From: Acidimicrobiales bacterium
GTDB lineage: Bacteria; Actinomycetota; Acidimicrobiia; Acidimicrobiales; Iamiaceae
Direction of reading: 5' to 3'
Assembly: GCA_035547835.1 (NCBI GenBank)
Contig: DASZTW010000015.1
Coordinates: forward strand, 1-64,000
Length of the DNA: 64,000 bases
Shown here: in pieces, positions 1 through 64,000 of the stretch
Layout: every line of letters begins with the position of its first letter
Numbering within the stretch: the first letter of the stretch is position 1
Notes under the pieces: generated by a model
Database searches by the model: none
The model's input: the letters and a program-made list of their open reading frames with translations, nothing else
What the model was told of the DNA's origin: nothing
Made by a program: the position numbers and the translations under genes

Positions 1-636
1 GAAGTGGACGTGCAGTCCGGCGAGCTTGGACGCCGACAGCTTCCGCCGTGACGCCTCGCGCCCGAGCCAGTCCTTCCAGTCCGGCGCGATCTGGTGGTGC
101 CGCACGTAGGGCGGGTTGCCGAGCCAGAGCGTGCGACCGTCGGTCTGCGGCGGCAGCGCACGAAAGTCGTCGAGCACCACGTCGGCTCGGTCGGCGAGCC
201 CCGACACGGCGATGTTGGCTCTGGCACACAGGGCAGCGAGTGGGTCCACCTCCACTGCGATGAGACGGGCCTTCGGGAACGTGTGCCCGGCCGCGATGGT
301 GAACCGAGCGGAGCCAGCACCGGGGTCAACGACACGATCCGGTGCGCCTTGTGCCTCGGCCCACTCCATCATCGCGTTGACGATCTCGTAGGGCGTGTAC
401 GTCGCCCCGAGCGGACGGCGGGCGTCGGGGGAACGGAGGCCACAGAACACGTCGCCGAGCGGGTCACTCCGAGCCTCGATCATGTCCCGCACCGTGCTGA
501 CCGTGGCCTGGTCAGCCTTGGGCGCACTCGCCGCCAGGGCGGCTTCAGGAGCCGTCAGCTCCCCGACGGTGTCAGCGCCCAGGGCGACCGCCACACCAGC
601 CAGGTCAAGCTCTGAGGAGAACAACGGACCGGGCAT
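1..636 (-). CDS. Adenine-specific DNA methyltransferase, C-terminus cut by window edge
   Basis: The complement strand is open from the ATG at 636 to the window edge (212 codons). Visible motifs are a TPYEIV segment near residue 83, an AdoMet-binding motif VDPGAGSARF near residue 107, and the catalytic NPPYV motif near residue 172. This order (motif I, then motif IV as NPPY) is that of N6-adenine methylases of the Eco57I/type I M-subunit class. It would methylate adenine in DNA using S-adenosylmethionine. Target recognition and any linked restriction gene lie outside the window. An in-frame GTG at 657 is an alternative start. The gene points away from the tRNA-Ala scar at 840-889, so it probably belongs to the integrated element. 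Confidence 0.85.
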   Translation of the reverse strand, partial: MPGPLFSSELDLAGVAVALGADTVGELTAPEAALAASAPKADQATVSTVRDMIEARSDPLGDVFCGLRSPDARRPLGATYTPYEIVNAMMEWAEAQGAPDRVVDPGAGSARFTIAAGHTFPKARLIAVEVDPLAALCARANIAVSGLADRADVVLDDFRALPPQTDGRTLWLGNPPYVRHHQIAPDWKDWLGREASRRKLSASKLAGLHVHF

Positions 637-800
637 AAGTCGACCGTAGTGTTGCACAGGTCGAGGCGGTCCCCTCGGGATGTCGAGCCGTGCCCACGGC
701 ATTCCCACGGCGTGCCCGCCAGGACACACACAGGCCACGCGAGAGCGGCGGCAGCTGGCGGCGGGTGTCGGAGGGTGGCGCTAGAACCGCAGGTCAAGTG

Positions 801-812
801 CGGGATATCCCG
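801..812. repeat. Perfect 12-bp palindrome beside the attachment scar
   Basis: CGGGATATCCCG is a perfect palindrome 28 bp inside the presumed element end. It could be an arm site for an integrase or excisionase, or chance. No function can be assigned from sequence alone. Confidence 0.4.
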
Positions 813-839
813 AAAGGCCCTGGCAGGCGGGCCACGGAT

Positions 840-889
840 ACCTGCTTTGCAAGCAGGGGGTCGTGGGTTCGATTCCCATCGTCTCCACC
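840..889 (+). other. 3' half of tRNA-Ala(TGC): likely attachment site (att) scar
   Basis: An anticodon stem CCTGC/GCAGG encloses the loop TTTGCAA (anticodon TGC, 848-850). It is followed by a variable loop, a T arm with GGGTTCGATTCCC, the 3' acceptor strand CGTCTCC and then ACC. The 5' half is missing: the acceptor 5' strand expected around 815-821 does not pair, and no D arm precedes the anticodon stem. A 3' tRNA fragment of this kind is the classic duplicated core left when an element integrates into a tRNA gene. With the fragment on the plus strand, the element should lie to the left, with the intact tRNA-Ala at its far end outside the window. Confidence 0.8.
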
Positions 890-926
890 GCGGGCCTGGC
901 CCGTCCTGAGCCAGGTGGCCTCGCCG

Positions 927-975
927 ATTCTCTGAACGATTGTGGTCGCTGGAGAGCCAAAATCGCTCAGAGAAT
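927..975. terminator. Hairpin with 9-bp perfect stem
   Basis: ATTCTCTGA (927-935) pairs with TCAGAGAAT (967-975) around a 31-nt loop. It overlaps the stop codon of the acetyltransferase remnant on the complement strand and lies between that remnant and the tRNA scar. No T tract follows. A terminator role is inferred. Confidence 0.4.
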
Positions 976-1186
976 GCTGGCGACGAGCCACTCGTCGCGT
1001 TGGAGGGTGCAGATGCGCACCGTCTCGCCGTGACGGCCTACCGAGTCCCGCTCGAAGCGCATGCCGGTGCGCTCGATGATCTGACCGGAAGCGACGTTGG
1101 CTGGTTGGTAGCGGGCCACGATGCGTGGAAGACCGAGGCAGCCGAAGGCTCTATCGAGCCGTCGCGACTGGTGGCCGGTCCGCTGA
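967..1186 (-). pseudogene. GNAT acetyltransferase, C-terminal remnant
   Basis: The complement strand reads as the last ~70 residues of a RimJ/RimL-type GNAT acetyltransferase: AFGCLGLPRIVARYQPANVA, then a GMRFERDSVG segment and a terminal DEW, with the stop at 967-969. The N-terminal half and the acetyl-CoA loop are absent, and no start codon is evident. The fragment abuts the stop of the Fic gene (1190). It is read as a decayed gene next to the integration scar. Confidence 0.6.
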
Positions 1187-1189
1187 CCG

Positions 1190-2341
1190 TCAGCCTTCGG
1201 CGGTCAACACGCTGAGGATCTCGTGGCCACGCCAGCGGATCTGACCGCGGGGTCCGCCCTGGACCTCGCCGAGAATCCCAAGCGCGGCGAGCTGGCGGAG
1301 CGCCTTGAGCGCGGCTGGGCGGCTTATGTGTAGCCGTCGTTCCACCGCTCGGGAATTGAGGACAGGTTGCTCGAAGGCGAGGTCGACGAGCTGGTTGGCA
1401 GCGCCGCGGGTGGAGGCCTGCACTTCGGTCCGATATCGCTCACGGAGGTCTGTCAGGCGCTCCGCTCGCACGACAGCGTCGGTGGCCTGCTCGCAGACGC
1501 CGCTGAGGAACAAGGCCAGCCAGCCATCCACGTCGCCTCGTTCGCGGACCCCCTGCAAGGCCCTGTAGTACTGGTCGCGTCGCGTTTCGAAGAACGGCGA
1601 GAGATACAAGAGTGGTTGGGGGAGGCGTCCGCGCACGACGAGGAAGAAGACGACGAGCAGACGTCCGAGCCGTCCGTTGCCATCGAGGAACGGGTGAATG
1701 GTCTCGAACTGGTAGTGCAGAAGGGCGGCCTGCACGAGCGGGGGCATGCGCGGCTCCTCATGCACGAAGGCCTCGAGGTCGTCCAACAGCGCTCCGAGCT
1801 CGACGGGCGGTGGGGGGACGAAGGTCGCGGTGTTGATCGTGGCGCCTGGGGCGCCAATCCAGTTCTGGGTGGCGCGCAATTCGCCTGGCTGTCGTTCGCG
1901 CCCCCGTACGCCAGCGAGGATCACCGCGTGCATTTCACGGATCAGGCGCGTGCTCACCGGGAGCCACTGGAGCCGTTGGAGTCCGGTCTCCATCGCCTGC
2001 ACGTAGTTGATGACTTCCTCGACGTCAGGTCCAAGCGGCAGGTCACTGGCCTCGGCGTCGAAGACCTCGGCGAGCGATGCTTGCGTCCCCTCAATCCGCG
2101 TTGACGCGACGGCCTCGCGTCGCAGATAGGGCCCGACGATCAACTGAGGATTGGGGAGGAGCCGCCCGGCACCCGCGAGTCGGCCGAGGGCTGCTTCGGC
2201 GTCAGCCAGCCGCATCAGGTTGTCTGGCGAGATCGAGACCACCCGTGGGATTGGGCGGGGGAAGTAGGCGACGTAGCCGTGTTGGCCGCGCGTCCGGCGG
2301 GCGACGCCGAATTGCGTGTCGCTGAACCGGTCGCTGTCCAT
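1190..2341 (-). CDS. Fic family protein with C-terminal winged helix
   Basis: 383 residues from the ATG at 2341. An N-terminal Fic_N-like helical region carries a possible inhibitory motif STRIEG (80-85), matching the (S/T)xxxE(G/N) pattern. The Fic core HPFLDGNGR (216-224) has the catalytic His and the Gly/Asn/Arg that hold ATP phosphates. The last ~60 residues (RAVERRLHISRPAALKALRQ onward) look like a winged helix-turn-helix. Fic proteins usually AMPylate a protein target, and the inhibitory motif suggests self-restraint. The Fic-plus-HTH architecture suggests the protein may also bind DNA, possibly the palindrome at 2359-2396 just upstream of its own start. The target is unknown. Confidence 0.9.
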   Translation of the reverse strand: MDSDRFSDTQFGVARRTRGQHGYVAYFPRPIPRVVSISPDNLMRLADAEAALGRLAGAGRLLPNPQLIVGPYLRREAVASTRIEGTQASLAEVFDAEASDLPLGPDVEEVINYVQAMETGLQRLQWLPVSTRLIREMHAVILAGVRGRERQPGELRATQNWIGAPGATINTATFVPPPPVELGALLDDLEAFVHEEPRMPPLVQAALLHYQFETIHPFLDGNGRLGRLLVVFFLVVRGRLPQPLLYLSPFFETRRDQYYRALQGVRERGDVDGWLALFLSGVCEQATDAVVRAERLTDLRERYRTEVQASTRGAANQLVDLAFEQPVLNSRAVERRLHISRPAALKALRQLAALGILGEVQGGPRGQIRWRGHEILSVLTAEG

Positions 2342-2358
2342 GCGGGAGAGACTACCGC

Positions 2359-2396
2359 TCGACCCTAAAGTAATTCGTCGTTTCATTAAGGGTCGA
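2359..2396. promoter_or_regulatory. Inverted repeat between fic and kinase genes, candidate operator
   Basis: TCGACCCTAAA (2359-2369) and TTAAGGGTCGA (2386-2396) are inverted with 10 of 11 matches. They lie in a locally AT-rich gap between the divergent fic (start 2341) and APH-like gene (start 2400). The position fits an operator for the Fic protein's own HTH domain, which is an inference. Confidence 0.5.
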
Positions 2397-2399
2397 TGG

Positions 2400-3308
2400 G
2401 TGACCGACAACGATGCGCAACGGTCGCCGCGCCTGATGCGGTCGACGGAGGTTTCGCGTGCGACGGGCGCGGCTGCGGCGGTCGCTTCGGCGCTCGACCT
2501 GCCGGTTGACGAAGCGGTCGTGGTGCACAACTCGAACCTGCTCGCGCTGCGGCTGCTCCCGTGCGACGTGTTCGCGCGCGTTGGACGCGTCGGATCTCGC
2601 GCGGTCTTGCCGTTCGAGGTCGATCTGGCACAACAGCTCGCGCGCGTGGGCGCACCGGTCGCGGCTCTGGACCCTCGGGTTGAGCCTTGGGTGTACGAGC
2701 GTGACGGGTTCGCGATGACGCTGTGGACCTACTACGAGTCAGTCCGGCCGAGCGACGAGGTGCCGCGTGACTACGCGTCGGCCCTCCACGGGTTGCACCT
2801 CGGCTTGGCGCAGGTGGACGTGGCGGCGCGGCACGTCACCGACCGGGTCGCATCGGCGATCGAGACCGTGATGCACAGCCACCGCACGGGACCCGGCGTC
2901 GACGACGACCGGGAGTTCCTGGCTTCCACGTTGCGCGATCTCGGCGATCGGGTCGCAGGCAGCGGGTCGCCGGAGCAGCTGGTGCACGGTGAGCCGCATC
3001 CCGGCAACGTGCTGGCCACGGCCGACGGCATGCGGTTCATCGATCTCGAAACGTGTTGCCGAGGCCCGGTCGAGTTCGACGTGGCCCACACACCCGAGCC
3101 GGTCAGTGCGCACTATCCAGACGTCAACGAGAACCTGCTCGCCCAGTGTCGAGGCTTGGTGCTCGCAGTTGCAGCAGCGTGGCGCTGGGACCCCTCTGAC
3201 GAGCTCCCGAATGGCCAGCGAGCCGAACGCGCACTCGTGGGCGCGCTGCGCAGCGGCCCACCCTGGCCGGCGCTCAACACCGTGATGCGCCGAGCAGGGA
3301 TCCCGTAG
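2400..3308 (+). CDS. APH-family phosphotransferase
   Basis: 302 residues. The GTG start at 2400 is chosen because AAGGG lies 7 nt upstream; an ATG at 2436 is an alternative. The APH/choline-kinase signature is clear: catalytic loop LVHGEPHPGN, with Glu where Asp is usual in HxDxxxxN, followed by a DFG-like segment RFIDLETCCRGP. Such enzymes transfer phosphate from ATP to small hydroxyl substrates, and some inactivate aminoglycosides. The substrate is not deducible, and the D-to-E change at the catalytic base makes activity less certain. It is transcribed divergently from fic. Confidence 0.75.
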   Translation: MTDNDAQRSPRLMRSTEVSRATGAAAAVASALDLPVDEAVVVHNSNLLALRLLPCDVFARVGRVGSRAVLPFEVDLAQQLARVGAPVAALDPRVEPWVYERDGFAMTLWTYYESVRPSDEVPRDYASALHGLHLGLAQVDVAARHVTDRVASAIETVMHSHRTGPGVDDDREFLASTLRDLGDRVAGSGSPEQLVHGEPHPGNVLATADGMRFIDLETCCRGPVEFDVAHTPEPVSAHYPDVNENLLAQCRGLVLAVAAAWRWDPSDELPNGQRAERALVGALRSGPPWPALNTVMRRAGIP

Positions 3309-3315
3309 ACGCGAC

Positions 3316-3585
3316 GTGTGCGTCGGTCGTTGCAGATCGACGCACCATCGCGTTGCCGGTCGCGAGGGAATCGGCCGGCTGCTTCTGGCCCGTCTCGTCG
3401 AGGCCAGCGAGCCTGAGGGGCATGCGGCGCTGAGCCTCAGCGTCAACGTCGCCAACCCGGCGCGTCGGCTCTATGCATCGGTTGGCTTCCGCACCGTCGA
3501 GACCCGCGAGTCCGGCATGACGATGGTTCGACGCGCCTCAAGCCTCCTGACCAGTCGCACGCGGCGGGTGACCGTGACGGCCTAG
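3316..3585 (+). pseudogene. GNAT acetyltransferase, C-terminal half only
   Basis: From about residue 15 this frame reads GREGIGRLLLARLVEASEPE and later ANPARRLYASVGFRTVE. These are the acetyl-CoA pyrophosphate loop and C-terminal strands of a GNAT enzyme. The N-terminal substrate-binding half (~80 residues) is absent, and the first residues are Arg/His/Cys-rich and unrelated. It begins 7 bp after the kinase gene. It is a remnant, the second acetyltransferase fragment within 3 kb. Confidence 0.6.
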
Positions 3586-3606
3586 GAGGCCTGACATGCT
3601 GGGGCC

Positions 3607-4794
3607 GTGAGGGTGTGCGTGCTCGGGGGTGGTGGCCGGGAGCACGCGTTGGCATGGGCGGCCGACCGGTTCGGGCATGAACCTGTGGTGGTGCCTGGCA
3701 ACGCCGGCATTCCGTGGGCCACTGACGCGGAGCCCGACGACGCCGACCTGTACGTGCTCGGCACCGACGATTCGGTGTGCTCTGGCCAGGGCGATCGCCT
3801 GCGGGCGGCGGGGCATCTGGTCTTCGGCCCGAACCGCGACGGTGGCCAGCTCGAAGGTTCGAAGCAATGGATGAAGGAGTTGCTCGCCGAAGCGGGGATC
3901 CCGACTGCTCGTCACGCCACGGTGACGACATCGGATGCGGCGGAGCGCTTCTTGCGCACGCTGCCGGGTGGCTATGTGGTCAAGACCGACTACCTGGCGC
4001 TCGGCAAGGGCGTGCTGGTCACTGACGACTTCGACGAGGCGCTCGCCGATGCCCGCGCCAAGCTGGAGCACGGAGCGGTGGTGATCGAGGAACGGCTTGA
4101 CGGCATCGAGTTCTCGGTTCACGCGGTGTGCGACGGTGAACGGGCGGTGCTGTTGCCGCCCGCGATGGACCACAAGCGCGTCTTCGACGGGAACGTCGGG
4201 CCGAACACCGGCGGGATGGGGGCGGTTGCTCCGGTGCCACGGCTCAACGAAGCCGCCACTCGTGAGGCGTTCGAGTCGTGCGTCGAGCCGACCCTTCAGG
4301 CGTTGCGCGCCCGGGGCATCGACTACCGAGGGGTGCTGTACGGAGGGCCGCTCATGTTGACCAACGCAGGGGTGAAGGTGGTTGAGTGGAACGCCCGCTG
4401 GGGCGACCCCGAGGCGCAGGTGTTGCTGCCGCTGTTCGCGTCGGACCCGTTCGAGTTGATGTCCGAAGCGGCAGCAGGCGCGATCACCGCCGAACCCCGG
4501 TTCTCGGGCCGTGCCGCCGTGACGATCGCTTTGGCGAGCGAGGGCTACCCGGAGGCACCCCGGCTCGGCGACCGCGTCGAAGGCATTGATGCGGCGAGCG
4601 CCTTGCCGGAGGTGCTGGTCTTCTCCGCAGGCCTCGGCCCCGACGGCACCACCAACGGCGGGCGCGTCCTCAACGCGACCGCGCTGGGCGACGACGTCGC
4701 AGCCGCCCGCACCCGTGCCTACGAAGCCGTCGGACTGATCGACTGGCCCGGGATGCACCACCGCACCGACATCGGACTCACCGCGATGGCTTGA
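3607..4794 (+). CDS. purD: Phosphoribosylamine--glycine ligase (PurD), divergent
   Basis: 395 residues from GTG. This ATP-grasp enzyme joins 5-phosphoribosylamine and glycine in purine synthesis. Seen here: N-terminal VLGGGGREHALAWA, GPNRDGGQLEGSK, KTDYLALGKGV in the ATP-grasp lid region, the family signature GPNTGGMGAVAP, metal-binding EWNARWGDPEAQ, and a C-terminal GGRVLNATALG with RTDIG at the end. The N-terminal domain is shorter than usual (family ~420-430), and the usual GPE segment reads GTDDS. It stands alone, not in a pur operon, and next to mobile DNA, so it may be a second, horizontally acquired copy. Confidence 0.85.
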   Translation: MRVCVLGGGGREHALAWAADRFGHEPVVVPGNAGIPWATDAEPDDADLYVLGTDDSVCSGQGDRLRAAGHLVFGPNRDGGQLEGSKQWMKELLAEAGIPTARHATVTTSDAAERFLRTLPGGYVVKTDYLALGKGVLVTDDFDEALADARAKLEHGAVVIEERLDGIEFSVHAVCDGERAVLLPPAMDHKRVFDGNVGPNTGGMGAVAPVPRLNEAATREAFESCVEPTLQALRARGIDYRGVLYGGPLMLTNAGVKVVEWNARWGDPEAQVLLPLFASDPFELMSEAAAGAITAEPRFSGRAAVTIALASEGYPEAPRLGDRVEGIDAASALPEVLVFSAGLGPDGTTNGGRVLNATALGDDVAAARTRAYEAVGLIDWPGMHHRTDIGLTAMA

Positions 4795-4885
4795 ACTCGG
4801 CCCCGTCAGCGGGCGAAGACGTGCGTTGTGGTGCCATGCGTGGCCGATCCTGCAGCGAAGCGGTGGCCGCACCAGCGAGCGCCCA

Positions 4886-5764
4886 TCAAGCGTCGAGCCG
4901 TACGAGGGCCTGCTCGACAACTTCCTGCAGGCGTTGGTGGACGTCGGGGAGATCGAGCCGGGCGCCGCTCGCGTTGAATCCGAGCAGCGTCGACGCCCAC
5001 GGGGCGAGCTCGGCCGCGACGAGCAGATCCCATCGATGGTCGTAGTCGGGAAACAGATCGACGCAACGCTCCCGCAGCGCGTTCGCGAACGGCGCGCCCG
5101 CGATGACGTGCACCTCGACGCAGCAACGCGAGAAGTCGGCTTCAAGAGGTCCTCGACAGCCGTGCACCCAGTCGACGACGCCACTGAACTCGGCACCGTC
5201 GCGCAAGATGTTGCCCGAGTGCAGGTCGCGGTGGATCAGACGATCACCTGCGGGTTCCCAGCCTCGAAGGCGTTCTTGCAGCGCTTTCCAGGGAGCTGGG
5301 TTAGATGCCCACGAAGGGGGACGAAGGTCCTGCGATAACCAAGGCTTGAACGAAGCGAGATCCGTCGGCGCGACAGCGAGGTCGGCGACTGCTCGAATCG
5401 CACTCTCGAGGCTGTCGAGCCAAGCCTCACTCGGCTCCACCCAGACGCGACCGGGGAGCAGTGTCTGGAGCGACGCCGCCACGCCACAACGCTCGCCATC
5501 AGGATCGGCTGCCAGCAAGGTGGGCACCCAGCTGTGTCCCTGCAAGAGGCGAAGCGCCGACGCCTCGTTGCGGATCTCCGCTGCCGGGTCATGGTTTGGC
5601 ACCTCCCCCTCGACTGGCACGCGTCGCAGCACGACGGTGCGACCACTGGCGAGGTGAACGAAGTCGATGAGCGAGGCCGCTCCACCCGAGACGGGTTCGG
5701 CATCGCGCACCGGTTCGCCGCACGCCTCGGCAACCCAATCACGGATCCGGCGCTCTACGACCAC
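4886..5764 (-). CDS. APH-family phosphotransferase
   Basis: 292 residues. Catalytic loop LIHRDLHSGNILRDG (HxDxxxxN complete), then VVDWVHGCRGPLEADFSRC, the metal-binding Asp followed by the family's (R/G)GP turn. The N-terminal lobe carries TVVLRRVP (Lys-like position) and a Glu in the helix after it (EIRNEASALRLL). It is a kinase of small hydroxylated substrates; the substrate is unknown. Unlike the copy at 2400 it keeps the catalytic Asp. It faces PurD convergently with ~90 bp between the stops. Confidence 0.85.
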   Translation of the reverse strand: MVVERRIRDWVAEACGEPVRDAEPVSGGAASLIDFVHLASGRTVVLRRVPVEGEVPNHDPAAEIRNEASALRLLQGHSWVPTLLAADPDGERCGVAASLQTLLPGRVWVEPSEAWLDSLESAIRAVADLAVAPTDLASFKPWLSQDLRPPSWASNPAPWKALQERLRGWEPAGDRLIHRDLHSGNILRDGAEFSGVVDWVHGCRGPLEADFSRCCVEVHVIAGAPFANALRERCVDLFPDYDHRWDLLVAAELAPWASTLLGFNASGARLDLPDVHQRLQEVVEQALVRLDA

Positions 5765-5836
5765 CGCCAGATCATGCCAAGACCTGTGCCGATCGCCCGG
5801 GCTGAACGGTCCTGACCGTTCGTTGACGGACTGGTG

Positions 5837-6115
5837 TCAGGGGCGGACCCTTGTCAGGGCGGTTCGGGGTCGGGCCCCGGAGGCCGCGCGGTGCTCAAAG
5901 CGATTGCAGCGCGCCCATGACCGGGTGATGTGCAAGGGCTTGCGCAGCGCTGCAAGCCCGGCAACGGCGCGGTCGGCGGACGATGCTTTCAACATCACGT
6001 CGCCGGGTCGCCAAGCACCGTGCTCCCCGCCAGGTAGGTAATCGAGGCGGTGCGGATCGCCGCCGGACACGATGACCACGGCGTGCCCCGGCGGCCTGCT
6101 GCCTGTGGCGCTCAC
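5837..6115 (-). CDS. Small ORF of unknown function in decayed accessory zone
   Basis: 92 residues from a GTG at 6115 that overlaps the TGA of an upstream short frame as GTGA. The sequence HAVVIVSGGDPHRLDYLPGG and WRPGDVMLKASSADRAVAGL has normal composition, whereas the longer frame upstream of it becomes Arg-rich shadow sequence; hence this start. No family is recognised. The last ~25 residues are Arg/Pro-rich and may be unnatural. It is downstream of the broken leader gene at 6290-6586. Confidence 0.35.
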   Translation of the reverse strand: MSATGSRPPGHAVVIVSGGDPHRLDYLPGGEHGAWRPGDVMLKASSADRAVAGLAALRKPLHITRSWARCNRFEHRAASGARPRTALTRVRP

Positions 6116-6289
6116 CCGGGCCAGCCTTCGAGCCGGCACTCGAGGTCGGTGACGGCGTGGAGCAGGCGATCCGGCGCGACGGTGGCGGGCGCCCCGGTGA
6201 CATCGGAAACGATCAGGTACGCGGGGAGCGCTGAGCATCTGTGGCGCTGTGAGCGCCGCTGATGCCCGCTCGGCACCCACAATCGCCCT

Positions 6290-6586
6290 CCGCGAACCTC
6301 GCGGCCCGTTGGAACGCCATTTCGGGACGACGGCGCGGTTCAAGGCGGCGCGCTCGACCTCGCTGGCGTCGAGGCTGCGGAACTTGTCGGCGGCGCCCAT
6401 CGGGTCGACGACGTGCACGACGCAGTCGCCATCGATGCTGCCCTGCGCGGTGCGATAGACGACGAGGCGCGTGGGCTGGTCGCGGGCGCTGAACGCCTCG
6501 ACGGCCTCGACCAGGCTGGTGACGTCGACGCCGTCGATCTCAATGGTGCCGGCGACAGGGGCGAGGTCGAGACGGAAGCGGGTCAT
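6290..6586 (-). pseudogene. Leader-gene paralogue (MTRFRLDLAP family), 3' end replaced
   Basis: The first ~87 residues match the intact paralogue at 7461-7781 closely (MTRFRLDLAPVAGTIEIDG, then DPMGAADKFRSLDASEVERA). After residue ~92 the frame becomes Arg/Pro-rich with no similarity to the paralogue's C-terminus. DNA identity with the other copy runs from about 6338 to 6626 and stops abruptly, marking a recombination junction. Related small proteins lie beside phage head-morphogenesis genes in actinobacterial prophages; I recall this only at family level, and no function is known. Confidence 0.5.
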
Positions 6587-6626
6587 GCCCGCGACCGTGC
6601 GCCGAGGCGGCGCTACCGGCCGGGAT
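6338..6626. repeat. ~290-bp repeat, copy A (partner 7533-7820)
   Basis: This stretch is nearly 90% identical by eye to 7533-7820. It covers the 5' part of the leader gene plus ~40 bp upstream of its start. The last ~65 bp recur a third time at 8975-9040. Similarity ends sharply at both edges. Confidence 0.8.
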
Positions 6627-6641
6627 GCAGGGCAGATGGGG

Positions 6642-6827
6642 TCAGTCGAGATCGACGCGGGCCGCGGCTAGTCGATCACGGACACTCGCGTAGGCGTCCA
6701 TCTCGTTGACCTCGCCACGAACGCAGCTGAGCACGAATCGTGCCGCATCCTCGTTGTACCCAGCCGCCATGATCTTCGCGAGCGCGGTCGCGTCATCGTC
6801 GCCGTGCAAGTCACCTGGCACGATCAC
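6642..6827 (-). CDS. Small acidic partner of the zincin-like protein
   Basis: 61 residues from a GTG at 6827 that overlaps the TGA of the upstream gene as GTGA. The same arrangement and a similar start (MIVPGDLHGDDD versus MIIPADLLPDDD) occur at 9049-9186, which decides the start. It contains ALAKIMAAGYNEDAARFVL, a UBA-like or helical pattern. The function is unknown. Strict pairing with the zincin-like gene in two places suggests a partner or immunity role, which is inference. Confidence 0.55.
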   Translation of the reverse strand: MIVPGDLHGDDDATALAKIMAAGYNEDAARFVLSCVRGEVNEMDAYASVRDRLAAARVDLD

Positions 6828-7468
6828 CGCAACCACCCTCGCTTCTCGAACGACGCACGCAACGCTTCAGCGATTGGACCAAAGCCTTCCTCATCCCACT
6901 GTATTCCCGAGTCCGCCTGGAACCTCGCCAGCTCTGTCGCGAGGGCGGAATCATGCCCAGCGATCCACTGCGAGTAGCTGCGTGCCCATATCTCGGACGG
7001 GTCGAGAAGGTATTTGACCTGGGCGCGCTCGCGCGATGTCAGTGATTGAAGCTTCAATGTGTCAGGCGCGCGGATCGCCTTGCTGGCGTGCGCTGCGATC
7101 CACCACGCCTGAAGCCCTGCGGTCGTGCGACCTCCAGGCATTTCGGATGCAAACTCATCCAGTCCAAGTCCGCGGCGATCGAGATCGTGGCCGAATTTGT
7201 GCGTCTCGGCGAACCGAGGGTTGGCGCCGTGGGGATCGACTCGAATCTGGGAGGCGCCCGGCGGGAAATCGAAGTAGCCCTCAGCGCCGAATGCATCGCC
7301 AACGTGCACAAGAATCGCCGCCAGCCCCGTCGGCACACGGTGGAGCACCACAGGGTCGGCGTCGTCGTCGACTGCGGTGACCGGGTCGAAGGTCGGCGCA
7401 CCGGCGCGGTCGATGACGACGCTGGCGGTCATGCGGCTGCGGGCAGCTGCGCGCGCGGCTTCAAGCAT
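6824..7468 (-). CDS. Zincin-like domain of phage head/MuF-type protein, stand-alone
   Basis: 214 residues. The ATG at 7468 overlaps the stop of the upstream leader gene by 8 bp. ETHKFGHDLDRRG is placed like the HExxH helix of zincin domains attached to phage minor head or polymorphic-toxin proteins, but the catalytic Glu is Lys (HKFGH), so peptidase activity is doubtful. The C-terminal hallmark is DPSEIWARSYSQWIA, then QWDEEGFGPIAEAL and a terminal GWLR. I know this pattern from zincin domains at the ends of phage head-morphogenesis (MuF) proteins. The usual N-terminal head domain is absent, so this looks like a displaced tail module. Confidence 0.55.
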   Translation of the reverse strand: MLEAARAAARSRMTASVVIDRAGAPTFDPVTAVDDDADPVVLHRVPTGLAAILVHVGDAFGAEGYFDFPPGASQIRVDPHGANPRFAETHKFGHDLDRRGLGLDEFASEMPGGRTTAGLQAWWIAAHASKAIRAPDTLKLQSLTSRERAQVKYLLDPSEIWARSYSQWIAGHDSALATELARFQADSGIQWDEEGFGPIAEALRASFEKRGWLR

Positions 7469-7781
7469 CGCCGATCAGCTCCGCGACGACGTCGAGCACG
7501 AGACGCGTGTGGTTGGTCCCTGGCCCGGCACGGGTCAAGGCGAGGCGCTCGACCTCGCTCGCGTCGAGACTGCGCAACTTGTCGGCGGCGCCCATCGGGT
7601 CGATCACCTGCACGACGCCGTCGCCCTCGACGCTGCCCTGCGCGGTGCGGTGGACGACGAGGCGCGTGGGCTGGTTGACGGCGCTGAACACCTCGACAGC
7701 CTCGACCAGGCTGGTGACGTCGACGCCGTCGATCTCAATGGTGCCGGCGACAGGGGCGAGGTCGAGACGGAAGCGAGTCAT
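7461..7781 (-). CDS. Leader-gene protein, MTRFRLDLAP family, intact copy
   Basis: 106 residues: MTRFRLDLAPVAGTIEIDG, a VDVTSLVEAVEVF segment, QPTRLVVHRTAQGSVEGDG and a C-terminal VLDVVAELIGDA. The alternating beta-strand pattern resembles small proteins encoded with phage head genes. It is translationally coupled to the zincin-like gene (8-bp overlap). Its start lies inside the 65-bp leader repeat. Paralogous starts occur at 6586 and 9000. The function is not known. Confidence 0.6.
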   Translation of the reverse strand: MTRFRLDLAPVAGTIEIDGVDVTSLVEAVEVFSAVNQPTRLVVHRTAQGSVEGDGVVQVIDPMGAADKLRSLDASEVERLALTRAGPGTNHTRLVLDVVAELIGDA

Positions 7782-7820
7782 GCCGCGACGGTGCGCCGAG
7801 GTGGCGCTAGCGGCCGGGAT
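7533..7820. repeat. ~290-bp repeat, copy B (partner 6338-6626)
   Basis: Matches copy A over the 5' part of the leader gene and its upstream region. The subsegment 7756-7820 is the ~65-bp leader also found at 6561-6626 and 8975-9040. Differences are scattered substitutions, so the duplication is not recent. Confidence 0.8.
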
Positions 7821-7828
7821 GCAGCGGG

Positions 7829-8008
7829 CTAAGCGGGCTGACGCTGCTGACGTTGAGCAAGGATCGCGTCGACTGTGGCGGTGTCATCATCGGCCAACGC
7901 TTGCAGGAAGCGGTCGTACAGCGCTCGCTCATCGGGTGTCAGTGCAGCTCGCATGCCGGCGAAGCCGGCGGGACCAAGGATCCGATCCTGCTCCTCCGCG
8001 GAGCTCAC
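7829..8008 (-). CDS. Small ORF downstream of immunity-like gene
   Basis: 59 residues. The GTG at 8008 overlaps the TGA of the upstream gene (8005-8007), indicating translational coupling. The sequence begins SSAEEQDRILGPAGFAG and continues with a helical LTPDERALYDRFLQALADDD. No family is recognised. It is the third gene of the toxin-immunity-like module and ends 9 bp before the leader repeat of the next module. Confidence 0.5.
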   Translation of the reverse strand: MSSAEEQDRILGPAGFAGMRAALTPDERALYDRFLQALADDDTATVDAILAQRQQRQPA

Positions 8009-8349
8009 AGTGATCGCGTCTGCCTCACGGCTATTGCGTCGAGGTCTGTCACGGGCTCATCCCCCACCGTCACGGCCAGCCGCCACGGCACAGATGCGGC
8101 CCGGAGCTTGCGGGCAAGGACAGCTGTGTTTGCGAGCGCTGTCTGGTCGTCGAGGCCGTACACGTCGAGCGCGTGCGTGTACCCGGGCCACAGGTCGTCG
8201 GCTTCGAGGTCGACGGCGTAGCCGGCGAGCTCGCCCGCGAGCCAGTCGTTTTCCGGGCGTAGGTCCCCGCCTAGCACCTCGCGCAACCTCGCCACGACCT
8301 GGTCAGTGGTGTCGCTCGTGCCGATGAGCACCGTTTCGCAATGAGCCAT
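8005..8349 (-). CDS. Immunity-protein-like gene coupled to nuclease toxin tail
   Basis: 114 residues. The ATG at 8349 lies one base after the TGA (8351-8353) that ends the repaired toxin frame. The sequence (CETVLIGTSDTTDQVVARLR, then DLWPGYTHALDVYGLDDQ and RLAVTVGDEPVTDLDAI) has normal composition and an alternating alpha/beta pattern. I do not recognise a named immunity family. The call rests on size, the one-base spacing and position directly after a CdiA_C-like nuclease domain, the standard order of toxin then immunity gene. Confidence 0.5.
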   Translation of the reverse strand: MAHCETVLIGTSDTTDQVVARLREVLGGDLRPENDWLAGELAGYAVDLEADDLWPGYTHALDVYGLDDQTALANTAVLARKLRAASVPWRLAVTVGDEPVTDLDAIAVRQTRSL

Positions 8350-8350
8350 C

Positions 8351-8974
8351 TCACGCACCCTCCGGCGGCCATTGTAGGAGGAACCCGTTCCCGATCAGCG
8401 AGACTTTGGACAGGCGGTGGCCGTAGTTCCGGAACGCCTGCTCGAGGCCCGGCACGGCAACGTCCCGGGGGGATCCCGACGGCTCGCCCGTCGACCACGA
8501 CAACCGCAGACTGCCCCTTCGCCCGCCGAAGGTTCTGAGCGACGGAGTTCACTGTCGGCTTGCCAAGCGTCTTGAACTCGATGTGAGTCCCATCGACCAG
8601 CGCATCGGCGGTGCGTCCACCCGCTCGAACGGGTTGGGCCTCAACGGTGTGGCCCCAGCCGGCCAGGTACTCGGCGATCGCCCGTTCCTTCGGGTCGAAC
8701 GACGCCCGACTCTCATCGACCACACCCGCCCCGATTCGTCGTGGCACTCGTGGCACGCGCGCCTTCCGCGGCCCACGCGTCGAGAACGACCGGCCGGTGA
8801 CGGTGCTACCGGCGGCGCGTTCCCGCTCCGCAGTCGCCAACCTCGCCTGGCGCTCGGGCGAGAAGCGTCGTGCCGCAGTCGCTTGCTCGGCGGTGCGAAC
8901 GTCGGGGCGCGGCCCGAAGCTGCGGGCGCATCGCAGGTGGCTCAGCGTCTGCGCGGCGCACTCCCCGACACGGG
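8351..8974 (-). pseudogene. Orphan CdiA_C-like nuclease toxin tail, frameshifted
   Basis: The toxin frame reads upstream linker (AQTLSHLRCARSFGPRPD, FSPERQARLATAERERAA), then FDPKERAIAEYLAGWGHTVE, TADALVDGTHIEFKTLGKP and QNLRRAKGQSAVVVVDG. Glu in the first helix, Asp before the strand and ExK in EFKT fit the PD-(D/E)xK-type nuclease fold of CdiA C-terminal tRNase domains. A one-base shift at a run of six G (8467-8472) changes frame. In the other frame the expected ending follows (GLEQAFRNYGHRLSKVSLIG), stopping one base before the immunity-like ATG. Only a TTG at 8840 could start it, and no delivery domain is present. It may be dead, or the shift may be a sequencing slip. Confidence 0.6.
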
Positions 8975-9040
8975 GCGAGGTCGAGAGGGAAGCGGGTCAT
9001 ACCCGCGACCGTGCGCCGAGACGGCGCTACCGGCCGGGAT
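8975..9040. repeat. ~65-bp leader repeat, copy C
   Basis: Matches 6561-6626 and 7756-7820, including the ATG region of the leader gene (here reading MTRFPLDLAP) and ~40 bp upstream. Downstream of this copy the leader frame is not continued. Toxin-linker sequence begins at 8974 in another frame, marking a recombination junction. Confidence 0.75.
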
Positions 9041-9048
9041 TCACGGTG

Positions 9049-9186
9049 CTACAGGATCGGGAGCGGGAAGCCTTCGCCGTGGTCGATGAAGAACTCCGCC
9101 TGATCGCGGTCGTACCCGATCGCCATGAACTTGGCGATCTGCGTCTCGCGGTCATCATCGGGAAGCAGGTCGGCTGGGATGATCAC
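9049..9186 (-). CDS. Small acidic partner, second copy
   Basis: 45 residues from a GTG at 9186 overlapping the TGA of the zincin-like remnant (GTGA). It reads MIIPADLLPDDDRETQIAKF, then AIGYDRDQAEFFIDHGEG. It parallels the gene at 6642-6827 in position, start and the pattern K(F/I)MA.GY..D.A.F. It ends earlier than that copy. The function is unknown. Confidence 0.5.
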   Translation of the reverse strand: MIIPADLLPDDDRETQIAKFMAIGYDRDQAEFFIDHGEGFPLPIL

Positions 9187-9545
9187 TTCAGCCAGCCTAA
9201 TTTCGCGAACACAGCATCGAGCGTCTCGGCAATCGACGCGAACGATTTGGCTGACCACTGGATCGAGATCTCTGTGCCCGCGAGGTCGGCTGAGAGGCTC
9301 GGGGGAATCTCTCGCTCGACGAGTTCCGCGAGTTCGCCGACCCTCTTCGTGTCGTTGGCTGGTGTGGCGATCCACTGGGCATAGGAGCGTGCCCACAGCT
9401 CATAGGGATGGAGCGGGTATCAGACGAACTCGGCAAGCTCAGGCTCTGGCGACAGCTGCGTGATCTCGCGGAGTCGCTGCACCTCGGGTGATGCCTTGAG
9501 GGCCTTCCACCAGTCGTCGAGCTCACCAGAGTTTGCCGAACACAT
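9183..9545 (-). pseudogene. Zincin-like head-protein domain, remnant with in-frame stop
   Basis: Reads ELDDWWKALKASPEVQRLRE from a possible ATG at 9545, then an in-frame TGA (9420-9422), then YELWARSYAQWIATPAND and ISIQWSAKSFASIAETLDAV with the terminal GWLK. The segments align with residues ~115-214 of the gene at 6824-7468 (WARSY.QWIA, QW...F..IAE, GWL). The putative metal-binding helix is missing. It is a decayed second copy still coupled to its small partner. Confidence 0.6.
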
Positions 9546-9687
9546 CGAGACCGACGAGCTGTCGGTCGATGAGGTGGTCGAACTGATCGCCGCTCGGACC
9601 GGCCTCGATCTCGGTGCCGGACGGCTGTCTGCTACCCGGTATCAACTTCGACGCGCCTCGGTTGGCATCCGTCACATCCGCACGTGA
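9516..9687 (+). pseudogene. Unidentified C-terminal fragment on the plus strand
   Basis: The frame ending at 9687 reads FAEHIETDELSVDEVVELIA and then ARTGLDLGAG, with natural composition, and ends RRASVGIRHIRT. The pattern resembles the C-terminus of small P-loop kinases (IDTDxLSVDEVV). No P-loop is present upstream, where the zincin remnant occupies the other strand. It is probably a remnant and the family is uncertain. Confidence 0.25.
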
Positions 9688-9752
9688 CTCCCGGATACCC
9701 TGCCGAGCCGGAACGGAAGTCTCTTCCTCGGGAGGAGGTGTGGCCTTGGCGC

Positions 9753-10130
9753 TCACCGCCTCGCCAGTTGGGGGACGCCGGGGCCTGACAGCGCGTCGAG
9801 CACTTGGGGTCGGCGGGCGAGCAGCAGGGCGAGGTCGATCGCCCGGCCAGTGACCTCGGGGCCGCTGCCGGCCGACCAGGCGGTGTCGGTTGCCACCAGT
9901 CGCGTCGTGCGGGCCGGGGCAGTGCCGAAGGCCGCCCGGCCGATCCGCTGGTAGATGTCGAGCACCGGGACCACCGTCTCGGGGTCGGTGTCGATGTCGT
10001 GTCCGACGGCGCGCAACGCATCGCACCCGTGCACCAGCACCTCGCCGAGCGCCACCGCCGGCGGCAGGCCCGGGAGACGGAAGTGACCTCCCGCGGCGGC
10101 CCGCAGCCGCTGTGTCGCGTGCGGCGGCCC
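9753..10130 (-). pseudogene. Mycothiol-dependent maleylpyruvate isomerase-like, C-terminal remnant
   Basis: The complement frame reads LGEVLVHGCDALRAVGHDID, then RLVATDTAWSAGSGPEVTGR and LALLLARRPQVLDALSGPG before its stop at 9753. This matches the C-terminal part of actinobacterial DinB/maleylpyruvate isomerase-like proteins. The N-terminal ~100 residues (DinB bundle with metal-binding His) are missing, and the upstream 60 bp runs into the divergent gene at 10188. The frame stays open to 10736 only as a shadow of that gene. Confidence 0.5.
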
Positions 10131-10187
10131 CGCAACTGACCACTCCGACCGACGCGGGACGGCGCGCTGGCGTAGCGTCGGTGCGTG

Positions 10188-11219
10188 ATGCGACGGGCGG
10201 GTTGGCGCACGGGCATGGCAGTGCTGGTCGGGTGCTGCCTGGGGGTGGCCGCGGGGTGTGGCACGGGATCGTCGTCGGGCACCGCGACGACGTCGGCGTC
10301 GATCACGTCGGCGGCATCGACGGGCGCGTCGGGGGCAGCCACCGGTCCGCTCGTGCTCGACGCCGCCAAGGACCACGGCGACAAGTACGCGAACGGCATC
10401 TTGCCGGTCGGCGACGGCCACTATCAGGCGAACCAGGCCAAGGTCGGCTACGTCGACGCCTGCACCCAGTACGTCCACAACCTGTCGGGCGACCGCGGTG
10501 GCGCGCAGGCGCGTGGCCCCTGGTTCGTGAACGACGACAAGGACTACGACCTCAACGCCAAGATCCACGTGCAGGGCCATGTCATGTGGACGGCCGACTT
10601 CTCCATGAAGACCTCCGGCGGCACCCGGACCATCGTCACCAACGACCTGCCCAAGCACCCGACCGGCACGTTCCCGATCGCCTCGATCGATCCCGCATAC
10701 GCGTACGACCACAACCCCAACTCGATCTCCGGTCACACGTTCACGTTCTCGCTGCCCGCATCACCCACGTACGGCGACCCGCAGTGCATGAGCGGGGAAG
10801 CGGGCGTGATGCTGACCGGGGTCCTGCTGTTCGACGGGTTCGACGCCGGTGGGCGCGACGCCGGGGCCTGGGAGGTGCAGGACTCCTGCGACGGGCACCC
10901 GCAGATGGAAGGCGTGTACCACTACCACTCGCTGTCGACGTGCATCACCGACGTCGGCGTCGGCGACGTGATCGGCTTCGCGCTCGACGGCTTCCCGATC
11001 ACCGGCCCCCAGGTGCGCAAAGGCGACGTGCTCACGACCGACGACCTCGACGAGTGCCACGGCATCACCAGCGACGTGCAGCTCGACGGCAAGACCGTGC
11101 GCACGTACCACTACGTGATGACCGCCGACTTCCCCTACTCCGTGTCGTGCTTCCGTGGCGCGCCGATCACGCCGCCCGATCGTGCCAGCGGCCAAGGTGG
11201 TGGCGCGGGCGCGCCGTGA
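10188..11219 (+). CDS. YHYH-domain lipoprotein
   Basis: 343 residues from ATG (a GTG sits one codon earlier). An N-terminal signal peptide ends in a lipobox (GVAAGC, Cys ~24), so the protein should be exported and lipid-anchored. A Ser/Thr/Ala-rich linker follows, then the mature domain. This contains the family's name motif in MEGVYHYHSLSTC, GFALDGFPITGP and a repeat-like RTYHYVMTADFPYSVSCFRG near the end. YHYH proteins are extracellular and of unknown function, with His clusters that suggest metal binding. Four or more Cys in the mature domain could form disulfides. It faces the LuxR-type gene with 13 bp between stops. Confidence 0.8.
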   Translation: MRRAGWRTGMAVLVGCCLGVAAGCGTGSSSGTATTSASITSAASTGASGAATGPLVLDAAKDHGDKYANGILPVGDGHYQANQAKVGYVDACTQYVHNLSGDRGGAQARGPWFVNDDKDYDLNAKIHVQGHVMWTADFSMKTSGGTRTIVTNDLPKHPTGTFPIASIDPAYAYDHNPNSISGHTFTFSLPASPTYGDPQCMSGEAGVMLTGVLLFDGFDAGGRDAGAWEVQDSCDGHPQMEGVYHYHSLSTCITDVGVGDVIGFALDGFPITGPQVRKGDVLTTDDLDECHGITSDVQLDGKTVRTYHYVMTADFPYSVSCFRGAPITPPDRASGQGGGAGAP

Positions 11220-11232
11220 CAGGCCGCCGTCC

Positions 11233-14169
11233 TCAGAGCTGCTGGCGCAGCTCACGGGCGCGCTGGCGCACCCACGCCAGACGGTGGCGCCGGCCGGTGG
11301 CGTCGGCGTGATCGATCATCTCCGTCGCTTGGTGGCCGGCGGACGGATCGTCGCCACCGAGCACGAGCTCCGCGTGGTCGAGCTGCGTATGGGCGGTGAG
11401 GGCCGGAGCCTGCACGCGCTCGCTCAGCGCCGCAGCGGCGGTCAAGGCCGCCACGGCCGCGTCGACGGCGCCGGTTGCGCCGAGGAGCGATCCGCGGAAC
11501 CGGTCTGCGGCACCCACGACGATGGTCCCCGCCCCGACGATCAGCAGCTGACCCCGGTACGGCTCCAAGTGGCGGGCGAGGTCTGCCGCGGCCGCCGGCC
11601 CGGCCGCGAGCGCGATAGGCGTGAGCCACGCCAACGTGGCCGGGCGCAGCCAGTCGCCCGGTACCGCCGCCAGATCGTGGTCGAGCACGTCGCCGGCGAG
11701 GCCGAGCGCCGCGTCGTGGTCGCCGGCAGCGGCGTACAGCCACCCGCCGAGCACCCGCAGCACGGCGAGGTCGGGGTGGTCGCCGAGCGCGTCGTGCACC
11801 ATCGGGAGCACCTCGGCGGCCCGGTCCTGCTCTGCTCGGATCGCGGCCAGGTGCACCAAGAAGCCGAGCAGGAAGTTGGGGTCGTCGCCGGCGACGGCGA
11901 GCACTTCGGTCGCCAGCGCTTCCGCGTCGTCGAGTCGGGCATCGAGCAGCGCTGTGAGAGTGCGCCACTCCGCCGCCAAGCTGCGCAGGAACGTCGAGTC
12001 GAGGCTCTCACCGAAACGACCGAGACCGTCCGCGTCGGCCTCGAACCCCGGCCGGTCGCCGGTGGCCAGGCGCACCAGCGCCCGGAAGCGACGCGGGTCG
12101 TACTCGAACGGCAGATCCGTGCGGTCGAGTCCGTGCGCCGTGAGCTCGTCCACCACAGCTGCCTGCGCCGCCAAGTCGGGTTGGCCGAGCGCCGCGGCCG
12201 CCACTCCGTACAGCGCAGCAGCCAGCGGCTTCGACTCACCCAGCGCCCGCGCTTCGTCGACCGCCAGGTGCGCGTCGTGCGCGGCGGCCCAGCCGTCGCC
12301 CCCGATCGCCCGTTGGTAGGACGCGCTCACGAGCAGGTCGACGCGACGTGGATCCGGACCGGGCGCGAGCGCCTCGATCGCTTCGTACTTCGCGTCGAGC
12401 AGCTCGCGGTCGATGATGCCCATCGGCGGCAAGACGGTGTTGCGTGCCAGCGCTTCGGCCAACGCGGATCGTCGCGGCAACCGGCGAGCGACCGCGACCG
12501 CGTCGAGCACCGCGCTGCGATGGGCCGTGAGATCCATGCGGGTGGCATGCGCGTCGGCTTGCACCAGCAGCAGACCGAAGCGCACTTCGTCGTGTTCCGT
12601 CGTGGCGGGGAGGCGGGCCAGCCCGCGCTCGACGTGGCCCAGCGCGTCGTCGGGGGCATGGCGGTGTGCCGCAGCCTGGGCCGCGCGCAAGGCGAGCTCC
12701 GCCGCCCGCCCGACCGGCGCGAGGTCACCGGCAGCGTCGAGATGGGCGGCGAGGGCTTGCACCTGGTCGTCGCCGTCGCCGCGGACCGCAACGATGGCAG
12801 CCGCGGCCGCCAAGTGCTGTTGCGCCCGACGGTTCACGCCCAGCTCGCCGACGAGCGTCTCCCACACCAGGTCGTGGCTGAACCGATAGCGGCCGAGGAC
12901 GGTGGACGACTCGTCGAGCAGCTGCGCCTGGGTGGCGCGCTCGAGGGTGACGCCCAAGCCGTCGACGACCGCGCGGGGCGCGTGCAACTCCTGCAGCGCA
13001 ACAGCGAGGGTGCTCGTGTCGAACCGATCGCCGAGCACGGCGGCGGCGGTGAGCACTTCGAGGGCGTGCTCGTCGACGCCGCCGACGCGCGCCAAGACGA
13101 CGTCGGTGACCGCCGGCGGTAGCGAAGGCCGAGCGCCGGCAGGCTGGCTCAGCATCTGCAACAAGAAGAACGGGTTGCCGCGAGTGCGGCCGTGCAGCTG
13201 GCCGATCTCCTCGGGATCGCGCGCGGCGCCGCGCACGTGCTCGGCCAAGGACACCGCGTCGGCCAACGGCAAGCCGGCGAGCTCCAGGCGTGAAGCGCGC
13301 GGCTCGCGCCAGAGGTCGGCCAGCAGGCCGGGGAGAGGGTGGCGCCGGGTCAGCTCGGTGTCGCGGAAGCTGGCCATCACCACCAGGTTCTGCGGCCGCG
13401 AAGCCGTGATCAGCTCCCGGAGGAGGGCAAGGGTCGTGTGGTCGGCCCAGTGCAGGTCCTCGATGACGAGGATGGCAGGGCCCCCGCGCGCGGCGTGGGC
13501 CAAGGTCGCGAACACGGCGTCGACCAGGAGGCGTCGACCTGCGGACGGCTCCCCGGCCACGAGCGGTTCGGGCAGGCAGTGGGCCAGATCCGGAACGATG
13601 GCCGCCAGCGAGCCGGCGATCGGTCCTATGTCACCGGCATCGAACCCGACCTGCGCGATCAGCGGCCGCAAGGCGTCGGCCACGGGCTGGAGCGGGGAGC
13701 CGAAGTCCGGGCTGCATCGTCCGGCGAGCACGGTCGCGCCGTCGGTCCACGCCCGGTGCGCCGCCCGGGCGATCAGCGCCGACTTGCCGATGCCTGCTTC
13801 GCCGCCGACGATCGCCGTGACGGGGCCGTGGTCGCCGGCCTCGGCGATCACGTGTGCCAACCTCGCCAGCTCGCCATCGCGCCCGACGAACGAGCCCGGT
13901 TCGTGCAGACCTCCGGGCAGCGCCAGCCGCGCCTCGCCGGCCGGCGCGTGCCCCGCCGTCGCTCCCGACCTGGCCAAGAAGGCGAGCAGCTCCGCACGGC
14001 TCTTGACCCCGAGCTTGCGGTACACCGAGCCGAGGTGGCTCTCGACCGTTCGGGGGCTGACATACAGCTCCGCCGCGATGTCTCGCGACGACAGGCCCGA
14101 CGCGGCCGCTTCGACCACGGCGCGCTCTCGTGCCGTCAGACGGTCCAGCTCCGACCCCGAGCGCGACAC
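11233..14169 (-). CDS. Large LuxR-type ATPase regulator with N-terminal HTH
   Basis: 978 residues from ATG. The LuxR HTH is at the N-terminus (LTARERAVVEAAASGLSSRD, VSPRTVESHLGSVYRKLGV, ~11-65). An AAA_16/NB-ARC-like ATPase follows, with Walker A GGEAGIGKS (~122-130) and Walker B AILVIEDLHWAD (~232-243), then ~600 residues of Ala/Leu-rich helical repeats of TPR/MalT type. In most LAL/MalT regulators the HTH is C-terminal, so the inverted domain order is unusual, although known in some actinobacterial proteins. It probably integrates a ligand or partner signal to control transcription; targets are unknown. A 655-codon shadow frame lies on the other strand. Confidence 0.9.
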   Translation of the reverse strand: MSRSGSELDRLTARERAVVEAAASGLSSRDIAAELYVSPRTVESHLGSVYRKLGVKSRAELLAFLARSGATAGHAPAGEARLALPGGLHEPGSFVGRDGELARLAHVIAEAGDHGPVTAIVGGEAGIGKSALIARAAHRAWTDGATVLAGRCSPDFGSPLQPVADALRPLIAQVGFDAGDIGPIAGSLAAIVPDLAHCLPEPLVAGEPSAGRRLLVDAVFATLAHAARGGPAILVIEDLHWADHTTLALLRELITASRPQNLVVMASFRDTELTRRHPLPGLLADLWREPRASRLELAGLPLADAVSLAEHVRGAARDPEEIGQLHGRTRGNPFFLLQMLSQPAGARPSLPPAVTDVVLARVGGVDEHALEVLTAAAVLGDRFDTSTLAVALQELHAPRAVVDGLGVTLERATQAQLLDESSTVLGRYRFSHDLVWETLVGELGVNRRAQQHLAAAAAIVAVRGDGDDQVQALAAHLDAAGDLAPVGRAAELALRAAQAAAHRHAPDDALGHVERGLARLPATTEHDEVRFGLLLVQADAHATRMDLTAHRSAVLDAVAVARRLPRRSALAEALARNTVLPPMGIIDRELLDAKYEAIEALAPGPDPRRVDLLVSASYQRAIGGDGWAAAHDAHLAVDEARALGESKPLAAALYGVAAAALGQPDLAAQAAVVDELTAHGLDRTDLPFEYDPRRFRALVRLATGDRPGFEADADGLGRFGESLDSTFLRSLAAEWRTLTALLDARLDDAEALATEVLAVAGDDPNFLLGFLVHLAAIRAEQDRAAEVLPMVHDALGDHPDLAVLRVLGGWLYAAAGDHDAALGLAGDVLDHDLAAVPGDWLRPATLAWLTPIALAAGPAAAADLARHLEPYRGQLLIVGAGTIVVGAADRFRGSLLGATGAVDAAVAALTAAAALSERVQAPALTAHTQLDHAELVLGGDDPSAGHQATEMIDHADATGRRHRLAWVRQRARELRQQL

Positions 14170-14368
14170 CCCCTCACCTCCGATCGGTGTTCGACGCGAT
14201 TTGCGTAGTTTCCCTGGTGCGGCGGGTGCCGTGGGCTGCGCACGATCGGGACGTCCATCCGCGCCAGAGAGGGCAGTCCCGATGTTGCTTGTGACGGCAG
14301 TGGTCCCGGCGGAGGGATCTTGCCGGCGCCGGCGACGGTGGGGCTGAGCGGTGGCCCTCCCGGCGCGG

Positions 14369-14752
14369 ATGGACGAGACCCACCCGCTGTTGGCCTCGGT
14401 CCTGCGGTTCTACCGGTACTTGGAGCTGCGTGACCTGGCCCGCCTGGGCCAGCTGCTCGACGACGACGCCGTCTGGATCGCCGCGACCGGCCCGCCGCCC
14501 GGCATGTCCCTGCACGGCCGCCACGAGATCCTCACCCACCTCGCGCGGCGCATCAACGACAGCGGTGGCACCTTCACGGCCCGCGCAGTCGAGGTGTTCT
14601 GCGGCGGCGACGGCTCGGTGATCGTCGTGCAGGAGGAGCCCGACGAAGCGGGCGCGGACCCAGCCACGACCGCGCTCGTGCGCATCGAAGGCCGCGCCGC
14701 CATGTCGAGGATCGTGACGTTTTCGGCCGCGCACCGTACCGAGAATCCGTAG
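14369..14752 (+). CDS. SnoaL-like (NTF2-fold) protein
   Basis: 127 residues from the ATG at 14369; an in-frame GTG at 14351 would add six. It reads LLASVLRFYRYLELRDLARL, QLLDDDAVWIAATG, GMSLHGRHEILTHLARRIND and a final strand MSRIVTFSAAHR. This is the helix-helix-strand pattern of SnoaL/NTF2 polyketide-cyclase-like folds, which act as small-molecule isomerases, hydrolases or binding proteins. It is divergent from the LuxR-type gene and may be its target. No catalytic assignment is possible. Confidence 0.65.
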   Translation: MDETHPLLASVLRFYRYLELRDLARLGQLLDDDAVWIAATGPPPGMSLHGRHEILTHLARRINDSGGTFTARAVEVFCGGDGSVIVVQEEPDEAGADPATTALVRIEGRAAMSRIVTFSAAHRTENP

Positions 14753-14826
14753 ATCCCCGGATGCGCGGGCCGGGTGCGGCACCGGACGATGTGGCAACCA
14801 ACGGTCCCTTCCGAGCGGAGTACACC

Positions 14827-15816
14827 ATGAGCCAAACATCGAGGGTTCCGACGAGCAAGCGGCGTCGGCGCCACTCACTCGCCGTCGCAGTCGCGGGCCT
14901 CGCGGCCGCGTCGCTGGTGGCGTCCGCCTGCTCGAGCTCGTCGCATGCGGCGACGAAGCCGACCACCAAAGTGACGGCCGCCCCGGTCACCAAGCCGATC
15001 GCGAAGGCGAGCCCTGCCGAGCTCGAGACCGCCTATCGCGACTACCAGCACACCGTGGACCAACTCGACAGCACGAAGTTCAGTGCGTTCGAGTCCGCCG
15101 CCCACCAGCCGAGCGTCGGTGTGTCCGCCGGCGACCAGATCCTCGCGAACGCCAAGCCGCTGGCATCGAGCTGGCGCGACAACCTCTACGCCTGGGACGC
15201 CCTGGTTCGGGAAGTCCGCTTCCCTGCGGCGGTGCAAGGCCAGGTGAACCAAGTGCTCACCGCCAACGGCAAGGAGATCGCCGCCCTCGATCGGGTGCAG
15301 ACGGTCACCAACCTCGACGGGCTGCTGGTCGCGGCGGATCAGGTGGGTGTCGCGGACGCCGACGGCCTCATCGCCAGCCACGTCCTCGACACCGCGCTGG
15401 GGCACCCGCAGAGCGCGCATGCCCTCTCGGTGGATCGCGCCCAACTCGCTTACGCCAGCCTGAGCGAAGCCGTCGACACCGAGGCGGCTGCATACAACCC
15501 GCTGGCCACCCGTTACCAGGACGCCGACCGGCAGGGCGACCTCTCGGCGATCAAGGACGTCGCTTCCCAACAAGGCGACTTGGAGCAGACGCTGCTGCGC
15601 CGCCTCGACCAGATCGCGTTCCCGCCGCAGGTGGCCCAACAAGTCGCTGCCTACAGGACCGCCACCCAGGCGGTCTTGCGCCTCGACACAAAGGAGTCGC
15701 AGGCCTCGAGCTTGTCCGGGCTCCACCAGATCGACCAGGCCGGCGCTCAGTCCGGCCCGGCACAAGACACCGCCATGCGCGACCTCATGCAAGCCCTCAG
15801 CACCGCAACCCAGTAG
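14827..15816 (+). CDS. Lipoprotein of unknown function, helical
   Basis: 329 residues from the ATG at 14827, preceded by GCGGAG; the longer frame upstream lacks a signal sequence at its start. Basic residues, a hydrophobic stretch AVAVAGLAAASLVAS and a lipobox ending SAC (Cys ~37) predict an exported lipoprotein. The mature part is mostly alpha-helical with many Gln/Asp/Ala (for example YRDYQHTVDQLDSTKF and SQQGDLEQTLLRRLDQ) and no Cys. No family is recognised. It is followed after 8 bp by the PH-like gene and is probably co-transcribed. Confidence 0.7.
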   Translation: MSQTSRVPTSKRRRRHSLAVAVAGLAAASLVASACSSSSHAATKPTTKVTAAPVTKPIAKASPAELETAYRDYQHTVDQLDSTKFSAFESAAHQPSVGVSAGDQILANAKPLASSWRDNLYAWDALVREVRFPAAVQGQVNQVLTANGKEIAALDRVQTVTNLDGLLVAADQVGVADADGLIASHVLDTALGHPQSAHALSVDRAQLAYASLSEAVDTEAAAYNPLATRYQDADRQGDLSAIKDVASQQGDLEQTLLRRLDQIAFPPQVAQQVAAYRTATQAVLRLDTKESQASSLSGLHQIDQAGAQSGPAQDTAMRDLMQALSTATQ

Positions 15817-15824
15817 GAGGAACG

Positions 15825-16226
15825 ATGTCCCTCGATCTCGACAAGATCCGTCCCGCACTCGAGCCCGGTGAAACGCTCCAGTACGCCGTCACCGGCCAGA
15901 CCGGTGTGAACCCACGCTGGCGATTCCTGACCTTCTGGGCGGTCGTCGCCAACGGTCCTCGTCTGATCGCGATCACCGATCGGCGCATCGCGGTGTTCAA
16001 GGCCGGCCAGGCCCGGTGGGCCCGCGGCGTCCCCAAGCAACTGCTGTACAGCCTGCCGCGAGGGACCCGGCTCGAGCACACCGCGCACGGCTGGTCCAAG
16101 GTCGCGATCGGCACCGAGCACATCTGGATCAGCCGCGTCGCGTACGGCATCCTCGACAAGGCCAACGGCGACACCGCATCGGCCACGCCGGCTCCCGCTG
16201 CCCCGGCCGCTCCGGCCACGGGGTGA
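15825..16226 (+). CDS. Bacterial PH-like domain protein
   Basis: 133 residues from the ATG at 15825, with a strong AGGAGG ribosome site 5 nt upstream (overlapping the stop region of the lipoprotein gene). It reads IRPALEPGETLQYAVTGQTG, ANGPRLIAITDRRIAVFKAG, then LPRGTRLEHTAHGWSKVAIG. Short beta strands with the pattern L..GE....V.....LIAITDRRIAVF are typical of bPH/YokE-like PH domains. The last ~15 residues are Ala/Pro-rich. It has no signal peptide, so it is probably cytoplasmic or membrane-peripheral. Confidence 0.6.
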   Translation: MSLDLDKIRPALEPGETLQYAVTGQTGVNPRWRFLTFWAVVANGPRLIAITDRRIAVFKAGQARWARGVPKQLLYSLPRGTRLEHTAHGWSKVAIGTEHIWISRVAYGILDKANGDTASATPAPAAPAAPATG

Positions 16227-16389
16227 TCCCCGGCCGACTGCGCGCGCTCGGTCGCGCCAGGCTGTCGGAAATGTGACACTGAGTGAAGTTTGTGCTGCAG
16301 CGCGCCACTGAGGGTGGCTAGGCTGCCCGACTACGGAGGATGGGCTTTGGGCCACGTTCCTGGCATTCGGTGGACAGGTCGACTACTTC

Positions 16390-16629
16390 TTGGTCGCGCG
16401 GCTTCGGGCACTCGTCGCCGAACACCCTGAACGGGAACGGCTCTGGTGCCAGCTCGCGCAAGCCGAGTACAGAAACGGTCGGCGAGCGGACGCGCTGCGG
16501 ACGCTCGAGAGGTGGCGGCGGCAGTGGGTGCTTTCTGGCCAACGTCTCCCGCCGCGGGCCGCAGTCCTCGAACGGGCGATCTTCGACCGCGACCCGACCC
16601 TCGACGACCGGGAGGTCGGCTGGCCCTGA
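16390..16629 (+). pseudogene. BTAD fragment of an AfsR/SARP-type regulator
   Basis: 79 residues readable from a TTG at 16390. RLRALVAEHPERERLWCQLA, AEYRNGRRADALRTLERW and a final AIFDRDPTL match the C-terminal half of the bacterial transcriptional activation domain of SARP/AfsR regulators. The DNA-binding OmpR-like domain and the first TPR units are missing. The frame upstream has no ATG or GTG. It is either a relic or a stand-alone TPR peptide; a relic is more likely. Confidence 0.55.
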
Positions 16630-16774
16630 CGCCGCGCAGCGACGATGTGGCGGTCGGTCGGCTGATGCCGGGTCGCAACGAGGTTGCCCTGTCGCGAGGT
16701 TCGGGTGGGCCCGTCGGATCTCCGGAAACTCGTGGGCGCCACACGACCACCAAGATCCGGAGACCGCCGGGTGC

Positions 16775-17275
16775 TCACGGATCGGCGCGTAGGTCACGCT
16801 CGAACCAGCTGCCCTGTTTGCCGCCGATGTCGGACGGGTCCGCTCGGCCCACTTCGGTGAAGCCGGCGTTGGTCAGCACCTTTCGCGACGCGACGTTCGC
16901 GTCGGAGCACGCCGCGCGCAGCCGGTGCAGCCCGTGCTCAGCCGTCGCGATGTCGCCCAACTGCACGACCGTGCGGGTCGCCACGCCCTTGCCGGCGGCG
17001 CGTTCCGCGACCCGGTACCCCAACTCGGCGACTCCATCGTGGATGCGGTTCAGGTTGAAGCGTCCGAGCACCGAACCGTCGTCGTCGACGAGGACGTAGA
17101 ACGCCGCGCCGCCGGCGGCCTGCTCGGCCAACCGCTCGTCGAGCTCGTGGTGGAAGTCCGCGAAGTACTGGTCGCCCCGATCGGAGATCGCGCGGGCGAA
17201 GTACGCGCGGTTGGCGAGCTCGAAGGCCAGCACGGCCCGCGCGTGCGCGGCGTCCAGTGGTACGAGCTCGGGCAT
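16775..17275 (-). CDS. GNAT N-acetyltransferase, RimJ/RimL type
   Basis: 166 residues from ATG. It reads VPLDAAHARAVLAFELANRA, VLVDDDGSVLGRFNLNRIHD, then the acetyl-CoA loop RVAERAAGKGVATRTVVQLG and LHRLRAACSDANVASRKVLT with NAGFTEVG. All core GNAT motifs are present, and length is as usual. It would acetylate an amine with acetyl-CoA; the RimJ/RimL subgroup often modifies protein N-termini or small molecules. Intact, unlike the two acetyltransferase remnants near the left edge. Confidence 0.85.
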   Translation of the reverse strand: MPELVPLDAAHARAVLAFELANRAYFARAISDRGDQYFADFHHELDERLAEQAAGGAAFYVLVDDDGSVLGRFNLNRIHDGVAELGYRVAERAAGKGVATRTVVQLGDIATAEHGLHRLRAACSDANVASRKVLTNAGFTEVGRADPSDIGGKQGSWFERDLRADP

Positions 17276-17373
17276 CGCCCGACCCTACCGACGCGGCTGG
17301 CCGGTGGCAGCGCTGCCGGTAGGGGGGTCCGGCGGGCGCCGATCCTCGACGGTGGCGAGCAGCTCGCGATGCC

Positions 17374-17418
17374 GCTGTGAGCACCTGGCCACGTATCAGG
17401 TGGCCAAGTGCTCACAGC
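17374..17418. terminator. Long near-perfect hairpin after methyltransferase gene
   Basis: GCTGTGAGCAC (17374-17384) pairs with GTGCTCACAGC (17408-17418), and TGGCCAC (17386-17392) pairs with GTGGCCA (17400-17406), around a 7-nt loop with one mismatched pair. It starts 12 bp after the stop of the leftward methyltransferase gene and lies before the start of the acetyltransferase gene. There is no T tract, as is common for actinobacterial terminators. Its symmetry also allows a protein-binding site. Confidence 0.6.
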
Positions 17419-17429
17419 ACGAGGTTGTT

Positions 17430-18917
17430 TCAGGTGTGTCGCCCGTCGAGGTCGCCGGTCGTCCAGAAGCCGGCCAGCGGATCCGGTGATCCCGGCGCGG
17501 CGGCGTACGCCGCCAGCCGTGCGCGCGCGTCGTGGCTACGCAGGTCGACCACGTCGAACAACAGGCCTGGTCCCGCCGCGCGCAACGCCGTGTCGCCGTC
17601 GGTGCGGCGGCGGGGGAGCTCGGTGGTCAACACGACGAACGGTGGCGCGGCGGGGTCGCGGCCACGCACCGCGGCGGCCCGTCCGATCGTGCGCCAGACC
17701 TGCTCGGCGCGCGCCAGCCCGCCGCGGCGCCGGGTGTGGGGACCGGCCACGTCGAAGTACCAACTGGATCCGCGCGCGTCGGTGGCAACGATCGACACGG
17801 CCACCGCCGTGCCCGCGAGCGGTCGGTTCGTGCGCTCGATCGTGAAGCCGGCTTCGGTCACGGCAGCCTCGGCGAGCTTGCGGGCCGACAGCCCGCCGTC
17901 GATCAGCCCGCCGTCGACCTGCCTGTCGTCGACCTGCCTGTCGTCGACCTGGCTGTCGTCGACCTGGCTGTCGTCGACCTGTCCGCCGTCGACCTGTCCG
18001 TCGCCGACCCGGTCGCCGCCGCGCGTCGGGCCCGGGGCGGTGGCTGCCAGGGCATCGGCCACTCGTTGTTCGGCGAGCGCGACATAGGACGGGTCGAGGT
18101 CGTAGCCGACGTACCGGCGTCCGAGCATCGCAGCGGCCACCAACGTCGATCCGCTGCCCATGAACGGGTCGAGCACGAGGTCGTCCTCGAACGTGTACAG
18201 CGAGATGAGCTGCTCGGGCAGCTCGACCGGGAACGGCGCAGGGTGGCCCACCCGCCGGGCGCTCTCGGGCGGGATCTCCCACAAGTCGAGCGTGAGCGCC
18301 ATGAAGTCGTCGGCGCCCAACGTGCTGCGGTGGGGGAGGCCCTTGGCGGCGCGAGCCTTGGTCGTCTGCGCACGGTCGAACCGGCCCTTGCTCGCCACGA
18401 TCACCCGCTCGGTGAGGTCGCGCAGCACCGGGTTGGCGGCGCTGCGGAACGACCCCCACGCGCACGAGCCGCTCGCGCCTTCGCCCTTTTGCCACACCAG
18501 CTCGCCTCGCAGCAGCAGGCCGAGGTCGTGCTCGAGAATGCGGATCACGTCGGCTGACAGGCTCCGGTACGGGCGTCGGCCGAGGTTCGCCACGTTGACC
18601 GCGATTCGGCCTCCGGGCTCGAGCTTGCGGGCGCACTCGGCGAACACATCGGTGAGCAGCCCGAGGTACTCGAGGTAAGAGCTCGGCACGCCCTCTCGGT
18701 CGAGCTCTTCCTCGTACTGCTTGCCGGCGAAGTAGGGGGGCGACGTCACGACGAGCGCCACCGAGCCGTCGGCGACCTGATCCATCGACCGCGAGTCGCC
18801 GTGCACGAAGGGGTTGGCGACCGGAGCGGGCGGGGGCACGTCAGTCTCGGTCGACAGCTCGGGCGGCCGGAAGCGGCCGTAGAACGCGCTGGCGTCGTGG
18901 TTCTCGCGCGCTCCCAC
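17430..18917 (-). CDS. Beta-class site-specific DNA methyltransferase with C-terminal extension
   Basis: 495 residues from a GTG at 18917, chosen because conserved-looking sequence (ENHDASAFYGRF) starts four codons later and nothing natural precedes it. Catalytic motif TSPPYF comes first and the AdoMet motif DPFMGSGSTLVA later, the order of beta-class N4-cytosine/N6-adenine methylases. In between are RIAVNVANLG and GSCAWGSFRSA. After the methylase domain come ~35 residues of a five-residue Asp-rich repeat, then a ~170-residue domain (GSSWYFDVAGPHTRRRGGLA, PPFVVLTTELPRR) resembling a restriction-endonuclease-like or recognition domain. A complete restriction partner is not visible. Confidence 0.85.
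   Translation of the reverse strand: MGARENHDASAFYGRFRPPELSTETDVPPPAPVANPFVHGDSRSMDQVADGSVALVVTSPPYFAGKQYEEELDREGVPSSYLEYLGLLTDVFAECARKLEPGGRIAVNVANLGRRPYRSLSADVIRILEHDLGLLLRGELVWQKGEGASGSCAWGSFRSAANPVLRDLTERVIVASKGRFDRAQTTKARAAKGLPHRSTLGADDFMALTLDLWEIPPESARRVGHPAPFPVELPEQLISLYTFEDDLVLDPFMGSGSTLVAAAMLGRRYVGYDLDPSYVALAEQRVADALAATAPGPTRGGDRVGDGQVDGGQVDDSQVDDSQVDDRQVDDRQVDGGLIDGGLSARKLAEAAVTEAGFTIERTNRPLAGTAVAVSIVATDARGSSWYFDVAGPHTRRRGGLARAEQVWRTIGRAAAVRGRDPAAPPFVVLTTELPRRRTDGDTALRAAGPGLLFDVVDLRSHDARARLAAYAAAPGSPDPLAGFWTTGDLDGRHT
17913..18002. repeat. In-frame 15-bp minisatellite, six units
   Basis: The unit GTCGACCTGCCTGTC and close variants occur six times in a row without interruption. On the coding (complement) strand each unit adds five residues of the form D-x-Q-V-D, giving an acidic linker inside the methyltransferase gene. 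Unit number could vary by slippage without frame change. Each unit holds a GTCGAC site. Confidence 0.85.
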
Positions 18918-19084
18918 CCCGAAGTTGGAGGTTGTGGTTCCACGCCGTCGGGCCACGGCTCCTCCACGGGCTCGCGGTCGGTGGCTCGGCAGGCGCCGTC
19001 GCCGCCTCGATCGTACCTCGCGCCACCTGCACTCCGAACACACGCGCGGCCGTCTTCGTCGCTGCGCGGGCAGCCGCACTCCGA

Positions 19085-19107
19085 CGTATCGGTGACATAT
19101 CGAAAAC
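19085..19107 (+). promoter_or_regulatory. Predicted VanR-binding site upstream of vanH
   Basis: Read on the complement strand, TCGATATG and CCGATACG form a direct repeat with 11-bp spacing, the geometry of OmpR-family sites. The same arrangement with 18 of 23 identical positions lies at 23697-23720 beside vanR. It is 43 bp before the vanH ATG. Binding by VanR is inferred. Confidence 0.6.
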
Positions 19108-19149
19108 CGCGTACGCGTCGGCAACAGCCGGTTTCGTTGACTCGGACGC

Positions 19150-20214
19150 ATGACAGCTCGAGCGGCAGCCCGTCGGGTCCGCTCCATGGGGGCCCTGGCC
19201 ACCGCGATCACCCCGGCGCAAGGCATCACGGCCTACGGATGCGTGGAGGACGAAGCCGCGCTGTTTCGCGAGCTCGCGCCGCGCCTCGGGGTCGCCGTGA
19301 GGGTCACCGAGGAGCCACCGTCGGTCGCCAACGCCGAGCTGGCTGCCGGGAACCGCTGCATCAGCGTCAGCCACAGGTCGCCGATCGACGACGCGGCGCT
19401 CCTCGCGCTGCGGCGCGCCGGCGTGGGGTTCTTGTCGACGCGCAGCATCGGGCAGAACCATCTCGACGTCGCGTACGCGGAGCGCATCGGTATCACGGTG
19501 GGCAACGTCGCGTACTCACCCGACAGCGTCGCGGACTACACGCTCATGTTGATGCTGATGGCGCTGCGCGACGCCAAGTCGCTGCTGCGTCGGGCCGACC
19601 TCCACGACTACGCGCTCCGCGACCGGCCGGGCCGGGAGCTGCGCGACTTGACGGTGGGTGTGATCGGCACCGGCCGCATCGGCTCGGCGGTCATCGCCCG
19701 CCTGCGGGGTTTCGGGTGCCGGGTCCTCGCGCACGACACCCTTCCGGGCGCCGACGCGACGTATGTCGCGCTCGAGGCTCTGCTGTCGCAGAGCGATGTC
19801 GTCACCCTGCACGTTCCGCTCGACCCGTCGACCCGGCACCTCCTCGACGGCGACCGCATCGCCCAGCTGAAACCGGGCGCGATCGTTGTCAACACCAGTC
19901 GTGGAGGCCTGGTCGACACGGCGGCGCTCGTCGACGCCCTCGACTGTGGGCACTTGGGAGGGGCCGCGCTCGATGTGATCGAAGGCGAGCAGGGCGCGTT
20001 TCACGTCGACGGTCCAGGAGGGGGCGGGCAGGTCCGTGACGCCGGCGGTGTTCCGCGCGGGCGCGATCTGGTGGCGCGGCTGCAAGCCATGCCGAACGTG
20101 GTCGTGAGCCCGCACACCGCGTACCGCACCGACCACGCGCTTCGCGACATGGTCGAACACAGCATCGTCAGCTGCTTGAACTTCGGGATCGGAGATGCCG
20201 CATGGCTCGCTTGA
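19150..20214 (+). CDS. vanH: D-lactate dehydrogenase VanH
   Basis: 354 residues from the ATG at 19150 (an ATG at 19186 is possible). It would reduce pyruvate to D-lactate for D-Ala-D-Lac synthesis. Seen: GITAYGCVEDEAALFRELAP typical of the VanH N-terminus, a cofactor fold VGVIGTGRIGSAV, NTSRGGLVDT with the substrate Arg, then IEGEQGAFHVD and the catalytic His in VSPHTAYRTDHALRDMVEHS. The longer GEQGAFH region distinguishes it from ordinary D-hydroxyacid dehydrogenases. It overlaps vanA by 13 bp, so the two are translationally linked. Confidence 0.93.
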   Translation: MTARAAARRVRSMGALATAITPAQGITAYGCVEDEAALFRELAPRLGVAVRVTEEPPSVANAELAAGNRCISVSHRSPIDDAALLALRRAGVGFLSTRSIGQNHLDVAYAERIGITVGNVAYSPDSVADYTLMLMLMALRDAKSLLRRADLHDYALRDRPGRELRDLTVGVIGTGRIGSAVIARLRGFGCRVLAHDTLPGADATYVALEALLSQSDVVTLHVPLDPSTRHLLDGDRIAQLKPGAIVVNTSRGGLVDTAALVDALDCGHLGGAALDVIEGEQGAFHVDGPGGGGQVRDAGGVPRGRDLVARLQAMPNVVVSPHTAYRTDHALRDMVEHSIVSCLNFGIGDAAWLA

Positions 20215-21254
20215 GGATCGGTGTCTTGTTCGGTGGCTGCTCCGAGGAGCACCCCATCTCGGTGAAGTCCGCGCAGGAAGTCGCCCGGCACCTCGATCCC
20301 GAGCGGTATGAGCCGTTCTGGGTCGGCATCGCCAAGGACGGCAGGTGGAACTTGTGCGATGGCCCCGACCCCAGCTGGGCGGAGGGCGTGTGCCGGCCGG
20401 CCGTCGTCTCGCCGGACCGGGGCACGCACGGCCTGGTGGTCTTCGACGGTGAGCGCGTCGACACGATCCCGCTCGACGTGGCGCTGCCGGTGCTGCACGG
20501 CAAGCTCGGCGAGGACGGCGCGATGCAGGGTTTGTTCGAGCTCGCCGGCATCCCCTACGTCGGTTGCGACGTGCAGAGCTCCGCGCTGTGCATGGACAAG
20601 TCGCTCGCGTACACGGTGGTGCGCAGCGCGGGGATCGCCACGCCCGACTTCCGCAGCCTCCGGCCGGGCGAGCAGGTCGACCCGACCAAGCTTGCCTACC
20701 CGGTGTTCGTGAAGCCCGCCCGGTCGGGGTCGTCGTTTGGCGTCAGCAAGGTCGAGCACAGCGACGGGCTCATGGGGGCGCTCGAGGTGGCCCGGCAGTA
20801 CGACGGCAAGGTCTTGATCGAACAAGCGGTCGTCGGCAGCGAAGTGGGATGCGCGATCCTCGGCAACGGCGGCGACCTCGTCGTGGGCGAGGTCGACCAC
20901 ATCGCGCTGTCGCACGGGTTCTTCCGGATCCACCAGGAGGACAGCCCCGAGACCGGGTCGGAGAACTCGACGCCGATCGTGCCCGCCGACATCCCGGCTG
21001 CCTCGCGTGCCCGCGTGCAGGACACGGCCAAGGCGGTCTACCGCGCGCTCGGTTGCCGAGGCCTGGCCCGCGTCGACCTGTTCCTCCGGGACGACGGATC
21101 GGTCGTGCTGAACGAGGTCAACACGATGCCGGGCCTGACCTCCTACAGCCGCTATCCGCGGATGATGGCGGCCGCTGGCATCCCGCTCGGCGAGGTGCTC
21201 GACCGGGTGGTGTCCTTGGCCCTGGTCGGGCGGCGGGTCGGAGCGCTGCGGTGA
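20202..21254 (+). CDS. vanA: D-alanine--D-lactate ligase, VanA type
   Basis: 350 residues. This ATP-grasp ligase makes D-Ala-D-Lac, the altered peptidoglycan terminus that vancomycin binds poorly. The N-terminus VLFGGCSEEHPISVKSAQEV, HGKLGEDGAMQGLFELAGIP, CMDKSLAYTVV, VFVKPARSGSSFGVSKV, ALGCRGLARVDLFL and LNEVNTMPGLTSYSRYPRMM closely follow VanA-type ligases rather than housekeeping Ddl, and length is normal (~343-350). Its position between vanH and vanX is diagnostic. It shares a GTGA overlap with vanX. Confidence 0.95.
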   Translation: MARLRIGVLFGGCSEEHPISVKSAQEVARHLDPERYEPFWVGIAKDGRWNLCDGPDPSWAEGVCRPAVVSPDRGTHGLVVFDGERVDTIPLDVALPVLHGKLGEDGAMQGLFELAGIPYVGCDVQSSALCMDKSLAYTVVRSAGIATPDFRSLRPGEQVDPTKLAYPVFVKPARSGSSFGVSKVEHSDGLMGALEVARQYDGKVLIEQAVVGSEVGCAILGNGGDLVVGEVDHIALSHGFFRIHQEDSPETGSENSTPIVPADIPAASRARVQDTAKAVYRALGCRGLARVDLFLRDDGSVVLNEVNTMPGLTSYSRYPRMMAAAGIPLGEVLDRVVSLALVGRRVGALR

Positions 21255-21859
21255 TCGACGACTTCGTCTTCGTCGACGAATGGGTGCCGGGGATCCGCTG
21301 GGACGCCAAGTACGCCACATGGGACAACTTCACCGGCCGGCCGGTCGACGGGTACCTCGTGAACCGGATCGTGGGCACCACCGCATTGTGCGCCGGCCTC
21401 GAGAGGGCACGGGATCGGGCGGCGACGCTCGGATTCGGTTTGCTGGTCTGGGACGGCTACCGCCCCCAGCGCGCCGTCGACCGGTTCTTGCGCTGGGCGG
21501 CCGAGCCCGAGGATGGACGGACCAAGTCGCGGCACTACCCCAACATCGAACGTCCGGACATGTTCGAGCAGGGGTACGTGGCCGCTCGGTCGGGCCACAG
21601 CCGGGGCAGCACCGTCGACCTCACGTTGTACGAGCTGGCCACTGGCGACCTCGTCGGGATGGGCGGCGACCACGACTTGATGGACCGGATCTCCCACCAC
21701 GAGGCCGCGGGGCTGTCGGCGGCAGCCGCCGGCAACCGCCGGCACTTGCGGACGATCATGGCGGCCAGCGGGTTCAGCGCGTACGAGTGCGAGTGGTGGC
21801 ACTACACGCTCGAGCGCGAGCCACATCCGGCCACGTACTACGACTTCCCGATCACGTAG
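21251..21859 (+). CDS. vanX: D-Ala-D-Ala dipeptidase VanX
   Basis: 202 residues, exactly the usual VanX length, from a GTG at 21251 that overlaps the vanA stop. This zinc dipeptidase removes D-Ala-D-Ala so that only D-Ala-D-Lac enters the wall. Metal and catalytic motifs are complete: SGHSRGSTVDLTL (zinc His and Asp) and EWWHYTL (catalytic Glu and zinc His), with the transition-state Arg in WDGYRPQRAVD. It is cytoplasmic, with no signal peptide. It converges on vanS with an 8-bp overlap of the coding regions, so no terminator separates them. Confidence 0.95.
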   Translation: MIDDFVFVDEWVPGIRWDAKYATWDNFTGRPVDGYLVNRIVGTTALCAGLERARDRAATLGFGLLVWDGYRPQRAVDRFLRWAAEPEDGRTKSRHYPNIERPDMFEQGYVAARSGHSRGSTVDLTLYELATGDLVGMGGDHDLMDRISHHEAAGLSAAAAGNRRHLRTIMAASGFSAYECEWWHYTLEREPHPATYYDFPIT

Positions 21860-22973
21860 ACGTCCGCGGGGGTTGGCGATGGCGCTCCACCTGCTTCGGC
21901 GGTGCGAGCGGCAGTCGCACCGCCACGTGCAGGCCGCCGTCTGCGCGCGGCGTGAGCGTGAGGGTGCCGTCGTGGGCGCGGGCGATGCTGTCGACGATGG
22001 CCAGCCCGAGGCCGGCGCCGACGTGGTCGCTTCGCATGCGGCCGCTGCCGCGCTGGAACGGCTCGGTCAAGGTCGACACCAGCTGCGGCGACAGCACGGC
22101 ACCGGTGTTCTCGACCGACAGCACCACCGAGTCGGGGCCTGCCGAGGTGGCCACCCACACGGATCCGTGCTCGGGCACGTTGTGGACGATCGCGTTGTGC
22201 ACCAGGTTGGTGGCGAGCTGCAACAGCAGCGGGTGCGAGCCCATCGTGTACGAGAGGTCGCCGCTGGTCTCGATGGTCACGCCGTGGTCGGTCGCGAGTG
22301 GGGCGATGGTCTCCGCGGCTTCGTCGGCGACGAGAGAGAGGTCGACGGGTTCGCGCACGAACGATCCTTGCTCGGTGCGACTGAGCAGCAGCATCGCTTC
22401 CATGAGGTCGATCGCCCGGGCATTGACGCTCCGCAGGCGCTCGTCGAGCTCGTTGCTCGGGCGGTCGGGGTCGTTGCGTGCCACGTCGAGCAAGGTCTGC
22501 GTGATCGCGAGCGGGGTGCGCAGCTCGTGCGATGCGTTGGCGGCGAACCGCTGCTGCTCCGCCACGTGCGCCTCGAGCCGCTCGAGCATGACGTCGAACG
22601 AGTCGGCCAGCTCTCGGAACTCGTCGTCGTGCCCCTCGAGCTCGATGCGATGGGCGAGCGATCCCTTGGCCGCCAAACGGGTGGCAGCCGTGATGCGCGA
22701 GAGCGGGGCGAGCATGCGGCCCGCCAGAATCCACCCGCCGGCCAAGCCGAACACGAGCAGGCCACCCATGACCGCCGCGGCCCGCGGCGCGAACTCGCGC
22801 AGCAGGCGCGAGCGCACCGGGAAGACGCCGGGGAGCTCGAGGCCGGGCGTCACGAGCATCGCCTGATCGGGCACGTAGCGCAGCAGGAACAGCCACACGG
22901 CCACCAGCAGCACGGCGCCTGCCAGCATCAGGAACCCCGCGTAGCTGAGCGTGAGCTTCATGCGGACGCTCAT
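21852..22973 (-). CDS. vanS: Sensor histidine kinase VanS
   Basis: 373 residues from the ATG at 22973. Two membrane segments (LTLSYAGFLMLAGAVLLVAV, residues ~7-30, and AAAVMGGLLVFGLAGGWIL, ~65-85) flank a short ~35-residue external loop. A HAMP-like region follows, then the phospho-acceptor box NASHELRTPLAITQ and ATPase motifs (NLVHNAIVH, GAGLGLAIVDSIARAH). The short sensor loop resembles actinomycete VanS. It would sense glycopeptide or wall damage and phosphorylate VanR. The start is 10 bp after the vanR stop. Confidence 0.9.
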   Translation of the reverse strand: MSVRMKLTLSYAGFLMLAGAVLLVAVWLFLLRYVPDQAMLVTPGLELPGVFPVRSRLLREFAPRAAAVMGGLLVFGLAGGWILAGRMLAPLSRITAATRLAAKGSLAHRIELEGHDDEFRELADSFDVMLERLEAHVAEQQRFAANASHELRTPLAITQTLLDVARNDPDRPSNELDERLRSVNARAIDLMEAMLLLSRTEQGSFVREPVDLSLVADEAAETIAPLATDHGVTIETSGDLSYTMGSHPLLLQLATNLVHNAIVHNVPEHGSVWVATSAGPDSVVLSVENTGAVLSPQLVSTLTEPFQRGSGRMRSDHVGAGLGLAIVDSIARAHDGTLTLTPRADGGLHVAVRLPLAPPKQVERHRQPPRTST

Positions 22974-22983
22974 GCCCGGCTCC

Positions 22984-23673
22984 CTATCCACGGCGGTGTC
23001 GTTCCTGTGGCTGGCCCGTGTCGATGCGGTAGCCGACGCCGGCCACGGTGGCGATGAACCACGGCTCGCCGAGCCGCTTGCGCAGCGCCGAGACCGTGAT
23101 GCGCACCGCGTTCGTGAACGGGTCGGCGTGCTCGTCCCAGGCCCGTTCCAACAGCTCCTCGGAGCTGACCACCCCGCCCTCTGCGGCGACCAGCACTTCG
23201 AGCACCGCGAACTGTTTGCGGGTGAGGGCGACGTAGCGCCCGTCGCGGTAGACCTCGCGGCGGAACGGGTCCAGGCGGAGCCCCGCGATCTCCTGCACCG
23301 GTGGCCGGTTGTGTGCACGGCGACGGTCGAGTGCCCGGAGACGCAGCACCAGCTCCCTGAGCTCGAACGGCTTGGTGAGGTAGTCGTCGGCGCCGAGCTC
23401 GAAGCCCGATGCCTTGTCGTCGAGCCGGTCGGCGGCCGTCAGCATGAGGATCGGGAGTCCGCTGCCGGATGCCACGATGTGAGCCGCGATCTCGTCGCCG
23501 GACGGGCCCGGGATGTCGCGGTCGAGCACTGCGATGTCGTACGCGTTGACGCGCAGCAGCTCGAGCGCCGCGTCGCCGTCGAGGGCGATGTCAGCTGCGA
23601 TCGCCTCGAGTCGCAGCCCGTCACGGACGGCCTCGGCAAGGAACGGTTCGTCCTCGACCACCAGCACGCGCAC
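22984..23673 (-). CDS. vanR: Response regulator VanR, OmpR family
   Basis: 229 residues from a GTG at 23673; the sequence upstream is not protein-like. The receiver domain has acidic pocket VEDEP, phospho-acceptor Asp51 in AVLDRDIPGPSG, conserved Lys in DYLTKPF and a winged-helix DNA-binding domain (LTRKQFAVLEVLVAAEGGVV, FTNAVRITVSALRKRLGEP, TVAGVGYRID). LDRDIPG is the form typical of VanR. It should activate vanHAX and itself. The 11-bp-spaced direct repeats at 19085 and 23697 are its likely sites. Confidence 0.92.
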   Translation of the reverse strand: MRVLVVEDEPFLAEAVRDGLRLEAIAADIALDGDAALELLRVNAYDIAVLDRDIPGPSGDEIAAHIVASGSGLPILMLTAADRLDDKASGFELGADDYLTKPFELRELVLRLRALDRRRAHNRPPVQEIAGLRLDPFRREVYRDGRYVALTRKQFAVLEVLVAAEGGVVSSEELLERAWDEHADPFTNAVRITVSALRKRLGEPWFIATVAGVGYRIDTGQPQERHRRG

Positions 23674-23696
23674 CCGGGCGAGGCTACGAACCGGTG

Positions 23697-23720
23697 CATA
23701 TCGTCGCCATAACGAAAACG
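23697..23720 (-). promoter_or_regulatory. Predicted VanR-binding site between vanR and the Cys-rich gene
   Basis: On the complement strand TCGTTATG and ACGATATG repeat with 11-bp spacing, preceded by the same GTTTTCG flank as the vanH site. It lies 23 bp upstream of the vanR start and 68 bp upstream of the rightward small gene at 23789. Relative to that small gene it has the same orientation as the vanH copy has to vanH. Confidence 0.6.
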
Positions 23721-23788
23721 CCGACGCCGGTTGCACGAGCGCGCACGGGTCCGCGTCACGGTCACAGGACGTTCGTAGCATCGTGGGC

Positions 23789-23992
23789 ATGGAGATCGAG
23801 CGGCTCGGATCGCCCGACGCCGAGTTCCTGCCGGGGCACTGCGCCGCCGACGACGACTGCGACCGGGTGATGGCCGACTGCGCCGACGACTGCGCCCGGC
23901 GGGGCCACGAGTGGTCATCGGTCGACCCGGGGCTGTGCGTGCACTGCGGCCGCTGGTGGGCGCCGGCTCACCGTCGGGCGGTCGCGGCCTGA
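23789..23992 (+). CDS. Small Cys-rich protein divergent from vanR
   Basis: 67 residues from the ATG at 23789. The acidic N-terminal part (EFLPGHCAADDDCDRVMADC, then ADDCARRGHEW) is followed by CVHCGRWW. Five Cys and two His, including a CxxC, suggest a small zinc-ribbon or metal-binding protein; no signal peptide is seen. It shares the intergenic region, and possibly the VanR site, with vanR. The family is unknown. The longer frame upstream of this ATG is not protein-like. Confidence 0.5.
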   Translation: MEIERLGSPDAEFLPGHCAADDDCDRVMADCADDCARRGHEWSSVDPGLCVHCGRWWAPAHRRAVAA

Positions 23993-24014
23993 AGTCGGCG
24001 CCGCGGCGCCGCGG

Positions 24015-24410
24015 TCAGCGCGGGTAACCGACCACTGCCGGCGTGGCCACACCCAACTGCACGCGGACCCGGTCCTGGTAGAAGGCCACGTGCCCGGCGA
24101 TCTGTCGCACTTGCGGGTACGGCTCGTCGTAGCTCCAACACACCGGCGCGTCGCCGTCGCCGGCGAAGCGCCAGTACGAGGCCTGGCCCTTGTACGGGCA
24201 GCGTGACGTGGTGTCGGGATCCAGTGTGAGTGCCACCTCCACGTCGTCGCGCGGGAAGTAGACCACCAGGCCGTGGTCCTGCTCGTCGACGAGCAGCGGC
24301 GAGGTGGTGCGGGCCAGCAACGTGTCGCCGAGCCAGGCCGTGACCTCGTTGCGCCGGACCAGCAGGTCGACGCGGTAGTCGGGCCGTTCCACGTAGCCAG
24401 ATGGTTCCAT
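24015..24410 (-). CDS. DUF427 domain protein
   Basis: 131 residues from the ATG at 24410. It reads RVDLLVRRNEVTAWLGDTLL, LLVDEQDHGLVVYFPRDDVE, SRCPYKGQASYWRF and IAGHVAFYQDRVRVQL. The CPYKG(Q/E)A.Y and G.VAFY motifs define DUF427, a compact beta-rich family common in actinobacteria with no proven biochemical role. Length is typical. It is probably cytoplasmic and diverges from the dioxygenase-like gene across ~220 bp. Confidence 0.85.
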   Translation of the reverse strand: MEPSGYVERPDYRVDLLVRRNEVTAWLGDTLLARTTSPLLVDEQDHGLVVYFPRDDVEVALTLDPDTTSRCPYKGQASYWRFAGDGDAPVCWSYDEPYPQVRQIAGHVAFYQDRVRVQLGVATPAVVGYPR

Positions 24411-24632
24411 CGTGTCCTCCTCGGGCCAGCGGGACCGCCACCATCGTGCCGCGCCGGGTTGCCGTCTCCACCGTCGCGGGCCGGTACGCGGGCGTCGCCG
24501 GCGGTGTTGGCGTCGCGCCGTGGCGTCTCGCAGACCACCCCGCCCGCCACGCCGGCACCCCGCGGTCTGTCCGCTGGCGTCCAGCGAACGCCCAGGTTCA
24601 GCCGCGACGCTGTTGGCGACCCAGGAGGACCC

Positions 24633-25727
24633 GTGCCCCACCACCGCAACCCGACCGACCTCGACATCGCCGATCCCGACACGCCGCCATCCCCCGAGCC
24701 GTGTGCGTTTGGGGCGGGTCGGCCGCCACGAGCGCGCGCGGCGGCGCGGTCGAGCCACGACTCCGACGACGCCCACCTCGTGGGTGGGGCCTACGACCCC
24801 GGCCACGCCCACGACGCCGGTGACGCGGGCGACGACTTCGGTGGGCTGGCCCGCGACCTGCCGCGCTTCGTCGGCCGGCGGCGAGCGCTCAGCCTGCTGG
24901 CCGCCGGGTTGGCTACCGCTGGCCTGGCCGCGTGTGGGTCGTCGCAGAAGTCCTCGGACGCCACCACCACATCGACCACCAGACGTAGTGGCGACCCCGC
25001 CGCACCCCCGGGTGCTCCCAACGGCGGCCCCAGCGGGGGCACGGGATCCGGATCGTCGGGAGGGTCGGTCGACGAGGACCAAGGTGCCACCGGTGGGTCG
25101 ACCTCGACCGAGGTCGCCGAGGAGACCGCCGGCCCGTACCCCGGCGACGGGTCGAACGGCCCGAACGCGCTCACCCAGTCGGGCATCGTCCGCCGCGACA
25201 TCCGCCGCAGCTTCGGCGACGCGTCCGGCTCGGTCACGGGGGTGCCGCTCACGGTCGAGTTCCGGCTGATCGACCTGGCGAACGGCGGGGCCGCGAAAGC
25301 TGGCGCGGCGATCTATGTCTGGCACTGCACGCCCGGCGGTGAGTACTCCCTGTACACCGGCTCGGCGCAGAACGAGAACTACCTGCGCGGCGTGCAGGCC
25401 AGCGACAAGGACGGGAAGGTGTCGTTCGCGACCGTCTTCCCCGGCGCGTACTCGGGCCGCTATCCCCACATCCACTTCGAGGTCTACGACAGCGTCGCCT
25501 CCGCAACGAAGGCAGGGCACAAGCTCCGCACGTCGCAGCTCGCGCTGCCCACTGCGGCCTGCGAGGCGGTCTATGCCACCTCCGGTTATGAGGCCAGCGC
25601 CCGCAACTACCCGCAGACCCCGATCTCCCAGGACATGGTCTTCGGCGACGGCTGGTCGACGGAGCTCGCCACGGTCACCGGCAACGTCACGTCGGGCATG
25701 GTCGCCACGCTCCACGTCGCGGTCTGA
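24633..25727 (+). CDS. Exported intradiol-dioxygenase-like lipoprotein
   Basis: 364 residues from a GTG at 24633 with AGGAGG 6-8 nt upstream. An unusual ~85-residue Asp/His-rich N-terminus precedes a twin-arginine-like segment GRRRALSLLAAGL and a lipobox LAACG (Cys ~107), then a Gly/Ser/Thr linker. The catalytic domain has VWHCTPGGEYSLY and FPGAYSGRYPHIHFEVY, holding the Tyr and two His that bind Fe(III) in intradiol ring-cleavage enzymes. It would act outside the membrane on a catechol-like compound. The substrate is unknown. The long pre-signal extension argues that the true start could be later. Confidence 0.75.
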   Translation: MPHHRNPTDLDIADPDTPPSPEPCAFGAGRPPRARAAARSSHDSDDAHLVGGAYDPGHAHDAGDAGDDFGGLARDLPRFVGRRRALSLLAAGLATAGLAACGSSQKSSDATTTSTTRRSGDPAAPPGAPNGGPSGGTGSGSSGGSVDEDQGATGGSTSTEVAEETAGPYPGDGSNGPNALTQSGIVRRDIRRSFGDASGSVTGVPLTVEFRLIDLANGGAAKAGAAIYVWHCTPGGEYSLYTGSAQNENYLRGVQASDKDGKVSFATVFPGAYSGRYPHIHFEVYDSVASATKAGHKLRTSQLALPTAACEAVYATSGYEASARNYPQTPISQDMVFGDGWSTELATVTGNVTSGMVATLHVAV

Positions 25728-25779
25728 GCGCCGCCGTCTGCCGACGCGGTCGGGGCGGGCTCCGGCCGCCGCCCCGCTG

Positions 25780-26355
25780 TCAGGCCAGTGCTTCGGTGCG
25801 GGCGGTCGCGGGGGCGTGGCGTACGTCGGAGTCGTCGAGGACCTTGGTCCAGCAGGCGAACTCGAGGCGCACGCCGTTGGGGTCGGTGAAGTACATCGAG
25901 CGGATGAACACGTCGCCGTCGTCGGTGGCCGCGTCGTAGTCGGGCTTGTGGCCGCCGTCGAGGGAGTTGGCGTGGTTGATGATCGGGGTGACCGGCACGC
26001 CTTTGGCCTTGAGCTTGGCGCGGTACTCGTCGAACTTCTCGGGTGGGACGTCGAACGCGATGTGGTTGGTGGAGCCGATCGCGGTCACACCGAACTGGTC
26101 CTGCAAGACCACGCCACGCTCGCCCTCGGGCGCGTTCGGGAACCAGAAGAACGCCACACCGTCGCGGCCGTTGCCCATGTCGAGGAAGAAGTGCTGGCCG
26201 TGGCCACCCGGCAACTCGAGGGTCTTCACGAGCTTCATCCCGAGCTTGTCCTCATACCACTCGACCGTCTCGGCCATGTCACGGCAGACGAGCGCCAAGT
26301 GGTTGAACCCACGCAACTCGAACTCGGTGTTGGTGTGCTGCTCGGCAGCGGCCAT
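25780..26355 (-). CDS. VOC-family (glyoxalase/extradiol-like) protein
   Basis: 191 residues from the ATG at 26355. It reads RGFNHLALVCRDMAETVEWY, EDKLGMKLVKTLELPGGHGQ, STNHIAFDVPPEKFDEYRAK and FIRSMYFTDPNGVRLEFACW. The two beta-alpha-beta-beta-beta units and metal ligand positions (His in NHLAL, His in NHIAFDV, Glu in RLEFAC) fit the vicinal-oxygen-chelate superfamily. It could be a ring-cleavage or lyase enzyme. It is divergent from the carboxymuconolactone decarboxylase-like gene and shares its control region. Confidence 0.8.
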   Translation of the reverse strand: MAAAEQHTNTEFELRGFNHLALVCRDMAETVEWYEDKLGMKLVKTLELPGGHGQHFFLDMGNGRDGVAFFWFPNAPEGERGVVLQDQFGVTAIGSTNHIAFDVPPEKFDEYRAKLKAKGVPVTPIINHANSLDGGHKPDYDAATDDGDVFIRSMYFTDPNGVRLEFACWTKVLDDSDVRHAPATARTEALA

Positions 26356-26442
26356 GTGATCCCCCCGGAGCATCGCTGACGCCCTCATTGCACACCATCT
26401 GTGCGGAGTGGTCAAGAGAACCCGGGCAAATGCACAGGCCCT

Positions 26443-26471
26443 TGCCAAGAAGGGCCAGGCTTTGTATACAA
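26443..26471 (+). promoter_or_regulatory. Promoter with overlapping GntR-type operator, leaderless start
   Basis: TTGCCA (26443-26448), a 16-bp spacer and TATACA (26465-26470) form a good vegetative promoter. The -10 lies inside the perfect palindrome TTGTATACAA (26462-26471), typical of FadR/GntR-family operators. Only 7 bp separate the -10 from the ATG at 26478, implying a leaderless transcript. A second inverted repeat GGCCCTT/AAGGGCC (26438-26457) covers the -35. The GntR gene at 27134 is the natural candidate binder. Confidence 0.6.
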
Positions 26472-26477
26472 CAGGCG

Positions 26478-27137
26478 ATGCCTCGACTTCAGCAGATCTC
26501 CCGCGACGACACCGATGCGCCGATCGTCCTCGCCATGTACCAGCGCCTGTTCGGCGACCGCGACCCGGTGAAGGAGCCGGGTACGGCAACCGGCACCCCG
26601 GGCGACTGGTGGACCGTGTTCGCCAACTCGCCCGACGTGCTCGAGCACGCTTGCCGCGGCTTCGGGCTGTACGCCAGCCCCAACCGCAAGATGAAGCCCC
26701 GCCACCGGGAGCTCGGACAGACGCGCGCGGGCTGGCTGGTCGGCAGCCAGTTCGTGTTCTCCCAGCACTGCAAGTCCTGCCGGGCGCTCGGCTTCCCCGA
26801 GGACAAGATCGCGGCCATCAAGGCGTGGTCGACCTCCGACCTGTTCGACGCGCCCGAGCGCGCCCTGCTGGCCTACACCGACGCACTGGTCCACGGTTTC
26901 GGGCGCGTCGACGACGCGCTGTTCGACGTGTTGCACGAGCACTTCACCGACGAGCAGATCCTCGAGTTCACGTACATCACGATGATGTACACGATGCACG
27001 CGGTGATCTCCGTGGCGCTGCGGTTGGAGTACGACGAGCGCGCCGATCCAATCGTCGAGATCGCCGCGCCCGACGACTACCAACCCGAGAACCTCGGTCG
27101 ACAGATCGCGTACGACCAGTCCGGGGCCGAGGGTTGA
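26478..27137 (+). CDS. Carboxymuconolactone decarboxylase/AhpD-like protein
   Basis: 219 residues from ATG. It reads VFANSPDVLEHACRGFGLYA, RELGQTRAGWLVGSQFVFSQ then HCKSCRALGF, FDAPERALLAYTDALVHGFG and LEFTYITMMYTMHAVISVAL. This is the helical CMD/AhpD fold, with a CxxC (CKSC) next to a His as in thiol-active AhpD-like members. Function is either decarboxylation in aromatic breakdown or peroxide/thiol chemistry. It is the first gene of the rightward cluster; its stop overlaps the TTG start of the GntR gene. Confidence 0.8.
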   Translation: MPRLQQISRDDTDAPIVLAMYQRLFGDRDPVKEPGTATGTPGDWWTVFANSPDVLEHACRGFGLYASPNRKMKPRHRELGQTRAGWLVGSQFVFSQHCKSCRALGFPEDKIAAIKAWSTSDLFDAPERALLAYTDALVHGFGRVDDALFDVLHEHFTDEQILEFTYITMMYTMHAVISVALRLEYDERADPIVEIAAPDDYQPENLGRQIAYDQSGAEG

Positions 27138-27829
27138 GTGACGCCGGGGCGGCGCACGCGTACGCACAGGTCCGCGAAGCGATCGTCGAGAACCGCTACC
27201 CGCCGGGCCACCGCCTGGTCGAGCAGCGGCTCGCGGCCGAGCTCGGTCTGTCGCGCACGCCGGTGCGCGAGGCCTTGCGCATGCTCGAGGCCGAAGGACT
27301 CGTGGTCAGTGTGCGCAACCGCGGCGCGATGGTCCGGCCGATCTCCGAGACCGAAGTCGTCGACCTCTACGGGTTGCGGATCCGGCTCGAGTCCTACGCG
27401 GTCGAAGTCGCCACCGAGCGGGCCACCGAAGGCGAGCTCGGCGAGCTCGTCGCCGCGGCCGACCGCTTCAGCGAGGCCGTCGCGAAGGGCGACGCGGAGA
27501 CGCTGGCGGGCATCCGCCGCATGCACGAGGCCAACCGCGGCTTCCACGACGTGATCCTCACCGCCGCCCGCCATGATCGGCTCGCCACGATGCTCGCCCG
27601 CACGGTCGACATCCCGCTGGTGTTCCAGGCCTTTTCCAACTTCGGTCCCGCCGAGGTCGCCCGGTCCGACACCTTCCACCACCTCATCGCCGAGGCCATG
27701 TGTCGACGCGACGCCGCCCGCGCGGCCGGGCTGATGGCCGAGCACATCGCGCAAGGGCGCGACTCGGTGCTCGATGCGCTGGCTCGCACCGAGCACCAAC
27801 TGTCCGCCCAGTCGACCTCGCGCGGGTGA
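27134..27829 (+). CDS. GntR-family regulator, FCD subfamily
   Basis: 231 residues from a TTG at 27134 overlapping the previous stop as TTGA; no better start is in frame. The N-terminal winged helix is AYAQVREAIVENRYPPGHRL, LAAELGLSRTPVREALRMLE and AEGLVVSVRNRGAMV. The C-terminal all-helical FCD domain has metal-binding His positions (RMHEANRGFHDVIL, DTFHHLIAEA). FCD regulators respond to carboxylic acids and usually repress the adjacent catabolic operon. The palindrome at 26462 fits its site. Confidence 0.9.
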   Translation: MSDAGAAHAYAQVREAIVENRYPPGHRLVEQRLAAELGLSRTPVREALRMLEAEGLVVSVRNRGAMVRPISETEVVDLYGLRIRLESYAVEVATERATEGELGELVAAADRFSEAVAKGDAETLAGIRRMHEANRGFHDVILTAARHDRLATMLARTVDIPLVFQAFSNFGPAEVARSDTFHHLIAEAMCRRDAARAAGLMAEHIAQGRDSVLDALARTEHQLSAQSTSRG

Positions 27830-27842
27830 TCGGCCAGCCGTC

Positions 27843-28259
27843 ATGCCACCAACCACCGTCCCCACCGACCGGGTCCACCGACGCGTGTGCCACGCCCTGT
27901 TCGACGCGCTCGAGGAAGGCAACGTGGCCGCGATCGACGCGCTGTACGCGCCGGACATGACGATGTGGTTCAACGTCACCAACCAGGTGATCAGCCGGGC
28001 CGACAGCCTCGCGGCGATCGACAAGGGCAAAGCGCTCCACCGTCGCCGCAACTACGACGACCGCCAGATCCACACCTTCGACGACGGGTTCATGGCCCAG
28101 TACACGTGCGAGGTCGTGGCGCACGACGGCGCGAAGGTGCCGCTCACCGCCTGCCTCGTGGCCGAAGTCCACGACGGGCTGATCACGAGGTTGTGGGAGT
28201 ACCTCGACTCGACCCACTACACGCGCCCACGTGCGCCGCGCGAAGGGTCGCCGTCATGA
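27843..28259 (+). CDS. SnoaL-like protein, first of three tandem paralogues
   Basis: 138 residues from the ATG at 27843. It reads CHALFDALEEGNVAAIDALY, APDMTMWFNVTNQV, YDDRQIHTFDDGFMAQYTCE and DGLITRLWEYLDSTHY. The NTF2-like cone fold is inferred from the helix pattern and the W.N/W.H-type segment after the second helix. It shares the order YDDR.(I/V).(A/T)F.DGF..QY with the next gene. It probably binds or transforms a small hydrophobic substrate. Its stop overlaps the next start (ATGA). Confidence 0.7.
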   Translation: MPPTTVPTDRVHRRVCHALFDALEEGNVAAIDALYAPDMTMWFNVTNQVISRADSLAAIDKGKALHRRRNYDDRQIHTFDDGFMAQYTCEVVAHDGAKVPLTACLVAEVHDGLITRLWEYLDSTHYTRPRAPREGSPS

Positions 28260-28687
28260 GCCACCGAGCCGCCGGCGTGACGGACGAGGACGACGTACGG
28301 GAGCTGTGCCACCGGTTCTTCGACGCGTACCAGGACGGTCGAGTCGACGTGCTCGACGAGATCATGAGCGATGACTGCGTGATCTGGCACAACGTGTTCG
28401 GCCGGGAGACCACCAAGGCCGAGAACCTCGCCAAGTACGCCGACAGCTACGCCGGCCAGCGCCGCCGCACGTACGACGACCGCATCGTCAACGCCTTCGC
28501 CGACGGCTTCGTGATCCAGTACACGCTGCGCGGCGTGATGCACACCGGGCATGTCGGCGCGCTGTGGATCTGCATCGTCGGTCGAGTGCACGACGGCAAG
28601 ATCACCCGCATCGACGAGTACATGGACACGTCGAAGTTCGCGGCTTGGATGGGCGGGCCACGGCCCGACGCGAGAGGACCCACATGA
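28256..28687 (+). CDS. SnoaL-like protein, second paralogue
   Basis: 143 residues. The ATG at 28256 overlaps the previous stop. It reads CHRFFDAYQDGRVDVLDEIM, SDDCVIWHNVFGRETTKAEN, YDDRIVNAFADGFVIQYTLR and HDGKITRIDEYMDTSKF. It is clearly homologous to its neighbours. The IWHN segment supplies a His in the cavity, as in the third copy (IWHS), while the first copy has WFN. This suggests divergence of substrate or role. Confidence 0.75.
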   Translation: MSHRAAGVTDEDDVRELCHRFFDAYQDGRVDVLDEIMSDDCVIWHNVFGRETTKAENLAKYADSYAGQRRRTYDDRIVNAFADGFVIQYTLRGVMHTGHVGALWICIVGRVHDGKITRIDEYMDTSKFAAWMGGPRPDARGPT

Positions 28688-28697
28688 GGCGAGCCCG

Positions 28698-29117
28698 ATG
28701 AGGAAGGACTCCGAGACCCTCGCCTTGTGCGACCGGTTCTTCGACGCCCTCGAGCAGCGTGACTATGACACGCTGCAGTCCTGCTACGCGCCCGAGGCCA
28801 TGATCTGGCACTCCCACGACTGCCTGTACCAGAGCCGTGCCGACAACCTCGCCATGCTGAAGCAGGGCATGGCCACCAACCCGAAGACGCGCTTTCGTGA
28901 TCGCCGGGTGCGGGTGTTCGAGGGCGGCTTCGTGCAGCAGCACACCATCTACGTCACCCGCGCCGACGGCTTCGAAGGCCATATGGAGGTCTGCTTCGTG
29001 GCTTACGTGCGCAACGGGATGATCAGCCGGGCGTACGAGTACTTCGACACCGGCCAAGTCGACAAGTTCATCGGACCGCGCCCCGGCGCGGCGCCAACCA
29101 ACGGGAAGGACACCTGA
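28698..29117 (+). CDS. SnoaL-like protein, third paralogue
   Basis: 139 residues from the ATG at 28698. It reads CDRFFDALEQRDYDTLQSCY, APEAMIWHSHDCLYQSRADN, DRRVRVFEGGFVQQHTIYVT and MISRAYEYFDTGQVDKFIG. Same fold and order as the two preceding genes. The conserved DNLAML/ENLAKY helix and (E/D)Y(F/M)DT end suggest one duplicated enzyme family serving one pathway. 3 bp separate it from the VOC gene. Confidence 0.75.
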   Translation: MRKDSETLALCDRFFDALEQRDYDTLQSCYAPEAMIWHSHDCLYQSRADNLAMLKQGMATNPKTRFRDRRVRVFEGGFVQQHTIYVTRADGFEGHMEVCFVAYVRNGMISRAYEYFDTGQVDKFIGPRPGAAPTNGKDT

Positions 29118-29120
29118 ACC

Positions 29121-29513
29121 ATGGGCACCCACATCGACATCGGGATCGTCGTGCGCGACATCGACGCCTGCCTGCCCTTCTACTCCGAGGCGCTCGGGCT
29201 GCAGCAGCTGTTCGACTTCGACATCCCCGGCGGGTCGCACATGTGGCAGCTCGCCGTCGGCGAGTGCGTGGTCAAGTTGGTGACCCACGCGTCGACCCCC
29301 GAAGCCGCCAACCCGCCTGGCGGGTCGGCCGGAGGCACTGGCCTGCGGTACTGGACGATGGGCGTCGATGACATCGACGCGGCAGTTGCCCGGTGCGAAG
29401 CCGCCGGTGCGCCGATCCCCCTGCCGCCGCTGCAACTGATGCCCGGTATCCGCATCGCCATGGTCGAAGATCCCGAAGGCAACGTCGTCGAGTTCCTCGA
29501 GCAGAAGTCCTGA
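29121..29513 (+). CDS. VOC-family (glyoxalase-like) protein
   Basis: 130 residues from ATG. It reads IDIGIVVRDIDACLPFYSEA, LGLQQLFDFDIPGGSHMWQL, RYWTMGVDDIDAAVARCEAA and GIRIAMVEDPEGNVVEFLEQ. The fold is a single-chain VOC of two half-modules; the C-terminal Glu ligand (VVEFLE) is present, while the first ligand position reads IDIGI instead of His. It could be a lyase or a small-molecule-binding protein in the same pathway. The next ATG starts 2 bp after its stop. Confidence 0.8.
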   Translation: MGTHIDIGIVVRDIDACLPFYSEALGLQQLFDFDIPGGSHMWQLAVGECVVKLVTHASTPEAANPPGGSAGGTGLRYWTMGVDDIDAAVARCEAAGAPIPLPPLQLMPGIRIAMVEDPEGNVVEFLEQKS

Positions 29514-29515
29514 CC

Positions 29516-30703
29516 ATGGCTGCCGAGGGCGGGGTCGACCACGGCGGGCCACCGGCTGAAGGGCTCGTCGAGCGCGTGCGCGCCGTCGTGCCCACCATCG
29601 CCGCCACCTCCTTCGAGGCCGAGGCGCAACGACGGCCGCTCGACGAGGTGATCGAGGCCCTGAAGGCCACGGGCGTGTTCCGCTCGTTCGTCCCCGCCCG
29701 CTACGGCGGTTACGAGATCGACCTGGCCACGTACCTCGACATCGGCGTCGCCGTGGCCGAAGCCGACCCGTCGATGGGGTGGATCACCACCTTCTACATG
29801 GAGCACAACTGGCTGCTCACCATGTTCGCCGACGAGTTGCAGGACGAGGTCTTCGGGGGGCAGCCGTTTGTGCTCGCGCCCGGCAGCGTCAACCCGACGG
29901 GTCGTGCCATTGACAACGGCGACGGTACGTACTCGCTGTCGGGGCACTGGACGTTCGGCACCGGCATCTGCCACGCCGACTGGGTGCTGCTCAGCGGGAA
30001 GATCGGCGACGACGACGTCGCTCGCAACTTCCTCGCCCGGGTCGGCGATGTCGAGGTGAAGGACACCTGGCACGTCGACGGCATGGCCGCCACCGGAAGC
30101 CGCGACATCCATGCCGACCACGTGCTCGTGCCCGAGCGACGGGTTTCGCTGTTCCCGCCGCCGCATCTCACTGCCCGGCCCGGCGACCCGTACCTGCACC
30201 GCATCCCGGTGGCCCCGTTCCTGTCGCTCACCGCCGCCATGCCTGCGGTGGGCGCGGCCAAGCGGGCGCTGGTGCTGTTCGAGTCCCGGCTGTTCGACCG
30301 GGTCATGTTCGGCACCAAGCGCACACAGAGCCACCGCGTGCCGACCCAAGTGCGGCTCGCCAACCTCCGCGTGGAGGTCGACGCCATCGAGCTGCTCATG
30401 AGCGGCATCGTCGCCCGCATGCAGGACCACGTCGACGGCACCATCGACCTCGACCTGCTCGCGCAACTCGAGCTGCGCTTGGCGATCGCGCACGTCGTCC
30501 GGCGTTGCCGCGAGGTGGTGCGCGAGATCATGCAGTCGAGCGGCGCGTCAGTCCACTACCTCGACAACGAGCTCCAGCGGTTGCACCGCGACATCCACAT
30601 GATCTGCGCGCACACGGTGTTCGACGTCGACCTGGTCGCCGAAGGGGTCGGCAAGGCCATCGTGGCCGAGCGCACGACACCCGCGGCCGGTGGCGAGGGC
30701 TGA
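29516..30703 (+). CDS. Flavin-dependent monooxygenase, acyl-CoA dehydrogenase fold (HsaA/DszC type)
   Basis: 395 residues from the ATG at 29516. It reads VIEALKATGVFRSFVPARYG, EADPSMGWITTFYMEHNWLL, YSLSGHWTFGTGICHADWVL, GMAATGSRDIHADHVLVPE and a C-terminal helix bundle with GASVHYLDNELQRLHRDIHM. This pattern (S-W(I/T)..., SG.W.F.SG, GT.GTGS.D, R..RD.H) fits group D two-component flavin monooxygenases rather than true acyl-CoA dehydrogenases. It needs reduced FMN or FAD from a separate reductase; none is in this cluster. Confidence 0.8.
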   Translation: MAAEGGVDHGGPPAEGLVERVRAVVPTIAATSFEAEAQRRPLDEVIEALKATGVFRSFVPARYGGYEIDLATYLDIGVAVAEADPSMGWITTFYMEHNWLLTMFADELQDEVFGGQPFVLAPGSVNPTGRAIDNGDGTYSLSGHWTFGTGICHADWVLLSGKIGDDDVARNFLARVGDVEVKDTWHVDGMAATGSRDIHADHVLVPERRVSLFPPPHLTARPGDPYLHRIPVAPFLSLTAAMPAVGAAKRALVLFESRLFDRVMFGTKRTQSHRVPTQVRLANLRVEVDAIELLMSGIVARMQDHVDGTIDLDLLAQLELRLAIAHVVRRCREVVREIMQSSGASVHYLDNELQRLHRDIHMICAHTVFDVDLVAEGVGKAIVAERTTPAAGGEG

Positions 30704-30727
30704 CGGCGAGTTGGCAAGAGGAGACCG

Positions 30728-31912
30728 ATGACCACGCCTGATTTGCTCGACCCGGCGTTCTACGCCGACCTCGACAAGATGCACGACACGTTGCGGGAGC
30801 TCCGCGCCGAGGGGCCCGTATGGCGCGACGAGGCCAATGGCTTGTGGGCGGTGCTCGGCCACGACGAGGTCATCAGCGTCGAACGCCAAGACGACCTGTT
30901 CTGCAGCGGAGGCGGTTATCGCGCGCTGGCGTCGACCGACGCGTACCGAGAGCAGGACATGATCGCTCTCGACGACCCCGACCACGCCGCGCAGCGCAGC
31001 CTGGTCTCGCGGCGCTTCACGCCCAAGTCGGTGCAACGACTCGAGCCCCATTTGCGGGCCACGATCACCGAGTTGGTCGACTCGTTCATCGGTGCGGGCG
31101 AGCTCGAGGTGGTCGACCAGCTGGCCGCCGTGCTGCCCGCCCGGCTCACCGCGCACCTGATCGGGTTCGACGAGGCCGATGCACCCGCGCTGCGCACCTG
31201 GTCGGAGCGCTTGATGCGCATCGACCAGATCATGGCCGACCCCGCGGTGATGCAGGACTTCATGGCGGCGATCATGGAGTTCGCGCCCCGCATCGGACCC
31301 ATCGTGGAGGCGCGCCGTGCCGAGCCGGCCGACGACCTCGCGTCGGTCTGGGCCCACGCCGAGCTCGACGGCTGTCCCATGCGCGACGACGTGATCGTGC
31401 AAGAGACGGGCCTGTTCATCTCCGGCGGCTCCGAGACCACCCGCACGGTGATCGCGCGGGGCCTCGCGGAACTGGCGCGCCACCCTGATCAGTGGGAAGC
31501 GATCGCCGCGGACCCGTCGCTGGTGGCCGGTGCCGTCGAGGAGCTGATCCGCTGGGTGACGCCGCTCAACAACTTCTTCCGCACCGCCACCCGTGACGGA
31601 CACATCGGGGATGTGGCAGTGGCGGCGGGCGACCGGGTGATCCTCCTGTACCCGTCGGCCAACCGCGACGAGCGGATCTTCGACGACCCGTATCGCTTCG
31701 ACATCACCCGCAGCCCGAACCCGCACGTGTCGTTCGGGTTCGGCACCCACTTCTGTCTCGGCTCCTCGCTCGCCCGGCTCGAGCTGCGACTCCTGCTGGC
31801 CGAGCTCACGAGCCGGCTCGCCGACTTGCGCGTGCTCGAAGGCCCCGACATCGAGCCGAACATCTTCGCCGGCGCCGTCCGCTCCCTCCGCATGGCGTTC
31901 ACTCCCCGCTGA
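30728..31912 (+). CDS. Cytochrome P450
   Basis: 394 residues from ATG with AAGAGGAG just upstream. The I-helix ISGGSETTRTVIARG carries the oxygen-activating Glu-Thr pair with Thr following. Heme loop FGFGTHFCLGSSLARLEL holds the Cys ligand; EELIRW is the ExxR helix start. Length and lack of a membrane anchor are those of soluble actinobacterial P450s (class needing ferredoxin and reductase). It is last in the rightward cluster and probably hydroxylates the same substrate as the flavin monooxygenase. Confidence 0.92.
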   Translation: MTTPDLLDPAFYADLDKMHDTLRELRAEGPVWRDEANGLWAVLGHDEVISVERQDDLFCSGGGYRALASTDAYREQDMIALDDPDHAAQRSLVSRRFTPKSVQRLEPHLRATITELVDSFIGAGELEVVDQLAAVLPARLTAHLIGFDEADAPALRTWSERLMRIDQIMADPAVMQDFMAAIMEFAPRIGPIVEARRAEPADDLASVWAHAELDGCPMRDDVIVQETGLFISGGSETTRTVIARGLAELARHPDQWEAIAADPSLVAGAVEELIRWVTPLNNFFRTATRDGHIGDVAVAAGDRVILLYPSANRDERIFDDPYRFDITRSPNPHVSFGFGTHFCLGSSLARLELRLLLAELTSRLADLRVLEGPDIEPNIFAGAVRSLRMAFTPR

Positions 31913-31920
31913 CCGCCGTC

Positions 31921-31959
31921 TCGCTGGTCGCTGGTCGCTGGTCGCTGGTCGCTGGTCGC
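31921..31959. repeat. 7-bp tandem repeat (TCGCTGG)n
   Basis: Five exact copies of TCGCTGG and a partial sixth lie right after the P450 stop, followed by GTGGGTC-type repeats to about 31985. It is non-coding. It is in the convergent gap between the P450 and the aldo/keto reductase. Confidence 0.8.
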
Positions 31960-31996
31960 CGGCCGTGGGTCGTGGGTCGGGGTCGTCGGCGGGGGG

Positions 31997-32878
31997 TCAG
32001 ATGCGCTCGCGCGCGTCGCCGTCGAACAGGGGTGACATGTCCTCGGCCGCCACGTCGGCATGGAGCTCGGCGGTGGATGGCGCGGTCGGCTGCCCCTGCG
32101 CAGCGGCGATGGTGGCCTCGAGCAACGTCGCGTCGCTCGAGGTGTTCAGGAACACCTGCGGGTTCGACAACACCCACGCCACCGCCCGGGTGAGCGCAGC
32201 GCCGACCGGAAGCGGTTCGTACCAGGAGTACCGAGGCGAGCTGGCATCGGCCGCCCAACGGCGACGAGCCACGGATTTGATCGTCTGCACCGCCACGCCA
32301 CGGTCGGCGCACACGCCCAGCAACTGCTCGACCGAGGCTCGGTAGCCGGCGTCGCGGAGCAGCACGTAGCTGTAGGGGAACAGCACCGAGGCAAAGTCGA
32401 AGAGCTCCAAGCTCGCCAGGTGCCGATCGACGATGCGCAGGCCGTGACCGGTCACCCCGACCGCGCCGACCAGTCCTTCGTCTCGGGCCCTCGCCAGCGC
32501 CTCGACCGCGCCACCCGGCCCGTGTGCGACGTCGAACTCGTCGGGCTCGACCAGGTTGTGCAGTTGGACCAGGTCGACGTGGTCGACGCCGAGCCGGGTG
32601 AGCGAGCGCTCGAGCTCGGCCCGGGCCCCGTCGCCGGTCCGTTCGCCCGTCTTGGTGGCCAAGAAGAAGTCGGCGCGGTGCTCCGAGAGCAGCGGAGCGA
32701 GGCGCAGCTCGGCGTCGCCGTACGACGCGGCCGTGTCGAGGTGGTTGATGCCGCTCGCACGTACGGTGGCGAGCACTTCGTCGGCCTTGTCCTGGCGCAT
32801 CCTGCTCAGGGCGGCGGCCCCGAAGATGAGCCTCGTGCTGTCGTGGCCGGTCCGGCCAAACGGTCGCCGCTCGATCAC
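31997..32878 (-). CDS. Aldo/keto reductase
   Basis: 293 residues from ATG. The tetrad is visible: Asp in INHLDTAASYGDAE with Tyr in the same segment, Lys in FLATKTGER and His in LVQLHNL. The cofactor end is less typical (AVAWVLSNPQVFLNTSSDAT). Family members reduce carbonyls with NADPH. The sequence resembles the Tas/L-glyceraldehyde 3-phosphate-reductase-like subgroup. It converges on the P450 gene. Confidence 0.88.
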   Translation of the reverse strand: MIERRPFGRTGHDSTRLIFGAAALSRMRQDKADEVLATVRASGINHLDTAASYGDAELRLAPLLSEHRADFFLATKTGERTGDGARAELERSLTRLGVDHVDLVQLHNLVEPDEFDVAHGPGGAVEALARARDEGLVGAVGVTGHGLRIVDRHLASLELFDFASVLFPYSYVLLRDAGYRASVEQLLGVCADRGVAVQTIKSVARRRWAADASSPRYSWYEPLPVGAALTRAVAWVLSNPQVFLNTSSDATLLEATIAAAQGQPTAPSTAELHADVAAEDMSPLFDGDARERI

Positions 32879-32952
32879 GCGCCGACCGTACTGCCGCCGG
32901 ACCCGCCGCTGGCGACCACAATCCGGCGATTCGTGCAGAAGTGGCTGCTATG

Positions 32953-32987
32953 CCGCCAAAATTGCGCGAATCGGAAGATCTTGGCGG
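32953..32987. promoter_or_regulatory. Inverted repeat upstream of aldo/keto reductase
   Basis: CCGCCAA (32953-32959) and TTGGCGG (32981-32987) are inverted around a 21-bp centre, 75 bp upstream of the aldo/keto reductase start and downstream of the channel gene. It could be an operator or a terminator hairpin of the leftward channel gene. No T run is seen. Confidence 0.3.
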
Positions 32988-33027
32988 TTGGCCGCGCGGC
33001 CGGAGCGGTGGGCGGTGCGGCTGGGGG

Positions 33028-33651
33028 TCAGGGGGTGGTGTGGGGGGCGTTGGTCGCGGTGACGGCGCGCTCGAAGCGACGGTCGGGCACCAGCCACATC
33101 ACCGCGACGGCGACGTAGAACGCCATCGCGATCCACGTGACGGCGCGGGCGTCGGGGCCGCTGAAGGCGCCGGCCACGATCCCGGCCACGTACAACACCG
33201 GCGACAGCAGGCCCTTCACGTCGCGCCCGAGCGCCTCGGCCAAGCGCGCGTTGGCGGGCTGGCCCCGCACGATGGCGGTCTGGAGGATCTTCCACGCCAC
33301 CGCGGCGGCGAGGAGGTTCACGCCGTAGACGACCACGGGCGTGCCGGCGAACTTGCTCTCGTCCATCCACCCGGTGGTGAACGGATACAGCGACAACCAA
33401 AACAGGAGGTTGAGGTTCGCCCACATGGCCGCACCGGTGACCCGCTCGGTGAGTTGGAACATGTGGTGGTGGTTGTTCCAGTAGATCCCGATGTACACGA
33501 AGCTCAGCAGGTACGTGAGGATCCCGGTGCCGGCGGCGTGACGTAAGGCGGTGAAGGTGTGGCCCTCGGGCACTTTCAGCTCGAGGACCATGATCGTGAT
33601 GATGATGGCGAGGACGCCGTCGCTGAACGCCTCGAGCCGGCTGGTGTTCAC
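33028..33651 (-). CDS. TMEM175-family potassium channel-like membrane protein
   Basis: 207 residues from a GTG at 33651, chosen because the family starts directly before the hallmark RLEAFSDGVLAIIITIMVLE; the longer frame adds a Cys-containing, non-hydrophobic stretch. Six hydrophobic segments are visible, including LTYLLSFVYIGIYWNNHHHM, WANLNLLFWLSLYPFTTGWM and VTWIAMAFYVAVAVMWLV. The RxxxFSD motif in the first helix is the signature of bacterial TMEM175 channels, which form tetramers with a hydrophobic filter. It would act in the inner membrane. Confidence 0.88.
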   Translation of the reverse strand: MNTSRLEAFSDGVLAIIITIMVLELKVPEGHTFTALRHAAGTGILTYLLSFVYIGIYWNNHHHMFQLTERVTGAAMWANLNLLFWLSLYPFTTGWMDESKFAGTPVVVYGVNLLAAAVAWKILQTAIVRGQPANARLAEALGRDVKGLLSPVLYVAGIVAGAFSGPDARAVTWIAMAFYVAVAVMWLVPDRRFERAVTATNAPHTTP

Positions 33652-33769
33652 GGGCGCATCCTTGCAGTCGCGGCAGGCGGTTAGCGTCCTGCCGGTACGG
33701 TCGCCGTCCACTCCGGTGGCGGGCCCCGCAGCCGACGAGACGAACCACGACGAACCGAGAGGTGCTCCG

Positions 33770-34057
33770 ATGATCCGACTCAGCGTGTTCTACCCGAAGA
33801 CCGAGGGCGCGAAGTTCGACCACGACTACTACAAGAACAACCACGTCCCGCTGGCCTGCAAGACGTGGGGCTTGCCGTCGGCCGCCATCGACAAGGGGCT
33901 CGACGGGCCTTACGAAGCGGCGGTCCACTTCGAGTTCGACTCAGTCGAGGCCATCCAGTCGGCGATGAGCGCGCCCGGGACGGCCGATGTCATGGCCGAC
34001 GTCGCCAACTACACGACCATCGCCCCCGTCATGCAGACGAGCGAGATCGTCGCCTGA
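33770..34057 (+). CDS. EthD-family small protein
   Basis: 95 residues from the ATG at 33770 with AGAGG 8 nt upstream. It reads IRLSVFYPKTEGAKFDHDYY, NNHVPLACKTWGLPSAAIDK, VHFEFDSVEAIQSAMSAPGT and VANYTTIAPVMQTSEIVA. The F...YY...H.PL pattern and dimeric ferredoxin-like fold define EthD proteins, first noted with a P450 system for ether breakdown. A role in degradation or as a monooxygenase-associated protein is possible. It is divergent from the channel gene. Confidence 0.8.
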   Translation: MIRLSVFYPKTEGAKFDHDYYKNNHVPLACKTWGLPSAAIDKGLDGPYEAAVHFEFDSVEAIQSAMSAPGTADVMADVANYTTIAPVMQTSEIVA

Positions 34058-34216
34058 CGGGTCGAGCGCGACGGTCGTGGCCGTGTTGAGGGCGCGCTGG
34101 GTGGATCAGGCCGGCAGCGGTCTTGTTCGGGGCGCGACGGGTCGAGCGCGACGGTCGTGGCCGTGTTGAGGGCGCGCTGGATGGGCCAGGCCGGCAGCGG
34201 TCTTGTTCGGGCGCGA
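34056..34216. repeat. 80-bp direct tandem repeat, two copies
   Basis: The segment from GACGGGTCGAGCGCGACGG to TCTTGTTCGGG occurs at 34056-34134 and again at 34136-34216 with a few substitutions. The first copy begins within the stop codon of the EthD gene. On the complement strand it has no sensible coding frame. It is a recent tandem duplication or an intergenic repeat family. Confidence 0.85.
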
Positions 34217-34280
34217 TGAGTTCCGGTGAGGGGCGGCGTCGGAACGTGCGACGGTCCATCCCCATCCCGAGGAGCCACTG

Positions 34281-34694
34281 ATGGCATTCCAGCCCTACCT
34301 CAACTTCCGCGACAACGCCCGCGAGGCGTTCACCCGCTACCACGAGATCTTTGGCGGCAACCTGGTGCTGCTGACCGGCAATGACGTGCCGCCTGGCGCG
34401 GATGCTCCGCCCGCCGAGTTCCGCGATCTGATCATCCACGCCGCGCTCGAGGTCGGCGACGACTTCCTGATGGCGTCGGACACCGGCGCCGAGAACTTCG
34501 GACCCGTGCAGTGGATGTACGTCAGCTACACGACAGACGAGGTCGCCGATGCCAACCGCGTGTTCGACGCCTTGGCCGAGGGTGGCGACGTGGAAGTGCC
34601 GTTCGGGCAGACGTTCTTCTCGCCGGGCTTCGGCGTCACCAAGGACCGCTTCGGCGTCCCATGGATGATCAGCACCAACCAGCCGCAGGGTTGA
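34281..34694 (+). CDS. PhnB/DUF1338-like VOC protein
   Basis: 137 residues from ATG with GAGGAG upstream. It reads FQPYLNFRDNAREAFTRYHE, IFGGNLVLLTGNDVPPGADA, WMYVSYTTDEVADANRVFDA and TFFSPGFGVTKDRFGVPWMI. The Y(L/I)NF...A.EA...Y...FGG start and F....G...D.FG..W.I end are typical of the PhnB-like VOC group (often annotated 3-demethylubiquinone methyltransferase-like). These lack a proven enzyme role. Confidence 0.85.
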   Translation: MAFQPYLNFRDNAREAFTRYHEIFGGNLVLLTGNDVPPGADAPPAEFRDLIIHAALEVGDDFLMASDTGAENFGPVQWMYVSYTTDEVADANRVFDALAEGGDVEVPFGQTFFSPGFGVTKDRFGVPWMISTNQPQG

Positions 34695-34768
34695 CCCGGC
34701 GATGAGCGGGCGGATCGGGTGACCGGTCCGCCTCCCTCCGCCGTAGGCGCGCTGCTCGGCCGACCTGT

Positions 34769-35365
34769 TCAGGTGAGCAGGTGGACGATGTCGCGGACCA
34801 GCAGGACCGACACGAACGCGATCACGACCAGGTACAGGAGCGTGATCTCCTTGCGCCACTTGTGGTTGGCAGCCCAAAAGCGCCGGATGCCGAGCACGTC
34901 GAAGACCAGCGCGATGATCCCGACCGGGAGGCCGATGGCGGGGCCGATCCCCGTGGCGGCACCGGCCGCGGGGGCCACGATCGGGAAGAAGACGTAGGTC
35001 AGCAGGCAGCGAGCCGCGGAGATCAGGATCGACACCTCGAAGATGCGGTGCGCACCCGCGTCGTCGTTCGGGGTGGTCGGCTTGATGCGCAGCAGCTTGC
35101 GCATGGTGTCGTCGATGCACGGCCCGGTGGTGGTGGCCGCCGCGGCGCCGTGGCTGGTTGCGCCGTCGGTGGTGGTCCCGTGCTGAGCGACCGGGGCGCC
35201 GTGGCTGGTTGCGCCGTGGTGCGCGACCGGGCAGCCGGCAGTGGGAAGGGGTTCGGTCACCTGCAGCGCGTGGTGCACCGGGCAGCCGCGGGGACCAGCG
35301 GCGCCGGTCGGGTCTCCGAGCGTGTCGGGTTCGACCGTGTCGTATCGGGGCTGAGCCACGTGCAC
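34769..35365 (-). CDS. Membrane protein with N-terminal Cys-Pro/His repeats
   Basis: 198 residues from a GTG. The N-terminal ~85 residues are soluble and contain GPRGCPVHHALQV and AGCPVAHHGATSHGAPVAQH, then repeated His/Gly/Thr. CP dipeptides followed by His resemble heme-regulatory motifs or metal-binding sites. The C-terminal ~110 residues hold about three membrane helices (LISAARCLLTYVFFPIVAPA, GLPVGIIALVFDVLGI, EITLLYLVVIAFVSVLLVRD). No family is recognised. It lies just upstream of nothing on its strand except the P450 cluster 250 bp away. Confidence 0.6.
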   Translation of the reverse strand: MHVAQPRYDTVEPDTLGDPTGAAGPRGCPVHHALQVTEPLPTAGCPVAHHGATSHGAPVAQHGTTTDGATSHGAAAATTTGPCIDDTMRKLLRIKPTTPNDDAGAHRIFEVSILISAARCLLTYVFFPIVAPAAGAATGIGPAIGLPVGIIALVFDVLGIRRFWAANHKWRKEITLLYLVVIAFVSVLLVRDIVHLLT

Positions 35366-35460
35366 CAGAGTGCAACCACGGACCCGTCATCCACAACTCG
35401 CGTCCCGGGTTCGCCCGCTCGCGCGCCGGGTTCACCCGGCGCGACCGCCTTCCCGCCGCG

Positions 35461-35553
35461 CCGGGTCGGCCGGGTCCCCGCCCCGTTGGGGGGAGGAAGG
35501 GGGGGCTCGAGTGAAATCAGGCCGGGTCGGCCGGGTCCCCGCCCCGTTGGGGC
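35461..35553. repeat. Two copies of a ~30-bp GC-rich repeat
   Basis: CCGGGTCGGCCGGGTCCCCG followed by CCCCGTTGGG occurs at 35461-35491 and 35522-35552, 61 bp apart. It sits in a 247-bp gap between the membrane-protein gene and the P450 stop. The inner CCCCGCCCCGTTGGGG can fold. It may be a terminator region for the leftward cluster or a dispersed intergenic repeat. Confidence 0.6.
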
Positions 35554-35612
35554 AAGGGAGGGCAGGTCGGCCCCGGAGGCCGCGCCGGATGGCAAGGGGG
35601 GTGGCGCCTCGG

Positions 35613-36824
35613 TCAGGGGCCGAAGGCGAGGGGGACGTGGGCCACGCTGCGCAGCGTCATGCGGCCGGACCAGGTGACGTCGCCGTCCGGCCGGAGGTCG
35701 GGCAGCCGGGTGAGCAAGGCGGTCAGCGCGACCTCGGCCTGGGCGCGGGCCAAGTGGTGGCCGAGACAGTGGTGGATGCCGCCGCCGAACTGCACGTGTT
35801 GCGCCGCGTCGGGCCGGTCGATGCGCAGCGCGTCGGCGTCGGCGCCCCACTGGGCCGGGTCGTGGTTGGCGGCGCCGACCCCGACGTAGATCACGTCGCC
35901 GGCATCGATGGTGTGCTCGCCCCATGCCAGCGGCTCGATGGCGATCCGGCGCACGAACTGGTTGGGCCCGTCGTAGCGCAGGAACTCCTGCACGGCGGCC
36001 GGGACGAGCGACGGGGCGGCCTGGAGGCGGGCGAGCTGGTCGGGGTGCTGGAACAGCGCCGCCATGCCGTTGCCGATCAAGGCGGTGGTCGGTTCATGGC
36101 CCGCCACGTACAGCGTCATGAGCTGCGCGACGAGCTCGTCAGGGGTGAGCGGTCCCTCGCCCGTGTCGGTGTGGACCAGCGCGGACAGCAGGTCGTCAGT
36201 GGGCTCGGCCCTCCGCTGATCGGCGAGCGTGGTGAGGTACGCCTCCATCTCGTCGAGCTCGGCCATGCAGGCGTCGTAGTCCTCCTCGCTGATCACCAGA
36301 TCGAGGCTGCGAGCGACCGCCGCGGTCCAGCGCCGGAACTGGGCACCCGCCTCGGCCGGGATGCCGAGCATCTCGCAGAAGACCTCGACCGGAAGCGGGT
36401 AGGCGAAGTCGTCGATCAGCTCGAAGCGGTCGAGGGCGACCAAGCGGTCGAGGTGGTCGTCGACCCGCGCCGCGATCGACCGGCGCAGCCGCTCGATCGA
36501 GCGGGCGGTGAACGGTGCGGCCAACGCCTTGCGGAGCCGGCCGTGCGCCGGCTCGTCGGTGAGGACCAGCGACGTGGGCTCGCTCGGTTCGTCGCCGCCC
36601 CGGGAGCGGAGCAGGTCGACGACGGCTGACGGCTTGGCCTTGTTGAGGTCGCTGCTGACGGTCTTGTCGCGCAAGATCCGGGTGACGTCGTCGTAGCCGG
36701 TGAGCAGCCAGCCGCACAGCAACTCCGACCACTGCACGGTCCCGGCCTCCCGGAGCCGCCGGTACTGGTCGTAGGGCCAGGCATCGAAGCCCGGCTCGAA
36801 CGGGTCGAACTGCGGATCACCCAT
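35613..36824 (-). CDS. Cytochrome P450
   Basis: 403 residues from the ATG at 36824. I-helix LYVAGHEPTTALIGNG carries (A/G)Gx(E)xTT with Glu, ExxR is EFLRYDGPNQFVRR, and the heme loop FGGGIHHCLGHHLARAQAEV contains the Cys ligand. It is a soluble bacterial class I-type P450. It begins 2 bp after the stop of the amidohydrolase gene upstream, so the leftward genes from 39777 to 35613 form an operon. The substrate is unknown. Confidence 0.92.
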   Translation of the reverse strand: MGDPQFDPFEPGFDAWPYDQYRRLREAGTVQWSELLCGWLLTGYDDVTRILRDKTVSSDLNKAKPSAVVDLLRSRGGDEPSEPTSLVLTDEPAHGRLRKALAAPFTARSIERLRRSIAARVDDHLDRLVALDRFELIDDFAYPLPVEVFCEMLGIPAEAGAQFRRWTAAVARSLDLVISEEDYDACMAELDEMEAYLTTLADQRRAEPTDDLLSALVHTDTGEGPLTPDELVAQLMTLYVAGHEPTTALIGNGMAALFQHPDQLARLQAAPSLVPAAVQEFLRYDGPNQFVRRIAIEPLAWGEHTIDAGDVIYVGVGAANHDPAQWGADADALRIDRPDAAQHVQFGGGIHHCLGHHLARAQAEVALTALLTRLPDLRPDGDVTWSGRMTLRSVAHVPLAFGP

Positions 36825-36825
36825 G

Positions 36826-38097
36826 TCAGGTCCCCATCGGGATCGGGGTCGCCTCGGCGCCGCTGAGCCAAGGTCGCCCGGCAGCTCTCGAGTCGTCCCA
36901 CTTGGAAAGGTCGTCGCCGGTCTGGCCGAGGTCGGCAGGCGATGGGCCGATGCGGTCGGCGAGCGGCCGGAGCGCGACCTGGTCGAACCCGTACAGCTCG
37001 GCGCAGTTGGCGCCGAGCATGGCGGCGGTCTCGTCGACCGGGATGTCGTGGAAGGCGTTGCGCAGCCACTCGCGGGTGTGCGGCCAGGTGCCTTCGGGGT
37101 GCGGGAAGTCATTGCCCCACATGAGGTTCCCGACGCCGATCTCGTAGCGCCGGGCGAGCTCGCGGCGCCGGGTGTTCGACGCGCCGATCGCGCAGTTGCG
37201 GTCGAAGTACTCACTTGGCCGCATCGACAGCCCGGCAGTGAGCTGCTCGCCGAGCTTGCGGGCGCCGTGCTCGCGGTCGTACACGGCGTCCATCGTCCAC
37301 AGCAGGTCGGCCGCCCAGAACGCCCCGCATTCGGTGACCACGAACCGCAAGGTCGGGTGCCGTTCGAACACGCCCGACCACAACAGGAAGTGCAACGGGC
37401 GGGCTGACCACCACCGCACTTCGGTCACATACATGCCGACGTACGCGCCGTACGCCTCCTTGTCGGCCGAGCCGGAGTGGACGTGGACCGGCATGCCGAA
37501 GTCGGCGCACGCAGCCCACACCGGCTCGTATCGCGCGTCGTGATACGGCGCGTGCGAGCCCCACATCGACGGGATCAAGATGCCGCCCCGCAACCCCGCG
37601 TCGCGGGCTCGGGTGATCTCGGCGACGGCTGCGTCGGGGTCGTAGATCGGCACGATCGCCACACCGGCCCGGCGCTCGGGCGACTCGTGGCACAACTCGG
37701 CCAACCAGCGGTTGTGAGCGCGGGCTCCCGCCATCAACAGTTCGGTGGGGACATCGCTGCCGGCCGACAGCCCCGCCCCGAACGGGGCTGACGCGCCGCC
37801 CGAGACGGCGTCGGCGTCCGGGAAGATGACTTCGCCGACCACGCCGTCGGCGTCGAGCTCCTTGTCGCGCCGGGTGGCGTCCCATCCGCCGCGCAGGCCT
37901 TCGTGGTTCTCCTGCTCCCATTGCTCGGCAAAGTCCTCGTTGAGGATCCCGCGGGTGGCCAGCTCGCGGAGGCGGGCCCGTTCCGCCAAGGCCTTGTCGA
38001 ACACGTCGCGGAACTCCGGGTCGAGCCACTCGCGGTACTGCTCGTTGGGCAGGCCGGCGTGGCAGTCGCTGGAGATGATCAGGTAGCGGTCGGACAC
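36826..38097 (-). CDS. Amidohydrolase-2 family metal-dependent hydrolase/decarboxylase
   Basis: 423 residues from ATG. Metal-site segments are ISSDCHAG (DxH-like start), the FGMPVHVHSGSADKEA His cluster, RFVVTECGAFW and the catalytic Asp in GNLMWGNDFPHPEG. This arrangement is typical of ACMSD-like amidohydrolase-2 decarboxylases and hydrolases. RWWSARPLHFLLWSGVFERH is a common subgroup sequence in actinobacterial catabolic clusters. A paralogue lies at 39854. 1 bp separates it from the SDR stop. Confidence 0.88.
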   Translation of the reverse strand: MSDRYLIISSDCHAGLPNEQYREWLDPEFRDVFDKALAERARLRELATRGILNEDFAEQWEQENHEGLRGGWDATRRDKELDADGVVGEVIFPDADAVSGGASAPFGAGLSAGSDVPTELLMAGARAHNRWLAELCHESPERRAGVAIVPIYDPDAAVAEITRARDAGLRGGILIPSMWGSHAPYHDARYEPVWAACADFGMPVHVHSGSADKEAYGAYVGMYVTEVRWWSARPLHFLLWSGVFERHPTLRFVVTECGAFWAADLLWTMDAVYDREHGARKLGEQLTAGLSMRPSEYFDRNCAIGASNTRRRELARRYEIGVGNLMWGNDFPHPEGTWPHTREWLRNAFHDIPVDETAAMLGANCAELYGFDQVALRPLADRIGPSPADLGQTGDDLSKWDDSRAAGRPWLSGAEATPIPMGT

Positions 38098-38098
38098 G

Positions 38099-38995
38099 TC
38101 AGGCTCCGATTTCCTTGATGTACGTGGGGTTGGTCCGCCCGAGCATCGAGTCGGCGCGGGCTCGGATCTGTTGGTCGGTGCGCTCGCTCGGCGGGAGGAT
38201 CCAGAACGTCCCGGCGCGCACCGCGTCGACCACCCGCGCCGCCACTTCCTCGACCGGCGTGTAGTCGAGGACGATGCCGCGGTCGGCCAGTGACTTCTCG
38301 AACGCCTCGATGCTGCTGGGCGGACGGGCCGGGGCGCCTGGGTTCAGGTAGCGCCCGGGCCGGTTGCGGGCCGACGTGAACAGACCGGTGCGCAGCACGC
38401 TCGGGCCGGGGAACAGCACCGATGCGCCGACGCGCCCGGGTGCGGTCTGCTCGAGTTGCGCGTACAGCGACTCGCTCAACGTGACGATCGACGACTTGCT
38501 GAGCGCGTAGATCGGCGTGCTCGGGAGGGGAGCCACGCCGCCGTTGCCGGAGCTGGTGTTGACCACATGACCTGGGGCGCCGCCCTCCAACATGGCGGGC
38601 ACGAACGCCTTGATGCCGTGGATGATCCCCCACACGTTCACCTCGAGCGCCCAGCGCCAGTCGAACAGCGTGTGGTCCCACATCTGGCCGGCGGCGCCCG
38701 CACCGACCCCGGCGTTGTTGCACACGAGGTGGACGGCCCCGTGCCGCGCCAGGACCTCGTCGCGGAGCGCCTCGACGGATTCGAAGTCGGTGACGTCGGT
38801 GACGAACCCGCTCACCTCCGCGTCGGGATGCGCGGCGTGGATCTCCGCGACTGCAGCGGCCAGCACCGGCTCCTCGATGTCGGCGAGCACGACCTTCATC
38901 CCTTCGGCGAGGAACGCCTCGCCCATGCCGCGCCCGACGCCGCTCGCGCCGCCGGTCACCACGGCCACCCGCCCGGTCAGTTCGGGGACCGGCAT
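38099..38995 (-). CDS. Short-chain dehydrogenase/reductase (SDR)
   Basis: 298 residues from ATG. Classical SDR motifs: cofactor loop VVTGGASGVGRGMGEAF, NNAGVGAG, catalytic Ser in VVNTSSGNGG and YALSK (Tyr-xxx-Lys). Acidic VLADIEE after strand 2 favours NAD(H). It oxidises or reduces an alcohol/ketone of the pathway. The start overlaps the stop of the acetoacetate decarboxylase-like gene by one base. Confidence 0.9.
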   Translation of the reverse strand: MPVPELTGRVAVVTGGASGVGRGMGEAFLAEGMKVVLADIEEPVLAAAVAEIHAAHPDAEVSGFVTDVTDFESVEALRDEVLARHGAVHLVCNNAGVGAGAAGQMWDHTLFDWRWALEVNVWGIIHGIKAFVPAMLEGGAPGHVVNTSSGNGGVAPLPSTPIYALSKSSIVTLSESLYAQLEQTAPGRVGASVLFPGPSVLRTGLFTSARNRPGRYLNPGAPARPPSSIEAFEKSLADRGIVLDYTPVEEVAARVVDAVRAGTFWILPPSERTDQQIRARADSMLGRTNPTYIKEIGA

Positions 38996-39777
38996 CAGTC
39001 GTCGCCCACCGGCGACAAGTCGTCATAGCGCTGATGTGCGTACGGGACCAGCCACTCGGCGGGTACCCGCCCGACGATCTCGCCCCACTGGCGGCTCTGG
39101 CGCTCGGCCAAGGTGATCCGGTGGACGCGGCGAACCGGCAAGTCGGCCACTGGGTCGAAGCGGGACTCCCGCAACGTCACCGTTCCGTCGACCGAGCGTG
39201 CTTCGCGCGTCTGCTCCTCCCGGTGGCAGTACACCAGCGACGCCTCGTCGTCGAAGCCCTTGCCGTCGGGGGCCGGCAGGAACTTGAAGTAGAAGTCGGT
39301 GCGCGTGCCGTCGATCACGTCGACCGGGTCGCCCACCGTGCCACCCACCTCGATGAACGTGGTGCCGAGCCGCGCGATCGTGCCGGTCACCCGCTCGCCG
39401 TCGCGCGCCAGTTCCACCTGCCCGAGCTTCTTGGGCTCACCGAACGTCTCGCGTCCCCCGATCACGGACTGCTCGGTGGTCATCGGCATCACCAGCGCGT
39501 ACCAGCCGGCCGTCCCCTCGTGGCGGGCCGCCACCGAGAAGGACCCGGCGCCGAAGACCGGTAGCCCGGGCCGACCCAGGTCGACGGACGCGATCGTGAC
39601 CTTCACCAGCGGCTCGTCGCCGGCCTCGATCGGCGGCGGCAGCACCGCGGCGATGATCTCCGGGTCGGTCTCGTACACGGCCACGAGCGACGTCGCCCAC
39701 GCGCCGACGGATGTGGCCTGCACCTCCCGGTTGCGCAGCTGTTCGGGCGTGCGTGCGCCATAGCGGATTCGTCCCAT
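38995..39777 (-). CDS. Acetoacetate decarboxylase-like protein
   Basis: 260 residues from the ATG at 39777. It reads VLPPPIEAGDEPLVKVTIAS, ALVMPMTTEQSVIGGRETFG and GEPKKLGQVELARDGERVTG with Lys at the Schiff-base position, then KFLPAPDGKGFDDEASLVYC. The (P/A)PL.....V and G(R/E).(F/L)GEPKK motifs are those of the ADC family, whose members decarboxylate or hydrate/aldolise beta-keto acids. First gene of the leftward operon, with a GGAGG-like site before it. Confidence 0.85.
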   Translation of the reverse strand: MGRIRYGARTPEQLRNREVQATSVGAWATSLVAVYETDPEIIAAVLPPPIEAGDEPLVKVTIASVDLGRPGLPVFGAGSFSVAARHEGTAGWYALVMPMTTEQSVIGGRETFGEPKKLGQVELARDGERVTGTIARLGTTFIEVGGTVGDPVDVIDGTRTDFYFKFLPAPDGKGFDDEASLVYCHREEQTREARSVDGTVTLRESRFDPVADLPVRRVHRITLAERQSRQWGEIVGRVPAEWLVPYAHQRYDDLSPVGDD

Positions 39778-39853
39778 CGGCGTTCCTCCCTCGTGGTCCA
39801 CTACGGGCTCTTGGGATCGGGCTCGGGTCCTCGGTCGGGTGTTGGCGCCTTGC

Positions 39854-41098
39854 TCATGGCCTGGCGGGCGCGGTGGCGGGATCAGCGGCGGCCATCGCGA
39901 ACGTCGGGCAGCGCAAGGCTTCGGTGGGGATGTCGGACGAGTCGAGGGGTCGGGCAACCTCGTCGACCGCGGGGCCGATGCGCGCCGCGACGGCGCCCAA
40001 CGCGTCGAGGTCGAACCCGTAGACGCGTGCCGCGTTGGCGCCGACCATGGCGGCGACTTCGTCGGAGGGCACCCCAGCGAACGACAGGCGGAGATGCTCG
40101 GTGCTGAACGGCCAGCACCCCTCCCGGTGCGGGAAGTCGCTGCCCCACATGATCCGCTCGACACCCACCCGGTGGCGGATGTCGACCTCGGCGGGCCGGA
40201 TGAAGCTGGCGCCGACATGGCACTGCCGCGCCCAGTACTCGCTCGGCAGCAGTGAGAGCTTGGCCATCAGCTCCTTGCCCCAGGCCGCTTCTTGTGAGCC
40301 GACTGACGCCGACATCCGACGGGCGAAGCTGTCGAGCGTGGCGAGCTGTTCGGGGACCCACGCGGTGCCTTGCTCGGTGAACACGAAGCGCAGACTCGGG
40401 TGGCGCTCCAACACCCCACTGAAGATCAGCTGCCACAGCGCCCGGTGCGCCCACCAGGTGGCCTCCACCAAGAACATGACCTTGGCTTCGGGGTAGTCGC
40501 CATAGTCGGGCGAGGCGCTGCCCGTGTGGTGGTTGATCGGGAGGCCGAGCTCGTCACACGCGTCCCAGATCGGCTCGTAGTCGGGCGCGTACAGCGGGGC
40601 GAGGCCCGAGCCGGGCGGCGTGCCCGGAAGGAGCACGCCGCCCGTCAGCCCGGCACCCGCCGCCCACCGAATCTCGTCGACCGCGGCGTCGACGTCGTGG
40701 AGCAGGATCTGGGCGATGCCGGCCCGTCGCCCCGGCGCGGCCGCGCAGAAGTCGGCCAGCCAGCGGTTGTGCGCGCGGAGACCTTCCCACCGCAGCGCCA
40801 AGTCGCCCGCGGTCGCCGCAGGCGGCTGGTGCACCAGCGATGCCTGCGGGAAGAAGGGGGGCACGGTGTTCGGGAAGATCACCTCGGCGGCCACGCCGTC
40901 GGCTTCCAGCTCGGCCAAGCGGCGATCGCTGTCCCAGTTGCGCCCGCCCGCGGCGCCGTCGAGGTCGGGGTAGGGGTTCTCGAACGCAGCGACCCACGCG
41001 TCGAACTCCGGCAACAACCGCGCTGGAAGGTACGGCCGGTAGTCACCGATGGCACCGCCCCCGTGGCAGTCCGCCGAGATCACCGTGTAGCGCTCCAT
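39854..41098 (-). CDS. Amidohydrolase-2 family protein, paralogue of 36826-38097
   Basis: 414 residues from ATG. It reads VISADCHGGGAIGDYRPYLP, AAEVIFPNTVPPFFPQA, LGLPINHHTGSASPDYGDYP, RFVFTEQGTAWVPEQLATLD and ERIMWGSDFPHREGCWPF. The metal ligands match the other amidohydrolase, with NHH in place of HVH. It probably acts on a related intermediate. It is separated by 76 bp from the ADC-like start and divergent from the TetR gene across a palindromic operator. Confidence 0.88.
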   Translation of the reverse strand: MERYTVISADCHGGGAIGDYRPYLPARLLPEFDAWVAAFENPYPDLDGAAGGRNWDSDRRLAELEADGVAAEVIFPNTVPPFFPQASLVHQPPAATAGDLALRWEGLRAHNRWLADFCAAAPGRRAGIAQILLHDVDAAVDEIRWAAGAGLTGGVLLPGTPPGSGLAPLYAPDYEPIWDACDELGLPINHHTGSASPDYGDYPEAKVMFLVEATWWAHRALWQLIFSGVLERHPSLRFVFTEQGTAWVPEQLATLDSFARRMSASVGSQEAAWGKELMAKLSLLPSEYWARQCHVGASFIRPAEVDIRHRVGVERIMWGSDFPHREGCWPFSTEHLRLSFAGVPSDEVAAMVGANAARVYGFDLDALGAVAARIGPAVDEVARPLDSSDIPTEALRCPTFAMAAADPATAPARP

Positions 41099-41223
41099 GG
41101 CGCTCCTCCCCCTGAGGACGTTCGCCGACCGGTCGCCCAGATCGCGCCTCGCCGTTCGATCCGCCAGGCTGCGCCTGGCGGACAGGTCACGTGTTGCTGG
41201 ATCGGCTCACCGGCCGGCTCGCC

Positions 41224-41254
41224 GCCTAAGACAAGTCGTGAATTTGTCTCAGGC
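41224..41254. promoter_or_regulatory. TetR-type operator, near-perfect palindrome
   Basis: GCCTAAGACAA (41224-41234) and TTGTCTCAGGC (41244-41254) are inverted with 10 of 11 matches around a 9-bp centre. It lies 20 bp before the TetR start and 126 bp before the divergent amidohydrolase. Size and symmetry fit a TetR dimer site, predicting control of both directions. Confidence 0.7.
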
Positions 41255-41273
41255 GCGAACGTAACATGGCGAC

Positions 41274-41900
41274 GTGCCCCCCACAACGGCGAACTCCGCC
41301 GACACCGGTGAAGCCGTCGCGACCGACGACGACCTGCGGTCGAGGCTCATCGCGGCCACCGCCCAGATCATCGCCAGCGACGGGCCGCTCGCGGTCCGGG
41401 TCGATGAAGTGGCGCGTCTCGCCGGCTGCTCGCGCGCCACCGTCTACCGCTACGTGGCCGACAAGGACGAGCTCGTCCGCACCGTCTTGGTGGGACGCTC
41501 GTCAGCCATCGCGGCCGCGCTCGAAGACCGCGTCGACGAAGACGGCGACCCTGCCGACTGGATCGTCGAGGGGCTGCTCCGCCACGCCGAAGCCGTGCGT
41601 GCCGAGCCGTGGTTCCAGGCCCTTCAGCGCCAAGGTGCCGCGGCCGCCGTCGCCCGGGTCGGCGGCGGTCCCGAAGCGCTCGTCGCGCTGGCCGAGCCGC
41701 TGGTCGCGCCCTTCCTCGCCCGCATCGACGCCCGCGGTGCGCTCCGTCACGACATCACGCTCGCCGAGGCGACCGAGTGGCTGATCGGTGTGCACCTCGG
41801 GCTGTTGAACCCGGTGTTCCCGCACCGAGGTCGCCACCAGACCGCCGACATGTTGCGCAAGTTCGTGGCGTACGCGCTGCTCGCCCCATCGTCCACCTGA
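41274..41900 (+). CDS. TetR-family regulator
   Basis: 208 residues from a GTG. The N-terminal HTH is LRSRLIAATAQIIASDGPLA, VDEVARLAGCSRATVYRYVA, DKDELVRTVLVG. The C-terminal ligand domain is all-helical with EWLIGVHLGLLNPVFPHRGR. It probably represses the divergent catabolic operon and itself through the palindrome at 41224, released by a pathway compound. The first ~18 residues are unstructured. Confidence 0.9.
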   Translation: MPPTTANSADTGEAVATDDDLRSRLIAATAQIIASDGPLAVRVDEVARLAGCSRATVYRYVADKDELVRTVLVGRSSAIAAALEDRVDEDGDPADWIVEGLLRHAEAVRAEPWFQALQRQGAAAAVARVGGGPEALVALAEPLVAPFLARIDARGALRHDITLAEATEWLIGVHLGLLNPVFPHRGRHQTADMLRKFVAYALLAPSST

Positions 41901-42050
41901 ACGCAAGAGCCGGTCGTCAGCGGCGACGCCGCCCGCGACCTCGAGGGTCCGGCAGTGCCTGGATTCGAGTCCGTCGCGCGCCGCGGCCGTCAGCAGCGTG
42001 GCTGAGGCGGGCCTCCGCCCAGCGCGCCGCGCCGCCGGCTGACAGGTGGG

Positions 42051-43478
42051 TCAGCTCGCCGGGCGGAGCGCAGCCGTCGGCGCAGCCGCAGCCGATGTCC
42101 ACAAGTGGGTCGCGGCAAGCGCGCGCCACGGGCGCCAACTGTCGGCGCGCGCGGTGAGGTCGCGCTCGGTCGCCATCCGCTCCGCCCCCGGCGGGGTGAC
42201 CGCCCGGCGCAGGCCGAGGTCGCCGGCAGGGAAGGCGTCGGGCTCGCCGAGGCGGTAGGCGAGGTAGTGCGCCGTCCACGGGCCGAGCCCCGCGACGGCC
42301 GTGACGGAGGCGACGAACTCGTCGAGCGGCGCGCTGCGGTCCAAGCGGATGCGGTCGTCGCGGACGGCGGTGGCGAACCCGGCGATCGCCGAAGCGCGCG
42401 CCGCGGTGAACCCGAGACCCGACAAGTCGGTGCCGGCGAGGCAGTCGGCGGAGGGGAACAGATGGGTCAGGCCGAGCGGTTCGAGACCGGGCACGGGCCG
42501 GCCGAGCTCGGTCGCGATCCTGCCCGTGAGCGTGGTCGCGCCGGCCACGCTCACCTGCTGGCCGGCGATGGCCCGCACGCCGGTCTCGAACGGGTCCCAC
42601 GTGCCCGGCACGGCGCGGCCGGGGTGCGCGCGCACGAGCGGGCCGAGGAGCGGATCGCCGGCGAGGTGCACCCGTGCGGCGTGAAGGTCGAGGTCGAGGT
42701 TCACGATGCGACGCGCACGCTGGACCAGGTGGATCAGCTCCTCCCAGTGCGGCAAGTGCAATCGAAGCAGGAGGTGCTCGTCGTCGCACGGTTGCAGCTC
42801 GAGGACGCCGGCGTCGCCGTCGACCTCGATCGTGCGGCGGTACGTCGCCGCCGTGAGGTCGACGTGCTCCACCCCGGGGATGGCGCGCGGTGCGAGGAAC
42901 GCGAGGACGGTCGGCCAGTCGAGCTCGCCGGGATGCGGGAGGCGGAGGGCGAGACCGCCGTCGGCCACCAGGCGGTCGGCGCGGCGGCGCCGCGCTCGCA
43001 GCTCGCGCGGCGTCGCGCAGAAGATCTCGACGCACGCCCGGTTGAGCTGGCGCACGCTGCCGAAGCCAGCGGCGTGGGCGATGTCGGTGACGGTCAGGTC
43101 GGTGTCGTCGAGCAGCCGGCGGGCGAAATGGGTGCGGCGGGAGCGTGCGAGCTGGTCGGGTGTGGCGCCCACGTGCTCGTGGAAGAGGCGCCGCAGGTGG
43201 CGGGCGGACACGCCGATACGGGCGCCCAGGCCGTCTTCGTTGCCGTGGTCGAGCGCGCCGTCGAGCACGAGCTGCACCGCGCGGCAGACCAGCTCGGGGC
43301 CGGACCAGCTGACGCCGGGTGCCGTCCGGTACGGCCGGCAGCGGAGACAGGCCCGGAAGCCGGCCGCCTCGGCTGCAGCAGGTTGGTCGAAGTGGCGGAC
43401 GTTGCGGGGATCCGGGCGGGCCGGGCATCCCGGACGGCAGTAGATCCCGGTGGTGCGGACCGCGGAGTACTGGGTCAT
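42051..43478 (-). CDS. alkA: AlkA-type DNA glycosylase with Ada-like N-terminus
   Basis: 475 residues from the ATG at 43478; an upstream ATG at 43520 adds 14. The Ada-type zinc domain has four Cys (GIYCRPGCPA and RACLRCRPY). An AraC-type HTH follows (ARIGVSARHLRRLFHEHVGA, DIAHAAGFGSVRQLNRA). Then the AlkA N-terminal and HhH-GPD glycosylase domains, with VRAIAGQQVSVAGATTLTGR and the hairpin VTAVAGLGPWTAHYLAYRLG ending in the catalytic Asp of PAGDLGLRRA. It excises alkylated bases and may sense methylation to induce the adaptive response. Confidence 0.92.
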   Translation of the reverse strand: MTQYSAVRTTGIYCRPGCPARPDPRNVRHFDQPAAAEAAGFRACLRCRPYRTAPGVSWSGPELVCRAVQLVLDGALDHGNEDGLGARIGVSARHLRRLFHEHVGATPDQLARSRRTHFARRLLDDTDLTVTDIAHAAGFGSVRQLNRACVEIFCATPRELRARRRRADRLVADGGLALRLPHPGELDWPTVLAFLAPRAIPGVEHVDLTAATYRRTIEVDGDAGVLELQPCDDEHLLLRLHLPHWEELIHLVQRARRIVNLDLDLHAARVHLAGDPLLGPLVRAHPGRAVPGTWDPFETGVRAIAGQQVSVAGATTLTGRIATELGRPVPGLEPLGLTHLFPSADCLAGTDLSGLGFTAARASAIAGFATAVRDDRIRLDRSAPLDEFVASVTAVAGLGPWTAHYLAYRLGEPDAFPAGDLGLRRAVTPPGAERMATERDLTARADSWRPWRALAATHLWTSAAAAPTAALRPAS

Positions 43479-43633
43479 GGATCCATCTCTACCGAATGCG
43501 GTGACTGGTTGACTCGTCACATCCGGACACGACGTCGGCGGGCGGCGAGACCACCCTGAACGGGTGGGGCCCGACGGGGTGGGAGGGCGGCGGGTTGGGT
43601 GCGATGACGTGACGATTTGTACGGTTCGAGCCC

Positions 43634-45739
43634 ATGCACCGACGACTCTTGGGCCTGTTCATGATCGTGCTGGTCGGAGTCGGGACCCTCGTGGCGGTGC
43701 CGGCGACGGCCAGCACCCGCGACACCGACGCCCGCCGGGTGCCCGCCGTCGAATCGGCGGGTCAGGCTTCGAGCGCGTCGACCTGTGGGTCGAAGTGGAC
43801 GGCGTACGACCGGCTCGCGAAGTGGCCCGGCCAAGTGCACCTGGTCGACCAACCGATCATGACCAGCGATGGAGTGCGGCTCAGCGCGGACGTGTACCTG
43901 CCGGCCGACGCATCGGGGGTGAGGGAGCCAGGCAAGCTGCCGGTCCTGCTCACCATCACTGGTTACAACAAGGGCCTCGAGAGTGGGCTGTTCTCCACCG
44001 CGTCGGGGCTGTTGATCCGCCACGGCTACGCCGCGGTGGTGGTCGACGACCGTGGCACGGGCGAATCCGGCGGGGAGTGGGACGCGTGGAGCGCCCGCAC
44101 GCAAGCCGACTACGGCGACGTGCTGCGGTGGATCGAGGCGCAACCATGGGCCGGCGACATCGGCACGTACGGCGGCAGCTACATGGGACTCGACCAGTTC
44201 TTCGTGCAGAACCAGCACGATCCGCGGGTGAAGGCGTCGTTCGCGATGGTGCCGATGGCCGACGCCTACCGCGACGTCGTGCTCTCCGGGGGCCAGGTCA
44301 ACGCCGCGTTCATCCCGTTGTGGTTGGGGCTGGTGTCGGTGCTCGGTGCCGTGCCGGCGGGTCTGCAAACCGATCCGGCGGCGGCGTTGCAGGCGTTGCT
44401 CGACCACCTCGCCGGCGCCACACAGTTCCAAGTTCCGACTTCGTTGGAGGCCGTCTTGGGCAGCGCACCGGCCTACGACGGGCCGTTCTGGCAGGTCCGC
44501 TCGCCGATCAACACGATCAACGCGAAGTCGAACGTGCCCACGTTCGTGGTGGGCGGCCTCGATGACATCTTCCAGCGCGGCGAGCCGTTGCTGTACGAGG
44601 CAGTGAACCGCCACGCCGATGCGCGGCTGCTGATCGGTCCTTGGACGCACGGCGACGTGGGCACGACCTCGAAGCAGGACCTCGCCGCGAGCGGGATCCC
44701 CGACCTCGACTACCTGGCGTTGCGCTGGTTCGACGGCCACTTGTTGGGGATGGCGTCGGCCCACGTCGAGTGCATGCCGCGCGTCACCCAGTACGTGCGA
44801 GGCGCCGGCCACGATCGCTTCGAGATCTCCTCGGACTGGCCGCGTCACGACCTGCAGGCCAGCCGCTGGTACCTCCACGGCTCCGGCAGCACGGACACCG
44901 TCGCCCCGGCCACGGCGGGCAAGGACCGGTCGATGGTGGCGATCCCGGTGGTGGGGATGTGCTCGCGCTCCACGAACCAGTGGCTGATCGGCGCGTTGAG
45001 CGGGACGCCGTGCCCGACCGACAACCGGCTCGGCGAGCTCGGCGCATTGACGTACACGTCGCCGGTGCTGACCAAGCCGTTGTCGATCAACGGTCCGATC
45101 GAGGCCGACATCTGGTTGAAGACGCGGGCCGGCAGTGGCGTGGTGTCCGTCGCGGTGAGCGACGTCGCGCCGGACGGCACCAGCCGGGGGCTCACGAACG
45201 GCCTGCTCGACGCGTCGTTCCGCGCGGTGGTACCGGGCCGTGCGCGGCTGCTCGACGGCCAGTCGATCCAACCGTGGCACCCGTTCACGAAAGCGTCGCA
45301 ACGAGCGGTGCCCGCGAACACGCCGACGTTGCTGCCGGTGGAGGTGTTCCCCACCAGCGCGGTGGTCCCCGCAGGCCATCAGCTGCGGATCACGGTGGCG
45401 CCGAGCGATTTCCCGCACGCGATCTCGACCGTGACCGACACGCTGCCCGCACAAGGCTTGGTGACGCTGCTCGACGACCCGCAGCACCCCTCGAGCGTGG
45501 TGTTCCCGGTGGTCGGCGCTGCTCCCGCGGTACGGGCGGAAGTGTCCGCTGCGGAGGTGACCCCGAGCGCCGCGTCGGGCGCCCGCCACGCGGCCGGCTC
45601 ATCGGCCGGCCGGCGCTCCGGCGGGCAGCTGGCGCGCACGGGGTCCGACGACACCTGGCGCCTGGTCGTCGGCGCGGTGCTGCTGGCCGCCGCGCTGGTG
45701 CTGGCCAGTCGACGTCGCCGCCACACCCGACCCCTCTGA
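43634..45739 (+). CDS. CocE/NonD-type hydrolase, sortase-anchored
   Basis: 701 residues from ATG. Signal peptide (MHRRLLGLFMIVLVGVGTLV, cleavage near ATA-S). Alpha/beta hydrolase with nucleophile Ser in TYGGSYMGLDQ, acid Asp in VVGGLDDIFQRG and His in LIGPWTHGDVG, then a beta-rich X-Pro-dipeptidyl-peptidase C-terminal domain (PIEADIWLKTRAGSGVVSVA, FPTSAVVPAGHQLRITVAPS). The C-terminus is LARTG, a hydrophobic helix and RRRRHTR, an LAxTG sortase-E signal, so it should be displayed on the wall. The substrate may be an ester or peptide. Confidence 0.9.
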   Translation: MHRRLLGLFMIVLVGVGTLVAVPATASTRDTDARRVPAVESAGQASSASTCGSKWTAYDRLAKWPGQVHLVDQPIMTSDGVRLSADVYLPADASGVREPGKLPVLLTITGYNKGLESGLFSTASGLLIRHGYAAVVVDDRGTGESGGEWDAWSARTQADYGDVLRWIEAQPWAGDIGTYGGSYMGLDQFFVQNQHDPRVKASFAMVPMADAYRDVVLSGGQVNAAFIPLWLGLVSVLGAVPAGLQTDPAAALQALLDHLAGATQFQVPTSLEAVLGSAPAYDGPFWQVRSPINTINAKSNVPTFVVGGLDDIFQRGEPLLYEAVNRHADARLLIGPWTHGDVGTTSKQDLAASGIPDLDYLALRWFDGHLLGMASAHVECMPRVTQYVRGAGHDRFEISSDWPRHDLQASRWYLHGSGSTDTVAPATAGKDRSMVAIPVVGMCSRSTNQWLIGALSGTPCPTDNRLGELGALTYTSPVLTKPLSINGPIEADIWLKTRAGSGVVSVAVSDVAPDGTSRGLTNGLLDASFRAVVPGRARLLDGQSIQPWHPFTKASQRAVPANTPTLLPVEVFPTSAVVPAGHQLRITVAPSDFPHAISTVTDTLPAQGLVTLLDDPQHPSSVVFPVVGAAPAVRAEVSAAEVTPSAASGARHAAGSSAGRRSGGQLARTGSDDTWRLVVGAVLLAAALVLASRRRRHTRPL

Positions 45740-45799
45740 CCCACCGCCCGCCGATCCCGGCCCACCGTTCCGGGTCGTGGGTGGCTGGGTCGGGGCGGG

Positions 45800-47422
45800 T
45801 CAGAAGCCGAGCTTGCCGAGGACCTCGGTGGTCGCCTCGGTGACCGCGCCCAGCGGGCTGAGCGGTGCGGGGAGGGTGGCACGCTTGCCCGCCTCGGCGG
45901 TGTGGCCGGCCGGGAACGGCGCGGTCGGCGACGAGATCACGGGCGGGTGCTGGGTGCGCTGGCAGTCGAGGTCGCCGGCCACGAGATCCGCGGGTGCGGC
46001 CAGCTTCGGCGGCCGCAACAGCCGAGGTGTCGAGCCGAGGAACCCCGCCAGGGTGTTGGCGTTGGCGTCGCGAGCGGTCAGCGCCGGCAAGTTCCACTTG
46101 GCCTCGATCGTGGCCAGGATCGACGTGTGGTCGTACACCTCGTTGGTGACCCCGTGCGGGCGTGAGTACGGCGACACGACCACCGCGGGCACGCGGGGCC
46201 CATAGATGTCGTAGTTGCCCTGCACGTCGGTGGGCTGGAGGACCGGCCGGATCTTGTCTGGCACGATCGCGGCCGGCGGCGGCACGTGGTCGTAGTAACC
46301 ACCGTGCTCGTCGTACGTCCACACCAGCAGCGTGCGGTGCCAGGCCGGCCCGTGCAGGACCGACTGCACCACGCCGTGGACGAACGCTTCGCCGAACGTC
46401 ACGTGATCGGGGTTCTCCTCGCTGGCGCCTTGCGCACGAACGAAGTCGAGGACCCCGGCCAGCCCTGGCCCGAGCGCCTTCGCCACGTCGTCGACGCCCG
46501 GCAACGATTGAGCTTCGCCGAGCACCGTGGCACCGGCGTTGAAGTCGGGGTCGACCAGCGAGACCGCGGGAAGCGTGCCGGCTGCGCAGTCGGCGTGGAA
46601 CTGCGCAAGCGGCGCCAAGTTGAGCGGGTGCCGCTCGATGGTGTTGGCGATGATCCCGGTGGACGGCAGGTCGGTGAAGTAGTTGCGCCAGGACAACCCC
46701 GCGGCGCTCAGCCGGTCCCAGATGGTGCCGTTCGGTGGCGGCGGATCCAAGATGCTGCCGACGTCGGTTGACACCAGGCCGTACGCCGTGCCCGCCATGA
46801 GGAAGCGCCGGTTCGGATACGTCTGGCACGGCGCCGAGCAGAACCACCGGTTGGCCAGCGTGAACGTCTTGGCGAGCGAGTAATAGAAGGGGATGTCAGG
46901 CTCGTCGAGGTAGCTCATCGCGGGTGGCCCGCTGGTGGCGATGAACCCGTCCATCCGCCCGCCGTCGATCTGGTGGTGCGTGGCGTTCCAGGCCTGCGTG
47001 ATGCCGTCTTCCTGGCACGGCCCGTCGTTGCGGAACGATCGGATGTAGCCCCTGGCCGGCTGTCCGGGCTGCACCGGGTTCACGTCGAGCGCCCGCCCGA
47101 AATGGTCGAACCGGAAGCCGTCGGCGGCCGGCTGGCCCCGTACCGGCAGCATGCCGAAGTAGTTGTCGAAGGAGTGGTTCTCCTGCATCACGATCACGAT
47201 GTGGTCGAACGGCAGGGAGGGGTCGGGGGTGCCGACCGCCCGGTCGGGATGCGGCCGCGAGCCGGCGTGTCGGGTCACCCGTGCGCGGGCGGCGACGCGG
47301 TTGCCATCGAGGGTGGCGGCCACGGCCGGGTGGCGGCGGTTGAACGATCCGGCGAAGCCCCCGATGGCAAGCGCGCTGCCCGCCTGGAGGAGACGCCGGC
47401 GCGACGCGGACGGTTCGCTCAT
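45800..47422 (-). CDS. Tat-exported phosphoesterase (phospholipase C/acid phosphatase family)
   Basis: 540 residues from the ATG at 47422. A twin-arginine signal SRRRLLQAGSALAIGGFAG is at the N-terminus. The family core is HIVIVMQENHSFDNYFGMLP, the CSAPCQTYPNRRFLMAGTA segment, SLVDPDFNAGATVL and VWTYDEHGGYYDHVPPPAAI. The ENHSFDNYFG and DEHGG(Y/F)YDHV motifs define PF04185, whose members cleave phospholipids or phosphomonoesters outside the cell. Two Cys in the CSAPC segment may form a disulfide. It converges on the CocE gene (60 bp). Confidence 0.9.
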   Translation of the reverse strand: MSEPSASRRRLLQAGSALAIGGFAGSFNRRHPAVAATLDGNRVAARARVTRHAGSRPHPDRAVGTPDPSLPFDHIVIVMQENHSFDNYFGMLPVRGQPAADGFRFDHFGRALDVNPVQPGQPARGYIRSFRNDGPCQEDGITQAWNATHHQIDGGRMDGFIATSGPPAMSYLDEPDIPFYYSLAKTFTLANRWFCSAPCQTYPNRRFLMAGTAYGLVSTDVGSILDPPPPNGTIWDRLSAAGLSWRNYFTDLPSTGIIANTIERHPLNLAPLAQFHADCAAGTLPAVSLVDPDFNAGATVLGEAQSLPGVDDVAKALGPGLAGVLDFVRAQGASEENPDHVTFGEAFVHGVVQSVLHGPAWHRTLLVWTYDEHGGYYDHVPPPAAIVPDKIRPVLQPTDVQGNYDIYGPRVPAVVVSPYSRPHGVTNEVYDHTSILATIEAKWNLPALTARDANANTLAGFLGSTPRLLRPPKLAAPADLVAGDLDCQRTQHPPVISSPTAPFPAGHTAEAGKRATLPAPLSPLGAVTEATTEVLGKLGF

Positions 47423-47523
47423 GGCAGATGGGTACGACGGCACGGGCCGGAGTTCCTGTCCCAGCAACGGATTCTGCGCCGACCCCGCTCGCCGTCCGGC
47501 GACCCACCACTAGCGTGAAGCCC

Positions 47524-48522
47524 GTGCCACGACGTCGCGCCAGTTCCGTCGCCGACCGGCCCGCCGGCGACCTCCAGCCCGAGTTCGAGACCTACCGGAG
47601 GGAGCTCACCGGCTACTGCTACCGGATGCTGGGGTCCGGGTTCGAAGCAGAGGATGCCGTCCAGGAGACGATGGTCAAGGCCTGGAAGGGCTACGACTCG
47701 TTCGAGGGCCGGTCGTCGGTGCGGTCGTGGCTGTATCGGATCGCCACCAACGTGTGCCTCGACATGCTCCGGGGCCCGCAGCGCCGTGCCCGACCCATGG
47801 ACATGGGTCCCGCCGTGTCGGCCGAGTCGCCGCTCGGGCCGCACGTGCCCGAGCACGCATGGGTGCAGCCGATCGCCGACGCCAAGGTGTTGGCCGGAGA
47901 CGGCGACCCGGCCGCGGCGGTGGAAGCGCGCGAGTCGATCCGCCTGGCGTTCATCGCTGCGCTGCAGAAGCTCCCGCCTCGCCAACGGGCGGTCCTCGTG
48001 CTGCGCGAGGTGTTGCACTGGAAGGCCGACGAGGTGGCCGAGCTTCTCGACACCTCGGTGGCATCGGTGAACAGTGCGCTGCAGCGCGCGCGGGCCACGC
48101 TCTCGGGCGACGATCTGCTCGCGGCGCCGCCGGTGGCGCTCGACGCCGAGCACGAGCGGTTGCTGGGCCGGTATCTCGCGGCGTTCGAGGCCTACGACAT
48201 CCCGGCGCTGGTGTCCTTGGTCCGTGAGGACGCCACCATGACCATGCCGCCGTTCGCGTTGTGGCTGCGAGGGACGCCCGACATCAGTCGCTGGTACCGC
48301 GGGCAGGGAGCCGCATGCGAGGGGTCACGTCTGGTGCCGATCTCGGTCAACGGGCGACGCGGGTTCGGGGCCTACAAACGTGACGAGCGCGGTGGCCACC
48401 ACCCGTTCGCCATCCAGGTCATCGAGACCGAGGGCGGGGCGATCACTGGCTTGCACCACTTCTTGTATCCGGAGCTGTTCCCGGCGATGGGCCTGCCGAC
48501 GTACCTCGAGCCGGAGGGCTGA
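47524..48522 (+). CDS. ECF-type sigma-70 factor with SnoaL-like C-terminus
   Basis: 332 residues from a GTG. Region 2: TYRRELTGYCYRMLGSGFEA, EDAVQETMVKAWKGYDSFEG, SVRSWLYRIATNVCLDML. Region 4: ALQKLPPRQRAVLVLREVLH, KADEVAELLDTSVASVNSAL. A ~120-residue NTF2/SnoaL-like domain follows (LGRYLAAFEAYDIPALVSLV, MTMPPFALWLRGTPDISRWY). This is the SigG/SigJ-like ECF group that carries its own C-terminal regulatory domain instead of a classical anti-sigma factor. It converges with the STAS gene, overlapping by 80 bp. Confidence 0.9.
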   Translation: MPRRRASSVADRPAGDLQPEFETYRRELTGYCYRMLGSGFEAEDAVQETMVKAWKGYDSFEGRSSVRSWLYRIATNVCLDMLRGPQRRARPMDMGPAVSAESPLGPHVPEHAWVQPIADAKVLAGDGDPAAAVEARESIRLAFIAALQKLPPRQRAVLVLREVLHWKADEVAELLDTSVASVNSALQRARATLSGDDLLAAPPVALDAEHERLLGRYLAAFEAYDIPALVSLVREDATMTMPPFALWLRGTPDISRWYRGQGAACEGSRLVPISVNGRRGFGAYKRDERGGHHPFAIQVIETEGGAITGLHHFLYPELFPAMGLPTYLEPEG

Positions 48523-48781
48523 TCGTCGCCTCGTCGGGCTGGGGCGTCGACGCGGACGACAGCACGCGGTCGAGGCCGACCAGATCGAGGAGGCCACGTA
48601 GCTTCCCGCTTGGCTCGCGGACCTGGATCGTGAGGCCGACGCGCCGGGCGGCGAGCTGCAGGCGCGCCAGACGGTCGACGACCGCGAGGTCAGCTGGCTC
48701 GACGCCCTCGACCAGCCAGCGCGCGAAGTCGCAGTCGCCGTCCGCGACCACGATGATCGTGGCGTCGGCGCGCTCCTCCAC
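48443..48781 (-). CDS. STAS-domain protein (anti-anti-sigma-like)
   Basis: 112 residues from ATG. It reads DLAVVDRLARLQLAARRVGL and TIQVREPSGKLRGLLDLVGL, the second helix and C-terminal part of a STAS fold as found in lone actinobacterial STAS proteins. The usual phospho-acceptor Ser segment is not clear. The last ~28 residues overlap the sigma-factor gene on the other strand, so the C-terminus might be extended by a lost stop. Its location beside a sigma gene is suggestive but the sigma factor is not the STAS-regulated type. Confidence 0.6.
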   Translation of the reverse strand: MEERADATIIVVADGDCDFARWLVEGVEPADLAVVDRLARLQLAARRVGLTIQVREPSGKLRGLLDLVGLDRVLSSASTPQPDEATISPPARGTSAGPSPGTAPDTRSGASQ

Positions 48782-48835
48782 GGCCGCCTCCTGTCCCCAA
48801 CTGTCGTCGGTGGAGACGCAGCCGCGGAGGAGAAC

Positions 48836-49516
48836 TCATCGCGGTGACACCAGCGGAGGGCTCAGGGGAGGGCCGTCGACGTGGTCGATGGTGGTGAACG
48901 CCTCGACCGGCCGGCGTGACAGCCGCGTGGCGCGCTTGACCGGTGTGCCGAGGCCGATCAGTGCCACCAGCGCGTGGTCGGCGGGCAGGTGCAGGAGGGG
49001 ACGGGCCTCGTGCTCCGACGCGGCGAGGAAGGTCGTCAACACGCTGCCGAGGCCCTCGGCCCGGGCCGCGAGCAGCAGGTTCTGCACGAACGGGTAGATC
49101 GACGCGCCCCCGATGATCGAGATCCGGTCGAGGTCGCGGTCCATCACCGCGAGCGTGCGCAGATCGGTGGACACCACCAACACCTCGGGCACGTTCTCGA
49201 TGTCGTCCAACATGGCGTGCGTGGGGAGGTTCGGGACCTCGGGGAGGTTGACCGGTGCCGGGTCGGTCGCGCTGTACGCCCGGTAGCCCGACGCCTGCTC
49301 CGTCAGGTAGCGCCTCCACGTGGTGGCGCTGAGATCGGCGAGCTGGCGCCGCAGCTGCGGGTCGCGGATCACCGTGACGTGCCAGCCCTGCTGGTTGCCG
49401 CCGCTCGGCGCGAACCGAGCGTGATCGAGGATCCGGTACAGCACGTCGGGCGACACCGTCTCGGCGGTGAACTTCCGCACCGCTCCGTTGGTTCGCATCG
49501 CTTCGGACAGCTCCAC
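48836..49516 (-). CDS. Nitroreductase-family protein
   Basis: 226 residues from a GTG at 49516. It reads ELSEAMRTNGAVRKFTAETV, ILDHARFAPSGGNQQGWHVT, DIENVPEVLVVSTDLR, GASIYPFVQNLLLAARAEGL and HALVALIGLGTPVKRATRL. FMN-binding Arg-x-x-Arg (R-TNGAVR) and SGGNQQ are present. It transfers hydride from NAD(P)H to nitro or other acceptors. It is 23 bp after the flavin reductase stop on the same strand and probably co-transcribed. Confidence 0.88.
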   Translation of the reverse strand: MELSEAMRTNGAVRKFTAETVSPDVLYRILDHARFAPSGGNQQGWHVTVIRDPQLRRQLADLSATTWRRYLTEQASGYRAYSATDPAPVNLPEVPNLPTHAMLDDIENVPEVLVVSTDLRTLAVMDRDLDRISIIGGASIYPFVQNLLLAARAEGLGSVLTTFLAASEHEARPLLHLPADHALVALIGLGTPVKRATRLSRRPVEAFTTIDHVDGPPLSPPLVSPR

Positions 49517-49539
49517 AACGCCTCCTCGGGCTCGGCAGG

Positions 49540-50052
49540 TCAGTGGCGCCTCACGCCGCCGTACTTCATCCGGGTGTCGGCCATCGACGCGACCGTCGCG
49601 TCGGGATCCACGAGCGCCGCGGCGGTGACTTCCCCCACGAACAGGGTGTGGCTGGCGAAGTCGACGCGTTGGCGCACCGTGCAGTCGAGCCAGGCGACGG
49701 CGTCGTCGAACACGGGCGCGCCGCTCGGCGCGTCGTGGACCGCCCAGCCGTTCAGCGTGGCGCCGCCGTCGACAGCCGGCTTCGAGAACTTCACGAAGAC
49801 CTTGGTGGACCCGGCGTCCCACAAGTTCACCGTGAACGAGCCGCCGTCGGCGATGAGGCGATGGGTGAGCGCAGTGGCCTCGACGCTGACGCCGATCAGC
49901 ACCGGCTCCATGGCCAGCTGGCTGATCCAGCTGGTGGTCATCGCGTTTCGCTCGGCGCCCGCCCGGGAGCCCACCAGCACCAGCGCGTTCGGGATGGCCC
50001 AGGTGACCCGGTTGACGAGCTCGTCGGTGAGCGGTGCGTGGTCCGCGGTCAT
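49540..50052 (-). CDS. Flavin reductase-like FMN-binding protein
   Basis: 170 residues from ATG. It reads VTWAIPNALVLVGSRAGAER, NAMTTSWISQLAMEPVLIGV, SVEATALTHRLIADGGSFTV and NLW, then FASHTLFVGEVTAAALVD. This is the split-barrel flavin reductase fold (pfam Flavin_Reduct) with the (N/A)(A/L)MT(T/A)SW loop that holds FMN. It could supply reduced flavin to monooxygenases such as the one at 29516, although they are not adjacent. Confidence 0.88.
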   Translation of the reverse strand: MTADHAPLTDELVNRVTWAIPNALVLVGSRAGAERNAMTTSWISQLAMEPVLIGVSVEATALTHRLIADGGSFTVNLWDAGSTKVFVKFSKPAVDGGATLNGWAVHDAPSGAPVFDDAVAWLDCTVRQRVDFASHTLFVGEVTAAALVDPDATVASMADTRMKYGGVRRH

Positions 50053-50123
50053 GCGCCAACCGTAGGCGCGGCGACGGATCGACCTCGTCTATCGGCGCGA
50101 TCGGCCCAATCAATCGACAGACA

Positions 50124-50160
50124 CTATCGAAATAGCCTTTTGCTATCTACAATGACTATC
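50124..50160. promoter_or_regulatory. OxyR-type operator upstream of ahpC
   Basis: An AT-rich patch holds ATAG-N7-CTAT (50132-50146), the OxyR core pattern, flanked by further CTATC half-sites at 50124 and 50155 spaced about one helical turn. ahpC starts 42 bp downstream and oxyR is in the same operon direction. Promoter elements probably overlap it. Binding is inferred. Confidence 0.65.
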
Positions 50161-50201
50161 GCAATCGTTCCCCCATCGGATCGCCCAGAGGTGCGTACGG
50201 C

Positions 50202-50765
50202 ATGTCACTGATCAACACCAAGCTCAAGCCCTTCGAGGCCACCGCGTTCCACAACGGTTCGTTCGTCGACGTCACCGACGCGGACCTTCAGGACAAGTGG
50301 TCGATCGTGTTCTTCTACCCGGCTGACTTCACGTTCGTCTGTCCGACCGAGCTCGGCGACCTGGCCGACCGCTACGACGAGTTCAAGAAGCTCGGCGTCG
50401 AGATCTACTCGGTCTCCACCGACACCCACTTCACGCACAAGGCGTGGCACGACAGCTCCGACACCATCGCCAAGATCGAGTACCTCATGGTGGGTGACCC
50501 GACCGGCCAGCTCACCCGCAACTTCGAGGTGATGCGCGAGGGCCAAGGCCTGGCCGACCGTGCGACGTTCCTCATCGACCCGAACGGGGTGATCCAGCTC
50601 GTAGAGGTGACGCCCGAAGGGGTCGGGCGCAACGCCGCCGAGCTGCTCCGCAAGGTGAAGGCCGCGCAGTACGTGGCTGACCACCCCAACGAGGTCTGCC
50701 CGGCCAAGTGGGAAGAGGGCGACGCGACGCTCGCTCCCTCGCTCGACCTCGTCGGCAAGATCTGA
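50202..50765 (+). CDS. ahpC: Alkyl hydroperoxide reductase C (peroxiredoxin)
   Basis: 187 residues from ATG, the usual length for AhpC. Peroxidatic Cys47 is in [19 protein letters not shown], resolving Cys166 in [34 protein letters not shown] and [12 protein letters not shown] are conserved. It reduces peroxides in the cytoplasm with electrons from AhpF. It is of the typical two-Cys enterobacterial-like class with a dedicated AhpF, in contrast to the AhpC/AhpD system of mycobacteria. Confidence 0.97.
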
Positions 50766-50874
50766 TCGTCAGGTGCGGGCGGGCAGGGCACACCGCCCGG
50801 CCCGCCCCGACCACCTGCACGAGCGCGATCACCGACGCCTGCCAACCGACGCTCGACCTGTCTCTGGAGTTCCC

Positions 50875-52482
50875 GTGCTCGACCCGAACCTGCTCGCACA
50901 GCTCGAAGGCCACTTCGCCAAGATCTCGACCCCCGTCGAGCTGGTGGCGCGCTTCGACGAGACCGCGCGCTCGACCGATCTCCGCAGCCTGCTCGACCAG
51001 ATCGCGTCGACGTCAGATCTGGTGGAGGTCGTCGAGGACGACACCGCACCCGACCGGACCCCGTCTTTCGCAGTCCGGCGCTCCGGCACCGACGTCGAGG
51101 TGGCGTTCGCCGGGCTGCCGGTCGGCCACGAGCTCACCTCGCTCGTGCTGGCCATCTTGCAAGTGGGTGGACACCCGTCGACTGCTGCCGACGAAGTGCT
51201 GGACCAGGTCCGTGCCATCGACACCGACCTCGTGTTCGAGACGTACTTCTCCACGACGTGCCAGAACTGCCCCGACGTGGTGCAGGCGCTCAACTCGATG
51301 AGCGTCGTCAACCCCCGCATCCGCCACATCGCCATCGACGGCGCCGCCTTCCAACACGAGGTCGACGAGCGCCACGTGATGGCCGTCCCCACGGTGTTCT
51401 GCAACGGCGAGTTGTTCGACCAGGGGCGCATGACCCTCGACCAGATCGTCGCCCGGCTCGACAGCGGTGCAGCCGAGCGTCGCGCCCGCGAGCTCGAAGC
51501 GATGGAGCCGTTCGATGTGCTCATCGTGGGTGGCGGGCCCGCCGGCGCGGCCGCCGCGATCTACGCCGCGCGCAAGGGCATCCGCACCGGTCTGCTCGCC
51601 GAGCGGTTGGGTGGCCAAGTGCTCGACACCATGTCGATCGAGAACTTCGTGTCGGTGCCGGCCACCGATGGTCCCGCCCTCGCCGCCGCGCTTCAGCGGC
51701 ACGTCAAGGAGCACGACGTCGAGGTCATCGACTTGCAGCGGGCGACCCGCCTCGAGCCGGCGGCCGGGCCTGGCGGCCTGGCCCGGGTGGTGCTCGACAG
51801 TGGCGCCACGCTGGAGGCCCGCACGGTCATCTTGTCGACCGGCGCGCGGTGGCGACAGCTCGGGGTGCCAGGCGAGGCCGAACACCGCAACAAGGGCGTG
51901 ACGTACTGCCCCCACTGCGACGGCCCGCTGTTCAAAGGCAAGCGCGTGGCCGTGATCGGCGGCGGCAACTCGGGTGTCGAGGCCGCCATCGACCTGGCTG
52001 GCGTGGTGTCGCGCGTGACGTTGCTCGAGTTCGACGAGCGGCTCCGCGCCGACGACGTGCTCCAGCGCAAGCTGAACAGCCTGCCGAACGCCGAGGTGAT
52101 CCTCGGCGCACGGACGACCGGCGTGGTGGGCGACGGCACCGCGGTCACGGGGCTGGCGTACGAGGCCGTCGGAAGCGGCGAGCCCCGCGACCTCGGGGTC
52201 GAGGGCGTGTTCGTGCAGATCGGCCTGCTGCCCAACACCGAATGGCTCGATGGGGCGATCGACCTCACCGAGCGCGGCGAGATCGTGATCGACGAGCACG
52301 GTCGCACGTCGGCGCCCGGTGTGTTCGCCGCGGGCGACTGCACGACCGTGCCGTTCAAGCAGATCGTGGTGGCCATGGGCGCCGGGTCGACGGCAGCGCT
52401 GTCGGCGTTCGAGCACCTGATCCGCACGTCGGCGCCGAGCGGGGCGGCGGCCGACCCTGCGGCGCTTGCCACCGCCGGCTGA
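50875..52482 (+). CDS. ahpF: Alkyl hydroperoxide reductase F (thioredoxin-reductase-like)
   Basis: 535 residues from a GTG at 50875 with GGAG 6 nt upstream. The N-terminal tandem thioredoxin-fold domain carries CxxC (TTCQNCPD, Cys129/Cys132). Then FAD motif [20 protein letters not shown], redox site [14 protein letters not shown](P) motif [19 protein letters not shown] and the C-terminal FAD site [20 protein letters not shown]. It passes electrons from NADH to AhpC. Length matches the family (~520). A 110-bp gap after ahpC shows no separate promoter that I can see. Confidence 0.96.
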
Positions 52483-52501
52483 CGAGGCCAAGGGTGTGGC
52501 G

Positions 52502-53419
52502 GTGAACTTGCGCGACTTGCAGTATCTGGTGGCCGTCGGCGACCACCGGCACTTTGGGAAGGCGGCAGAAGCGTCGTTCGTCAGCCAGCCCACGCTGTCG
52601 ACCCAGATCAAGAAGCTCGAGCGTGAGCTCGGCGTCGAGCTGGTGGAGCGCAACCCCGGGCGCATCTTGTTGACGAACGCGGGGGAGCGGGTGGCCGAAC
52701 GCGCCCGAGTGATGTTGCGCCAGGCCGACGAGATCCGCGGCATCGCCCAACAGGCCCAGGACCCCGACGCCGGCAGCATCCGGTTGGCGTTGATCCCGAC
52801 GTTGGCGCCGTACCTGCTGCCGCACGTCGTGCCCACGTTGCACGAGCAGTTCCCTCGTCTCGAGCTGCTGCTGGTCGAGGAGAAGACCGAACCGTTGCTC
52901 GAGCGGTTGCGCGAGGGCGATCTCGACGTCGGCGTGTTGGCCTTGCCGGTGGATGCCGACCAACTGCTCGTCGAGCCGCTGTTCACCGAAGACTTCGTGC
53001 TGGTCGCGCCTCCTGGCCACCCGCTCGCCGAGCTGACCGAGCCGATCGACCCCGCTGTCCTCGCCGGCCAGGACGTGTTGCTGCTCGAAGAAGGGCACTG
53101 CCTTCGCGACCAGGCGCTCGACGTGTGCCGTCTCGCCGGCGCCGCGGAGCGGATCGGCTTCCGGGCGACCAGCCTCGAGACGTTGCGCCAGATGGTGGCG
53201 GCCGGCGTCGGCATCACGCTGATGCCCGAGCTGGCGATGCAACCGCCGGTCCCCGAGTCCGACGACCTGGCCATGCGACGCTTCGCCGAACCGGTGCCGC
53301 GCCGCGAGATCGCCATGTTGTGGCGCCGCACGAGCGTCTATCGCGACTTGCTGCCCCGCGTGGCCGACGTGCTCCGCGACTTGCCTGCGAGCCTCCGGGG
53401 CGTCACGCCCGAGCGCTGA
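52502..53419 (+). CDS. oxyR: Peroxide sensor OxyR (LysR family)
   Basis: 305 residues from a GTG at 52502, chosen because LysR proteins start just before NLRDLQYLVAVGDHRHFGKA. The HTH is AAEASFVSQPTLSTQIKKLE. The redox pair is placed as in E. coli OxyR: Cys200 and Cys209 in EEGHCLRDQALDVC (E. coli 199/208). Oxidation would form a disulfide and activate ahpCF. Here it sits downstream of ahpCF in the same direction, 19 bp after the ahpF stop, so it likely autoregulates from the ahpC promoter. Confidence 0.94.
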   Translation: MNLRDLQYLVAVGDHRHFGKAAEASFVSQPTLSTQIKKLERELGVELVERNPGRILLTNAGERVAERARVMLRQADEIRGIAQQAQDPDAGSIRLALIPTLAPYLLPHVVPTLHEQFPRLELLLVEEKTEPLLERLREGDLDVGVLALPVDADQLLVEPLFTEDFVLVAPPGHPLAELTEPIDPAVLAGQDVLLLEEGHCLRDQALDVCRLAGAAERIGFRATSLETLRQMVAAGVGITLMPELAMQPPVPESDDLAMRRFAEPVPRREIAMLWRRTSVYRDLLPRVADVLRDLPASLRGVTPER

Positions 53420-53584
53420 CACCCCGGCAGGATCGGCGTGCCGCGCCGGCGGCCTGACCCGGCCGGCCACGACGGCGAGACCGCCACCGACCGACCGAGG
53501 GGCGCGCGACCGCCGGAGGTCGCTACCGTCGCGGACATCGCCACGCCCCGGACAGGTGCACGTGGCTCGAGACCCGGGGGGTCG

Positions 53585-54793
53585 ATGGTGTCGAGTGAAG
53601 CTGCGTCGTTGCCGAACGCGTCGGGCTACGGGATGGAGGCGCTGCTCGACATGGCGTCGCCGCAGCCCATGTACCAGTACCAGATCGAACACGGCGGGGT
53701 ACTCACCCCCATGGAGGGTCTGGTCATGACCTTCTCCCGTGAGCTGTGCGAACACGTGTTGCGCAACCACGACGACTTCTCCTCCCACGTCGAGATGAAG
53801 CTGGGGAACGTCCGCCCGTTGATCCCGCTGAACATCGATCCGCCGCAGCACTCGAAGTTCCGCAAATTGCTCGATCCGCTCTTCGCGCCCCGCCGGATGG
53901 ACGAGCAGGAGCCCGACATCGTGCGGCGCACGAACGCGCTCATCGACACGTTCATCGACAAGGGCGAGTGCAACTTCACCGAGGAGTTCGCGGAGATCTT
54001 GCCGAGCTCGGTGTTCCTCGGGCTCATGGGGCTGCCCGAACAGGAGCTGCGCATGTTCCTCGACCTGCGCGACGGGATCCTGCACGCCGAGAAGGTCGAC
54101 CCGGACGTGATGTTCGACGCCGACAAGCGCCAAGAGGTGATGGGTCGCACCGGCCAGCAGATCTACGACTACTTCGGGGCGCTGGTCGACGAACGCACCG
54201 CCCATCCGAGCGACGACGTGATCACCAGGTTCGTGCAGCACGAAGTCGACGGGGAGCGCCTGTCGCGCGAGGAAGTCCTCGACATCTTGTACCTGTTCCT
54301 GATCGCCGGCCTCGACACGGTGAGCGACACGCTCACGTGCATGTACGCGTTCTTGGCCACGCATCCCGACCACCGGCGCCAGATCGTCGACGACCCGTCC
54401 TGCATCCCGGCGGCGGTCGAGGAGCTGCTCCGCTGGGAGACACCAGTGCCGTTCGGGTCACCGCGGGTGGCCACCCGCGACACCGAGCTGCCCAACGGCT
54501 GCCCGGTGAAGGCGGGCACGGCCATCACGGTCTCCTACGGCGCGGCCAACATCGACCCCTCGGAGTACCCCGACGCCAACGACGTGCGCTTCGACCGCGA
54601 GACGAACCGGCACATCGCGTTCGGCGGCGGCGTGCACCGCTGCCTCGGCTCGCACCTCGCTCGACGCGAGCTCCGCGTGGCGCTGCGGGAGTGGCACCGC
54701 CGCATTCCCGACTACCGGCTCAAGCCGGGCCACGAGGAGCTCGTCTACCCGCCAGGGTTGCGCCACGTCCGCGATCTGACCTTGGCGTGGTGA
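53585..54793 (+). CDS. Cytochrome P450
   Basis: 402 residues from the ATG at 53585. I-helix FLIAGLDTVSDTLTCMYAFL (GxDTV, with the acidic Asp-Thr pair), ExxR in EELLRWETPVPFGSPR, heme loop FGGGVHRCLGSHLARRELRV. ID(P)PQHSKFRKLLDPLFAP is the typical substrate-side segment. It is a soluble class I-type P450, third in the window and outside the two operons. No ferredoxin gene is next to it. Confidence 0.92.
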   Translation: MVSSEAASLPNASGYGMEALLDMASPQPMYQYQIEHGGVLTPMEGLVMTFSRELCEHVLRNHDDFSSHVEMKLGNVRPLIPLNIDPPQHSKFRKLLDPLFAPRRMDEQEPDIVRRTNALIDTFIDKGECNFTEEFAEILPSSVFLGLMGLPEQELRMFLDLRDGILHAEKVDPDVMFDADKRQEVMGRTGQQIYDYFGALVDERTAHPSDDVITRFVQHEVDGERLSREEVLDILYLFLIAGLDTVSDTLTCMYAFLATHPDHRRQIVDDPSCIPAAVEELLRWETPVPFGSPRVATRDTELPNGCPVKAGTAITVSYGAANIDPSEYPDANDVRFDRETNRHIAFGGGVHRCLGSHLARRELRVALREWHRRIPDYRLKPGHEELVYPPGLRHVRDLTLAW

Positions 54794-54835
54794 GCGCCCG
54801 GCGCCCCGCTTGACCCCCCTGATCGTCGCGTCAGG

Positions 54836-54984
54836 GGCCGGGCCCGGGGTCGGGGCGAGCGAGCTCCTCTCCGGCGGGCACCACCAGCCCATCGGGCTTG
54901 CCCACGGCGCCGGCGACGTTGGCCCGGAACTTGGTGGAGGCACCCCCGACGGTGATCGGGAGTCCGACGTGGGCCCGCACGCGG
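54836..54984 (-). pseudogene. DinB (DNA polymerase IV) fragment
   Basis: The complement frame reads NRVRAHVGLPITVGGASTKF, then NVAGAVGKPDGLVVPAGEEL and a stop at 54836-54838. It matches the palm-domain segment (GLP.TVG.A.TKF.AKVAS..AKPDGL) of Y-family polymerases, with several changes. Nothing of the N- or C-terminal parts remains and no start is present. It is a ~50-codon relic in the gap between the P450 and the esterase. Confidence 0.6.
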
Positions 54985-55084
54985 TTCGTCCATGGCTGGC
55001 AGGCGGGCGAGGGCGAACCGCGACACCCGTGGCGAACCTCGCCGCCTGAGTCCGCACCGGGGCGAGGCGGTACGGTCCCGAACC

Positions 55085-56239
55085 ATGACCACCGAGGCTC
55101 GTTCCCTTCCGCCGAGCGTCGACCCGAAGCAGGTCGACGCGCTCCTCACCCGCGTGCAACGAGAGATCGACGACGGTCTCCTCCCGGCGTGCCAGGTGGC
55201 GATCGCGGTCGACGGAGAAGTGGTGGTCGACGAGACGTTCGGCGTGGAGCCCCCGACCCGGTTCGTGCCGTTCTCGGCGACCAAGGTGCTGACCGCTGCC
55301 GCGACGTGGAGGCTGATCGGCGACGGCGCGCTCGACGTCGGCCGCACCGTCGCGTCGTACGTCCCCGCGTTCGCCACGAACGGCAAGGAGGTCGTGACGG
55401 TCGAGCAGGTGCTGTTGCACACCGGCGGGTTCCCGATGGCCCCGTTGGGCCCGAACAAGTGGGGCACCCGCGAGAGTCGGCTCGAGGCGTTCGGTCGCTG
55501 GCGGCTCACCCTCACGCCGGGCGAGACGTACGTGTACCACCCCACCGCCGCGCACTGGGTGCTGGCCGAGATCATCGAGACCCTGACGGGCGAGCCCTAC
55601 ACCGATGCGATCCAGCACCTGGTGAGCGGACCGCTCGGCCTACCCCGGTTGCTCGGGATCCCCCTCGACCAGCAGACCGGGATCGCCGACGCGGTCGGCG
55701 TGGGTGCGCAGCCGACCCCGGCCGAGATGGAGCAGGAGTTCGGGATCGCGATCGATCTGGCTCAGTTCATCCCGCCCGACGTCGCGCTCGCGGCGCTGCT
55801 CACGCTGAACAGCCCCTCGGCACGGGAGGTCGGGGTGCCGGGCGGCGGTGGCGTGATGCGGGCCGCGGACCTGGCGATGGTGTACCAGGGTCTGCTCCAC
55901 AATCCCTGCGACTTGTGGGACGCCGCGGTGCTCGCCGACGCCACCGGTCACGTCCGCAACAACCTGCCCGACTGGCTGGGCGTGCCGGCCAACCGGAGCC
56001 TGGGCCTGGTGATCGCCGGCGACGACGGTCGCGCCACCGAGCGTGGCTTCAGCGAAGCGGCCTCGCCGCGGGCGTTCGGCCACAACGGTGCCGGCGGCCA
56101 GCTCGCGTTCGCCGATCCCGACACGGGCATCAGCGCGGTCTACCTCACCAACGGGCTCGACCAGCACCTGATCCGCGAGCGGCGCCGCAACGCCGACATC
56201 GGCGCGCACTTGGCGCGGGTGGCGGCAGCCACCTGCTGA
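55085..56239 (+). CDS. Serine beta-lactamase-fold esterase/hydrolase
   Basis: 384 residues from ATG. Nucleophile motif SxxK is FVPFSATKVLTAAATWRLI (Ser ~73); the second Tyr-containing motif is in ETYVYHPTAAHWVLAEII; a late HNGAGGQLAFADP segment corresponds to the HxG/KTG box. No signal peptide is visible, so it is cytoplasmic, unlike class C beta-lactamases. It probably hydrolyses esters (EstB-like). 54 bp separates it from the alpha/beta hydrolase gene. Confidence 0.88.
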   Translation: MTTEARSLPPSVDPKQVDALLTRVQREIDDGLLPACQVAIAVDGEVVVDETFGVEPPTRFVPFSATKVLTAAATWRLIGDGALDVGRTVASYVPAFATNGKEVVTVEQVLLHTGGFPMAPLGPNKWGTRESRLEAFGRWRLTLTPGETYVYHPTAAHWVLAEIIETLTGEPYTDAIQHLVSGPLGLPRLLGIPLDQQTGIADAVGVGAQPTPAEMEQEFGIAIDLAQFIPPDVALAALLTLNSPSAREVGVPGGGGVMRAADLAMVYQGLLHNPCDLWDAAVLADATGHVRNNLPDWLGVPANRSLGLVIAGDDGRATERGFSEAASPRAFGHNGAGGQLAFADPDTGISAVYLTNGLDQHLIRERRRNADIGAHLARVAAATC

Positions 56240-56293
56240 GGCGGCAAACAGCCGCCCGCCCGGGTGAGGCCGGCCCTCGGTACGCTCCCGGCC

Positions 56294-57148
56294 ATGGGGG
56301 ACATGCAGCTACCTGACGGCCGGACGATCAGTTACCGCGAGGTCGGTGACCCGGACGGCGTTCCAGTCATCGCGTTGCACGGCTCGCCGGGGTCGTCACG
56401 CCAACTGCAAGGCCTCGGCGGTCCGGCGCAGGCACGCGGGGTGCGCCTGATCCTGCCGGACCGGGCCGGCTACGGCGGGTCCACGTTCGACCCGGCGCGC
56501 ACGCTGTCGTCGGACGCGGCCGACAACGCCGCGCTGCTCGACCACCTCGGGCTCGACCGAGTGGCCGTCGCGGGCCTGTCCGGCGGTGGTCCTCACGCGC
56601 TGGCCCTGGCCGCTCGCCACCCCGAGAAGGTTCGCGCTGTCGCCACCATCGGGGGCGTGGCACCGATGAAGCCACGAGACCCGTCGTTGCCGCCGGATCG
56701 GCTGTTCAGCCGGGTGGCGGGGTGGTCGGAGTCGGGTGCTCGGGCGGTGTTCGGCCTGACCACTTGGCTGGCGCACCGGAACCCCGAGGGGATCCTCGAC
56801 CGCTTCGCCAAAGTGATGGCACCTGCGGACGCGGAAGTGCTCCGCGACGACCCGGCCACCCGCGAGGCCATGCTCGACGACTTCCGCAACCCGGCACCCA
56901 CCACCGCCAGAGCCACGGCGCGGGACTTCGCGCTGTTCGCGAAACCGTGGGACATCGACCTCGGCGCGGTCGCGGCCCATGTCGACGTCTGGCATGGCGA
57001 CGAGGATCGCAACGTGCCGGTGCAGCACGGTCGGCTCCTGGCGCGGGTCTTGCCCGATGCGGAGCTGCACGAGATCGAAGGTGGCGGTCATCTGTTGCTC
57101 GGCCAGCTCGACGACGTCTTGGGGGGCCTCAGCGGCGGCCGCCCTTGA
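56294..57148 (+). CDS. Alpha/beta-hydrolase
   Basis: 284 residues from ATG. It reads ISYREVGDPDGVPVIALHGS (oxyanion HGSPGSSRQ), VRLILPDRAGYGGSTFDPAR, nucleophile elbow VAVAGLSGGGPHALALAARH (GLSGGG), Asp in VWHGDEDRNVPV and His in IEGGGHLLLGQ. All catalytic residues are present. Family members cleave esters, lactones or C-C bonds. The substrate is unknown; it shares direction with the upstream esterase. Confidence 0.9.
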   Translation: MGDMQLPDGRTISYREVGDPDGVPVIALHGSPGSSRQLQGLGGPAQARGVRLILPDRAGYGGSTFDPARTLSSDAADNAALLDHLGLDRVAVAGLSGGGPHALALAARHPEKVRAVATIGGVAPMKPRDPSLPPDRLFSRVAGWSESGARAVFGLTTWLAHRNPEGILDRFAKVMAPADAEVLRDDPATREAMLDDFRNPAPTTARATARDFALFAKPWDIDLGAVAAHVDVWHGDEDRNVPVQHGRLLARVLPDAELHEIEGGGHLLLGQLDDVLGGLSGGRP

Positions 57149-57363
57149 CGGGTCTCCGCCGAGGTGCAGCCCTGCTCAGGACCTGCGCGGATCGGTGGTG
57201 GCGTGTGGCTTGCTGGATCACCGTGCAACGGCGACAGCGTGGCACCAACGGCCGTGCTCGGGGTCGCCTCATGTCGGGAGCACGTGGGCGAAGAACAATG
57301 CAGCTGATGATGCCTGCATCAACGAGTTCGGTCTCGCACGTGGCGCGCCGGTAGAACGAAACG

Positions 57364-58233
57364 ATGGATCTCGATCTGCACGTGTCGCGCTTCGACTGGG
57401 CCGGTGGCCCTGCGGGGATCGGGCCGGGAGTGGCCGAGCTCGCGCAGCGGGCAGAGACGGTGGGCGTCCGCACGTTCTCGTTCATGGACCACTACTTCCA
57501 GATGGACTGGATGGCGCCGGCCGAGGACCCGATGCTCGAGGGCTACACCAGCCTCGGGTTCGTGGCAGGGTGCACGGAGCGGCTCCGCCTCCGCCTGCTG
57601 GTCACCGGCGTCACGTACCGCCACCCCGGGCTGCTGGCCAAGATCGTCACCACGCTCGACGTGTTGTCGGGGGGCCGGGCCGAGCTCGGCCTCGGCGCGG
57701 CGTGGTACGAGCGTGAGCACCTCGGGTTGGGCGTGCCGTTCCCGCCGACCGCGGAACGCTTCGAGCGCCTCGAGGAAGCGTTGCAGATCTGCCTCCAGAT
57801 GTGGAGCGACAACGACGGGCCGTTCGACGGCAAGCACTACGAGCTCGCGGCCACGTTGTGCCGGCCGGAGCCGGTGAGCTCCCCGCGGCCCCGGATCATG
57901 ATCGGCGGCAGCGGCGAACGGAAGACGCTGCGGTTGGTGGCCCAGTACGCGGATGCGTGCAACATCATCTGCGCGCCCGACGAGCTCCCCCACAAGATCG
58001 ACGTGCTGCACGATCACTGTGCGACGCTCGGTCGCGATCCCGCCGAGATCGAGATCACCACGCTGTACCGCGGCTTCGAGGAGGGCAGCGACGTCGACGC
58101 TGCGCTGCGCGACATGGGGCGCTTCGCCGAGCTCGGCGTGTCGGGCGTGGTCGTCGCTGTGTCCGGCGACGACCCTGGCCGCTGGTTGGAGTCGACGTTC
58201 GCGCCCATCATGGACCGCATCGCCGCCAGCTGA
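57364..58233 (+). CDS. Luciferase-like (LLM class, F420-type) oxidoreductase
   Basis: 289 residues from ATG. It reads WAGGPAGIGPGVAELAQRAE, FSFMDHYFQMDWM, LLVTGVTYRHPGLLAKIVTT, LDVLSGGRAELGLGAAWYER and PRIMIGGSGERKTLRLVAQY. The TLDVLSGGR.ELG(L/I)GA.W and P.(I/L)(I/V)GG.GE...(L/R) motifs define the LLM fold; members in actinobacteria commonly use F420. About 215 bp before it shows no gene. It converges on the epoxide hydrolase (21 bp). Confidence 0.9.
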   Translation: MDLDLHVSRFDWAGGPAGIGPGVAELAQRAETVGVRTFSFMDHYFQMDWMAPAEDPMLEGYTSLGFVAGCTERLRLRLLVTGVTYRHPGLLAKIVTTLDVLSGGRAELGLGAAWYEREHLGLGVPFPPTAERFERLEEALQICLQMWSDNDGPFDGKHYELAATLCRPEPVSSPRPRIMIGGSGERKTLRLVAQYADACNIICAPDELPHKIDVLHDHCATLGRDPAEIEITTLYRGFEEGSDVDAALRDMGRFAELGVSGVVVAVSGDDPGRWLESTFAPIMDRIAAS

Positions 58234-58254
58234 GCCGGCTCCGCGAACGGCGGC

Positions 58255-59379
58255 TCAGCCGAAGGACAGCTGCGAGAAGAACGAGCGCACGTCGGCGGCG
58301 AACACCTCGGGTGCTTCCATCGCCGCGAAGTGCCCGCCCCTCAGCGGGGTGGTCCACCGGACGACGTCGTAGGACGCCTCGACCCACGAGCGTGGCGGGT
58401 AGCTGATCTCGCCAGGGAAGGCGGCGATCGCCGTCGGGACCTGGACGCGCGCGGCGGGGAGCGCCTGGCGGCGGGCTCGGCGCATCTCCCAGTAGATGCG
58501 CAGTGAGGAGGTGGCGGTACCGGTCACCCAGTACGCGGTGATGTTGTCGAGCAGGCGGTCGAACGTGAACGCCTCGGCGATGTCGCCGTCGCTCCACTCG
58601 CGGAACTTCTCGGCGATCCAGCCGGCCAACCCGGCGGGTGAGTCCTCGAGCGCGTACCCGAGCGACTGCGGGCGCGTGCCCTGGACCTCCTGGTAGCCCA
58701 TCCCGGTCTTGCGCCACTTGGCGCCGGCTTCGAGCGCGGTCTGCTCGTCGGCGGTCAGGGGCGGCGCGTCGGCCGGCGGCAGCGCCGTCACGAAGTTCAA
58801 GTGGAGGCCCACCACGCGGTCAGGGTGGAGATCGGCCACGTTCGCCGACACGACCGAACCCCAGTCGCCGCCTTGGAGGCCGTAGCGCTCGTAGCCCAGC
58901 TCCTCCATCACCCGCGCGAGCGCATCGGCGATGCGGCGAGGGTGCCAGCCCCGCTCCGAGGTCGGTCCCGAGAACGTGAAGCCGGGCAGCGACGGGGCCA
59001 CGACGTGGAACTGTTCGGTGAGCAACGGCACCACGTCGAGGAACTCCATCACCGAGCCGGGCCAGCCGTGGGTGACGAGCAGCGGGACGGCACCGGGGTT
59101 CGACGACCGCGCGTGCACGAAGTGGATCTGTTGGCCGTCGACGCCGACCGTCCCCTGCCCGAGCGCGTTGAGTCGCCGCTCGGTGGCCCGCCAGTCGTAA
59201 CCGTCGCGCCAGTGGTCGAGGAGGCCGACCAAGTACTCTCGCTCGGTTCCCTGCTCCCAGCCGATCCCGTCGATCTGGTTCGGGAGGCGAGTATGGGCGA
59301 GCCGGCGACGCAGGTCGTCGAGCACCGCGTCGGGAACCTGGATCGTGAACGGGCGGAGCTCGGTGGTCAGCTGCGGCAT
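58255..59379 (-). CDS. Epoxide hydrolase (EHN-type)
   Basis: 374 residues from ATG. The N-terminal EHN segment is PFTIQVPDAVLDDLRRRLAH, TRLPNQIDGIGWEQGTEREY. HGW(P)GS in VTHGWPGSVMEFLDVVPLL is the oxyanion segment, GGDWGSVVSANVADLHPDRV contains the nucleophile Asp, RIYWEMRR supplies the lid Tyr, and GGHFAAMEAPE the His. It converts an epoxide to a diol. It is divergent from the ABC importer gene across a 276-bp gap. Confidence 0.92.
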   Translation of the reverse strand: MPQLTTELRPFTIQVPDAVLDDLRRRLAHTRLPNQIDGIGWEQGTEREYLVGLLDHWRDGYDWRATERRLNALGQGTVGVDGQQIHFVHARSSNPGAVPLLVTHGWPGSVMEFLDVVPLLTEQFHVVAPSLPGFTFSGPTSERGWHPRRIADALARVMEELGYERYGLQGGDWGSVVSANVADLHPDRVVGLHLNFVTALPPADAPPLTADEQTALEAGAKWRKTGMGYQEVQGTRPQSLGYALEDSPAGLAGWIAEKFREWSDGDIAEAFTFDRLLDNITAYWVTGTATSSLRIYWEMRRARRQALPAARVQVPTAIAAFPGEISYPPRSWVEASYDVVRWTTPLRGGHFAAMEAPEVFAADVRSFFSQLSFG

Positions 59380-59470
59380 CTGGCAATGCTGCCCAAGCTA
59401 CGGAGGCGTGTCATCTGGCTTGCGGGCCGGCGCGGACCGGCGCCGGTCGCGGTTGCGCGCGTCCCGAGAA

Positions 59471-59524
59471 ATGTCTAAACATCTAGCGGGTGCACTTGTT
59501 GCAACTGTGGACAAATGCTAAGCA
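59471..59524 (+). promoter_or_regulatory. Candidate promoter and small palindrome before ABC importer
   Basis: ATGTCTAAACAT (59471-59482) is an imperfect-centre palindrome (ATGT/ACAT). Downstream, TTGTTG (59496-59501), a 17-bp spacer and TAAGCA (59519-59524) resemble a vegetative promoter reading toward the binding-protein gene at 59656. The implied leader is ~125 nt. The rest of the 276-bp gap shows nothing recognisable. Confidence 0.35.
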
Positions 59525-59655
59525 ACTGCTCAGCGTGGGGGAACGGGACGAGGCGCTCGGTGCCTCGGTCGAGGTCAGCGGGCCGAAGCCGCGCTGGGGA
59601 CAAGGTCGTGCCCAGTGGTGCCACACGGACGGGCACGAGCAGCAAGGGGAGATCC

Positions 59656-61089
59656 GTGAACAGCCGACGTCGCTCTCGGAGAGTCCTGGTCGCGTTTGCC
59701 TTGGTCGGCTCCCTGCTCGTCGCCGGGTGCGGCACCGCCCTGTCGCACGACAAGATCGTCGCCGCAGCCGGCGGTTCGGGCAGCGATCTCGGCGGCGGCG
59801 GTGGCACGGGCGGAACCGGCTCGGGTACCGGCAGCGCTGCCGGCTCGGGTGACGGCGCAAGCAGCTCGGCCACGGGATCCACCCTGGCGGGAGCAACCGG
59901 CGGAGGTGCGGGCGGTGGCGGCGGATCGGCCACCGGATCCGGCGGCAGCGGGGGCGGTGGCGGCGGCGGCCCCGCGAACGCCACGGGGAGCGGTGGCAAA
60001 GCCTGTACGGGTACCGCGTCGACGATCGTGCTCGGCAACATCGGCTCGTTCTCCGGCCTCGCCGGCGCCGCGCTGCCCGGCTCGCAGCAGGCGGTCCAGG
60101 CGTGGTCGCAGTGGGTCAACGCCAAGGGCGGCCTGAACTGCCACCCCGTGAAGCTGGTGAGTGCCGACGACGGTGGCGACCCAGCGCGCGCGCTGTCGCT
60201 CGCGAAGCAGATGGTCGAGTCACAAGGGGCCGTCGCCTTCGTCGGCAACATGATCCCGTTGTCGCTGTCGGGCATCCAGCCGTACATCGAGCAGAAGCAC
60301 ATCCCGATGGTCGGTGGCGACGTGTCGCTCCCGCAGTGGACCCAGAGCCCGATGATCTTCCCCTCCGGCACGGACGCCGACAGCTTCCGCGCCGCGCAGG
60401 GCCGTGAGTTCGTGAAGGCCGGCTTCCACAAGTTGGCGATCCTGTACTGCGGTGAGACGCCGAGCTGCACGCAGGGCGCCAAGTACCTCCAGGACCACCC
60501 GACGCCAGGCCTCGACATCGTCTACTCGGCGCAGATCTCCATCGCGCAGACCAACTTCACCACCGAGTGCCTCCAAGCCAAGAGCAAGGGCGCCACCGCC
60601 TTGTATGTCGCGTCGGAAGGCAACTCGCTCATCCGCATCGCCCGTGACTGCACGCAGCAGGGCTTCCACCCGCAGTACACCGCCGCCTCCATCGCCGTCC
60701 TGCCGGAGATGGCCTCCGACTCGAACTTGAGCGGGCTGCTGGCCCTGATCGGCAACGCGCCGTGGTTCGCCACGAGCGTCCCCGGGGTCGCCGAGTACCG
60801 CCAAGCCATGGCGCGCTACGCGCCGAACGCGCCCCTCACGGCTGCTGGGCTCGCCGCCTTCACGTCAGGCGTGATGTTGCAGCACGCCGCCGCGAACGTC
60901 GGTGCGAAGCCCACCGCGAGCGACATCGTGGCGGGCCTCGACGCCATGAAGGGCTACACCGCCGATGGTCTTGCGCCGCCGCTCACCTTCCATGCCGGCC
61001 AAGGCTCGGGGGCGGTGCCCTGCTACTTCCTGATCCAGATCAAGGGAGGGCAGTGGACGGCGCCGAATGGTACGGGACCGAAGTGCTGA
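59656..61089 (+). CDS. Branched-chain-amino-acid-type ABC substrate-binding lipoprotein
   Basis: 477 residues from a GTG at 59656 with GGGGAG 6 nt upstream. Signal peptide with lipobox VGSLLVAGCGT (Cys ~24), then a ~90-residue Gly/Ser/Ala linker of low complexity. The periplasmic-binding-fold domain follows: IVLGNIGSFSGLAGAALPGS, QQAVQAWSQWVNAKGGLNCH, VKLVSADDGGDPARALSLAK, HIPMVGGDVSLPQWTQSPMI. This LivJ/ANF-receptor family binds amino acids, amides or aromatic acids. It is followed by two small membrane genes and the permease. Confidence 0.92.
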   Translation: MNSRRRSRRVLVAFALVGSLLVAGCGTALSHDKIVAAAGGSGSDLGGGGGTGGTGSGTGSAAGSGDGASSSATGSTLAGATGGGAGGGGGSATGSGGSGGGGGGGPANATGSGGKACTGTASTIVLGNIGSFSGLAGAALPGSQQAVQAWSQWVNAKGGLNCHPVKLVSADDGGDPARALSLAKQMVESQGAVAFVGNMIPLSLSGIQPYIEQKHIPMVGGDVSLPQWTQSPMIFPSGTDADSFRAAQGREFVKAGFHKLAILYCGETPSCTQGAKYLQDHPTPGLDIVYSAQISIAQTNFTTECLQAKSKGATALYVASEGNSLIRIARDCTQQGFHPQYTAASIAVLPEMASDSNLSGLLALIGNAPWFATSVPGVAEYRQAMARYAPNAPLTAAGLAAFTSGVMLQHAAANVGAKPTASDIVAGLDAMKGYTADGLAPPLTFHAGQGSGAVPCYFLIQIKGGQWTAPNGTGPKC

Positions 61090-61143
61090 GCGGCCCGCCA
61101 TCCAGGCCTGCAGCGCGCCGGCACGAGGTCGAGGAGGCCTGGG

Positions 61144-61770
61144 ATGGGTGACTGGAAACGCTGGCTGCGGGCGAACTCCGACCGGGCGGGGGCGTGGCTG
61201 TGCGTGGTGCTGGGGCTGATCGTCCTGTTCGTGGGTTGGAGGGGCGTGAGCAACACGGCGTATCCGGCCGAGCAGCTGCCGTACATCGTGTCGGGCGGCA
61301 TCGGCGGCGCGCTGGTGGTGGCGCTCGGTGCCACCCTGCTGATCTCAGCCGACCTGCGCGACGAGTGGCGCAAGCTCGACCGCATCGAGCGCCGGCTTTC
61401 CGAGTTGCAGGCGGGCGACGCCGATCGATCAGGCGGCGAAGGCGCGGCGGCCGATGGGGCGGCTCCTGGGACCGGCTCGGGTGGCGCAGCCGACGAGGAG
61501 CCCTCGATGGTGCGTGACACGCCCATCTCCGGGGTGGCGCCGGAGCCGGCATGGGGTGGGGCCGTGGCGCAGACCACCGAGGTCGACGTCGACGAGGCGA
61601 CCGCCGCCCCTGACTCCACGTCTTCGACGACCGCTCGACCCTCGGCGACTCGCAAGCGCGCGGCTCGCCGCACCGACGGCACGGCCGACAAGGTCGCCAA
61701 AGCGACGGCTCAGTCGCGTCCGACGCCCGCGTCGAAGCGACCCCGGCCCGCCAAGGGCGACGCTTCGTGA
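61144..61770 (+). CDS. Small membrane protein in ABC importer operon
   Basis: 208 residues from ATG. Two membrane helices (AWLCVVLGLIVLFVGWRGVS, YIVSGGIGGALVVALGATLL) are followed by a short amphipathic helix (LRDEWRKLDRIERRLSELQA) and ~120 residues of disordered Ala/Asp/Ser sequence, ending in a Lys/Arg/Ala/Pro tail. No family is recognised. Position between the binding protein and the permease, with a stop-start overlap to the next gene (GTGA), suggests a role in the transporter complex. Confidence 0.7.
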   Translation: MGDWKRWLRANSDRAGAWLCVVLGLIVLFVGWRGVSNTAYPAEQLPYIVSGGIGGALVVALGATLLISADLRDEWRKLDRIERRLSELQAGDADRSGGEGAAADGAAPGTGSGGAADEEPSMVRDTPISGVAPEPAWGGAVAQTTEVDVDEATAAPDSTSSTTARPSATRKRAARRTDGTADKVAKATAQSRPTPASKRPRPAKGDAS

Positions 61771-62315
61771 CGAGACTGGCCCAGGCCCTGCGGGCCTGGT
61801 CGCCATGGGCGCCGGGCGAGGCGTTGCGCTGGCTCGTCGTCGCACTCGCCGGCCACGGCCTATGGCTCGCCGCGCTGCTGCTCGCCCGCTACGAGGCGTC
61901 GTTCGGTGGCCAGATCAAGTGGGCGATCCTCGCCGTCGGCGGGTTGCTGCTCGCGGCGTACGGCCACCTCACCTGGCTGTTGCGTGGACGCTACGCCATC
62001 GGGCAACGGCGGGTCCTGCTGTTGCCCGACGACGGCAACTTCCTGGCCGGACTTGGCGCGAGCGCACCCGCGCCTGCTGTCGCAGCGGCACCGACGCCGA
62101 GCGGAGCCGCCGTCGCCGTTGCAGGCCGCGGCCCGGCGGCTGAGGACACCCAGGCAGGCGCCGGGGCGCGAGGCGGCCTGGTGGTCGCCGGCGCCGGTCT
62201 GCGCCGCTTCCACCGTCCGGAGTGCGCGCTGGCGTCCGCCAAGGGCTGGCCGACGATCGAGCGCGACGCCGCGTTGTCCGCGGGTCAGGAGCCATGCGGG
62301 GTGTGCCAACCGTGA
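61767..62315 (+). CDS. Small membrane protein with C-terminal Cys-rich segment
   Basis: 182 residues from a GTG overlapping the previous stop. Two membrane helices near the N-terminus (ALRWLVVALAGHGLWLAALL, IKWAILAVGGLLLAAYGHLT), an Ala-rich linker and a conserved-looking end FHRPECALASAKGWPTIERD then PCGVCQP. The H..(E)C(A)L...KGW......A...G..PC.(V/I)C pattern resembles Ada-like metal-binding tails found in other secreted or membrane proteins. The stop overlaps the permease start. The function is unknown. Confidence 0.7.
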   Translation: MTRLAQALRAWSPWAPGEALRWLVVALAGHGLWLAALLLARYEASFGGQIKWAILAVGGLLLAAYGHLTWLLRGRYAIGQRRVLLLPDDGNFLAGLGASAPAPAVAAAPTPSGAAVAVAGRGPAAEDTQAGAGARGGLVVAGAGLRRFHRPECALASAKGWPTIERDAALSAGQEPCGVCQP

Positions 62316-64000
62316 TGGACCAGTTCCTCGCCGCGATCGTCACCGGGCTCAGCACCGGGTCGATCTACGCGATCGCGGCGCTCGGTCTGGTGCTCACCAA
62401 CAAGACGTCGGGGGTCTTCAACTTCGCCCACGGAACCCAGGCGGCCGTTGGGGCCTTCATCATGTGGGAGTTGTGGAAGGTCCACCACTGGCCATGGCCG
62501 GTGGCGGCTGCGGCGGCACTCGTGCTGGCCGGCCTCCTCGGCGGTCTGATGCTCGAGCGGATGGCCTTCGGGCTGGGCGACAAGCCCACGGCCAACCGCG
62601 TCGTCGCCACTGTGGGCCTCTTGGTGGTGCTGCAAGGGCTGCTGATGATCCGCTACGGCGCGGCCACCATCCAGATGCCGCCGTTCTTGCCCACCAGGAC
62701 CGTGCACCTGTTGGGCGTCAGCATCTCGTACCAACAGATCATCGTTTTCGTGCTGGCGGCCGCGGCCGCGGCGGGGCTGGGCTGGTTCTTCCGGACGGCT
62801 CGCACCGGCGTGGCCATGCACGCGGTCGTCGATGACCCTGCGCTGTTGAGCCTCCAAGCCATCAACCCGGCGCAAGTTCGGCGGAGCGCGTGGATGATCG
62901 GGTCGTGCTTCGCCGCGGCATCCGGCGCGCTGATGGCGCCGTCACTCGGTCTCGATGCCACGCTCCTCACGCTCTTGGTGATCCAGGCGTTCGGCGCGGC
63001 GGCCATCGGCTGGTTCAACAACTTGCCGCTCACGTACGTCGGTGGCATCGCGGTCGGCGTCGCGCAAGAGCTCACCAAGTTCCTGGTGAGCCGCGACGTC
63101 GTGACCCGCAACGTCAACGCCCAGATCCTGCAGCCACTCCCTTCGAACGTGCCGTTCATCGTGCTGTTCGTCGTGTTGCTGGTGGCGCCTCGGCACCGCT
63201 TGGTGGAGCGCGGTGCACGGGTCGTGCGGAGGGAGCGACCCACCCGACCCTTCCCCTGGCAGGTGGTGGCGGCGACTTCGCTCGTCGCCGGCGTCTTCCT
63301 CGTCGTCCTCCCGCACCTCGACCAGAACCGGTTGCCGGTGTTCACGACGGCCGCGGCGTACGTCGTGATCTTCGTCTCGCTCCACTTGTTGGTGCGGACC
63401 TCCGGGCAGGTCTCGCTGGCACACATGGCGTTCGCGGCCGTCGGCGCGGCGGCCTTCGCACACGCGCAGCACGCGGGGGTGCCGTTCTTCGGGGCCTTGC
63501 TGTTCGCCGGTCTCGTGGCAGTGCCGGTGGGCGCGCTGATCGCGATCCCGGCGATCCGCCTGTCGGGTCTCTACCTCGCGATCGCCACGTTCGGGTTCGG
63601 GATCTTGGTGCAGAACCTCTTCTTCCCGACGTTCTTGATGTTCGGCGGCGAGCTCACTCAGCGGGTCAACCGGCCGAGCTTCGCCCGAGGTGACCTGGCG
63701 TACTACTACCTCGTGTTGGCGGTTGCCGTTGCCTGTTGCCTGCTCGTGCTCGCGGTGCGGCGCGGGCGACTCGGTCGCCTGTTGCGCGGTCTCGCCGATT
63801 CGCCCACGGCCGTCGCCGCGCATGGTGCGAGCGTCAACGTCGTTCGGACGCTCGCCTTTTGCATCTCGGCGTTCCTGGCTGGTGTGGCTGGAGCGTTGAT
63901 CGGCCCGGTCACCGGCTCGGCCACCGGCGGCACGTACAACTACCTGATCTCGGTGCTGCTGATCGCAGTGCTGTTCATGGCGGGGCGCCGCCCGGTGCTG
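62315..64000 (+). CDS. Fused LivH-LivM ABC permease, C-terminus beyond window
   Basis: 562 codons are open from the ATG at 62315 (TGA of the previous gene overlaps) to the window end. Residues ~1-290 form a LivH-like permease: TGLSTGSIYAIAALGLVLTN, FNFAHGTQAAVGAFI, AVVDDPALLSLQAINPAQVR. After ~330 a LivM-like permease starts: LHLLVRTSGQVSLAHMAFAA, RLSGLYLAIATFGFGILVQN, LRGLADSPTAVAAHGASVNV. About 16 or more membrane helices are visible. Fusion of both permeases in one chain is seen in some actinobacterial HAAT importers. ATPase genes should follow. Confidence 0.92.
   Translation, partial: MDQFLAAIVTGLSTGSIYAIAALGLVLTNKTSGVFNFAHGTQAAVGAFIMWELWKVHHWPWPVAAAAALVLAGLLGGLMLERMAFGLGDKPTANRVVATVGLLVVLQGLLMIRYGAATIQMPPFLPTRTVHLLGVSISYQQIIVFVLAAAAAAGLGWFFRTARTGVAMHAVVDDPALLSLQAINPAQVRRSAWMIGSCFAAASGALMAPSLGLDATLLTLLVIQAFGAAAIGWFNNLPLTYVGGIAVGVAQELTKFLVSRDVVTRNVNAQILQPLPSNVPFIVLFVVLLVAPRHRLVERGARVVRRERPTRPFPWQVVAATSLVAGVFLVVLPHLDQNRLPVFTTAAAYVVIFVSLHLLVRTSGQVSLAHMAFAAVGAAAFAHAQHAGVPFFGALLFAGLVAVPVGALIAIPAIRLSGLYLAIATFGFGILVQNLFFPTFLMFGGELTQRVNRPSFARGDLAYYYLVLAVAVACCLLVLAVRRGRLGRLLRGLADSPTAVAAHGASVNVVRTLAFCISAFLAGVAGALIGPVTGSATGGTYNYLISVLLIAVLFMAGRRPVL

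Follow-up and report, generated by a model that had tools for sequence, protein, structure and literature searches.

A Small Integrative Element That Probably Splits a Host tRNA-Ala(TGC) Gene and Supplies a Substitute

A tRNA-Ala Fragment at the Right End

The window, the whole stretch of 64,000 nucleotides analyzed here (G000:C15:1-64000), starts at base 1 of contig C15, with nothing to its left on that contig, in a draft assembly of 22 contigs (G000; 96.7% complete, contamination 0.13%). Positions 840-889 consist of ACCTGCTTTGCAAGC followed by AGGGGGTCGTGGGTTCGATTCCCATCGTCTCCACC and make up the anticodon arm, variable region, T arm, and 3′ acceptor strand of a tRNA-Ala(TGC) gene. Relatives with an unbroken copy of this gene have a matching 3′ half. 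No 5′ half adjoins them, as the initial annotation had noted and as direct reading of these positions bears out. The left end of the structure lies in a second stretch of the same assembly, L085 (C17:345000-364991). Features of the right end are as follows.

Window 1-636, minus strand: methylase N-terminal part, a type II adenine DNA methyltransferase with an NPPY motif (PADLOC MTase_II PDLC03222, model 57-270 of 602)
Window 1-854, unstranded: right end of the integrated element, from the attL/attR pair, the joined empty site, and methylase parts on both contigs
Window 790-796, plus strand: CAGGTCA, a candidate arm-type integrase site whose first base is 50 bases ahead of the core; at the left end, this heptamer begins 12 nt past the core
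Window 801-812, unstranded: palindrome CGGGATATCCCG, 27 bp inside the core
Window 840-854, plus strand: attR core ACCTGCTTTGCAAGC, the same sequence as the attL core (L085:8725-8739)
Window 855-889, plus strand: the host's original tRNA-Ala(TGC) 3′ half, separated by the insertion from the 5′ half at L085:8699-8739; the joined halves form a complete tRNA-Ala

The methylase reading frame (1-636) is cut by the contig start. The palindrome near the right end, also pointed out in the initial annotation, was recovered, and GGATATCC is present 71 bp inside the left end too. A search for arm sites found 10 8-mers in common between the element ends, not clearly above shuffled sequences (mean 4.0, highest 13, n = 300). 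Just outside the tRNA 3′ half, positions 927-975 contain an inverted repeat of 19 nt, possibly a terminator, whose arms are 89% complementary and 11 nt apart.

The fragment scores poorly as a tRNA. Rfam gives 33.3 bits for 830-887, with D-arm positions deleted and a mispaired acceptor stem, compared with 50-77 bits for the genome's 45 other tRNA matches. ARAGORN calls a 67-base "tRNA-Ala" at 823-889. We rejected this call as false because its D arm is almost absent, it has a C-C mismatch and an A3-U70 pair replacing G3.U70, and the same 3′ half placed after shuffled upstream DNA is called as a tRNA in 87/300 trials. ARAGORN likewise calls the 3′ fragment of relative L062 as a tRNA.

The Left End and the Joined Gene

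Contig C17 was located by using part of the integrase of a relative as the query; the match lies near the contig end beside a different tRNA-Ala(TGC). At L085:8699-8739 this contig carries the exact 41-nt native 5′ half, GGGGACGTAGCTCAGTTGGCTAGAGCACCTGCTTTGCAAGC, followed by non-tRNA sequence, and the left junction (attL) alone yields no tRNA call. Only the 15 bp ACCTGCTTTGCAAGC (840-854 in the window) is common to the two ends. When the halves are joined at this core, they match the intact tRNA-Ala of relative G019 (L062) exactly over its first 76 bases and are called and folded as a complete tRNA-Ala(tgc).

The attL/attR pair supports 840-889 as the right end of an integrated element, as the initial annotation had proposed, and changes what the fragment is. 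That annotation took all of 840-889 for the duplicated core and looked for an intact tRNA-Ala to the left. Instead, the ends have just 840-854 in common, 855-889 is the host's own 3′ half, and C17 holds a 5′ half that gives way to non-tRNA sequence right after the 15-bp core. With ≤2 mismatches allowed, the core pattern occurs in the genome just once, in the window fragment itself. The initial annotation would have read the assembly-wide lack of an intact tRNA-Ala with the same core as evidence against an element; the element is nonetheless present, because it disrupted the host gene and brought along a complete tRNA-Ala(TGC) of another sequence.

C17 ends within the methylase C-terminal part and C15 begins within the N-terminal part. 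We conclude that the contigs belong together because parts of one methylase lie on both and the same 54 residues (~162 bp) are missing between these parts by comparison with each of two complete homologues, on Micrococcus and Gordonia plasmids. Core to core, the element therefore measures ~12.3 kb (11,268 + ~162 + 839). To its left, RF3 matches the tRNA-Ala upstream regions of relatives L063, L069, and L079, and an alpha/beta hydrolase matches those of L063, L069, and L073. Among the relatives' loci compared, none of the right-flank genes lies next to tRNA-Ala except Fic (L077), and no synteny confirms the site on that side.

Gene Content of the Element

The part of the element on C17 contains the following features.

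L085:8725-19992 (C17:353724-364991): integrated element, left part, to which an inferred ~162-bp assembly gap is added
L085:9045-9257: HTH protein of 70 aa resembling a recombination directionality factor (RDF)
L085:9203-11449: primase-helicase
L085:11667-12158: 163-aa protein with a small-terminase-like domain (PHROGs 2.9e-9)
L085:13008-14216: tyrosine integrase (Pfam PF00589 E 1.9e-15; PHROG integrase E 2.1e-64)
L085:14264-14337: full tRNA-Ala(TGC), 67.4 bits
L085:15408-15683: ribbon-helix-helix protein, among small ORFs
L085:16786-17475: weak scaffold-like match (PHROGs 9.6e-5)
L085:17475-17708: WhiB
L085:17830-18294: EVE-like protein, below the Pfam cut-off
L085:18278-19195, minus strand: XamI-family endonuclease (RE_XamI E 2.5e-38)
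L085:19201-19992: methylase C-terminal part (PADLOC MTase_II PDLC03222, model 326-585 of 602)

Two expectations of the initial annotation were borne out here: the NPPYV methylase lies inside the element, with parts on both contigs between attL and attR, and an integrase gene of the tyrosine family is present (L085:13008-14216), ~4.3 kb from attL. The methylase and the XamI-family endonuclease are adjacent and make up a XamI-type restriction-modification (R-M) pair, of which homologues occur on plasmids. The methylase parts are 54% and 65% identical to the methylase adjoining a XamI endonuclease on a Micrococcus plasmid. Across the Gordonia and Micrococcus plasmids, the endonuclease is 52-53% and the methylase parts are 50-65% identical to ours, in the same order (methylase, then endonuclease), whereas the G000 copy sits on a chromosomally integrated element.

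A PHROGs scan of ten element ORFs, covering all but a few smaller or doubtful ones, returned matches to integrase, RDF, primase, an Arc-like repressor, the small-terminase-like domain, and, weakly, a scaffold; capsid, portal, tail, and large terminase had no match among these ten. Phage satellites of the PICI-like kind lack virion genes but carry an integrase, an RDF, a primase, and a small terminase. The element has matching gene types, some by weak PHROG matches, and may be a phage remnant, a satellite, or plasmid-like. We sought a phage or plasmid home for the primase-helicase and found partial matches only (71 plasmid and 60 phage records, <60% identity). Within the order, primase relatives at E 1e-30 occur in 12/397 genomes (own included) and have mainly the C-terminal domain in common. 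The same element layout is absent from 12 primase-relative loci of 11 other genomes, 7/12 of them short stretches (3.5-14.2 kb). No second copy of the element was found among the loci read, so it stands as a single case.

The Element-Borne tRNA

The tRNA-Ala(TGC) carried by the element, 47 bp after the tyrosine integrase, is complete but divergent. It scores 67.4 bits, its stems are intact, and G3.U70 is present. Its anticodon stem reads CAACC/GGTTG, against CCTGC/GCAGG in the host tRNA, and it therefore keeps little of the core beyond the loop and lacks the integrase target. GACGGTTCC and a TANGCT box lie upstream, as upstream of the native gene. Its 3′ end, TCGCCTCCAC, is repeated 30 nt downstream (L085:14328-14367), perhaps a relic of an older attachment site.

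We typed the 46 Rfam tRNA matches of the assembly with ARAGORN, the 46th being the window fragment. The tRNA-Ala set comprises GGC, CGC, and one full TGC, that of the element; no other full tRNA-Ala(TGC) was found in the 96.7%-complete assembly. The codon GCA, which requires tRNA-Ala(UGC) under the decoding rules, accounts for 180/2564 Ala codons in the window ORFs picked. The host tRNA-Ala(TGC) would be otherwise nonredundant and presumably essential.

Matches to the element tRNA at E 1e-12 occur in 45/397 sampled genomes of the order, with G000 alone representing its family. In the 30 loci that were typed, no tRNA-Ala of another genome exceeds 83% identity, and the top-scoring match in another genome is a tRNA-Gly (87% over 67 bases). 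A sample of 296 genomes from the phylum gave no match beyond the own genome at E 1e-15. Phages and plasmids searched at E 1e-4 gave 15 phage and 47 plasmid records, none close (60-90% identity), and no exact match to the 3′ part of the element tRNA was confirmed in viral contigs.

tRNA-Ala Loci and Integrases in Relatives

The same tRNA gene is a frequent insertion site in relatives. A 39-base core pattern (≤3 mismatches) matched in 33/61 genomes, and ARAGORN found a tRNA-Ala in 19/20 of the relatives' loci fetched. In 7/20 loci (L062, L063, L064, L065, L067, L068, and L076) an intact tRNA-Ala is followed 4.1-11.4 kb downstream by a 3′ fragment. An integrase of one family, or its remnant, lies between the copies in 4/7 (L062, L063, L065, and L076); none was seen there in L064, L067, and L068. 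The same integrase family also occurs in L066, L069, L072, L073, L077, and L081, and the L062, L065, L069, and L076 integrases are 31-40% identical to that of the element. One locus (L066, G059:C143) carries two tRNA-Ala 3′ fragments, separated by 4.7 kb, on a contig that lacks an intact copy, and L062 and L063 have a common two-gene module beside their att copies, both signs of tandem insertion at tRNA-Ala. The repeated insertion that the initial annotation had suggested finds support in this hotspot status of tRNA-Ala(TGC) among relatives.

When the 61 genomes were searched for the 5′ half, 33 matches turned up in 32 of them; the 30 loci read comprised 28 intact genes, one cut by a contig end (G020), and one split (G000). 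We excluded G020 as a second split tRNA-Ala, since its contig ends there.

The heptamer C[AT]GGTCA follows the complete tRNA-Ala at a distance of 10-11 nt in 8/16 intact loci scored (0.0046 expected per 25 nt), or 8/19 overall when three further intact loci that the scoring pattern missed and that lack the motif (L067, L070, and L074) are added. In G000 the distance, counted from the core, is 12 nt. This suggests that the attP of the element could be a version of the family attP lacking the tRNA 3′ half. The tie between CAGGTCA and the relatives is a lead only, because it was noticed after looking and tested once.

Integrase relatives at E 1e-20 occur in 155/397 genomes of the order, own included. 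Among the 30 such loci listed (own included), ARAGORN reports a tRNA in 23, one of them doubtful. In named genomes, a tRNA-Gly(CCC) lies behind the integrase relatives on the opposite strand in 30/32 loci. These named relatives, together with the WhiB gene of the element, suggest an actinobacterial host. No integrase relative was confirmed in viral contigs. A tree of 14/27 gathered sequences (BLAST check against the G000 integrase) left the G000 integrase unplaced on a long branch; most of the sequences left out may have been taken in a wrong reading frame.

Probable Insertion With Replacement of the Host tRNA

The most probable explanation, in which we place high confidence, is that an integrative element of ~12.3 kb split the host tRNA-Ala(TGC) and supplies a full substitute copy. 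A tyrosine integrase would have recombined the element, via the 15-bp core, into the anticodon stem-loop of the host gene. Unlike the canonical tRNA-site elements of relatives, this one appears to lack the tRNA 3′ half, which would be why the host gene was cut in two and why neither junction is predicted to hold a working tRNA. The tRNA-Ala(UGC) of the element, with its promoter-like upstream region behind the integrase, would now serve the cell, and its changed anticodon stem should free it of the integrase target. Losing the element tRNA should kill the cell unless the element excises precisely, in which case the host gene should be whole again. The window methylase would be part of a cargo R-M system.

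The assembled sequence shows both junctions and the split gene, along with the integrase, the R-M genes, and no more than one full tRNA-Ala(TGC). From these we infer that the integrase found here performed the integration and that the cell expresses and charges the element tRNA and relies on it. Several points weigh against this reading. The ends lie on different draft contigs with an inferred ~162-bp gap, and the missing sequence of the genome may hold an intact copy. The integrase is ~4.3 kb from attL, as against the tRNA behind the integrase on the opposite strand in 30/32 loci of named genomes. The right-flank genes, Fic (L077) apart, are unmatched beside the tRNA-Ala of relatives in the loci compared. 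The element is also a single case among the loci read, and its integrase sits on a long branch of the tree.

Three other explanations were weighed. The element may first have rebuilt the tRNA at attL and then lost the 3′ half by deletion, a second chromosomal tRNA-Ala covering the loss. The spacing of C[AT]GGTCA, 10-11 nt behind the tRNA in relatives and 12 nt behind the core here, looks as if a 3′ half had dropped from an ancestral attP. However, the element itself contains the replacement tRNA, the 15 bp of the two cores do not differ, and the tRNA is not an old resident, since no other member of the family of G000 is among the 45 matching genomes of the order (E 1e-12). We consider this history very improbable; loss of the 3′ half in the free element before integration is compatible with insertion and replacement.

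Less probable again is a canonical tRNA-site island, with the fragment as a duplicated 3′ scar and an intact, rebuilt tRNA-Ala at the left end that is merely unassembled. That arrangement is common in relatives, with an intact gene plus 3′ fragment in 7/20 loci and an integrase or remnant between them in 4/7, but here the left junction is assembled inside C17 and the tRNA sequence stops directly after the 15-bp core, so that the canonical model is already refuted unless C17 is misassembled at position 353738. Least probable of all is an assembly chimera of one strain with an intact tRNA and another with an island: the draft has 22 contigs and breaks inside the element, but contamination is 0.13%, the two parts of one methylase give agreeing gap sizes against two homologues, and the halves fit to the base.

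Known Counterparts

Replacement of a broken host tRNA by one from the insert has phage precedents. In tRNA-dependent lysogeny, described for the actinobacteriophages Fionnbharth, LeBron, Gaia, and others, a tyrosine integrase acts at a short core within a tRNA gene of the host, integration rebuilds no tRNA, and the phage carries a tRNA of matching isotype; experiments in mycobacteriophages have established the mechanism (Guerrero-Bustamante and Hatfull, mBio 2024, PMC10865867). The table for such phages in that paper gives tRNA-Lys, tRNA-Ile2, and tRNA-Leu, and its authors raised the question of how widely tRNA-dependent lysogeny extends (PMC10865867). Judged by sequence, the G000 element is alike in several respects: it encodes a tyrosine integrase, its attB is inside a presumably essential host tRNA gene, its core is of similar length (15 bp ACCTGCTTTGCAAGC at both ends, 8-17 bp in the phages; PMC10865867), neither attL nor attR has a functional tRNA (here by prediction, attL being uncalled and attR lacking a D arm), and it carries the cognate tRNA, which in Gaia also lies downstream of int (PMC10865867). 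It is unlike them in being a ~12.3-kb element with R-M genes and no match to capsid, portal, tail, or large terminase in the ten-ORF scan, and in involving tRNA-Ala(TGC).

Sinorhizobium meliloti prophages resembling Mesorhizobium phage vB_MloP_Lo5R7ANS, as described in PMC11476347, likewise replace an inactivated host tRNA, tRNA-Leu(UAG), with a divergent cognate of their own. The replacement is ≤80.6% similar to that of the host (PMC11476347); here, the best tRNA-Ala match typed in the order is 83%. Those inserts are, in contrast, intact prophages of an alphaproteobacterium (PMC11476347). PMC12429752 describes a search for the phenomenon in another prophage group, where it was not found. The open-licence literature searched yielded no case outside phages and prophages.

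The canonical tRNA-Ala(TGC) islands of the order (L062, L065, L076, and others) have the same target gene, related integrases, and C[AT]GGTCA next to attL. They differ in carrying the tRNA 3′ half and keeping an intact host gene at attL, with no replacement tRNA seen; such rebuilding of the host tRNA at one junction by an element-supplied 3′ half does not occur with the G000 element. Since islands of the same order ordinarily use this very gene and leave it intact, they offer a natural comparison for the passage from rebuilding a tRNA to replacing it.

The case points toward the phage solution in a small element without recognized virion genes and for another tRNA isotype. Whether tRNA hostage-taking extends beyond phages, with a small integrative element breaking an essential tRNA and substituting a recoded, integrase-proof one, is a proposition on which we hold the chances evenly balanced. 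If true, the element would be indispensable while integrated, like an addiction module, and a core translation gene would have been swapped for a divergent one. The case also carries a caution: what looks like a "3′ tRNA scar" may be one half of a disrupted gene, as opposed to a duplicate.

Genes Outside the Right End

Immediately outside the element, positions 1190-2530 of the window encode a SoFic-like Fic adenylyltransferase. The Fic of L077, which adjoins an integrase remnant behind tRNA-Ala, is 46% identical to it, and the window Fic may therefore derive from another insertion. Of two acetyltransferase remnants that the initial annotation placed outside the element, 3316-3585 matches Pfam GNAT (profile 65-119 of 128), whereas 967-1119 has no Pfam match up to E 1. 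The ORFs at 5837-6586 and 7461-7781 are a paralogous pair, 86% identical over 85 residues, and 5837-6586 matches no Pfam family. Farther along the window, a VanH-like D-lactate dehydrogenase is followed by a D-Ala–D-Lac ligase (19150-21254), forming a vanHA-like pair: the dehydrogenase matches the VanH model at E 5.8e-135, below the model cut-off, and the ligase scores 586.8 bits against a cut-off of 550.
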